Below, piece by piece: positions 1 through 33,573 of a DNA stretch of 33,573 nt. The translations under genes and the position numbers were made by a program. The DNA is taken from the NCBI GenBank assembly GCA_015488325.1, contig WFOA01000008.1, forward strand, positions 1-33,573, read 5' to 3'. Origin of the DNA: Acidimicrobiia bacterium (lineage in GTDB: Bacteria > Actinomycetota > Acidimicrobiia > Spongiisociales > ZC4RG35). The notes under the pieces are model-generated. The model had not been told where the DNA came from and made no database searches. It worked only from the letters and a program-made list of their open reading frames with translations. Position 1 is the stretch's first letter; each line of letters begins with the position of its first letter.

Positions 1-1
1 C

Positions 2-112
2 ATCGACGTCGACAAGCCGGTGGTCCGGGCCCGTTACGAATACACCGACGCCGGCCTGCCCACCCTCGCCTCGGTCGTGGACGGGTTCCTCACCGACCGG
101 GGCCTCCTCTGA
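2..112 (+). CDS. 3' end of an unidentified gene (partial)
   Basis: This is the last 36 codons and TGA stop of a gene that enters from the left edge. The visible C-terminus reads VVRARYEYTDAGLPTLASVV and ends in FLTDRGLL. It is acidic to neutral with a helical end and has the G+C-rich codon use of the rest of the window. I do not recognise the family from so short a piece. Its last 71 bases, including the stop, plus 18 bases of downstream sequence lie in an exact 89-bp direct repeat whose second copy is at 1262-1350. The 3' end of this gene therefore appears to be one boundary of an insertion or duplication. Confidence 0.7.
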   Translation: MDVDKPVVRARYEYTDAGLPTLASVVDGFLTDRGLL

Positions 113-130
113 GGGTCGGCCCTTCGGACG
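42..130 (+). repeat. Left copy of an 89-bp perfect direct repeat
   Basis: The sequence is identical base for base to 1262-1350 (offset 1,220 bp). It begins inside the tyrosine/threonine codons of the partial gene (ACACCGACGCCGGCC), runs through the stop codon at 110-112 and ends 18 bases past it (CCCTTCGGACG). Identity breaks sharply on both sides: T versus C at 41/1261 and A versus C at 131/1351. The sequence between the copies is lower in G+C than the surroundings. Confidence 0.97.
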
Positions 131-242
131 AGTCGAGACCGACCAGATCCTTCCAACCGGTTTGCCCGCGGAAGTCCTTGACGTGTGTGTGTGGCAGCCT
201 TCGGCGTCGGGTGGGCGACGACCTGAAGAGAAAGGGGAACCC

Positions 243-812
243 ATGAGAATGGGAATGGTGGCGGTGGTGGCCGCCCTCGTGATGGGCATGGCAGCCCCCG
301 CATGGGCCGATTCACCCGCAACTCCCGCCGGCGGACGTTCCGGACAAAGCGTCGAGACGGTCCTTTCCTCGGCGGGTACCCGTACCGAAGTGCCTTTCGC
401 AGGTCGGGGCAAGGGCGGATACACACAGACGCTCGTTCTCCGGGGGGTTCTGGACAGAGGGGACAACGTCCAAGCCGGGACGAGTTGCTGGTGGGCCAAG
501 CCGACGTGGAAGCTCTACGACGGGTTCGGCAAGCTGACCAGTAGGTCCTGGTACTACATCGAATGGTGCGGCTCCGGTGGAGTCGTGACCGACGTCCTCA
601 CCCTGACCTGCGGGGGAGCGGGAAGCTTTCTGTGGGAATACCGGGGATGCTCGGTGCGCCGGGGAGCGCTCGGATACTCGTCCGTGAGGGTTCTCGGGGA
701 CTGGACCTATCGGCTAGGTTGGGGCGGAGCCTACAAGTACCAGTACGTGGAGGTAGACGCCCGCGACTATTGGAACGGTGTCTATACGGGCACGTGGTAC
801 GGGACGACGTAG
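243..812 (+). CDS. Secreted aromatic-rich protein of unknown function
   Basis: A 189-residue protein. The start is the ATG preceded at good spacing by AAAGGGG. A typical Sec signal peptide follows: a short basic start (MRMG), a hydrophobic core and an AWA|DSP cleavage site near residue 24. The mature part has four cysteines (contexts SCWW, WCGS, LTCGG, RGCSV), enough for two disulfides. It is rich in Trp, Tyr and Gly, especially near the end (RDYWNGVYTGTWYG), which suggests a small extracellular beta-rich domain. Codon use includes AGA and many A/T-ending codons, unlike neighbours outside the repeats. The membrane protein gene starts 9 bases downstream, so the two are probably co-expressed. 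Family not recognised. A secreted effector or bacteriocin-like protein with a membrane partner is one speculative reading. Confidence 0.75.
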   Translation: MRMGMVAVVAALVMGMAAPAWADSPATPAGGRSGQSVETVLSSAGTRTEVPFAGRGKGGYTQTLVLRGVLDRGDNVQAGTSCWWAKPTWKLYDGFGKLTSRSWYYIEWCGSGGVVTDVLTLTCGGAGSFLWEYRGCSVRRGALGYSSVRVLGDWTYRLGWGGAYKYQYVEVDARDYWNGVYTGTWYGTT

Positions 813-821
813 GGGGTACAC

Positions 822-1067
822 ATGATCGAGGTAGAGCGAAGGGAACCGGGGGGCCGTTCGGCCGAAGCAGTCAAGGCCATCGTTGCGTATCTTCCGTTCT
901 TGGTTGCACCGGTCATGCCGTGGATCCTCCTATCGGTGGTGACCCTCGTCATGGGATGGGTGATCATGTGGAATGTCCGTCGGGATGGTGCGGTTGTGAC
1001 TGCTGCACTCGCGACCGTTGGTTCGTTCTTGCTGTTCTCCCTGTTTCGCTTCCAATTGACCACTTAG
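822..1067 (+). CDS. Small membrane protein with two predicted helices
   Basis: An 81-residue protein whose ATG is preceded by AGGGGGT at correct spacing. The first 15 residues are charged (IEVERREPGGR). Two hydrophobic stretches follow, about residues 18-49 (possibly one long or two short helices around a Pro: VAPVMPWILLSVVTLVMGWVI) and 57-77. A basic loop (NVRRDG) between them suggests a cytoplasmic connection. It lies immediately downstream of the secreted-protein gene and shares its low G+C. No family is recognised. Candidate roles are an immunity or anchoring partner for the secreted protein, but this rests only on adjacency and topology. Confidence 0.65.
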   Translation: MIEVERREPGGRSAEAVKAIVAYLPFLVAPVMPWILLSVVTLVMGWVIMWNVRRDGAVVTAALATVGSFLLFSLFRFQLTT

Positions 1068-1260
1068 CGTCTTCAACGAACACCACCGGACGGCTCCGGG
1101 CCGTCGCGTGGGCGGCATCGGACCTGTGAGGTTCTTCTACCACCAAGCTGGGGCGCGACCCAGTGAGCCCAGGTGTCCCCAACACCCGTGCGTCCCCACC
1201 TTCGGCTCCGGGTAGCGGGAAGAGCCGCCGGGAGCGAACACGCAGTTGCGGATTCCGAAG

Positions 1261-1332
1261 CACACCGACGCCGGCCTGCCCACCCTCGCCTCGGTCGTGG
1301 ACGGGTTCCTCACCGACCGGGGCCTCCTCTGA
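1261..1332 (+). pseudogene. Orphan 3' tail of the left-edge gene
   Basis: These 23 codons plus TGA repeat the C-terminal end of the partial gene at 2-112 (TDAGLPTLASVVDGF onward). They are not preceded by the rest of that gene: the upstream sequence is insert DNA. It is a duplicated gene tail with no start of its own and is best read as the scar of the event that made the 89-bp repeat. Confidence 0.75.
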
Positions 1333-1350
1333 GGGTCGGCCCTTCGGACG
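1262..1350 (+). repeat. Right copy of the 89-bp perfect direct repeat
   Basis: Exact copy of 42-130, in the same orientation. After it the sequence diverges completely (CTACGGGCC here, AGTCGAGACC after the left copy). If the insert were removed by recombination between the copies, the left-edge gene would keep an intact 3' end and be followed directly by the gene at 1454. Confidence 0.97.
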
Positions 1351-1453
1351 CTACGGGCCGCCGACGTCGGCGAAGGCGCTTTACGAAAGCGGACGGGACC
1401 GGTGCCGACCGGAGATCCGACGTTGCCCCGACGTCGCCGCCTGGAGGTCGACG

Positions 1454-2227
1454 GTGACCACGAGCCTTCTCGATCGACTCACCGCCGGGGATCGGGAGGT
1501 CCTCGGGAGGATTCTGGGCGAGGGCGCGGGCTGGGAGGACTTCGAGAAGGAGGTCACCGGCCATCCGTGGCGGCTGATGGACCTCCTCGCCGACCCGGCG
1601 CTGCTCGACGCGGTGCTCGACCCCCGGCTGGGGCCGGGTTCGGCGGTGTCGCCGACGCTGCTGTTCGCCGTCTTCGTCTGCCACGCCGCCGTCGAGCTCC
1701 GTTCGGCCGGCCACGTGGCGGAATGGGCGGGCCCCCACGCCCGGGTGCCCGTCTTCGACGTCGAAGAGGTCCGAGAGTTCCTGGAGGCCCCCGGCCGGGT
1801 GCTGTTCCTCGTCGAACTGCTGGCCTCGTTCGCCGGGACGGCACCGGGTCGGGGGATCGACGACCTGGTGACGTTGGCGGAGATGTCCGACGACTCGCCG
1901 GGCTGGTACCGGCGCCTCGCCGACCTGGCGTTGTTCCTCGCCGGGGTCTTCCCCGACCGCACGCTGCTGCACCCCTACTCGCCCACCGAGGCGGAGAAGC
2001 TGGGCCGGTCGGCGGGGATGTCGGCCGGTGAGATCCTCGCCACCTTGGCCGACACGCCAGGGGGAACCATCTCGGCGGTGGAGACACTGGGGTGCCGCTG
2101 GTATGCGAAGGCCGCCGCCGACCAGGAATCACCGGCGGTGGTCGCCGACCTGGCCGCCCGGTTCCGTCCGGCACGCCGGATCCTCACCTACGTCTCCGAC
2201 CGTCACCTCTACCGGAGAGCGGCCTGA
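1454..2227 (+). CDS. Hypothetical mostly helical protein
   Basis: A 257-residue protein starting at GTG, chosen because GGAGG lies 6 bases upstream and because the sequence in front of it reads as repeat or non-coding DNA. It begins TTSLLDRLTAGDREVLGRIL and appears to be all alpha-helical, with Leu/Ala/Glu-rich segments and no signal peptide. A moderately hydrophobic stretch at about residues 68-80 (PTLLFAVFVCHAA) is too short for a confident membrane helix. The C-terminus is basic (FRPARRILTYVSDRHLYRR). No catalytic motif is evident and I do not recognise the family. It has normal host composition and converges with the metallo-hydrolase gene, with 30 bases between the stops. Confidence 0.75.
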   Translation: MTTSLLDRLTAGDREVLGRILGEGAGWEDFEKEVTGHPWRLMDLLADPALLDAVLDPRLGPGSAVSPTLLFAVFVCHAAVELRSAGHVAEWAGPHARVPVFDVEEVREFLEAPGRVLFLVELLASFAGTAPGRGIDDLVTLAEMSDDSPGWYRRLADLALFLAGVFPDRTLLHPYSPTEAEKLGRSAGMSAGEILATLADTPGGTISAVETLGCRWYAKAAADQESPAVVADLAARFRPARRILTYVSDRHLYRRAA

Positions 2228-2257
2228 ACGGTGCGGCGGGGGCGTCCGTCGCCCAGT

Positions 2258-3046
2258 TCACACCCGCATGCCGTCGTAGGCGACCGTCCACCCGGCCGCC
2301 GCCACCTCGGCGGCCTGCGGCGAGCCGGGATCGCACAACGGGTTGGTGTGATTGAGGTGGGTGAGGACGACCCGTGTGTCGAGGTCACCGAACCGTTCGA
2401 GGGTGTCGGGGACGAACGGGTGGGGGATCTCGCTCAGGTCCCTCCCCGGGATCTCATCCGGTGACCAGAAGGTGGCGTCGAGGAACGCCACGGCGTGGGC
2501 GCCGACCACCTCCCGGGCGAGGGGCCATTGCTCCCACGAGTCGATGTCGGGCAGGTACAGGATCTCGCCTCCCACCGAGACGGCGACGGTGTCGGTGTGT
2601 TCGGCCCGGTGTGGCACCGTCAGGAGCCGAACCGTCGTGCCCCATCCTTCGTGTTCGAAACCCACCCGCAGCTCCACGTGGCCTGCGACGACGAGGCTGC
2701 GCCAGGGTTCGTGGGATCGGAGGAACGCCGCCATCGACGGGGTGACCAGCAGCGGCACCCCGGCGGCGTTGGCGGCTTCCTTCCCGAAGTGGACCAGCCC
2801 CGTGTAGTGACCGATGTGGCCGTGGGTGAGGACGACGGCGTCGGGCATCCCCGACCGGTCCGCCCACTGGCTCCTCAGGTCGGGCGAGGCGTCGAGGAGG
2901 AGACGCGCATTCGGGGTCTCCACCACGAGCGACGACGCGGTCCGGGCCGGGAGGTCTCCCCGTCTCACCGCCTCGTCGATCGGATGGGCCGAGCCGGACT
3001 GGGGGAGACCCCCGTCCTGGGCCGATCCGAGCACCGTGACCCGCAT
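2258..3046 (-). CDS. PqqB-like metallo-beta-lactamase-fold hydrolase
   Basis: A 262-residue protein. The opening MRVTVLGSAQDGGLPQ is the hallmark of the PqqB branch of the metallo-beta-lactamase fold. The metal motif is THGHIGH at 74-80, that is HxHxGH with Gly where most family members have the second-metal Asp. Further candidate ligands are the His residues of PHRAEH, the Asp of LPDID and the His of THLNH near the C-terminus. PqqB acts in pyrroloquinoline quinone biosynthesis, but no pqqA, C, D or E is nearby, so a stand-alone hydrolase of unknown substrate is more likely. It starts 3 bases after the stop of the dienoyl-CoA isomerase gene and is probably co-transcribed with it. Confidence 0.85.
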   Translation of the reverse strand: MRVTVLGSAQDGGLPQSGSAHPIDEAVRRGDLPARTASSLVVETPNARLLLDASPDLRSQWADRSGMPDAVVLTHGHIGHYTGLVHFGKEAANAAGVPLLVTPSMAAFLRSHEPWRSLVVAGHVELRVGFEHEGWGTTVRLLTVPHRAEHTDTVAVSVGGEILYLPDIDSWEQWPLAREVVGAHAVAFLDATFWSPDEIPGRDLSEIPHPFVPDTLERFGDLDTRVVLTHLNHTNPLCDPGSPQAAEVAAAGWTVAYDGMRV

Positions 3047-3049
3047 CGG

Positions 3050-3853
3050 TCAGGTTCCGGTGAACCGGGGAGGACGTTTCTCGAGGAACGCCGCCATCGC
3101 CTCGCCCAGGTCGTTGGTGTGGATCATCGCCGCGTTCCACAGGGCGACGTAGTCGAGGGCTTCGTCGACGGTGAGGTCGGCACCTGCACGGAGGACTCGT
3201 TTGATCCCCTGGACGACGATGGGGGAGTTGGCGGAGATCTCGGCGGCGAGTTCGGCCGCGGCCGTGTACAGGGCGTCGCGGTCCGCATGGACGTGGTCGA
3301 CGAGACCGAACCGCTCGGCGGTGGCGGCGTCGATGTCCCGCCCGGTGAAGGCGAGTTCGGCGACACGGCCCGGGCCGACGATACGTGGGAGCCTCTGGAG
3401 CGTCCCCACGTCGGCGACCAGACCCATGCGGGTCTCTCGGATGGAGAAGACGGCGTCGGCGGAGGCGAGGCGGATGTCGCAGGCGGTGATCAGGTCGATC
3501 CCGGCTCCCAGGCAGTATCCGTGGACGGCGGCGATCACCGGTTTGGGGCATTCGGCGAAGGCACCGAAGGAACGTTGGAGCTGCCTGATCGTCTCGTACA
3601 CCTGAAGGTTGCGGGCCCCTTCGGACGGGGCGTCGGGAGCGAGCCCGGCGAGCATCTGGAGGTCGATCCCGACGGTGAAGGCCGGGCCGTTCCCGGCGAC
3701 GACGACGACCCGGACGTCGTCGTTCCCGGCGAGGTCGGCGACGGCTCGGGGGAGATCCTCCCACATGTCGGCGGAGAGGGCGTTGAGTTTGTCGGGCCGG
3801 TTCAGGCGGATCCAGCCGGTGTGGTCGATGACGTCGACGTCGATGCGGGTCAT
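3050..3853 (-). CDS. Delta(3,5)-delta(2,4)-dienoyl-CoA isomerase-like (crotonase family)
   Basis: A 267-residue crotonase-fold enzyme. The start is the ATG preceded by AGAGGAG; longer in-frame upstream sequence is not family-like. The segment ADVGTLQRLPRIVG (about 147-160) and the later LDYVALWNAAMIHTNDL closely match the mammalian peroxisomal/mitochondrial ECH1 enzyme. The acidic pair used by ECH1 (Glu and Asp eight residues apart) is present as E140 and D148. Oxyanion-hole regions are FTVGIDL (59-65) and HGYCLGAGID (111-120). ECH1 moves double bonds in 3,5-dienoyl-CoAs formed while degrading unsaturated fatty acids with odd-numbered double bonds. A plain enoyl-CoA hydratase is the alternative, but the ADVGTLQRLP block argues for isomerase. 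Confidence 0.88.
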   Translation of the reverse strand: MTRIDVDVIDHTGWIRLNRPDKLNALSADMWEDLPRAVADLAGNDDVRVVVVAGNGPAFTVGIDLQMLAGLAPDAPSEGARNLQVYETIRQLQRSFGAFAECPKPVIAAVHGYCLGAGIDLITACDIRLASADAVFSIRETRMGLVADVGTLQRLPRIVGPGRVAELAFTGRDIDAATAERFGLVDHVHADRDALYTAAAELAAEISANSPIVVQGIKRVLRAGADLTVDEALDYVALWNAAMIHTNDLGEAMAAFLEKRPPRFTGT

Positions 3854-3877
3854 GGCTCCTCTGACGATGGGCGGCCC

Positions 3878-3883
3878 AGCATA
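3878..3883 (-). promoter_or_regulatory. -10 box for the isomerase gene
   Basis: TATGCT on the minus strand lies 24 bases upstream of the isomerase ATG, leaving a short leader with its AGAGGAG ribosome binding site. No convincing -35 is seen. It diverges from the hsp20 promoter. Confidence 0.5.
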
Positions 3884-3911
3884 CGAGCTTCGCCACCCAC
3901 CAGAAGGGGTC

Positions 3912-3940
3912 TTGACAGGGGAATAAAACTTGAGCATATT
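3912..3940 (+). promoter_or_regulatory. Strong sigma70-type promoter of hsp20
   Basis: TTGACA (3912-3917), a 17-base spacer and CATATT (3935-3940) form a near-consensus housekeeping promoter in an A/T-rich island within very G+C-rich DNA. This is the best canonical -35/-10 pair I found in the window. Confidence 0.75.
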
Positions 3941-3956
3941 GGACTTAGATCTAGGT
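3929..3956. promoter_or_regulatory. Possible heat-shock operator overlapping the -10
   Basis: CTTGAGC (3929-3935) matches six of seven bases of the left arm of the HspR element HAIR (CTTGAGT-N7-ACTCAAG), but the right arm is poor (ACTTAGA, 4 of 7). Immediately after, ACTTAGATCTAGGT (3943-3956) is a 14-base palindrome with one mismatched pair. Either could bind a repressor at the -10/+1 region. Neither is a proven site. Confidence 0.35.
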
Positions 3957-4014
3957 GAAGGCACGGAGGGGCGTACGACCGTGCCTGAACACCAACGAGA
4001 AGGGAGGGATGCGT

Positions 4015-4464
4015 ATGGCGCTGCCTGTCCTGCGTACGGATCGCGAACTTGCTCGTTGGGACCCCTGGGCCGACTTCGAGCGGCTCATGCGGCAGATGGA
4101 CCAGATGATGTTCGGGTCCCTGATGCCGATCGCCGAGCGGCTCGACACCTTCACGCCGCTGGCGGACATCGAAGAGACCGACGATGAGTTCATCGTCGAG
4201 CTCGAACTGCCCGGCGTGAAGAAGGAGGACATCGACGTCGAGCTGTCGGGCCGGACGCTGACGGTCACCGGTGAGCGGAAGGAGAAGGAGCGCACCGGCA
4301 TCCTCCGTCGCAAGCATCGTGTGACCGGTCGCTTCTTCTTCGAGGTGACCTTGCCGGCCGAGGTCGACGACTCCGGTGTCGAAGCCAGGCTCGAGAACGG
4401 GGTCCTGACCCTGCGGGTCCCGAAGACGGCTGCCGCCAGGCGTCGTCACATCGAGATCCGCTGA
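4015..4464 (+). CDS. Small heat-shock protein, Hsp20/alpha-crystallin family
   Basis: A 149-residue ATP-independent chaperone of the cytoplasm that holds unfolding proteins. The N-terminal arm (1-47) contains the ARWDPWADFERLMRQMDQM type of sequence common in actinobacterial Hsp20 proteins. The alpha-crystallin domain covers about 48-137, with the signature LENGVLTLRVPK at 126-137, and the tail ends in RRRHIEIR with an I-x-I-like element (IEI). The ATG at 4015 was chosen over the one at 4009 because GGGAGGG ends at 4008, which leaves a usable spacing only for the later codon. The gene is monocistronic, with its own strong promoter and terminator. Confidence 0.95.
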   Translation: MALPVLRTDRELARWDPWADFERLMRQMDQMMFGSLMPIAERLDTFTPLADIEETDDEFIVELELPGVKKEDIDVELSGRTLTVTGERKEKERTGILRRKHRVTGRFFFEVTLPAEVDDSGVEARLENGVLTLRVPKTAAARRRHIEIR

Positions 4465-4486
4465 GACGGAACCCCCTCCGTCGGAC

Positions 4487-4514
4487 ACGGGACGCCTTCG
4501 GGCGTCCCGTTCTT
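4487..4514 (+). terminator. Intrinsic terminator of hsp20
   Basis: A perfect 10-bp stem (ACGGGACGCC/GGCGTCCCGT) closed by a UUCG tetraloop is followed by TCTTC. It lies 22 bases after the hsp20 stop. UUCG-capped stems are exceptionally stable. Confidence 0.85.
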
Positions 4515-4554
4515 CGCGTCTGCGAACCCCCGGCGTCGCCGGAACGGCGGACGC

Positions 4555-4560
4555 TACCCT
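4555..4560 (+). promoter_or_regulatory. -10 box TACCCT for the MetE-like gene
   Basis: TACCCT lies 33 bases before the GTG start, and a GGGAGGT ribosome binding site lies between. The same hexamer recurs before ybaB, dctP, dctQ and dgt. Confidence 0.5.
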
Positions 4561-4593
4561 CCGCCGGGTACAGGCCAACCCGGGAGGTCCAAG

Positions 4594-5694
4594 GTGGCTC
4601 CACCGTTTCGTGCCGAACACGTCGGAAGCCTGCTTCGACCTCGCCGCCTGAAGGATGTGGGGCGTGCCTTCACCGCCGGGGAGGCGACCCGCGACGAATA
4701 CGAACAGGTCCTCGACGAAGAGATCGCCCGGGTCGTCCGGCTACAGGAGGAGGTGGGTCTGCCGGTCGTCACCGACGGCGAGTTCGGCCGGTCGTCCTGG
4801 TTCGGGTTCTTCTTCGAACGGCTCGAAGGTTTCTCCCTCCAGCCGTCCCTGTTCGCGTTCCGAGACCACGAAGGCCGCAGCTACGAATGGATGACCGCGT
4901 ACACGGCCGGCAGGATCGTCCGGCCCGCTCCGATCGCCGTCGACGAATACCGGCGGGTGCGCAGCCTCACCGACCGGGCCGTGAAGGCGAACCTGCCCGC
5001 CCCCAGCGCCCTCCACTTCTTCCGGGGTGACGGATGCCGCGACCCCCGTGTCTACCCGGACATCGACGAATGGTGGGACGACGTCGTCGCCGTCTACCAG
5101 GCCGAGATCGCCGACCTCGCCGAAGCGGGCTGCACCTACCTGCAGCTCGACGAAGTGCCCCTCGCCATGCTGTGCGACGCGGGGATCGCCCGCCAGCTCC
5201 GGGAACAGCAGGTGAATCCCGAGGCGCTCATCGACCGTTACGTCGAGGTCACGAACCGGATCCTCGCCGCCCGTCCGGCGACGATGACGGTGGCGATGCA
5301 TCTGTGCCGCGGCAACTTTCGGTCCCGCTGGATGGCGTCGGGTGGGTACGAGCCGATCGCCGAGCGGGTGTTCGGAGGGTTGGCGGTGGATGCGTTCTTC
5401 CTCGAATACGACACGGAACGGGCCGGGGATTTCTCACCGCTGCGCCACGTCGGAGCGGACAAGACGGTGGTGCTGGGCCTCGTCACCACCAAGTCGCCCA
5501 CGTTGGAACGCCCCGACGACCTCCTGGCACGCATCGACGAGGCCTCCGGGTTCGTCCCGCTGGAACGTCTCGGCCTGAGTCCCCAGTGTGGGTTCGCGTC
5601 GGTGGCCGGCGGCAACCCGCTCAGCGAAGACGACGAACGGCGGAAGCTGTCGCTGGTGGTGGAGACGGCGCGGCGGGCTTGGGGCGAGGTGTAA
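4594..5694 (+). CDS. MetE C-terminal-domain-like methyltransferase
   Basis: A 366-residue protein with the UROD/MetE TIM-barrel fold. GTG was chosen as start because CGGGAGGT lies 5 bases upstream. The opening FRAEHVGSLLRP and VTDGEFGRSSW (59-69) are typical of single-domain MetE-like proteins. The four zinc ligands of cobalamin-independent methionine synthase are all recognisable: H236 and C238 (HLCRGN), E271 (FFLEYD) and C332 (SPQCGF). It lacks the N-terminal folate-binding half of full-length MetE (about 750 residues), so the methyl donor is uncertain. Related orphan proteins use other methyl donors or have unknown roles. Cytosolic, monocistronic, with no methionine-pathway neighbours. Confidence 0.85.
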   Translation: MAPPFRAEHVGSLLRPRRLKDVGRAFTAGEATRDEYEQVLDEEIARVVRLQEEVGLPVVTDGEFGRSSWFGFFFERLEGFSLQPSLFAFRDHEGRSYEWMTAYTAGRIVRPAPIAVDEYRRVRSLTDRAVKANLPAPSALHFFRGDGCRDPRVYPDIDEWWDDVVAVYQAEIADLAEAGCTYLQLDEVPLAMLCDAGIARQLREQQVNPEALIDRYVEVTNRILAARPATMTVAMHLCRGNFRSRWMASGGYEPIAERVFGGLAVDAFFLEYDTERAGDFSPLRHVGADKTVVLGLVTTKSPTLERPDDLLARIDEASGFVPLERLGLSPQCGFASVAGGNPLSEDDERRKLSLVVETARRAWGEV

Positions 5695-5772
5695 CGGCCC
5701 GGCACCCGGACCGGCGGCCTCTTCGGAGCGCACCCGTGTTCGTCACCGCCGTGTTCCTGGTCGTCGATCCCC

Positions 5773-6969
5773 TCACATCTCGGCCGACCGGAACGCCTCC
5801 CGGAACTTGAGACGCCCCCCATAGTGGAGGAGGGCGCCCGCGTACACCCGCCCGGCCAACCTGACGAGGACGGCGAGGAACCCAACGGTCACCGCCACCG
5901 CCGCGGCGTGTTCCCACAGGGGGATGGCGCCGAAGGCGACCCGGACCGGCACGACGAAGGGCGCTACCGGCGGGATGAACGTCATCACCACCGCCGAAGC
6001 CGACGAAGGGTCGGCGAGGGCCCGGAAGCTGACGAAGAAGCCGACGACGGCGACCATCGTCATCGGAAACGCCGCGGTCTGGGCATCTTCGGCGCGGGAC
6101 ACGAGCGATCCCGCCGCCCCGTAGGCGACGCTGTAGAGCCCGTACCCCAACAGGAACCACAGCACCATGCTGAGGAGGAGGTCGACGGGGATCTCGGGGA
6201 AGTCGAAGAGGTTCGTCACCCGGATGGCGACGGTGGCCGTGATCAGCGTGACCACGAACTGGAGGATGCCCAACAGTCCGATGCCGACCATCTTCCCGGC
6301 GAGGAGCTGCCACGGTTTCATGGTGGCGAGGAGCACCTCGATCACCCGGTTGCTCTTCTCCTCGGTCACCCCGGTGAGCAGCCAGGCGCCGTAGGAGAGG
6401 ATGGCGATGTACATGAGGACGAGACCCCCGTAGGCGATCATCCCGCGGCGGGCCGCTTCTTCTCCCCGCTCCCCTCGCAGCGGTACCACTTCGAGGGCTT
6501 CGGCGGTGAGGATCTCGACGACGTCGGCTGCGGCGCCGCCGGTGGTCAGGAGCTCCTGGATACGCCGGGTGCTCGCAGCCTGTTGCAGGAGCCGCTCCAG
6601 GTCGGAACCCCCGAACCCCCCGGTGGTGGTGACGAGGAGCTCCCGACCGTCGACGAGCACCGCGTCGACCTCCCCCTCCTCCAACGCCGTCGACGCCTCG
6701 TCACGATCGTCGAAGGAGATCCTCTCGATCGTCGTCGGGGACTCGTCGTCGGCGGTCAGCGCCTCGGCGGCCGCCAGGATCGGGTCGTTGCCCTCACCGA
6801 GCACACCGACGGTGAACGTCCGACCGCGGCCGCTCAGCACCGCCGGGATGACGACCATCGCCAAGATGATGCCCAGGGTGACCGCCGACGAGATCAGGTA
6901 GGCGCGGCTCTTGCCGCGCTCGCGGAACTCCCGGGCCGCCACCATCCGGACCGTCTCGAGGGACGTCAT
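5773..6969 (-). CDS. ABC-2 type exporter permease, NatB-like
   Basis: A 398-residue membrane protein. One N-terminal helix (about 24-45) is followed by a large extracytoplasmic domain (about 46-175, with many acidic residues) and then five or so helices in the C-terminal half. The cytoplasmic motif GVTEEKSNRVIEVLLATMKP, just after the second helix, is the hallmark of the NatB/YhaP permeases. In Bacillus NatAB exports sodium ions, but many homologues have unknown substrates. The first four bases of the gene overlap the stop of the upstream ATPase gene (ATGA), the usual sign of translational coupling. Confidence 0.88.
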   Translation of the reverse strand: MTSLETVRMVAAREFRERGKSRAYLISSAVTLGIILAMVVIPAVLSGRGRTFTVGVLGEGNDPILAAAEALTADDESPTTIERISFDDRDEASTALEEGEVDAVLVDGRELLVTTTGGFGGSDLERLLQQAASTRRIQELLTTGGAAADVVEILTAEALEVVPLRGERGEEAARRGMIAYGGLVLMYIAILSYGAWLLTGVTEEKSNRVIEVLLATMKPWQLLAGKMVGIGLLGILQFVVTLITATVAIRVTNLFDFPEIPVDLLLSMVLWFLLGYGLYSVAYGAAGSLVSRAEDAQTAAFPMTMVAVVGFFVSFRALADPSSASAVVMTFIPPVAPFVVPVRVAFGAIPLWEHAAAVAVTVGFLAVLVRLAGRVYAGALLHYGGRLKFREAFRSAEM

Positions 6970-7853
6970 CGGCTCACCGCCTCCCGGAACAGGTCGCTCA
7001 GGCTCGGGGTCGTGTAGACGAACCTCCGGATCCGTCCCGCCGCGGCCGCCTCCGCCAGCAACTCACGGACGTCGGTGCCTTTGTCGACGAGGAGGCGGTG
7101 GCGGTCACCGTCGGTCTCTTCGGCGACCACCCCGCGGAGATGCCGGAAGAAGTCCCCGCCGTCTTCGATCTCCACGTCGAGGCGGCGGTAGGCAGACGCA
7201 TCCTTCAGTTCGTCCACGTTGCCCGACAGCACCACCCGGCCGTGGTCGATGATGGCGACGTCCTCGCAGAGATCTTCGACGAGGTCGAGCTGGTGGCTGG
7301 AGAAGACCACCGCCACCCCCCGGTCGGCCTGGTCGCGCAGGATCCCCGCCATGGTCTCGACCCCGAGGGGGTCGAGACCGCTGAACGGTTCGTCGAGGAC
7401 CAACAGCTCGGGTTCGTGGACGAGGGCGGCGGCGAGCTGGACGCGCTGTTGGTTGCCGTGGGAGAGCTCCTCCACGGGGGAGTCGGCCCTGTCTGCCAGT
7501 CCCAGGGTCTCCAGCCAGCGTCCGGCGGCGGCCTTTGCCTGGGGTCGGGTCATGCCGTGCAGGGTCCCCAGGTAGACGAGCTGGTCGAAGGCCTTCATCT
7601 TCGGGTAGAGGCCCCGAGCCTCCGGCATGTACCCGAAACGCATCCTGTCTTCGTCGGCCACTGGGCGGCCGTTCCAGGTGACGGATCCGGCGTCGAGGCG
7701 GACCAGACCGAAGATCGCTCGCATCGCCGTCGTCTTCCCCACTCCGTTGGGTCCGAGGAAGCCGATCATCCGTCCCCGGTCCACCGTGAACGAACATCCG
7801 TCGAGGGCGCGGACCTGCCCATAGGTTTTCGCGAGTCCGTCGAGGACGAGCAT
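6966..7853 (-). CDS. ABC exporter ATP-binding protein, NatA-like
   Basis: A 295-residue ATPase that powers the overlapping NatB-like permease. Walker A is GPNGVGKTT (34-42), the ABC signature is LSHGNQQ (130-136, with His-Gly-Asn in place of Gly-Gly-Gln as often seen in ABC-2 exporters), and Walker B is LLVLDEP (150-156), followed by the D-loop SGLDP. About 80 C-terminal residues past the ATPase core form the regulatory extension common in this group (from VVLSGNVDELK on). The ATG is preceded by AAGGGGTG. It is the first gene of a two-gene operon and diverges from the nitroreductase gene. Confidence 0.92.
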   Translation of the reverse strand: MLVLDGLAKTYGQVRALDGCSFTVDRGRMIGFLGPNGVGKTTAMRAIFGLVRLDAGSVTWNGRPVADEDRMRFGYMPEARGLYPKMKAFDQLVYLGTLHGMTRPQAKAAAGRWLETLGLADRADSPVEELSHGNQQRVQLAAALVHEPELLVLDEPFSGLDPLGVETMAGILRDQADRGVAVVFSSHQLDLVEDLCEDVAIIDHGRVVLSGNVDELKDASAYRRLDVEIEDGGDFFRHLRGVVAEETDGDRHRLLVDKGTDVRELLAEAAAAGRIRRFVYTTPSLSDLFREAVSR

Positions 7854-7874
7854 CGGATCACCCCTTGTTCCGAC

Positions 7875-7880
7875 ACTGTA
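7875..7880 (-). promoter_or_regulatory. -10 box TACAGT for the NatAB-like operon
   Basis: TACAGT on the minus strand lies 21 bases before the ATG of the ATPase gene and allows a short leader carrying its ribosome binding site. Confidence 0.5.
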
Positions 7881-7909
7881 ACGGATCCGTCGCCGGGGTC
7901 CGGTGCCGG

Positions 7910-7915
7910 TAGGGT
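7910..7915 (+). promoter_or_regulatory. Leaderless -10 box TAGGGT for the nitroreductase gene
   Basis: TAGGGT is followed by six bases (GCGGAC) and then the ATG at 7922, with no ribosome binding site. Transcription would start at or next to the start codon, giving a leaderless mRNA. Confidence 0.6.
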
Positions 7916-7921
7916 GCGGAC

Positions 7922-8575
7922 ATGGATCTGTACGAAGCTCTCTACACCACCCGGGCGATGCGACGGGTCAGGCCCGACCCGGTCCCCACCGAAGTGATCC
8001 GGTCGATGCTCGACGCCGCCATCCGTGCCCCGTCGGGCGGCAACAGCCAGAACTGGCGGTTCGTGGTCGTCACCGACCCGGACATGCGGCGCCGTCTCGG
8101 CGAGCTCTACCGGGAGGCCTTCGCGATCCTCCGAGAGACCGTCTACAAGGACCTGTGGGAGCGGGCCCGCCAGGTCGGCGACGAAGCGTCCCTTCGCGTC
8201 CAACGCTCCTCCCAGTGGTTGGCCGAACACGCCGGCGACGTGCCCCTCTGGCTGCTGGCGTTCTCCCGAAACGACCCCAGCGGAGCCTCCATCTACCCGG
8301 CGGTGTGGAGCGCCATGCTCGCCGCCCGCGGGCACGGTGTCGGCACCTGCCTCACGACCATCCTGGCGCATTTCAAATCGGCCGACGTCTTCGAGCTGTT
8401 GGGTGTGCCCGACGACCGAGGTTGGGTCCTCAACGCCGCCGTCTCCGCGGGGTATCCCCTGGGCAGATGGGGGATCGCGGCACGGAAACCCGTCCACCGG
8501 GTCACCTACCAGGACCGCTGGGGCGAGCCGGTCCCCTGGGAGGTGAACGAGCCTCTGTACCGTCCCTCCGGCTAG
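7922..8575 (+). CDS. Nitroreductase-family FMN oxidoreductase
   Basis: A 217-residue protein of the nitroreductase fold, normally a homodimer binding FMN and using NAD(P)H. Family marks are the N-terminal TTRAMRRVRPDPVP (FMN phosphate contacts), RAPSGGNSQNWRFVVVTD (35-52) and the late GYPLGRWG. The substrate cannot be told from the sequence. Actinobacterial relatives include enzymes acting on quinones, nitro compounds and flavin derivatives. The start is fixed by the -10 box six bases upstream. Its stop codon overlaps that of the convergent dgt gene (CTAG at 8572-8575). Confidence 0.9.
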   Translation: MDLYEALYTTRAMRRVRPDPVPTEVIRSMLDAAIRAPSGGNSQNWRFVVVTDPDMRRRLGELYREAFAILRETVYKDLWERARQVGDEASLRVQRSSQWLAEHAGDVPLWLLAFSRNDPSGASIYPAVWSAMLAARGHGVGTCLTTILAHFKSADVFELLGVPDDRGWVLNAAVSAGYPLGRWGIAARKPVHRVTYQDRWGEPVPWEVNEPLYRPSG

Positions 8576-9573
8576 TCGAACAGGGTGGGTCGGTACAGGC
8601 GGTCGTGGGTACGGAGTGCGAACCGGTCGGTCATCCCCGCCACGTAGTCGATCGCCCTGGTCAGGTCGTCGGCGTCGTCCACCCGGAAACTCTCCGGGAT
8701 CTCGTCGGGATGATCCCGGAAGTAGTCGACCAGGTCACGGATGACGTGGATGGCCCGCTGCTTCTGGGATTCCTCCTCGGGTCGCAGATACACCCGTTCG
8801 AACATGAAATCCCGCAGCTCGTGCATGATGTCCAAGGTCTCCGGATCCATCGCCACCCGACCCTGACGGAACGACTCTTCGACCACGGCGGTCACCATCT
8901 GGTTGATCCAGTCCCGCGACGACGTCCCGAACCGGGCGGTGGCCCGTCGGGGAAGCTCGTGGAACTCGAGCACACCGGCCCGGAGGGCGTCGGCGACGTC
9001 GTGGGTCAGGTAGGCGATCCGGTCGGCGAACCGGCACAGATATCCCTCCGGGGTCTCGGGAGGCGGGTCGATCTTCCAGGAGTGGGCTCGGACGCCGTCG
9101 AGGACCTCGAAGGTGAGGTTGAGGGGTTCGAGGACCGACAAGACCCGAACGCCGTGCTCCGAATGGAGCCACTCTCCCTCGACGTAGGGGCTGAGGGCCT
9201 CTTCACCGGTGTGACCAAAGGGCGAATGGCCGACGTCGTGGGCGAGACAGATCGCCTCCGTCAGCACCTCGTTGAGTCCCAAGGCGGCGGCCATCGCCCG
9301 GCCGACCTGGGTGACCTGCACGGTGTGGGTGAGCCGGGTCACGTAGTGGTCCCCTTCGGGGTTGAGGAACACCTGGGTCTTGTGTTTGAGCCGGCGGAAC
9401 GCCTTCGAATGCACGATGCGGTCCCGGTCCCGCTCGAAGGCGGTTCGGAAACGGTCCGGTGTCTCCGGCTCCGCCCTCCCCCGCGACTCGTCGGCTTTGG
9501 TGGCTGCCGGGGCGAGCAGCTCGTGTTCGAGGCGCTCGCGCAGCTCCCGTTCTCGGATCATCAGTTCGCTCAC
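8572..9573 (-). CDS. dgt: Deoxyguanosinetriphosphate triphosphohydrolase (dGTPase)
   Basis: A 333-residue cytosolic HD-domain enzyme that cleaves dNTPs to deoxynucleoside and triphosphate, controlling nucleotide pools. Visible motifs are the N-terminal DRDRIVHSKAFRRLKHKTQV, the metal His in RLTHTVQV, the HD pair in LAHDVGHSPFGHTGEE and the last metal Asp in FADRIAYLTHDVADA. The GTG at 9573 was chosen because TACCCT lies eight bases upstream, consistent with a leaderless mRNA. The alternative is the ATG at 9561, four codons later; neither has a ribosome binding site. The length suits the short actinobacterial Dgt type rather than the 505-residue E. coli enzyme. Confidence 0.93.
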   Translation of the reverse strand: MSELMIRERELRERLEHELLAPAATKADESRGRAEPETPDRFRTAFERDRDRIVHSKAFRRLKHKTQVFLNPEGDHYVTRLTHTVQVTQVGRAMAAALGLNEVLTEAICLAHDVGHSPFGHTGEEALSPYVEGEWLHSEHGVRVLSVLEPLNLTFEVLDGVRAHSWKIDPPPETPEGYLCRFADRIAYLTHDVADALRAGVLEFHELPRRATARFGTSSRDWINQMVTAVVEESFRQGRVAMDPETLDIMHELRDFMFERVYLRPEEESQKQRAIHVIRDLVDYFRDHPDEIPESFRVDDADDLTRAIDYVAGMTDRFALRTHDRLYRPTLFD

Positions 9574-9581
9574 GTCGACAG

Positions 9582-9587
9582 AGGGTA
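9582..9587 (-). promoter_or_regulatory. Leaderless -10 box TACCCT for dgt
   Basis: TACCCT on the minus strand is followed by eight bases (CTGTCGAC) and then the GTG at 9573. No ribosome binding site is present. Confidence 0.55.
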
Positions 9588-9592
9588 GAGAG

Positions 9593-9624
9593 GCCGGCCG
9601 GTGACGGAACCCCACCGGCCCGGC
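9593..9624 (-). terminator. Hairpin after phnE
   Basis: GCCGGCCGGTG (9593-9603) pairs with CACCGGCCCGGC (9613-9624), an 11-bp stem with one bulged base and a 9-base loop. It begins a few bases past the phnE stop. No T run follows, so termination efficiency is uncertain. It also overlaps the upstream part of the dgt promoter. Confidence 0.5.
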
Positions 9625-9629
9625 GGCCC

Positions 9630-12077
9630 CTACACCACCCGCTCCCGCAGCCTCGACGAGACGTAGTCCATCGTGGCGACCACGATGGCGATGGCGAGCA
9701 TCTGGGCGGCCGCCGCCCGGTACTGCAACAGGTTGATGTTCTGCTGGAGCAGGAACCCGATCCCGCCGCCACCGGCGAACCCGATGATCGTGGACATCCG
9801 GACGTTGATGTCCCACCGGTACATGGTGAACGAGATGTAGGGGGGGACGATCTGGGGGACGACGGCGTAGACGATCGTCTGCATCCGGGTCGCTCCGGTG
9901 GCGCGGATCGCCTCGATCGGGCCGTGGGAGATCGACTCGACCTGCTCCGAATAGAGCTTGGCGAGGGCGGCGGTGGTGTGCAGCGCCAGGGCGAGGGCAC
10001 CGGCGAACGGGCCGATCCCGACCCACACCACGAACACGATCACCATCACCAGCGGCTCCACCGATCGCAACGCGTTGAACACGGTGCGGGCGATGTAGTA
10101 GATGGTCAGACCGATCCCCACCGAGTCGCGTCGGGTCGCCCGGGCGGCGAGGAACAGGCCGTACAGGCCGCCCACCACCGCCGGGATCCAGAACGTGGCG
10201 GTCGGGTTGCGGAACTGGCCGAACCATTCGACGGCGGCACCGACCCCGACTCCCACCATGGCCCAGGCGGCGGCGGCGAGGGGGAAGTCGATGAGGGCGA
10301 TCACCCGCCTCGGGATCCGGCTGCGCATCAGGTAGCCGAACCTCCCGGCGAGGTTGGCGAGCACCCCCGCACCGAAGATGGCGGCCAACACCGGGATCAC
10401 CACCTCCATGATCTCGCCGAGCTTCTGGATGAACTCGCCGAGGAAGCGGAGGGGCCCGAGGGCCGCCCGGGCCGCCATCCCGGACTGGATGAAGAACCGG
10501 GAGATCAGGTAGAGCTCCAACAGCAGGGCCAGCCCGACGGCGACGAGCAGCACCGCCCGCCCGGCACGGCGGGTGAGGCTCGGCGCCTCCTCTTCGACTT
10601 CGGGGAGGGCGGCCCGCAGAGCCCTCACCATCAGGTAGGGGATGACGACGGCGGCCACCAGGGTGACCGCGGCGTTCGCCGACAGGGGCGCAGAGAGGGC
10701 TCTCATCCAGCGACTGAACTCGGTACCGACGACCACGCCGACGGGGAGGGCGAGCAGGGTGAGGGAGAGGTTGACGAGCGGGGTGGCGATGTCCCGCATC
10801 AGGTTGCGGGCGGCGAAGAAGGACAGCGGGACGGCGAGGATCAGGCCGACGGTGGTGGCCAGCAGCGCCAGCATCACCGTCTCGACGATCTTGTCCCAGG
10901 TGTCCTTGGCGTTGTCGGAGATGCGCGGCGACAAGTCGATCTGGTCGGCGAGGACCACCGACTTGTACTGGGTGCCGTCGTCGCCGTCGTAGAACACCAG
11001 CTTCCAGCCCTGCAGGGACTCGCCCGGCGGTCCGACCACTTCGACCGCCGGACCGTCGGCCACCCCCAGCTCGTCGATGAACGGGTCGGCGGGGACCCTG
11101 CCGCCGGGCAGTTCCTCCACGTCGATCGTGCCGAAATCGGCCGGTCCCGGGCCCTGCCAGGTCGCCTCCTCCAGCGTGGCGCCGCCGACGGCTCTCACCG
11201 ACTGGTTCGGGTCGAGGGCGAAGGGGTCGTCGACGCCGATGGCCTGGGCGGTGCGTCCGGCGGCGGCGCCCTTCGTCGCCTCGAAGCTCTCGCCCCAGCC
11301 GAGGAACTGGCGGGCGTTGCCGGTGTCGTCGACGAGGGCGACCCCGCCCGGCGATCGGATCGGGAAGTCGGGGAGGAGCAGCGTCTGGGCGGCGGCGGTC
11401 CCGGCGGCGTCGGGGAGACGTTTCGGGTCGCGGGTGCCGTTCTCGTTGGTGTCGGTCCACACTTCGACCCGGTTGGTCCACGAGCCGATGGGCACCTTCA
11501 CCGTGGCCCGGATCTCCTGCGGTTCGTCGGCGACACGGTCGGGCACCTCGTATTCGGCGACGATGGTGCCGTCCGGACCGGCGGCCACCCGCCCGATCGG
11601 CAACGTGATGGCGAACTCGGACCGCGGTACGAACTCGAGGGCGACGGTCTCTTCGGGTTCGAACCCGGACCCGGTGATGGTGACGGTGTCACCTGGGGCG
11701 GCGCAGGCGGGGTTCACGGTGATGGTCGGGCCTTCGCCCGACGGAGCCGGCGGCACGGGAGGCGTCGCCGGGCAGGGGACGAAGAAGGGGACCGAGATGA
11801 TCTGGTCTTCGGTGTCGTAGGTGATGAGGTCGGGTTTCGCCAGGGCCCGGAGGATGCGGAAGAGCTGGACACGTCTCGTCTCCGACTGGATCTCGTCGAG
11901 ACGAACGTTGGTGGCGGAGAACGCGAAGGCGTAGACGACGAACCCGGCGAGGAGGGCGATGACCAGCTTGACGGCGCGTCGTCGGCGTTTCCGCCCTTCG
12001 TCGTCGGGGGGCGGCGTCTCCGAGGGCGGCTCCGGTGGCTGCTCGGCGGTGGTCGGGGGGCGGGCCGTCTCAACCAA
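9630..12077 (-). CDS. phnE: Oversized PhnE-like phosphonate-type ABC permease
   Basis: An 815-residue permease, about three times a normal PhnE. The start is a TTG with AAGGAGG nine bases upstream, overlapping the end of phnC by 8 bases. Order: Pro-rich cytoplasmic tail (1-35); helix (about 36-55); extracytoplasmic region (about 56-390) with a TIG-like stretch (GDTVTITGSGF, about 129-139), a segment like the second half of a lamin-tail domain (about 240-320) and one like its first half (about 330-381); first PhnE helix block (398-427); about 220 residues with extra helices (428-650); then the conserved PhnE end (653-815) with the EAA loop GPIEAIRATGATRMQ and GFAGGGGIGF. The uniform frame and continuous translation argue against an assembly fusion. 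The added modules may bind substrate or the cell wall, but their role is unknown. Confidence 0.85.
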   Translation of the reverse strand: MVETARPPTTAEQPPEPPSETPPPDDEGRKRRRRAVKLVIALLAGFVVYAFAFSATNVRLDEIQSETRRVQLFRILRALAKPDLITYDTEDQIISVPFFVPCPATPPVPPAPSGEGPTITVNPACAAPGDTVTITGSGFEPEETVALEFVPRSEFAITLPIGRVAAGPDGTIVAEYEVPDRVADEPQEIRATVKVPIGSWTNRVEVWTDTNENGTRDPKRLPDAAGTAAAQTLLLPDFPIRSPGGVALVDDTGNARQFLGWGESFEATKGAAAGRTAQAIGVDDPFALDPNQSVRAVGGATLEEATWQGPGPADFGTIDVEELPGGRVPADPFIDELGVADGPAVEVVGPPGESLQGWKLVFYDGDDGTQYKSVVLADQIDLSPRISDNAKDTWDKIVETVMLALLATTVGLILAVPLSFFAARNLMRDIATPLVNLSLTLLALPVGVVVGTEFSRWMRALSAPLSANAAVTLVAAVVIPYLMVRALRAALPEVEEEAPSLTRRAGRAVLLVAVGLALLLELYLISRFFIQSGMAARAALGPLRFLGEFIQKLGEIMEVVIPVLAAIFGAGVLANLAGRFGYLMRSRIPRRVIALIDFPLAAAAWAMVGVGVGAAVEWFGQFRNPTATFWIPAVVGGLYGLFLAARATRRDSVGIGLTIYYIARTVFNALRSVEPLVMVIVFVVWVGIGPFAGALALALHTTAALAKLYSEQVESISHGPIEAIRATGATRMQTIVYAVVPQIVPPYISFTMYRWDINVRMSTIIGFAGGGGIGFLLQQNINLLQYRAAAAQMLAIAIVVATMDYVSSRLRERVV

Positions 12078-12822
12078 CTCGCTCGGCCTCCTTGCCGTAG
12101 ATCTCTTTGAACTTCTCGTCGTCGATCTCGCGGGGAGATCCGGTGAACACCAGTCTCCCTTCGTTGAGGGCGATCACCGCGTCGGCGTATCGGTGGACCA
12201 GGTCGAGGAAGTGGAGGCTGCAGAGCACGGTGGCGCCCTCCTCCTCGTTGATCATCTCCAGATAGTGCATGATGGAGTGGGCGAGGACCGGGTCGAGGCT
12301 GGCGACCGGCTCGTCGGCGAGGATCATCTCCGGATCCTGCATGAGCGCCCGGGCCACCCCGACCCGTTGCTGCTGGCCTCCCGACAGTTCGTCGGCCCGG
12401 GAGTAGGCCTTGTCGGCGAGCCCGACCCGGTCGAGTTGCCGGATCGCCTTCTCGACGTCTTCGGGAGGGAACCGGTTGATGAGGCTGAGGGCCGGATTCA
12501 CGTATCCGAGCCGCCCGGCCAGCACGTTGGTGATCACCTTGGAGCGGTGAACCAGGTTGAAGTGCTGGAAGATCATCCCGATGCGGCGACGGATGCGGCG
12601 CAGCTCCTCCTGGGAGGCGGCGGTGATGTCGACGCCGTTCCAGACGATCCGCCCTTCGGTGGGTTCGATCAGCCGGTTGATGCAGCGCAGCAGCGTCGAC
12701 TTCCCCGAACCCGACAGCCCGATCACGGCGAGGAACTGCCCGTCGGGCACCTCGAAACTGACGTCTTCGAGGGCGACGGTTCCGTTCTCGTAGACCTTGG
12801 TGAGGTGCTCGACCTGGAGCAT
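12070..12822 (-). CDS. phnC: Phosphonate-type ABC transporter ATPase PhnC
   Basis: A 250-residue importer ATPase. Walker A is GLSGSGKST (about 35-43), the Q-loop is in MIFQHFNLV, the signature is [15 protein letters not shown], Walker B is MILADEP, and the H-loop His is in LCSLHFLDL. The phrases [22 protein letters not shown] and EPVASLDP are characteristic of PhnC. The ATG (reading [11 protein letters not shown]) was chosen by family alignment; an in-frame GTG two codons upstream (12828) is possible. There is no good ribosome binding site, and a TACCTT hexamer at 12832-12837 could drive an internal transcript. It overlaps phnE and follows phnD after a hairpin. Confidence 0.93.
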
Positions 12823-12889
12823 GTTCACCGCAAGGTACCAGGGTGAGACATGGGGATCCCCGATGGAGGTTCGGCCCTACGGTCCGACG

Positions 12890-12930
12890 CGTACCGCGGG
12901 GGCGGGCATCACACCCGCCCCCGCGGTACG
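12890..12930 (-). terminator. Perfect 17-bp hairpin between phnD and phnC
   Basis: The two arms (CGTACCGCGGGGGCGGG and its exact complement) enclose a 7-base loop (12907-12913). It begins 9 bases after the phnD stop. No T run follows on the minus strand, so it may act as a partial terminator or as a 3' end protector. Either would make more binding protein than ATPase and permease, as in other binding-protein operons. Confidence 0.75.
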
Positions 12931-12938
12931 AACGCCGA

Positions 12939-14054
12939 TCAGCCGAGGTCGGCGACGTTGATGCCCAGCGACTGGACGAGTCCGCGGATGAAGTCGAACT
13001 CGGTGTCGTTGGTCGGGGCGACGTCGTCCCACGAGTAGGCGTCGAAGGCCGTGGCGAACCCTTCGGGATCGTTCTGGGCGAAGTCGATGATCGCCTGGAC
13101 GATCTGGTCCTTCAGGTCGGCCGGGAAGTCCGGGCCGAAGCTCAGGGTGTCGTTCGGGATCGGATCCGACAGCGCCAGGATCCTCACCTTCTGCACCACG
13201 TCGGGAGCTTCGTCGCGGATGTTGCGGCGGGCGTCTTTCACCAGCCAGCCGCCGCAGTCGATGTTCTTCCCGTCGGCCGTCACGACGCACTGGTCGACGA
13301 GTTCGTCGGGGACGTCGGCGTTGTTCGGGTCGCCGTCCCAGAGGACGTTGCCTTCGGCGTCCACCGGCGGGCTGTAGAAGGTGGTGCCGAAGTCGGCCTC
13401 ACCGGTGTAGACGGCCCGGGCGGTGGCGCTGTGGCCTCCGGCTTCGAAACCCTCACCGGGTTCGATGCCGAGCTTCTTGAAGAGACCGCTCGGGACGAGG
13501 AACCCGGAGGTGGAGCCGGCGTCCGGATACGCCCACTTCTTCCCGGCCAGGTCTTCGAGGGTCTCGACGTCGGAGTCGCGGGGGACGATGAACTGGGTCC
13601 AGTACTCGGTGTACCCGAACCGCTTCGACTTGAGGGCGACCTCGACACCGCAGAGCTCGTTGGCGAGCACGTAGGCCTGGGCCGGGATGAAGCCCATCGT
13701 GTTGTCCGGCGACGCGCACATCTCCTGGATGGTCGCCGCATACGACGTCGGCACGCTCACCTCGAAGGTGAGGCCGGTCGCCTCCTCCAAGGTCGCTCGC
13801 AGCAGCTCACCGCCGGCGATGATCTCTTCGGCGCTCACCGACGGTACGAACAGCACCTTGATCGGGTTGTCCGGGGTTCCGATCTCCACCATGGCTTCGG
13901 TGGTGGTCGTCGCCTCCGTCGTCGTCGTGGTCGCTTTCGTCGTTGTGGTCGTCTCGGCTGCCGTCGTCGCCGGTCCTTCGGTCTCACCGCCGCCGCAGGC
14001 GGCGACGATCAGAGCGAAGACGGCGACCACGGCGAACCACACGCGTGGCTTCAT
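12939..14054 (-). CDS. phnD: Phosphonate-type ABC substrate-binding lipoprotein PhnD
   Basis: A 371-residue lipoprotein. The signal peptide ends in the lipobox IVAAC with the lipidated Cys at residue 20. A long threonine-rich spacer (about 30-54) then holds the domain away from the membrane. The mature domain begins IGTPDNPIKVLFVPSVSAEEI and contains the PhnD/SsuA-type features TSYAATIQEMCA, YPDAGSTSGFLVP and FGTTFYSPPVD. The ligand could be a phosphonate, phosphate ester, phosphite or similar anion; the sequence does not decide. GGGAGAG precedes the ATG at normal spacing. It is the first gene of phnD-phnC-phnE. Confidence 0.93.
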   Translation of the reverse strand: MKPRVWFAVVAVFALIVAACGGGETEGPATTAAETTTTTKATTTTTEATTTTEAMVEIGTPDNPIKVLFVPSVSAEEIIAGGELLRATLEEATGLTFEVSVPTSYAATIQEMCASPDNTMGFIPAQAYVLANELCGVEVALKSKRFGYTEYWTQFIVPRDSDVETLEDLAGKKWAYPDAGSTSGFLVPSGLFKKLGIEPGEGFEAGGHSATARAVYTGEADFGTTFYSPPVDAEGNVLWDGDPNNADVPDELVDQCVVTADGKNIDCGGWLVKDARRNIRDEAPDVVQKVRILALSDPIPNDTLSFGPDFPADLKDQIVQAIIDFAQNDPEGFATAFDAYSWDDVAPTNDTEFDFIRGLVQSLGINVADLG

Positions 14055-14115
14055 GGTGTGTCTCTCCCGTGTTCTCTCGACACAATCGAGCGGTAGGTGC
14101 TCGAACTCGGGTTCC

Positions 14116-14121
14116 AGGTTA
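14116..14121 (-). promoter_or_regulatory. -10 box TAACCT for the phn operon
   Basis: TAACCT on the minus strand overlaps the stop codon of the 5'-nucleotidase gene and lies about 60 bases before the phnD ATG, giving a leader of about 54 bases. No clear PhoP box was seen in the leader. Confidence 0.45.
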
Positions 14122-14682
14122 GAGAGCGTGGGTTTCGCTCCACAAACCCCGTACCACGTCTTCGAACTCGTCCCAGGTGTGGACGTCCACCACGCCGGTG
14201 ACCGGCTGGTTCCACGGCCGGACGAAGCGGCAGACGGTGGTGTCGGGTCGACGGCGTCGCAGACCTTCGAGGACGTGGGGTGCGTCGTCGAGGTAGACGT
14301 CGCAGGGGACCTCCCATTTCCGGTCCGAGATGTGGACTTCCCGGGTGGGCAGCCGGTGTCGGGCGATCCAGGCGAACGTGTCGTGGATCGCCCAGTCCGG
14401 CTTGGTGGTGACGATGACGACATCGTGGCGTCGGGAGAGACGTTCGAGGGCTTCGATCGCCCCCGGGTACGGTTCGAGGTGCCGGAAGAGGGTGTGGCCG
14501 TCGTGGTCCCGGGCCCACTCCCAGAACTCGCCCATGTCGCGGAAATGGGTGAGCGAGGGGATGCCGTCCCAGGATTCGACGGCGTCGAAGGGGATCTGGG
14601 TGCCGAAGTCGCGGTTGTACCGCCGGATCCAGCCGGTGTTGAAGTCGGCGACGACTCCGTCGAGGTCGATCCCGAGACGCAT
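14119..14682 (-). CDS. 5'-nucleotidase-like HAD phosphatase (NT5C type)
   Basis: A 187-residue HAD-fold protein resembling the deoxyribonucleotidase NT5C family. The nucleophile loop is GIDLDGVVADFN (4-15) with D6 and D8, motif II is VIVTTKPDW, and the acidic motif is VYLDDAPHVL. The segment VESWDGIPSL and many Trp residues after it form the substrate cap. It probably dephosphorylates a nucleotide monophosphate. The ATG was chosen because the conserved domain begins there and TATCGT lies exactly six bases upstream; the open frame continues further 5' but that part is not family-like. It lies just upstream of the phn promoter on the same strand. Confidence 0.83.
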   Translation of the reverse strand: MRLGIDLDGVVADFNTGWIRRYNRDFGTQIPFDAVESWDGIPSLTHFRDMGEFWEWARDHDGHTLFRHLEPYPGAIEALERLSRRHDVVIVTTKPDWAIHDTFAWIARHRLPTREVHISDRKWEVPCDVYLDDAPHVLEGLRRRRPDTTVCRFVRPWNQPVTGVVDVHTWDEFEDVVRGLWSETHAL

Positions 14683-14688
14683 GTCGTG

Positions 14689-14694
14689 ACGATA
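14689..14694 (-). promoter_or_regulatory. Leaderless -10 box TATCGT for the 5'-nucleotidase gene
   Basis: TATCGT on the minus strand is followed by six bases (CACGAC) and then the ATG at 14682. There is no ribosome binding site. Confidence 0.55.
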
Positions 14695-14867
14695 CTTCGA
14701 CTCGGTCTGGGTCTTCCGCCACGGCGGCGGCGGAGCGGGCCAGCCGTCCGGCACCGGGTCGAGGCCGTGCCGTTTCGGTGTCGGCCCAGCCGCGGGAGAC
14801 ACGGCTCGGGAGGGGGTCCGGCCTGTGGGGCGGCATGGCGGCTGCACCGATTGGTCGATCCGACCCC

Positions 14868-14873
14868 TACAGT
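14868..14873 (+). promoter_or_regulatory. Leaderless -10 box TACAGT for the flavin oxidoreductase gene
   Basis: TACAGT is followed by six bases (CGGGCC) and then the ATG at 14880. There is no ribosome binding site. Confidence 0.55.
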
Positions 14874-14879
14874 CGGGCC

Positions 14880-15902
14880 ATGGAGCTCGGGATCACCACC
14901 TTCGCCGAGACGACGCCCGACCCGGTCACCGGCGAAACCCCGACCCACGGGGAGCGTCTCCGCCGGGTCCTCGAAGAAGTGGTCGTCGCCGAGCAGGTGG
15001 GCCTCGACGTCTACGGGGTCGGTGAACATCACCGGCCCGACTTCGCCTCGTCGGCTCCGGCGGTCGTGTTGGCGGCGGCGGCGGGGATGACGACGCGGAT
15101 CCGGTTGTTCCCCGCGGTGGTGGTCCTCTCCACCGACGACCCGGTCCGGGTGTATCAGCAGTTCGTCACCCTCGACCTGGTCTCGTCGGGTCGGGCGGAG
15201 CTGCTGGTCGGCCGTGGCTCGTTCGTCGAGTCGTTCCCGCTGTTCGGATTCTCGTTGAGCGACTACGACGAGCTGTTCGAGGAGAAACTCGACCTGCTGC
15301 TCCGCCTCCGCGACGGCGACGAGGTCACCTGGTCGGGGAGGTTCCGCCCTCCCATCGACGGTCTGGGTGTCTATCCCCGACCGGAGCGGCCCCTCCCGAT
15401 CCGGGTCGGGGTGGGCGGCACGCCCCGGTCGGTCGTGCGGGCCGGGACCCGTGGACTGCCGGTGGCGTTGGCGATCATCGGCGGCCGCCCGGAACGGTTC
15501 CGGCCGCTCGTCCAGCTCTACCGGCGGACCCTCGCCGAATCGGGGTTCGACCCGGACGAGGTCCCGCTGTCGGTCCACGCCCACGGGTACGTGGCCGCCT
15601 CCTCCGAGCAGGCCGCCGAAGAGTTCTACGAGCCGTACGCGTACGCGATGACCCGGATCGGTCGGGAACGGGGCTGGCCTGCCATGTCCCGGGCCCACTA
15701 CGACCTGATGCGGCGGCCGGAAGGGTCTCTGGTGGTGGGCGACCCCGAGACGGTGGCCGCCAAGATCCTCCGATGGCGCGACATCCTGGGTGTCTCCCGG
15801 TTCGAACTCCACGTCAGTGTCGGGACGATGCCCCACGAGCGGGTGCTGGCGGCGATCGAGCTGCTGGGCACCGAGGTGCGGCCGCTGGTCGATTCGGCCT
15901 GA
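14880..15902 (+). CDS. Luciferase-like flavin-dependent monooxygenase
   Basis: A 340-residue TIM-barrel protein of the bacterial luciferase-like superfamily. Family marks are MELGITTFAE at the start, VYGVGEHHRPDF (about 45-56), the repeated strand-helix units ending SSGRAELLVGRGSFVES, and the C-terminal LVVGDPETVAAKI with ILRWRDILGVSRFEL. The cofactor is FMN or F420; actinobacteria use both and the sequence alone does not settle it. The ATG at 14880 was preferred because the domain starts there and the -10 box is six bases upstream. The gene converges with the ABC permease gene, with 11 bases between the stops. Confidence 0.87.
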   Translation: MELGITTFAETTPDPVTGETPTHGERLRRVLEEVVVAEQVGLDVYGVGEHHRPDFASSAPAVVLAAAAGMTTRIRLFPAVVVLSTDDPVRVYQQFVTLDLVSSGRAELLVGRGSFVESFPLFGFSLSDYDELFEEKLDLLLRLRDGDEVTWSGRFRPPIDGLGVYPRPERPLPIRVGVGGTPRSVVRAGTRGLPVALAIIGGRPERFRPLVQLYRRTLAESGFDPDEVPLSVHAHGYVAASSEQAAEEFYEPYAYAMTRIGRERGWPAMSRAHYDLMRRPEGSLVVGDPETVAAKILRWRDILGVSRFELHVSVGTMPHERVLAAIELLGTEVRPLVDSA

Positions 15903-15913
15903 CCGGAGCGACC

Positions 15914-17515
15914 TCAGGACACCTGCACCCACTGAACCACTTCGGGGAGCCGTCGCCGGAGCAGGAGCCCCGCCAGCCAGATGGACGCGAGGTAGAAGAC
16001 GGCTCCCCACGCGACGGCGAAGGCCGCGGCGACCCACGGGGACACGACCTCGCCGAAGGCGACGGTGAGCACCGCCACCGAGGCGGGCGGCACCATCAGC
16101 ATGCCGATGGCGAAGAAGGAGACGACCTGGCTGGCGATCGCCAGGCAGCCCTGTTCGGTCGCCTGGGCGAACACGTCGGTGCCTTCGCGGGGCAGCCGCA
16201 GTGGCGTCACCACCGAGACGACGTTGCCGACGGCGAGCTGCAACGCGGCCGAGCAGACGGCCAGCGGCGGAACCAGCCAGAGCGTGGACCACCCTCCCGA
16301 CAGGGCGGCCAAGGCGACGGCGAGGAAGGTGGTCTCCGCCATGAGGGCGGCGAACGTGGCGAGGTTCTTTCCGAGGAGCAGGCTCCGGGGCGGGACGGGG
16401 AGCACGAAGAGGTACGAGGCGGCGTTGCGTTCCCAACCGAACTGGTTGAGGGCGATGGGGAGCCCGACGAAGAGGACGAGGGCCGGGGCCACCAGAGGGA
16501 GCCAGTCCTGGCGGCGGAAGACGGCCAAGCTGCCGGTGCCGACCAGGATCGAGGCGGCCGCCAGCCCCACGAAGATCACCGCCCCGGTCCAGACGAGGCG
16601 CTGGCGGGGATCCCGCAGGTAGAACCGGAGCTCCTTGCGGGCCAGCACCTTCCGGGTCCCCCAGGCCCGCCCCGCCATCCCGCGGCTCCGGGCGGCCCGG
16701 TTCGGTCGAGGCGACTCGGTGGGGGTGGTCAGCATCCAGTCCAACAGCCGCATCCACCCCCAGGCCATCCCGACGATCCAGGCGAGGGCGACCAGCCCCG
16801 AGAGGGCTGCTTCGACCGGTTCCCCTCCGGCGATGGCGACCGCGACATTCTGGGCGGCCACCGGCGGGAGGAGCACGGCCGCCCCGTCCAAGCCGTGGGC
16901 GAGGACCGCCCGTTCGAGGCCCAGCTCGCCGACGGTCGCGGCAATGAGCGCCTGGGCGGCGAACCCCGACAGGCCGATCCCCATGATGATGAACACCGCC
17001 AGGTCACGGCCTCGACGTGACCGGAGCACCGCCGAGACGGCGGTGCTGAACAGCTGGCCGCCCACCACCATCTGGATGCCCAACAGGAGGCTCGCCGCCA
17101 CGGCCGCCGGCACCGTCGCCGCCGTCCCGAGGACGACCACGTTGGTCCCGAGGAGGAGGACGAGGACGACGACCGAAGGGGCGATGAGCGCCGCCACCGC
17201 CAAACCGGTGACCAACTTCCACCGGTCGATCGGCGCCAGGGCGAACTGTGCCGGGTCGAGGTTCTCGTCGAGGGGGAAGATCACCACCGGAAGCGTCGCC
17301 CACACCGAGAACAGGGCCAGGGCGCCCCACAGGGCGAAGGAGCGTCCCGCCGCCGGCGACAGGTCCGACATGGCTTCCCGGTACCGGTCCGCCAGATACC
17401 AGGCGGCGGCACCGAGGGCGATGACGGCGACGGGGAACCCGACGCGTCGTTGAGGGTCGGTGCGCAGCCCGTTCCAGAGGAGCCGGGATTTCAGCCAGGC
17501 GAGGTGCCCAACCAT
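15914..17515 (-). CDS. Large ABC-2 type exporter permease
   Basis: A 533-residue membrane protein with about 12 hydrophobic segments in two similar halves, joined by a basic cytoplasmic stretch at about 260-290 (PRPNRAARSRGMAGRAWGTR). The second half opens with ARKELRFYLRDPRQRL, an amphipathic coupling-helix motif typical of ABC-2 exporters. Its gene begins inside the end of the ATPase gene (25-base overlap), so the two form one exporter. The substrate is unknown: no biosynthetic or resistance genes are adjacent. The ATG (MVGHLAWLKSRLL) was chosen because the reading frame upstream is not hydrophobic or family-like. Confidence 0.83.
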   Translation of the reverse strand: MVGHLAWLKSRLLWNGLRTDPQRRVGFPVAVIALGAAAWYLADRYREAMSDLSPAAGRSFALWGALALFSVWATLPVVIFPLDENLDPAQFALAPIDRWKLVTGLAVAALIAPSVVVLVLLLGTNVVVLGTAATVPAAVAASLLLGIQMVVGGQLFSTAVSAVLRSRRGRDLAVFIIMGIGLSGFAAQALIAATVGELGLERAVLAHGLDGAAVLLPPVAAQNVAVAIAGGEPVEAALSGLVALAWIVGMAWGWMRLLDWMLTTPTESPRPNRAARSRGMAGRAWGTRKVLARKELRFYLRDPRQRLVWTGAVIFVGLAAASILVGTGSLAVFRRQDWLPLVAPALVLFVGLPIALNQFGWERNAASYLFVLPVPPRSLLLGKNLATFAALMAETTFLAVALAALSGGWSTLWLVPPLAVCSAALQLAVGNVVSVVTPLRLPREGTDVFAQATEQGCLAIASQVVSFFAIGMLMVPPASVAVLTVAFGEVVSPWVAAAFAVAWGAVFYLASIWLAGLLLRRRLPEVVQWVQVS

Positions 17516-18348
17516 GCCGGCCCGTCTCGTTCGTCGACTCCGGCGACGGCGGCGATGAAGGCGTCCTCCACCGTCTCTGCCCCCATCCGTCGGCACAGAC
17601 CTTCCGGGGTGTCTTCCATCGTCAGCCGGCCGTGCTCCATGATCCCGATCCGGGTGCACAACTTCTCGACCAGGTGCATCTCGTGGGAGGAGAAGACGAT
17701 CGTCGCCCCCTGTTCGGTGTAGCCACGGAGCAGGCGGCGGATGAGGCGGGCGCTCACCGCGTCCACCCCTTCGAAGGGTTCGTCGAGGAAGAGGACCGAG
17801 GGACGATGGATGATGGCGGCCGCCAACGCGACCTTCTTCCTCATGCCCCGGGAATAGTCGGCCACCAGCTTGGCGGCGTCCTGTTCCAAGTCGAGGAGGG
17901 CCAGCAGTTCGTCCCGCCGTTCGGCGGCTTCGGTTCTCGTCAGCCCGTGCATGGCGGCGGTGAAGTCCAACAGCTCGGCTCCGGTGAGCCGCTCGTACAG
18001 GTTGAACTCTTCGGGGAGGACACCGATCCGCCGTTTCACCTCGAGGGGTTCCTTCCACGTGTCGAAGGGGCCGATCCCCGCGGTGCCTGCGGTGGGGCGC
18101 AGCAGCCCGACGATCATCTTGATCGTGGTGGTCTTGCCGGCCCCGTTCTGTCCCAACAGTCCGTAGAACTCGCCGGGGGCGATGGCGAGATCCAGGTCGG
18201 CGACGGCCACGGACCTGCCGAAGCGCCGGGTCAACCCTTTGGCCCAGACGGCCGGGGACGTCGGGGTGTCGGGCTCGGCATGGAGCCCTCTGGGGGTCGC
18301 CAGGTGCACGGAGGTCTCATCGGCGGTGTCACGGCGAAACTGAACCAC
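17491..18348 (-). CDS. ABC exporter ATP-binding protein
   Basis: A 285-residue ATPase partner of the large permease. Walker A is GQNGAGKTT (about 66-74), the signature is YSRGMRKK (about 165-172, in place of LSGGQ), and Walker B is VLFLDEP (about 185-191), followed by FEGVD. The phrases GVLPEEFNLYERLTG and SRGMRKKVALAAA resemble the CcmA/EcsA-like ABC-2 group. The start is uncertain: the GTG at 18348 has CACAAT six bases upstream, like the leaderless genes here, while an ATG at 18417 would overlap the dnaX promoter and a GTG at 18309 is also possible. The conserved domain starts well after all of them. Confidence 0.85.
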   Translation of the reverse strand: MVQFRRDTADETSVHLATPRGLHAEPDTPTSPAVWAKGLTRRFGRSVAVADLDLAIAPGEFYGLLGQNGAGKTTTIKMIVGLLRPTAGTAGIGPFDTWKEPLEVKRRIGVLPEEFNLYERLTGAELLDFTAAMHGLTRTEAAERRDELLALLDLEQDAAKLVADYSRGMRKKVALAAAIIHRPSVLFLDEPFEGVDAVSARLIRRLLRGYTEQGATIVFSSHEMHLVEKLCTRIGIMEHGRLTMEDTPEGLCRRMGAETVEDAFIAAVAGVDERDGPAWLGTSPG

Positions 18349-18411
18349 GATCCGATTGTGGTCGCTTCCGGGACGCTGTGGGGCGCCCATCCCCGTGTCG
18401 TCGCCAGCCGG

Positions 18412-18417
18412 TACCAT
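18412..18417 (+). promoter_or_regulatory. Leaderless -10 box TACCAT for dnaX
   Basis: TACCAT is followed by seven bases (CGCCGAG) and then the GTG at 18425. There is no ribosome binding site. Confidence 0.55.
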
Positions 18418-18424
18418 CGCCGAG

Positions 18425-20158
18425 GTGGAATATCAGGCCCTCTACCGGAAGTACCGGCCCCAGACCTTCGAAGACGTGATCGGCCAGGCCCACGTGACCG
18501 CCACCCTCGCCCGGGAGGTGGTGGAGGGACGGGTCGCCCACGCCTACCTGTTCGCCGGACCGCGGGGAACCGGAAAGACCACGACGGCCCGGATCCTGGC
18601 GAAGGCCCTGAACTGCGCCGAGCTGGGCCCCGACGGTTCGCCCTGCAATCGGTGTGCGTCGTGTGTGGCGATCACCGAAGGACATTCCCTCGACGTGCTG
18701 GAACTCGACGCGGCTTCCCACAACTCGGTCGAAGACATCCGCGACATCAGGGTGAGTGTCTCCACGGTGGCGTCGAGCGGTGGCGCCCGGCGGGTCTTCA
18801 TCCTCGACGAAGCCCACATGCTCTCCAAGGCCGCGGGGAACGCCCTCCTGAAGACCCTTGAGGAACCCCCCGACCACGTGCATTTCGTACTGGCCACCAC
18901 CGAGCCCTACAAGCTGCTCGACACGATCCGCAGCAGGGCTCAACGTTTCGACTTCCACGCCGTCCCCGCCGAAGTCCTCGCCGCCCACCTTTCACGGATC
19001 GGCGACGCCGAAGGGTACGAGACCGATCCGGCCGCCCTGGTGGCGGTCGCCCGTCACGCCCTCGGGTCGGTACGCGACTCGCTGAGCCTGCTCGAACAGG
19101 TCGCCGCGTTGGGTGACGGGAAGGTGACTCTGGACGGGGTGAGCCGCGCCTTGGGGCTCGCCGGTGCCGACGCCGCCGCCCGCCTCGTCGAGGCCGTCGC
19201 CGACCACGACGCCAAGAAGGCGCTGGAGCTGGTGGCGACCCTCGCTTCCCAGGGGGTGGATCTGCGGAGGTTCACGTCGGAGTCGGTCCGGTTCTTCCGT
19301 GGAGTGTTCCTCGCCCACTACGCCCCCAACCTCGCCGAGGTGGCCGACGAACCAGCGGAGGTGCTGGAGTCGTGGACGAAGGCGGCGGAGCGGCTCGGCG
19401 CCGGCGAGGTGCTCCGGGCGGTCGACCTGTTGGGTGAGGCGCTGATCAAGCTGCGGGAAGGACGGGAAGAACGGCTGATGTTGGAGCTGGCCCTCATCCG
19501 CCTGACCCGACCGGAGACCGACACCGGCGTCGACGCGCTGGCGGCCAGGCTGGAGCGGCTGGAGCGGCTGGTGGCGTCGGGGCCGGCCGCCACCACCGCA
19601 CCGTCCCCGTCCCCGGCCTCCCACCGGCCCGCCACGGCCGACACGACCCGTACCGTCGAACCACCCCCCGAAGAGCCCGAGTCGCCGCCGTCCGACCCCC
19701 TCGGGCTCCCCGTCGACCCTCCGGCGAAGCCCGACCCGGTGACCGACCTGACGTTGGCGCAGGTGAACGACGTCTGGCCGGCGCTGTTCGCCGGGCTGCG
19801 GGAGCTGCTGGGGGCGCGACGCTGGGCGCTGTTCCGGGAGGCGACCCCGGTGGCGGTGGAGGGCGACACCCTGGTGCTGGGCGTCAAACACGACTTCCAT
19901 CTGGAGTCGCTGCAGAGCGACCCGGCCATCTCCAACATCGTGTCGACGAAGGTGGGGGACCTCCTCGGAGGGGCGGTGAAGGTCGCGTTTCGTCGCAGCG
20001 CCGACGAACCGGCGACCCCCGCCGCGGCGTCCTCCGAGGACCGATCGCCGGAGAAGGACAGCCTCTTGGAGGCCCCGACGGACGTCACCGACCCGGTGCG
20101 GTTGGTCGCCGACGAGCTCGGCGCCGAAGTGGTCGAAGAAGTCACCACCGACGAGTGA
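18425..20158 (+). CDS. dnaX: DNA polymerase III subunits gamma and tau
   Basis: A 577-residue clamp-loader ATPase. From the GTG start it reads VEYQALYRKYRPQTFEDVIG, the standard DnaX opening. Walker A is GPRGTGKT (45-52), the zinc knuckle Cys residues are C64, C74, C77 and C80, Walker B DEAH is at 128-131, and the SRC-like arginine motif is TIRSRAQRF (168-176). Domain III runs to about 360, then a Pro-rich acidic linker (about 395-450) and a tau-like C-terminal domain. No obvious A-rich slippery site for making gamma was seen. The GTG was chosen from the DnaX N-terminus and the -10 box seven bases upstream. First gene of dnaX-ybaB-recR. Confidence 0.96.
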   Translation: MEYQALYRKYRPQTFEDVIGQAHVTATLAREVVEGRVAHAYLFAGPRGTGKTTTARILAKALNCAELGPDGSPCNRCASCVAITEGHSLDVLELDAASHNSVEDIRDIRVSVSTVASSGGARRVFILDEAHMLSKAAGNALLKTLEEPPDHVHFVLATTEPYKLLDTIRSRAQRFDFHAVPAEVLAAHLSRIGDAEGYETDPAALVAVARHALGSVRDSLSLLEQVAALGDGKVTLDGVSRALGLAGADAAARLVEAVADHDAKKALELVATLASQGVDLRRFTSESVRFFRGVFLAHYAPNLAEVADEPAEVLESWTKAAERLGAGEVLRAVDLLGEALIKLREGREERLMLELALIRLTRPETDTGVDALAARLERLERLVASGPAATTAPSPSPASHRPATADTTRTVEPPPEEPESPPSDPLGLPVDPPAKPDPVTDLTLAQVNDVWPALFAGLRELLGARRWALFREATPVAVEGDTLVLGVKHDFHLESLQSDPAISNIVSTKVGDLLGGAVKVAFRRSADEPATPAAASSEDRSPEKDSLLEAPTDVTDPVRLVADELGAEVVEEVTTDE

Positions 20159-20181
20159 ACGGTCCTTCTCCGTCCTCGGGG

Positions 20182-20187
20182 TACCCT
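20182..20187 (+). promoter_or_regulatory. -10 box TACCCT for ybaB-recR
   Basis: TACCCT lies 26 bases before the ybaB ATG and leaves room for a short leader with GGGGAA as ribosome binding site. It may add to transcription from dnaX. Confidence 0.45.
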
Positions 20188-20213
20188 GGGATGACTCGCC
20201 GAACGGGGAACCC

Positions 20214-20537
20214 ATGAACCGTCAACCGGACATGCGCAAGCTGATGCGGCAGGCGCAGAAGATGCAGGAAGAGCTGATGGCGGCCCAGTCTGCCCTCGCT
20301 GCCGAGACCTTCGAAGGTTCAGCCGGTGGTGGGATGGTGAAGGCGGTGGTGTCGGGCCAGAGCGAGCTCCTCCGGGTCGAGATCTCCCCCGAGGTGATCG
20401 ACCCCGAAGACCCGGAGATGCTCGGTGACCTGGTGGTGGCTGCGGTGAACTCGGCGCTCCGTGCCGCCGGCGACGCCGCCCAGGATCGACTGGGGGGACT
20501 GGCCGGAGGCCTCGACCTGGGTGGGCTGCTCGGCTGA
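20214..20537 (+). CDS. ybaB: YbaB/EbfC nucleoid-associated protein
   Basis: A 107-residue DNA-binding protein, a tweezer-like homodimer found next to dnaX and recR in most bacteria. It opens NRQPDMRKLMRQAQKMQEELM, the YbaB helical signature. A glycine-rich central strand (GSAGGGMVKAVVSGQSELL) and an acidic segment (SPEVIDPEDPEML) follow, then a Gly/Leu-rich tail (GGLAGGLDLGGLL). Its TGA stop overlaps the recR ATG by one base (TGATG), which points to coupled translation. It probably binds DNA with little sequence preference and may assist repair with RecR. Confidence 0.95.
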   Translation: MNRQPDMRKLMRQAQKMQEELMAAQSALAAETFEGSAGGGMVKAVVSGQSELLRVEISPEVIDPEDPEMLGDLVVAAVNSALRAAGDAAQDRLGGLAGGLDLGGLLG

Positions 20538-21130
20538 TGTTCGAAGGCCCCGTCCAGCGCCTCATCGACGAGCTCGCTCGGCTTCCCGGGATCGGCCGGA
20601 AGTCGGCCCAGCGGCTCGCCTTCCACCTCCTCGCCGTCGACGAGACCGACGCCCGACGCCTGGCGCAGGCGATCATCGACATGCGGGACCAGGTGGGGCG
20701 GTGCCGTCGCTGCTTCAACGTGGCGGCGGGGGAGGAGTGTTCGATCTGCCGTGACCCGAGGCGCGACCCGACGGTGGTGTGTGTCGTCGAACGGGCCCAG
20801 GACATCGTGGTGGTGGAGCGCACCCAGGAGTTCCGGGGCCGGTACCACGTCCTCGAAGGGGTCCTGTCCCCGATCTCGGGGATCGGCCCCGCCCAGCTCC
20901 GGATCGCCGAGCTGGCCCGGCGGGTCGAAGAGGAAGGGATCGTCGAGTTGATCGTCGCCACCAATCCGACGGTGGAAGGGGACACGACCGCCATGTGGCT
21001 GGCGACCGAGTTCAAGCCCAAGGGGGTGCGGGTCAGTCGCCTCGCCAGCGGCCTGCCGGTGGGAGGGGACCTCGACTACGCCGACGAGCTGACGTTGGGT
21101 CGGGCCCTCGCCGGGCGTCGCGACCTGTAG
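20537..21130 (+). CDS. recR: Recombination mediator protein RecR
   Basis: A 197-residue protein of the RecFOR pathway, which loads RecA on gapped DNA. The N-terminal helix-hairpin-helix is ELARLPGIGRKSAQRLAFH (12-30). The C4 zinc finger has C56, C59, C68 and C71. The Toprim domain begins at VVCVVERAQDIVVVE and continues to the Walker-like LIVATNPTVEGDTTAMW, with the C-terminal SRLASGLPVGGDLDYADE, highly conserved in RecR. The length is standard. Its stop codon shares bases with the -10 box of the glycosyltransferase gene. Confidence 0.97.
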   Translation: MFEGPVQRLIDELARLPGIGRKSAQRLAFHLLAVDETDARRLAQAIIDMRDQVGRCRRCFNVAAGEECSICRDPRRDPTVVCVVERAQDIVVVERTQEFRGRYHVLEGVLSPISGIGPAQLRIAELARRVEEEGIVELIVATNPTVEGDTTAMWLATEFKPKGVRVSRLASGLPVGGDLDYADELTLGRALAGRRDL

Positions 21131-21133
21131 CTT
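21128..21133 (+). promoter_or_regulatory. Leaderless -10 box TAGCTT overlapping the recR stop
   Basis: TAGCTT begins on the TAG stop of recR. It is followed by six bases (CAGGCG) and then the GTG at 21140. No ribosome binding site is present. Confidence 0.5.
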
Positions 21134-21139
21134 CAGGCG

Positions 21140-22261
21140 GTGCGCCTCCGGGTCCTCCTCGTCGAACCGTACTTCGGAGGGTCGCACCGGCAGTGGGCGG
21201 AGGGCTACCGGGACCGTTCCGGCCACGACGTGTCGCTCCTCACCCTCCCCGCCCGATGGTGGAAGTGGCGGATGCGTGGCGGGGCGGTGACGCTGGCCGA
21301 GATGATCGACGATCACGTCGCTTCCCGAGGCAGACCCGACGTGGTGCTGGTGAGCGACATGGTGGACCTGGCCGCTCTGCGGGCGTTCTCCGCCTCTTCG
21401 GTCGGACAGGTGCCGTTCGCCCTCTACTTCCACGAGACCCAACTCACGTACCCCGACGTCCCCGGGTCGCAGCCCGACCTGTCGTACGCCTTCACGAACT
21501 GGACGAGCAGCCTCGCCGCCGACGCGGTGGCGTTCAACTCCGAATACCACCGCCGGGTCTTCTTCGCCGAGCTCCCCCGGCTGCTCCGCCACTTCCCCGA
21601 CCACACCCACGAGCATCGGATCCCGGAGGTGGACCAGAAGGCGACGGTGCTTCCGGTCGGTGTCGACCTCTCCTGGGTGGATCGGGTTCCGCCACGGCGT
21701 TCGCAGCCGCCGGTGGTGTTGTGGAACCATCGCTGGGAGTACGACAAGGGACCGGAAGCCTTCTTCGACGCCTTGGAGGCGGTGGTGGCCCGAGGGGTGC
21801 CGTTCCGGGTCGCCGTCTGCGGCGAACGGTTCCGTCGCTTCCCCGTCGAGTTCGACCGGGCCCGGACCGTCCTCGGCGACCGGGTGGTCTGGTGGGGTTT
21901 CGCCCCACGTGCGGACTATCTGCGTCTCCTCCGCCGAGCCGACCTGGTCGTCTCCACCGCCCGTCAGGAGTTCTTCGGCGTGGCGGTGGTGGAGGCGGTC
22001 GCCGCCGGTGCCTGCCCGCTGCTGCCCGACCGGCTCTCCTACCCCGAACTGGTCCCCGCCGACGTCCGGGACGACTGTCTCTACCCCGACGACGATGCTC
22101 TCGTCGACCGCCTCGCCGAGCTCCTCGTCGCCTCCGACGCCCGGACGCAGATCACCGCCCGCACGGCCCCCTTCGTCCGACGGTTCGACTGGTCGCATCT
22201 GGCGGTCGCCTACGACACCTGGCTGTCCGATCTTTTCTCGCGCCATTCGGGGCGCGCGTGA
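21140..22261 (+). CDS. GTDC1/QTMAN-like glycosyltransferase (tRNA-queuosine mannosyltransferase family)
   Basis: A 373-residue GT-B glycosyltransferase. The N-terminal domain is the DUF3524 type of human GTDC1 (QTMAN), which adds mannose to queuosine in tRNA-Asp. It opens LLVEPYFGGSHRQWAEGY, then has LTLPARWWKWRMRGGA (34-49), FHETQLTYP (97-105) and AADAVAFNSEYHR (126-138), each with a clear GTDC1 counterpart. The hinge LWNHRWEYDKGPEAF (194-208) and the EX7E motif (E277, E285 in QEFFGVAVVE) belong to the GT4 catalytic half. By homology it may glycosylate queuosine in tRNA, but the acceptor has not been shown here. No queuosine-synthesis gene lies in the window. GTG start from the -10 box six bases upstream. 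Confidence 0.85.
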   Translation: MRLRVLLVEPYFGGSHRQWAEGYRDRSGHDVSLLTLPARWWKWRMRGGAVTLAEMIDDHVASRGRPDVVLVSDMVDLAALRAFSASSVGQVPFALYFHETQLTYPDVPGSQPDLSYAFTNWTSSLAADAVAFNSEYHRRVFFAELPRLLRHFPDHTHEHRIPEVDQKATVLPVGVDLSWVDRVPPRRSQPPVVLWNHRWEYDKGPEAFFDALEAVVARGVPFRVAVCGERFRRFPVEFDRARTVLGDRVVWWGFAPRADYLRLLRRADLVVSTARQEFFGVAVVEAVAAGACPLLPDRLSYPELVPADVRDDCLYPDDDALVDRLAELLVASDARTQITARTAPFVRRFDWSHLAVAYDTWLSDLFSRHSGRA

Positions 22262-22272
22262 GTGTTGCGGGC

Positions 22273-22278
22273 TACCCT
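22273..22278 (+). promoter_or_regulatory. -10 box TACCCT for dctP
   Basis: TACCCT lies about 58 bases before the dctP ATG, which has a strong GGGAGGAGG ribosome binding site. The long leader sets this gene apart from the leaderless ones. Confidence 0.45.
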
Positions 22279-22335
22279 CTGGCAGCGTCGGGTCTTCCCC
22301 CCGGAGGCCCGAGACAACCCGAGGGAGGAGGATGG

Positions 22336-23451
22336 ATGGAACGGAGGCAATTCCTCAAACTGTCGGCGATGGGCGCGCTCGGAGCCACCGCCCTGGCGGC
22401 CTGCGGCACCGGGAACGAGGACCTGGATCAGGCGCTGCAGGACGAGAGTCTGCCCACCTTGAACTGGGAGCTGGCGACGAGCTGGCCGACGGCGCTCGAC
22501 ACGATCTTCGGCGGCGCCCAGACCTTCGCGGACCGGGTGACGGCGATGACCGGCGGGAAGTTCACGATCACCGCCCGGGCCGGTGGTGAGCTGACCAAAC
22601 CCCTGGAGATCCTCCAGTCGGTGCAATCCAAGGGCATTCAGATGGGGCACACCGCCTCCTACTACTACATCGGCCTCAACCCCATCACCGCCTTCGGCAC
22701 GACGCTGCCCTTCGGTTTCACGGCCCGGCAGCAGAACGCTTGGCTCTACAAGGGCGGCGGTCTTGAGCTGCTCCAGCAGGCGTACGCCGAGAAGTTCAAC
22801 GCCATCCAGTTCCCCGCCGGGAACACCGGTGTGCAGATGGGCGGCTGGTTCAACCGGGAGATCAAGTCGAAGAAGGACCTCGAGGGCCTCAAGATGCGGA
22901 TCCCCGGCCTCGGCGGCCAGGTGATGGAACGCCTCGGCGTCACCGTCCAGTTGCTGCCGGGAGGCGAGATCTTCCAGGCCCTGCAGACCGGCGCCATCGA
23001 CGCCACCGAATGGGTCGGCCCCTACGACGACCAGAAGCTGGACTTCCAGTCGGTGACGAAGTTCTACTACTACCCCGGCTGGTGGGAGCCGGGCCCCAGC
23101 CTCGAGGTGCAGATCAACCTCGACGACTGGAACGCGCTCCCCGAGGAGTACCAGGAGGTGATCAAGACGGCGGCGGCGATGGCCAACCAGGACATGCTCG
23201 CCGACTACGACGCCAAGAACACGACGGCGCTGCAGAACCTCATCAACGAGACCGACATCACCTTGCTGCCATTCCCGGACGACGTGATGGAGGCGGCCGA
23301 GGACGAGGCGTTCTCGCTGTTCGACGAGTTCGCCCAGAAGGACGCCGACTTCAAGTCGATCTTCGACCACTGGTCGAAGTTCCGTTCGGAGATCCGCCAG
23401 TGGCACAACCTGGCGGAACGGAGCTACCTGGACTACGAGTCGAGGTTCTGA
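22336..23451 (+). CDS. dctP: TRAP transporter substrate-binding protein DctP (TakP-like)
   Basis: A 371-residue extracytoplasmic solute receptor. The leader carries a twin-arginine-like RRQFLK (3-8) and a lipobox LAAC (Cys 23), so it is probably exported folded and lipid-anchored. The body has the DctP fold: WELATSWPTALDTIFGGAQ (46-64), the specificity region AGNTGVQMGGWFNREIKSKK, the ligand arginine segment LKMRIPGLGG, and DATEWVGPYDD. The phrase YYYPGWWEPGPSLEVQIN matches the TakP/mannitol-chloroaromatic subgroup, which in characterised members binds 2-oxo acids. The ATG at 22336 was chosen because GGGAGGAGG ends at 22331. Its membrane partners lie convergently downstream. Confidence 0.93.
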   Translation: MERRQFLKLSAMGALGATALAACGTGNEDLDQALQDESLPTLNWELATSWPTALDTIFGGAQTFADRVTAMTGGKFTITARAGGELTKPLEILQSVQSKGIQMGHTASYYYIGLNPITAFGTTLPFGFTARQQNAWLYKGGGLELLQQAYAEKFNAIQFPAGNTGVQMGGWFNREIKSKKDLEGLKMRIPGLGGQVMERLGVTVQLLPGGEIFQALQTGAIDATEWVGPYDDQKLDFQSVTKFYYYPGWWEPGPSLEVQINLDDWNALPEEYQEVIKTAAAMANQDMLADYDAKNTTALQNLINETDITLLPFPDDVMEAAEDEAFSLFDEFAQKDADFKSIFDHWSKFRSEIRQWHNLAERSYLDYESRF

Positions 23452-23471
23452 ATTTCGCCAGTCCCCGTATG

Positions 23472-23504
23472 GAGGAGGCCCCGGCAGACGGCCGGGGCCT
23501 CCTC
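23472..23504. terminator. Bidirectional terminator between dctP and dctM
   Basis: A perfect 14-bp stem (GAGGAGGCCCCGGC with GCCGGGGCCTCCTC) and a 5-base loop lie midway between the convergent stops of dctP (23451) and dctM (23531). It is G+C-rich without long T runs. Confidence 0.8.
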
Positions 23505-23530
23505 GCGTCTCGGTTTCGGGGGCAGGGACG

Positions 23531-24889
23531 TCAGGCGAGACCGGAGAGTCCCATCAGCTCGACCAGCCAGGTGACGGTCTGGGGGAACACCATGACGAGG
23601 ACGAGGCCCAGACCCTGGAGGGCCATGAAGGGTAAGGCGCCTTTGTGGATGTCGGCGGTCTTCACCTCCGGCGGCGCCACCGACTGCAGGTAGAACAGCG
23701 AGAACCCGACGGGCGGTGAGATGAACGCCATGTTGAGGTTGATGGCCATCATCACCGCGAACCAGACCAGCAGCGCTCCTCCGAGACCCAGGGCGAGGGC
23801 GGCGGGGACGAACAGGGGCATGACGATGAAGGAGATCTCCAGGAACTCCAGGTTGATGCCCAGCAGGAACACGACGATGTTGGCGACGATGATGAAGGTC
23901 CATTTCCCGCCGGGGAGACCGACCAGCCATTCGGTGACCAGGTCCTGGCCGCCGAGCTGCTGGAAGATCATGGCGAAGAAGGTGGAGGCGAAGAGGATCT
24001 GGAGGACGAGGCTGGTGATGTTGGCGGTGGACCGGGCGGCCTCTTTGATGAGATCCCAGGAGTAGTTCCGGTAGGCGGCCGCCAACAGGACCGACCCGAC
24101 CGCTCCCACCGCCCCGGCCTCCGAGGCGGTGGCGATCCCGAAGAAGATCGAGCCCAACACGGCGAAGATCAGGAAGATCGGAGGCACCACCGAGAAGAAG
24201 GTCTCCTTCGCCAGTGCCCATCCCCCCAGGGTTCGCTCCTCCTTGGGGATCGGGGGTGCCGAACCCGGCTTCACGTAGGCGACGACGATCGTGTACAGGG
24301 CGTAGAGGACCGCCAACATGATGCCGGGGATGAGGGCCCCCGCGAACAGCGCCCCCACCGACACGGGAATGAACTGGGCGAGGACGATGAGGACCAGGCT
24401 GGGGGGGATGAGCTGGGCGAGGGTCCCCGAAGAGATGATCACCCCCGTCGCCAGCTTGTGGTCGTAGCCGTAGCGCACCATCACCGGCAGCGACAGCAGC
24501 CCCATGACGATGACGGTGGCGGCGACGACGCCGGTGGCGGCGGCGAGGAGGGTCCCGACGAAGATGACGGCGACCCCCATCCCGCCCTTCAGCGGCCCCA
24601 TCAGCATCCCGATCGTGGTGAGGAGCCGCTCCGCCAGCCCCGACTTCTCGAAGATGGCGCCCATGAAGACGAAGAAGGGTATGGCGAGGAAGGTGAAGTT
24701 GTTGATCGTGCCGGCGAACCAGTTGTTGAACAGGAGGTTGATGACCTGGGGACGGAGCGCCCCGATGAACCACCCCGCCAGGTAGAAGACGATGGCGGTG
24801 CCGGCGAAGCTGAAGGCGACCGGGTAGCCGACGAGCAGCAGCACCAGGAAGAGGACGAACATGATGATGGCGAGCCACTGACCGAGCAT
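23531..24889 (-). CDS. dctM: TRAP transporter large permease DctM
   Basis: A 452-residue membrane protein with about 12-13 helices, the ion-coupled translocation subunit of the TRAP importer. Family marks are the N-terminal [41 protein letters not shown] (64-83), the hairpin region [20 protein letters not shown] and the late [20 protein letters not shown] with [11 protein letters not shown]. An AGGAGG lies 11 bases before the ATG. It starts 26 bases after dctQ on the same strand, so dctQ-dctM form an operon. The dctP gene that should serve them is on the other strand, across the shared terminator. Confidence 0.95.
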
Positions 24890-24915
24890 CTGTCCTTCGA
24901 CCTCCTACCTGGTCG

Positions 24916-25530
24916 TCATTCGAGCCGGAGAGGAGCTTCGTGCTCCTCGTATTCGACGAGTTCGTCGTAGCCGCGGATGATGGCGGCGAGCTTCACCATC
25001 TCGGCGATGGCCTGGATGAGCAACAGGGCGAACGCCACCGGGATCATCGTCTTGATCGGCGCCCGGGGGAGGCCGCTCGGGTCGGGGGACTGCTCGTTGA
25101 GGGCCCAGGATCGGATCACCTGGGGGATCGAGAGCCACAGCCCCATGATGGCGAACGGGATGAGGCCGATGATGTTCCCGATGAAGTCGATCCACGCCTT
25201 GCGTTTCTTTGGCTGGTTGGTGAACCAGAAGTCCACCCGCACGTTGATCTGATGTTTCAAGATGTAGGCGAACCCGAACAGGAAGATGAGGGAGTAGAGG
25301 TACCACTGGGCCTCGATCAGGCCGTTGTTGGTGAGACGGACCCCTACGAACTGTCCGATGTAGCGGAGCAGCACGTTCACGAACCCCACCACCACGGTGG
25401 GGATCACCATCCACTTGGAGAGCCATCCGGTCACTTCGGCGAACCGGTCGGCTCCCCGCTCGTAGGCGAAGGCGAGTCTCCACGCCAGGTTCAGATCCTG
25501 CTGTGAGGCGGGTTCCGCGTTCGTGGTCAT
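24916..25530 (-). CDS. dctQ: TRAP transporter small permease DctQ
   Basis: A 204-residue membrane protein with four helices, the scaffold subunit of the TRAP importer. Visible family features are WMVIPTVVVGFVNVLLRYIGQ (first helix and the following Asn/Arg region), WYLYSLIFLFGFAYILKHQINVRVDFWF (the Q-subunit signature with the conserved HxxVRVD) and a C-terminal helix in IPVAFALLLIQAIAEM. The basic, acidic and His-rich tail is cytosolic. The size and the VRVD motif suit the TakQ/mannitol-type small subunits, in line with the TakP-like DctP. Confidence 0.92.
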   Translation of the reverse strand: MTTNAEPASQQDLNLAWRLAFAYERGADRFAEVTGWLSKWMVIPTVVVGFVNVLLRYIGQFVGVRLTNNGLIEAQWYLYSLIFLFGFAYILKHQINVRVDFWFTNQPKKRKAWIDFIGNIIGLIPFAIMGLWLSIPQVIRSWALNEQSPDPSGLPRAPIKTMIPVAFALLLIQAIAEMVKLAAIIRGYDELVEYEEHEAPLRLE

Positions 25531-25558
25531 CTCCAGAAGCTGGTCGCCATGGGCCGGG

Positions 25559-25564
25559 AGGGTA
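25559..25564 (-). promoter_or_regulatory. -10 box TACCCT for dctQM
   Basis: TACCCT on the minus strand (preceded by TTG) lies 28 bases before the dctQ ATG, next to a short A/T-rich tract at 25566-25575. Confidence 0.5.
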
Positions 25565-25616
25565 CAAGTTTTTTCGGACGCGTGAAGCCGAACGGCGGAG
25601 ATGGCATGCTGGGGCC

Positions 25617-26279
25617 GTGCCCCACGTCGTCTGGGACTGGAACGGAACGTTGTTCGACGATTTCGAACAAGTGGTGGAGGCCGTGAACGAAGGGCTCGTC
25701 CCCTACGGGATCGGCCCGATCGACGCCACCGCCTACCGGGACCACTACACCCGCCCGGTGAAACGGTTCTACGACTCGCTGCTCGGACGTGAGGTCGGAG
25801 AAGACGAATGGGTCGACCTCGACCGGCGGTTCCACGACGCCTACCGTCGGATGCTCGGGTCGGCCCGCCTCGCCGCCGAAGCCGAGCATGCGCTGGCGGA
25901 TCTCGCCGGGCGCGGGGTGACCCAGTCGCTCCTGTCGATGTATCCCCATGACGAACTCGTGGAGCTGGTGGAACGGTTCGAGCTGGGATCCTGGTTCGTG
26001 GCGGTCGACGGTCTACGGGGATCCTCGGGCGACCGCAAAGCCGGCCACCTGGCCGCCCACCTCGGGAGCCTCGGTGTCGACCCGGCGACGGTGCTCCTCG
26101 TCGGCGACGCCCTCGACGACGCCGAGGCGGCCGCCGCCGTCGGAGCGGCCTGCGTCCTCTACCACAGCGGCTCCCATCACCGTCAGCAGCTGGAGGCCGC
26201 CGGGGTGCCGGTCATCGAGTCCCTGATCGACGTCGTCCACCATCTCCCGCCGGTTCAGAGCAGCGGAAGCCGCTCGTAG
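25617..26279 (+). CDS. HAD-superfamily phosphatase with DxN nucleophile motif
   Basis: A 220-residue HAD hydrolase of the Gph/pyrophosphatase-like group. Motif I is WDWNGTLFDD (6-15), with D7 as nucleophile but Asn at position 9 where most HAD phosphatases have the acid/base Asp. Motif II is in SLLSMYP, the Lys is in GDRKAGHL and motif IV is LVGDALDDAEAA. The helical cap lies between about 20 and 95. WDWNGTL is a recurring variant in actinobacterial HAD proteins, so activity may be altered rather than lost. The substrate is unknown. The GTG was chosen because the domain begins at once and CATGCT lies six bases upstream. Its last 25 bases overlap the end of the convergent DUF1501 gene. Confidence 0.83.
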   Translation: MPHVVWDWNGTLFDDFEQVVEAVNEGLVPYGIGPIDATAYRDHYTRPVKRFYDSLLGREVGEDEWVDLDRRFHDAYRRMLGSARLAAEAEHALADLAGRGVTQSLLSMYPHDELVELVERFELGSWFVAVDGLRGSSGDRKAGHLAAHLGSLGVDPATVLLVGDALDDAEAAAAVGAACVLYHSGSHHRQQLEAAGVPVIESLIDVVHHLPPVQSSGSRS

Positions 26280-27547
26280 GTCGCGCCCAGCACCTCGTCG
26301 GCGTCGGCCTGCAACCAGCGGTCCAGCACCGTCGCGTAGACGGAGCGGTAGTCGACGCTGTGGGCCAGGTTGCCCGCCGGGTCGAGCCGGGAGAGATCCG
26401 GCGCCTCGCCGTACCGGCCGCCTCGCACCGTGGGGCCGATCACCAGGTGGGGGGCGGCCGTCCCGTGGTCGGTCCCCGAGCCGTTGTCCCGGACCCGGCG
26501 CCCGAACTCGGAGGCGGTGACGAGGAGCACCCGGTCGGCCGCACCCGACGACTCCAGGGTCTGGAAGAAACGGTCGACGGCTTCGTCGAGTTGGCCCATG
26601 AGCTGTTGGTGGCGACTCAGCTCCCCCTGGTGGGTGTCGAAGTCGCCGAAGCCGTGTACGTAGATGACCCGGGGAGCGGTCGTCGACATGACGAGCTGGG
26701 CCGCCAGATCGAGCTGGTCGACGAGGCCCGCACGGCGTCGCCGTCGTCTGCGCCCCGTGTCGCCCCCCTCACCGAAGGCGCCTTCCAGTTCACCCCGGGC
26801 GGCGACGCTGGCGGCGATGGCGGTCCGCACCCCGTCGAGGTCGATCGTCGCCGGGTCTTCCGCCGCGAAGCCTTCCCACATCGACATGAGTTCGTCGCTC
26901 GTGTCGATCCACGGCGGCAGATCCGGGGAGAGGCCGGAGGCGTCGGCGATGGCGACCACGTACGAGGCGTTCCCCAGCATGGCCCGGGAGGGGCCGGGGC
27001 CGATGGTGATCCCGGCCAGAGGCTCGGTGTATCCGACCGTACCGTCGAGGAACCGGCCCAGCCATCCGGAGTTGTCGCTCCCGCCGGGACGTGCCGTCCA
27101 CCACGTCTCCATCGAGATGAAATGGGACAGGTTCGGGTCGGGGACGCCGACGCCTTCGACGATCGCCACGTCGCCGTCGGCGTAGCGGCGGGCGAGCCGC
27201 GGGAGGGAGGGGTGGAACCCGACTTCGCCGTCGAGGTCGATCGGGTCGGTGATGCGGATGCTGCGGCGGAGGTCGTAGTAGCGACCGTCGGCATGGGGGA
27301 CGACCATGTTGAGGCCGTCGTTGCCGCCTCCCATCTCGACGACGACGAGGGTGCGCCCTTCGGCGCCCCCGAAGGTGCCGGGGGGTGGAGCGGCAGACGG
27401 GTCGGTGGTGGGACTGGTCGGGTCGGGCCGGTACACAGAGACCGTCTGGTCGTTGCAGGCGGCGAGGACCACGGTCGCACCGAGACCGACGAGGAAACGG
27501 CGTCTCGTGACGAAGGGACAGCTCGAGGGCTCGGGTGGGACGGTCAT
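26255..27547 (-). CDS. DUF1501 family exported protein
   Basis: A 430-residue protein of the DUF1501 (sulfatase-like) family. The N-terminus has a twin-arginine motif (TRRRFLVGLG, 14-23) and a lipobox LAAC (Cys 31), which suggests Tat export and lipid anchoring. After a Pro/Thr-rich linker the domain starts LVVVEMGGGNDGLNMVVPH. Later come the family marks HFISMETWW and the metal-site-like regions VIYVHGFGDFDTH, VTASEFGRRVRDN and GTDHGTAAPHLVIG. An arginine run (seven Arg codons) sits in a loop near two-thirds of the length. DUF1501 and DUF1800 genes are nearly always adjacent, but their role is not established. The ATG overlaps the stop of the DUF1800 gene (ATGA). Confidence 0.88.
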   Translation of the reverse strand: MTVPPEPSSCPFVTRRRFLVGLGATVVLAACNDQTVSVYRPDPTSPTTDPSAAPPPGTFGGAEGRTLVVVEMGGGNDGLNMVVPHADGRYYDLRRSIRITDPIDLDGEVGFHPSLPRLARRYADGDVAIVEGVGVPDPNLSHFISMETWWTARPGGSDNSGWLGRFLDGTVGYTEPLAGITIGPGPSRAMLGNASYVVAIADASGLSPDLPPWIDTSDELMSMWEGFAAEDPATIDLDGVRTAIAASVAARGELEGAFGEGGDTGRRRRRRRAGLVDQLDLAAQLVMSTTAPRVIYVHGFGDFDTHQGELSRHQQLMGQLDEAVDRFFQTLESSGAADRVLLVTASEFGRRVRDNGSGTDHGTAAPHLVIGPTVRGGRYGEAPDLSRLDPAGNLAHSVDYRSVYATVLDRWLQADADEVLGATYERLPLL

Positions 27548-28785
27548 GTCAGGGCGTACTCCGGCGAGTTGAACGCGAGGGCGACCCGGACGGCCCCGCC
27601 TGGTGCACGGTCGAGCACCGCCCTGGTGGGGGCGGAGACGTCGGCGAGGCCGAGCCGGAACAGGGTGTCGTCGGTGGAGAGCTCCGGCGGGTTCGGGACC
27701 GCCCGCAGCATGTCGAAGGCGTGGACGAGCTGGTACGGGCCGAGGAGGGCCCGGCCCCGGGGGAACCCGGCCGGGTTGGGAGGGTTGAAGGGGAGGTAGT
27801 CGAGGCCGTGGAGGACGAGCACGGCTTCGGCGGGCACGTCCCCGCCGGGGGAGAACCCTTGGAGGAGTCCGACGAGGCGTTCCACCGGGGTGCGGACCTT
27901 GGTCCGAAGGGCCTCGGGGGAGACGAACGCCGGTGTCGAGACGATCCCTTCGACCAGGGCCATGATCCGGTAGTCGGCCCGGAACCGGGCGGCGAGCGCC
28001 TCCAAGGTGGTTGCATCCGGTTCGAGGCCGACCAGCTCCAGGTACAGCTTTCGGGCGATGAAGCTGGCGGTGGCGGGCTGTTCGAGCAGCAGGTCGATGA
28101 ACTGGGGGAGGTCGAAGGCACCGGTTCTGCCCAGCAGCGTCTTCGTGCCGGCGTCGTGACGCCGAGGGAGCAGGAACGACTCCCACGGGGGAATCCCGGC
28201 GGCGACCCGTTGGATCCGTCGAATGTACGGGATGTTCACCACCCAGCCGGTCAGGGCCCGGGCTGCTTCGGTGATGTCGGTCTGGGTGTAGTTGCCCGGA
28301 CCCATCGTGTGGAGCTCCATCACCTCCCGGGCGTAGTTCTCGTTGGGCGCGTCGGCGGCGTTGTAGATCCCGTCCAGGTAGATGAGCATGGCGCCGTCGG
28401 TGGCGATCGCCGACAGCAGGTCACGGAACGACCCCGTTGCCAGACGCCGGAGTGTGAGGTGTTGGCGCCACATGAGATACGGGATCCGAACCTTGCGGAG
28501 CGCGGTGGCGAAATGGTCGTGCCAGAACCAGATGAGCCGCTCCTCGACGGGTCGGGTGGTGGCTGCCATCTGTGACAGCCACCAGCGGAGGACGTCGGCG
28601 ATCCGGGCCGGGTCCTCGGCGTCGTCCCGGTCCAGGGGTACCTCCATGGCGGGCGGTGTGGCGGGCTCCGCCGACAGGTCGAGGGCCCGGGCGACGGCCT
28701 CGTCGGTGTCGGAGACCGTCGCCGCCAGGTCGGGGTGGGGACCCATCCCGAGACGCCGGAAGACGTGGAAGATCTGCTCCTGCAC
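27544..28785 (-). CDS. DUF1800 family protein
   Basis: A 413-residue protein of the DUF1800 family, partner of the downstream DUF1501 protein. Typical blocks are FHVFRRLGMGPHPDLA near the start, RLIWFWHDHFATAL with its conserved His/Asp, NENYAREVMELHTMGPGNYTQ (the family signature), ITEAARALTGW, and late PVERLVGLL. GTG at 28785 was chosen because the family homology begins right after it, although GGAAGG lies unusually close. Longer starts would run into the glpX gene. The open frame continues upstream without family resemblance. It lies 80 bases after glpX and could be co-transcribed with it. Confidence 0.82.
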   Translation of the reverse strand: MQEQIFHVFRRLGMGPHPDLAATVSDTDEAVARALDLSAEPATPPAMEVPLDRDDAEDPARIADVLRWWLSQMAATTRPVEERLIWFWHDHFATALRKVRIPYLMWRQHLTLRRLATGSFRDLLSAIATDGAMLIYLDGIYNAADAPNENYAREVMELHTMGPGNYTQTDITEAARALTGWVVNIPYIRRIQRVAAGIPPWESFLLPRRHDAGTKTLLGRTGAFDLPQFIDLLLEQPATASFIARKLYLELVGLEPDATTLEALAARFRADYRIMALVEGIVSTPAFVSPEALRTKVRTPVERLVGLLQGFSPGGDVPAEAVLVLHGLDYLPFNPPNPAGFPRGRALLGPYQLVHAFDMLRAVPNPPELSTDDTLFRLGLADVSAPTRAVLDRAPGGAVRVALAFNSPEYALT

Positions 28786-28865
28786 CCTTCCACCTTCGGT
28801 CGGGAATGTCAGAAGAGTGTGAAACAGACCGAAAAGGACGTCGACGACGCCGGCGAACCCTCCGG

Positions 28866-29852
28866 TCAATCCAGGGTGGTCACCCCGATCTCCCGGAGCT
28901 TGCGGAAGTTGTGGTAGGCGTCCATGTAGCGGATCGATCCCGTCCGGGACCGCATCATCACCGAATGGGTGACCGCCGAATCGGCCCGGAACTGGACACC
29001 CCTCAGGAACTCCCCGGTCGTCACCCCCGTCGCCGCGAAGAAGACGTTGTCGCCGCCGACGAGGTCTTCGGTGTCCATCACCTGGTCGAGGTCGAGCCCG
29101 TTGTCTCTGGCCCACTGTCGCTCCGAGTCGTCTCGGGGCCACAGACGGCATTGGATCTCACCGTCCATGCAGCGCAGCGCCGCCGCCGCCAGCACCGCCT
29201 CGGGTGAACCGCCGATCCCCAACATCAGGTCGATCTCCGAGTCGGGTCGGGCGGTGGCGATGGCCGCCGACACGTCCCCGTCTTGGATGAGCCGGATCCG
29301 GGCTCCGGCGGCCCTCACCGCCCGGATGTAGTGCTCGTTGCGGGGACGGTCGAGGATGATCACCGTCAGGTCGTTGACGTCGGCTCCCTTCGCCTTGGCG
29401 ACCCGTGCCAGGTTCCTGTCGACGGGGGCGTCGAGGTCGATCATCCCGGCCGCTTCGGGACCGACGGCGATCTTGTCCATGTAGACGAGGCTCCCCGGCG
29501 CATACATGGTGCCCCGCTCGGAGACGGCGATCACCGACAGGGCACCGGGGAGCCCGAGGGCGGTGAGGCGGGTGCCGTCGATCGGGTCGACGGCGATGTC
29601 CACCTTGGGACCCTTGCCCGTTCCGACCCGCTCCCCGTTGAAGAGCATCGGAGCCGCGTCCTTCTCCCCTTCGCCGATCACCACCATGCCGTCGAGGTCG
29701 ATGGTGGTGAGGTGGGCGCGCATCCCGTCGACGGCGGCCTGGTCGGCCGCCTCTTTGTCGCCTCGGCCCTGCCAGCGGGCGGCCGCCATGGCGGCAGTCT
29801 CCGTCACCCGGACGAGGTCGAGGCCGAAGTTGCGGTCGGGGACTTCGATCAT
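28866..29852 (-). CDS. glpX: Fructose-1,6-bisphosphatase class II
   Basis: A 328-residue cytosolic enzyme that removes the C1 phosphate of fructose 1,6-bisphosphate in gluconeogenesis. The metal motifs are IGEGEKDAAPML (59-70) and DPIDGTRLTA (89-98). Other GlpX blocks are PVDRNLARVAKAKG, VTVIILDRPRN-like (LTVIILDRPRN), RLIQDGDVSAAI, LMLGIGGSPEAVLAAAALRC, and the C-terminal FFAATGVTTGEFLRGV with SVMMRSRTGSIRYMDAYH. It is the standard actinobacterial FBPase. The ATG overlaps the thiolase stop by four bases (ATGA), so glpX is the second gene of an operon that begins with a thiolase, an unusual pairing. Confidence 0.97.
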   Translation of the reverse strand: MIEVPDRNFGLDLVRVTETAAMAAARWQGRGDKEAADQAAVDGMRAHLTTIDLDGMVVIGEGEKDAAPMLFNGERVGTGKGPKVDIAVDPIDGTRLTALGLPGALSVIAVSERGTMYAPGSLVYMDKIAVGPEAAGMIDLDAPVDRNLARVAKAKGADVNDLTVIILDRPRNEHYIRAVRAAGARIRLIQDGDVSAAIATARPDSEIDLMLGIGGSPEAVLAAAALRCMDGEIQCRLWPRDDSERQWARDNGLDLDQVMDTEDLVGGDNVFFAATGVTTGEFLRGVQFRADSAVTHSVMMRSRTGSIRYMDAYHNFRKLREIGVTTLD

Positions 29853-31030
29853 GCCGGCACCTCGACGATCAGGGCGTCGCCCTGTCCGCCTCCGCCGCAC
29901 AGCGCCACCGCACCGACCCCTCCGCCCCGTCGACGGAGGGCGTTGACGAGGGTGACGACGAGACGGGCACCGGTGGCGCCGATCGGGTGACCGAGGGCCA
30001 CGGCACCGCCGTGGACGTTGACCCGGTCCTCGGGGAGGTCGAGCATCCGGGCCGACCACAACGCCACGGCGGCGAAGGCTTCGTTGATCTCGACGAGGTC
30101 GAGGTCCTTCGCCGACATGCCTGCCCGCTTCAGGGCGACCCTGAGGGCTTCGGCGGGACGTTCATGCAAGGTGGCGTCCACCCCGCCGATCTGGCCGTAG
30201 GCGAGGATCCGGGCGAGGATGGGGGCGCCGGCCGCCTCGGCGGCCTGGCGTTCCGCCACGACGACCGCGGCCGCCCCGTCGGAGATCTGGGAGGCGTTCC
30301 CGGCGGTGATGGTGCCGTCGGCGGTGAAGGCGGGGCGGAGACGGCCGAGGGACTCGATGGTGGTCCCGGGGCGGATCCCCTCGTCGACGGCGACCTCCAC
30401 CGGGTCGCCTCGGCGTTGAGGCACGGAGACGGGGACGATCTCGTCGGCGAACGCCCCAGCTTCCTGGGCGGCGAAGGCCCGTTCGTGGCTGCGGGCCGCC
30501 CAGGCGTCCTGGGTCGCCCGGTCGATGCCGAGCTGTTCGTTCTTCGCGTCGGAGGACTCACCCATCGTGCAGTGGTCGAAGGCGCAGAAGAGGCCGTCGT
30601 GCTGCAGGACGTCCACCATCGTGACGTCACCCATCCGGGCACCCCACCGCAGCTCACGCACCACATACGGGGCGTTGGACATCGACTCCATCCCTCCGGC
30701 GACCACGAAGGTGGCGTCGCCGAGGCGGATCGCCCTGGCGGCCAACCCGACGGCGGCGAGACCCGACAGGCACACCTTGTTGACGGTGATCGACGGCACG
30801 GTCATCGCCAGGCCGCCCCGCACCGCCGCCTGGCGGGCGGTGATCTGGCCTTCGCCCGCCTGAAGAACCTGACCGAAGACGACCTCGTCGACGAGTCCGG
30901 GTTCGACGCCGGAACGCTCGAGGGCGCCGGCGATGGCGACGCCGCCCAGATCGACGGCTCGGACCGCGGCGAGTGCCCCTCCGTAGCGTCCGATCGGAGT
31001 CCGGGCGATCCCGGTGATGACGGGTTCCAT
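29849..31030 (-). CDS. Acetyl-CoA C-acetyltransferase (thiolase)
   Basis: A 393-residue thiolase that joins or splits acyl-CoA with acetyl-CoA. The nucleophile is C87 in VNKVCLSGLAAVG. The catalytic His is in GGAVALGHPIGATGARL and the second Cys is in ALCGGGGQGDALI. FAADEIVPVSVPQR-like and NEAFAAVALWS blocks are also normal. It matches the AtoB/biosynthetic and degradative thiolase II group; the exact chain length is not visible. The ATG was chosen because AGGAGG ends eight bases upstream; a GTG three codons earlier is too close to that site. The family fits fatty-acid or ketone-body metabolism. Confidence 0.93.
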   Translation of the reverse strand: MEPVITGIARTPIGRYGGALAAVRAVDLGGVAIAGALERSGVEPGLVDEVVFGQVLQAGEGQITARQAAVRGGLAMTVPSITVNKVCLSGLAAVGLAARAIRLGDATFVVAGGMESMSNAPYVVRELRWGARMGDVTMVDVLQHDGLFCAFDHCTMGESSDAKNEQLGIDRATQDAWAARSHERAFAAQEAGAFADEIVPVSVPQRRGDPVEVAVDEGIRPGTTIESLGRLRPAFTADGTITAGNASQISDGAAAVVVAERQAAEAAGAPILARILAYGQIGGVDATLHERPAEALRVALKRAGMSAKDLDLVEINEAFAAVALWSARMLDLPEDRVNVHGGAVALGHPIGATGARLVVTLVNALRRRGGGVGAVALCGGGGQGDALIVEVPA

Positions 31031-31052
31031 GTGCGACACCTCCTCCCCCGAA

Positions 31053-31058
31053 AGCCTA
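31053..31058 (-). promoter_or_regulatory. -10 box TAGGCT for the thiolase operon
   Basis: TAGGCT on the minus strand lies 22 bases before the thiolase ATG, with the GGAGGAGG ribosome binding site between. It probably drives thiolase-glpX and possibly the DUF pair. Confidence 0.5.
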
Positions 31059-31088
31059 CCGGCACACGGGCGGGCCGTTCCGGGCCGG

Positions 31089-31094
31089 TAACCT
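31089..31094 (+). promoter_or_regulatory. -10 box TAACCT for the epimerase gene
   Basis: TAACCT lies 34 bases before the ATG. The leader contains a CCCGGG/CCCGGG hairpin with an 8-base loop and no clear ribosome binding site. Confidence 0.4.
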
Positions 31095-31128
31095 GATGGT
31101 CCCCCGGGCGGTCAGACCCGGGTAGACG

Positions 31129-31539
31129 ATGAAACTCCTCAACCTCGACCACGTCGCCATCGCCGTGTGGAACCTCGACGCCGCCATCGCCGGATACCGT
31201 GACCGGTACGGTGTCGAGCCGCTGTGGCGTGAGGTGGTGGAGGCACAGGGGGTGGAGGAGGCGATGCTCCCGGTGGGTGGCTCCTTCGTGCAGCTCCTCC
31301 AGCCCCTCACCCCCGACAGTCCGGTGGGGAGGTTCCTGGAGCGTCGCGGCGAAGGCCTCCACCACGTCGCCTTCGCCGTCGTCGACATCGAAGCCGCCCT
31401 CGACCATCTGCGGGCGGAAGGGGCCCGGCTGATCGACGAGGTGCCCCGTATAGGCGGCCGGGGGGCGCGGATCGCCTTCGTTCATCCCGCCGACCTGGCT
31501 GGGACGCTGGTCGAGCTGGTGGAGCTCCCCGATGGCTGA
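31129..31539 (+). CDS. mce: Methylmalonyl-CoA epimerase
   Basis: A 136-residue glyoxalase-fold enzyme that interconverts the 2R and 2S forms of methylmalonyl-CoA between propionyl-CoA carboxylase and methylmalonyl-CoA mutase. The metal ligands expected from the Propionibacterium enzyme are present: H8 (LDHVAI), Q55 (FVQLLQP), H79 (GEGLHHVAF) and E129 (TLVELVEL). LTPDSPVGRFLERRGEGLHHVAF (59-81) is the most typical stretch. The length is normal. Its last 8 bases overlap the next gene. The carboxylase and mutase genes are not in the window. Confidence 0.95.
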   Translation: MKLLNLDHVAIAVWNLDAAIAGYRDRYGVEPLWREVVEAQGVEEAMLPVGGSFVQLLQPLTPDSPVGRFLERRGEGLHHVAFAVVDIEAALDHLRAEGARLIDEVPRIGGRGARIAFVHPADLAGTLVELVELPDG

Positions 31540-31747
31540 GCGTCTGCAGATCACGGGCGGTGCCGGGCCCTACGAGGCGGCGGCGATCGCAGCGGCGATC
31601 GTCGAACACGAAGAACAGGAGCGTCGCAGAGGGGTCCAGGCGCCGGTGTCGAATCTCCTTCCCCCGTGGGTGTTGGTCGTCCGACCGGTCCCACCCTTCG
31701 GCTCTCTGCCTCCTGCCCGAACCGACCCGGGCCGCTACCGGTGCTGA
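31532..31747 (+). CDS. Small acyl-CoA carboxylase epsilon-subunit-like protein
   Basis: A 71-residue protein overlapping the epimerase gene by 8 bases, with GGAG seven bases before its ATG. The first half (ERLQITGGAGPYEAAAIAAA) resembles the short GnPtpeElAAlvavl motif of actinobacterial AccE, the small epsilon subunit that stabilises acyl-CoA carboxylase complexes. The second half is Pro-rich (LLPPWVLVVRPVPPFGSLPP) with a Trp. The role fits the epimerase partner, since propionyl-CoA carboxylase makes methylmalonyl-CoA. The match is short and from memory, so it is only a candidate. It converges on murJ and overlaps its 3' end by 13 bases. Confidence 0.55.
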   Translation: MAERLQITGGAGPYEAAAIAAAIVEHEEQERRRGVQAPVSNLLPPWVLVVRPVPPFGSLPPARTDPGRYRC

Positions 31748-33231
31748 CCCAGAATCCTGCCCACCGCCAGGTACACGACCAGGGCCGCCGGTCCCCCCAC
31801 GAAGAGGACCACCGGGGATGTCGTGTCCAGGCCCGTTCTGATGGCGGCTTCCGCCGCTCCCCAGGCCGCCACCCCGGCGGCCGCGGCGACGACCGGTGTC
31901 TTCCAGAGGGTGTCGCCCAGGCCCGGCCCTGGCTCGGCCCGGTGCCACGACACCGCGATGGCGACCGTGTACAGGGCGATCGACACGGTGGAGGTCAACG
32001 CCACCCCGGCGGCACCGAACCGGCCTGCCGCCAGGAGGAAACCGGGGATCGACATCAGGGTGACGGCGGTGCCGATCCCCACCGGCACCCACATTCGACG
32101 TCGGGCATAGAAGGCGCGCGTGTAGACCTGATGGGCTGCCCAGAAGGGGATCGACAGTCCGTACAGGGCGAGCAGCGGCGCCACCGCGGCGGTGTCGGAA
32201 GCGTCGAAGCTGCCCCACTGGTAGGCGGTGCGGACGATCGGCCCCGCCAGGGTGACGACGACGGCGGCGGCGGCGGCGGCGAACGCCACCGTCGTTCGGA
32301 CCGAACGCACCACCGTCTCGCGGAGCTCGCCGTCCCGTCCTTCGGCGGCGAGGCGGGCCAGGAACGGGTAGGCCGCCACCCCGGCCGCCTGGGCGATCAC
32401 CCCGACCGGGAGCATGTTGAGTTGACGAGCCCCGTAGAGTCCGGCGGTGGCTCCCTCGCCGACGAGCTGGCCGAACAGCCGGGGCCACTGCTCGTCGAGG
32501 GCCACGACCGACTGTCCGACCATCAGCGGGAGCGCCATCGCCAGGTATTCGCCGACCGCTTCATGACGCCAGGGGACTCCCCGCATCAGCGTCATGCCGG
32601 TGCGGTGGGCACCCCACGCCTGGAGGGCGAAGTTGCCGACGGCGGCCCCGACGAGACCACCCCAGACGAAGGCCTCCGGGGACGGGTTGCCGGCGACGGC
32701 CCCGGCGGCGCCGCCGAGGATGATCCCCAGGTTGTAGACGAGGGGAGCCAGGGTGGGGATGAGGAACCGTTGCCGTGCGTATTGGGCGGCCATCAGCAGC
32801 GTGCCCATGCCGAAGAACACCTGGGAGACGAGGGCGACCCGGGTGAGGTCGGTGAGCCGGGCCGAATCCTCGATCCGGGGGAACACCGTCTCGACGAGGG
32901 GACGGGCGAACACGACCAGGACGACGGTGAGGGCCACGAGGGCCGTGGTCACCATCCGGAACACCGCCGTGAAGGAACGGCGGGCGGCGTCGTCGTCCCC
33001 GGCGGCGTGGTGGCGGGAGAGGATCGGGACGAGGGTGATGGAGAGGTAGCCCCCGGCCATCAGGAAGAACAGGTAGTCGGGGATGGTGAAGGCGTCCACG
33101 TACAGGTCGGTGGCGACCTCCCGGCCCAACAGGGCGTAGAGCAGCACGTTGCGGCCGAAGCCGAGCAGTCGGGACAGCAGGATGCCTCCGGAGACGACCA
33201 GCGCGGCCCGGCCGAGGCGGCTTCGGATCAT
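31735..33231 (-). CDS. murJ: Lipid II flippase MurJ (MviN family)
   Basis: A 498-residue protein with 13-14 helices of the MOP superfamily. It moves the peptidoglycan precursor lipid II across the membrane. The start reads IRSRLGRAALVVSGGILLSRLLGFGRN, followed by family blocks DLYVDAFTIPDYLFFLMAGGYLS, VFRMVTTALVALTVVLVVFARPLVE and GQSVVALDEQWPRLFG. Later GATAGLYGARQLNMLPVGVIAQ and QVYTRAFYARRRMWVP are also typical. There is no extra cytoplasmic kinase-like domain as in mycobacterial MviN. The ATG overlaps the stop of the upstream PHP gene (ATGA). No -10 box of its own was seen. Confidence 0.93.
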   Translation of the reverse strand: MIRSRLGRAALVVSGGILLSRLLGFGRNVLLYALLGREVATDLYVDAFTIPDYLFFLMAGGYLSITLVPILSRHHAAGDDDAARRSFTAVFRMVTTALVALTVVLVVFARPLVETVFPRIEDSARLTDLTRVALVSQVFFGMGTLLMAAQYARQRFLIPTLAPLVYNLGIILGGAAGAVAGNPSPEAFVWGGLVGAAVGNFALQAWGAHRTGMTLMRGVPWRHEAVGEYLAMALPLMVGQSVVALDEQWPRLFGQLVGEGATAGLYGARQLNMLPVGVIAQAAGVAAYPFLARLAAEGRDGELRETVVRSVRTTVAFAAAAAAVVVTLAGPIVRTAYQWGSFDASDTAAVAPLLALYGLSIPFWAAHQVYTRAFYARRRMWVPVGIGTAVTLMSIPGFLLAAGRFGAAGVALTSTVSIALYTVAIAVSWHRAEPGPGLGDTLWKTPVVAAAAGVAAWGAAEAAIRTGLDTTSPVVLFVGGPAALVVYLAVGRILGQHR

Positions 33232-33572
33232 GCCCGGGCGGCCAGGGCGCCGAGGACGTCCTCGGGGACGTGGAGGTCCCCGAGGCCGACCCCCAAGGCT
33301 ATGTCCGGTTTGTAGGTGCCGTGGTAGTCCGATCCCCCCGACGGGACGAGGCCGTGGCGTCGGGCGATTTCGACGAGCCGTGCCCGCTCGTCGGGCGAAT
33401 ACGTGGCGTAGATGCATTCCAATCCGACGAGACCCAGGTCGGAGAGCTCGGCGAGGAGGTCGTCGAGCCGGGCGTCGTCGAGTTCGAGGGTGTGGGGATG
33501 TGCCAGCACCGGCACCCCTCCCGACCGCCGGGCCAGCTCGAGGGCCTCGGCGGGGCTCAGGCGGGGGCGGGG
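33228..33572 (-). CDS. PHP-domain phosphoesterase, TrpH/RNase AM-like (partial)
   Basis: The C-terminal 114 residues of a PHP-fold protein; the gene's 5' end lies past the right edge. The metal-site pieces visible are VPVLAHPHTLE (His residues), GLVGLECIY (Glu) and PSGGSDYHGTYKPD (Asp and His). This spacing and the GSDYHG motif match the TrpH/YciV family of 5'-3' phosphodiesterases, which in E. coli (RNase AM) trims ribosomal RNA 5' ends. The first window residues (PRPRLSPAEALELARRSGG) fit the preceding helix. It is co-transcribed with murJ, as the four-base overlap shows. Confidence 0.8.
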   Translation of the reverse strand, partial: PRPRLSPAEALELARRSGGVPVLAHPHTLELDDARLDDLLAELSDLGLVGLECIYATYSPDERARLVEIARRHGLVPSGGSDYHGTYKPDIALGVGLGDLHVPEDVLGALAARA

Positions 33573-33573
33573 C

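Follow-up and report, generated by a model that had tools for sequence, protein, structure and literature searches.

Near the left edge of the window, the whole 33,573-nucleotide stretch of DNA analysed here, we identified a non-autonomous cassette of 1.13 kb that we interpret as a recent insertion, apparently polymorphic. The cassette would have entered the end of a GTPase gene by a process that copies its target, without an integrase of its own. We give this reading a probability of about 0.4. The narrower claim, that the insertion at the end of the GTPase gene is real, is very likely correct. The window is contig C8 of its own genome (G000), a metagenome bin assembled into 162 contigs.

The upstream gene reaches into the window with its last 36 codons and stop (2-112, plus strand). 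Its complete copy, on contig C136 of the same assembly (9062-10414), encodes a GTPase of 450 amino acids that resembles cyclic-2,3-diphosphoglycerate synthetase (it matches PDB 9sxb at E 2.3e-6 and has a cobW nucleotide-binding domain). An exact 89-bp direct repeat, with both copies on the plus strand, lies at 42-130 and 1262-1350, with 1,220 bp from start to start. The first copy comprises the last 71 bases of the GTPase gene, including its TGA stop codon (110-112), and 18 bases beyond it; the second is followed by the native downstream flank. A sequence-only reading of this DNA had described the repeat in the same terms and had noted that it restores the 3' end of the gene, and we could reproduce both. 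The repeat is far beyond chance, because shuffled versions of the window contained no exact direct repeat longer than 15-16 bp.

The insert proper (131-1261, plus strand) is 1,131 bp long. Its G+C content is 63.2%, against 69.0% in the remainder of the window and 74% in the repeat itself, and of all other stretches of 1,131 bp in the window only 1.6% have a G+C content as low. The difference had earlier been put at 58% against 74%, which is right in direction but overstated in size. We found no inverted repeat joining the ends of the insert (arms of at least 8 nt, within the 60-nt limit of the scan) and none of at least 30 nt in the whole window. A tRNA or tmRNA as the target was rejected, since the window contains neither.

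The insert is missing from this site in two places. Contig C136 ends with an empty site, in which window positions 1-130 are joined exactly to 1351-1399 and the repeat is present as a single copy. In the congener G001, the next gene after the GTPase gene is a homologue of the right-flank gene (1454-2227, plus strand; 257 amino acids, without a Pfam family), the same order as in the empty arrangement of C136, and the empty site aligns through at 74% over 595 columns. Because G001 aligns through the empty site, the empty arrangement is ancestral and the insert derived. The sequence-only reading had singled out a single-copy empty site in related genomes and further occurrences of the 89-bp word as informative. 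The former was found in the congener and also in the own assembly, and the latter at one place in the own genome besides the window locus, the empty site on C136. No further copies of the insert were found in the own genome. The insertion is apparently polymorphic within its own assembly, with both alleles meeting near contig ends.

The insert reads as one operon, in which a promoter-like element of the form TTGAC-(TG)n precedes genes for a predicted secreted protein and a predicted membrane protein. The element (178-200, plus strand) is TTGACG-(TG)5-G-CAGCCT with a spacer of 11. A strict sigma-70 scan of the window did not list it, because that scan requires a spacer of 16-18 nt. ORF1 (243-812, plus strand) encodes 189 amino acids with a start that resembles a signal peptide by eye and belongs to no recognised family. 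Searches of protein families, phages, plasmids, viral contigs and the species-genome scan returned no relatives of it, and among 197 related genomes there were only marginal matches, one of 24 and one of 49 residues. A structure prediction from the single sequence reached a mean pLDDT of 41 and was set aside. ORF2 (822-1067, plus strand) encodes a predicted small membrane protein of 81 amino acids and has a homologue on contig C78 of G001 (42% over 62 residues); we found no viral relatives of this pair. Downstream of ORF2, an inverted repeat with 12-nt arms and a 5-nt loop, without a T run, may mark the end of the transcription unit (1083-1111, plus strand). A phage or plasmid origin was rejected on the lack of phage, plasmid and viral-contig matches for ORF1 and of viral relatives for the ORF2 pair. 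A reading of the insert as defence genes was likewise rejected, as none were found. The ORFs of the insert include no integrase, excisionase, phage gene or transposase. This agrees with the earlier statement that no recombinase is present; neither of the two insert ORFs is one, and contig C8 has no PF00589 match. At G001:C78, the ORF1 homologue is interrupted by genes that, by reading the sequence, resemble an XRE (helix-turn-helix)/ImmA-like pair and a PIN-like gene.

The promoter-like element belongs to a family. TTGAC-N-(TG)n recurs before small signal-peptide genes on contigs C101, C145 and C69 (three units) of the own genome, and on C331, C138, C234, C329, C30 (three), C248, C90, C78 and C308 of G001. 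Four of the five (TG)5+ tracts in the own genome are part of such an element, and several family members have a near-palindrome like GGGACGAACGTCCC upstream. We compared 17 promoters from the two genomes for the distance between TTGACN and a CAnnnT-like hexamer, with the second (-10) hexamer fitted by hand at two of the 17 (C101 and G001:C329). The distances were 9, 9, 11, 11, 13, 13, 15, 15, 17, 17, 17, 19, 21, 21, 21, 25 and 29. All 17 putative -35/-10 spacers are therefore odd and range from 9 to 29 bp around the usual 17, a variation seen between loci and between the two species only. This is the pattern that dinucleotide slippage in a promoter spacer would leave. We reason from it that cassette expression is probably phase-variable through the (TG)n tract in the -35/-10 spacer, and we regard the 17 elements as a candidate phase-variable regulon of secreted proteins in the genus. 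With its 11-bp spacer, the promoter of the window cassette would be off. In open-licence papers, we found no report of such phase variation in an uncultured high-G+C lineage.

The exact 20-mer TTGACATGTGTGTGTGTGTG occurs on only four contigs in the species-genome collection, one of which is from G001 (JALSJV010000329.1, an Acidimicrobiia bin). Two more of these contigs (JANYBW010000049.1, 5677; WGMP01000010.1, 6574-6593, minus strand), from an Actinomycetes and a Phycisphaera bin, likewise have this TTGACA-(TG)n 20-mer in front of a signal-peptide-like gene. Contigs C69 of the own genome and C30 of G001 each hold three related cassettes in an array, spaced by about 1.3-2 kb; every unit has a gene for a secreted protein, and many also have a lipoprotein-like gene. 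On G001:C329, the (TG)n promoter is separated from its secreted-protein gene by an IS-like element (about 2700-4090 of the examined stretch) that contains a 419-aa transposase-like ORF and has the short repeat GGTTCGGACTGAGG on both sides.

A second member of the family is also flanked by a duplicated gene tail. On G001:C138, the target gene, SIMPL-like by reading, ends in CTCGACGACTGAACGGCGGC, and 51 bp of this tail, exact and within an 82-bp match at 88%, recur 1,167 bp downstream. The cassette has the order TTGACA, TG tract, secreted protein, lipoprotein-like gene. Eroded similarity extends to the left of the exact run, to a degree reached by 1% of random placements, and the arrangement therefore looks like an older version of that in the window. 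The C138 repeat and the 89-bp window repeat are unrelated on both strands and share no core. This argues against one site-specific integrase and favours insertion by target copying. The site-specific integration proposed in the sequence-only reading is less well supported, in that a second cassette with an unrelated gene-tail repeat fits target copying better than it fits one integrase and one att site.

Under target copying, the cassette would enter during repair of a widely staggered break. Alternatively, replication would switch template and resume about 90 bp upstream. In either case, the duplicate tail would restore the end of the gene, and gene-end insertions would survive because of this restoration. 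Homologous recombination between the repeats could later restore the empty site, so that the cassette would be lost cleanly. This reading is supported by the pair of cassettes, in the window and on C138, flanked by unrelated duplicated gene tails. Further support comes from the exact empty site on C136, the alignment of G001 through that site, the single copy of the insert in its own genome, the lack of a recombinase among its ORFs, the odd spacers of the 17 family promoters and the presence/absence difference at C331 described below. Several findings count against it. These two are the only clearly flanked cassettes. Both duplications hold the stop codon and are oriented with the upstream gene, as an integrase would also produce. 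No microhomology above background was found at the insert junctions in the window. Finally, the C138 locus has a history of more than one rearrangement, as indicated by a hutU-like gene-tail fragment behind its second repeat (reverse strand, about 2750-2820). This fragment is also found before the cassette on G001:C308 (206-276).

No clear flanking gene-tail repeats were found at the other family cassettes. A candidate at C145, matching at 76% over 42 bp close to a mutM-like gene, was set aside as too weak. At both C145 and G001:C234, the cassette lies between PNPase-like and mutM-like genes. At the latter, a mutM-like 5' fragment precedes the cassette, which may represent a disruption or a duplication, and the contig ends there. 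The gene before the G001:C331 cassette has an orthologue in the own genome (C114) with no cassette behind it, another difference in presence and absence. The broad claim would be that a recombinase-less cassette family in this acidimicrobial genus moves by target copying, leaving gene 3' ends duplicated over about 80-90 bp, and uses phase-variable (TG)n promoters to express diverse secreted proteins. Movement of the whole family in this way is drawn from two cases, and we consider the claim in full unlikely.

The main rival to target copying is a tyrosine recombinase acting in trans, in the manner of e14 at icd. The 89-bp repeats would then be attL and attR, and the cassette a satellite or deletion derivative that depends on an integrase gene located elsewhere. 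An architecture that restores a gene tail, together with a precise empty site, is what such an enzyme would leave, and prophage e14 likewise duplicates 165 bp of icd (PMC11148124). The own genome has five PF00589 matches, of which the two strongest are Xer-like by score and size, leaving three others as possible sources (C50, C117 and a partial match on C83). However, the insert has no integrase, excisionase or phage gene, and the only other occurrence of the 89-bp word in the own genome is the empty site, so no autonomous partner uses the site there. The repeat of the second cassette has no common core with that in the window, although different integrases could have acted at the two loci. 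Integration in trans, an option already in the sequence-only reading, is a serious contender, and one we hold to be somewhat unlikely.

A Campbell-type event is improbable. Circular or transformed DNA from another strain, already holding the cassette and the gene tail, would have recombined homologously over the 89 bp. This needs no recombinase, is consistent with two identical repeats and would also account for the spread of the insertion within the species, but it leaves the first joining of cassette to gene tail unexplained, and ORF1 has no plasmid or phage relative.

An assembly artefact, in which a repeat near the word size of the assembler produced a false join, had been raised in the sequence-only reading and is no more probable. 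The source is a metagenome bin, some of whose contig ends resemble strain variants (C67/C72, 97%), and the two alleles meet close to contig ends, since C8 begins 41 bp before the repeat and C136 stops 49 bp after it. However, the contig overlap amounts to 130 bp for the start of C8 and 138 bp for the end of C136, and at its other end C136 shares 151 bp with C52. Each of these is longer than 89 bp, and the repeat by itself is therefore unlikely to have produced the joins. The empty site is found both on C136 and in G001, and the insert forms an entire transcription unit, whose family is chromosomal in the genus. In addition, the G001:C138 repeat is eroded, which a word-size effect cannot produce.

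If insertion does copy the target without a recombinase, one-operon cassettes could enter the ends of genes harmlessly and be lost cleanly. Secreted proteins would then be shuffled and switched without a dedicated recombinase, and presence or absence would be combined with on/off switching of these proteins in an uncultured high-G+C lineage.

We compared the insert with known systems. DDE transposons and insertion sequences encode a transposase and leave a short (2-15 bp) target duplication, whereas the insert has no transposase ORF and a duplication of 89 bp. The cassettes resemble integron gene cassettes in being small, mobile and limited to one operon, and in that some form arrays (C69, G001:C30). 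They differ in that their flanks are target-gene tails instead of attC/attI and that they bring their own promoter; by eye, no GTTRRRY-type core or attC is present at the insert borders, and on this ground an integron gene cassette was rejected. The promoters recall hif of Haemophilus, where simple (TA)n repeats in the promoter spacer cause phase variation. As in hif, the sequence between the -35-like and -10-like hexamers contains a dinucleotide tract, and across the 17 sites the spacer length differs in steps of two, the repeat unit. Here, however, the tract is (TG)n, the genus is a high-G+C actinobacterial one, and many different secreted-protein genes are involved.

The closest parallel for the insertion is prophage e14 of E. 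coli K-12, which is inserted at the 3' end of icd with the 165 bp of that gene duplicated on its other side; icd stays functional, and a precise empty site exists (PMC11148124, PMC6379469). The window insert likewise lies at the 3' end of a protein gene, has gene-tail direct repeats and has a precise single-copy empty site (C136, G001). However, e14 is a prophage that encodes an integrase and has tails mismatched at 12 positions, whereas the window insert is 1.13 kb long with two genes, encodes no recombinase, shares no common core with the C138 site and has tails identical over 89 bp. Insertions that restore a gene tail are already known; a recombinase-less, one-operon version, in a family whose promoters are slippery, seems to be new.
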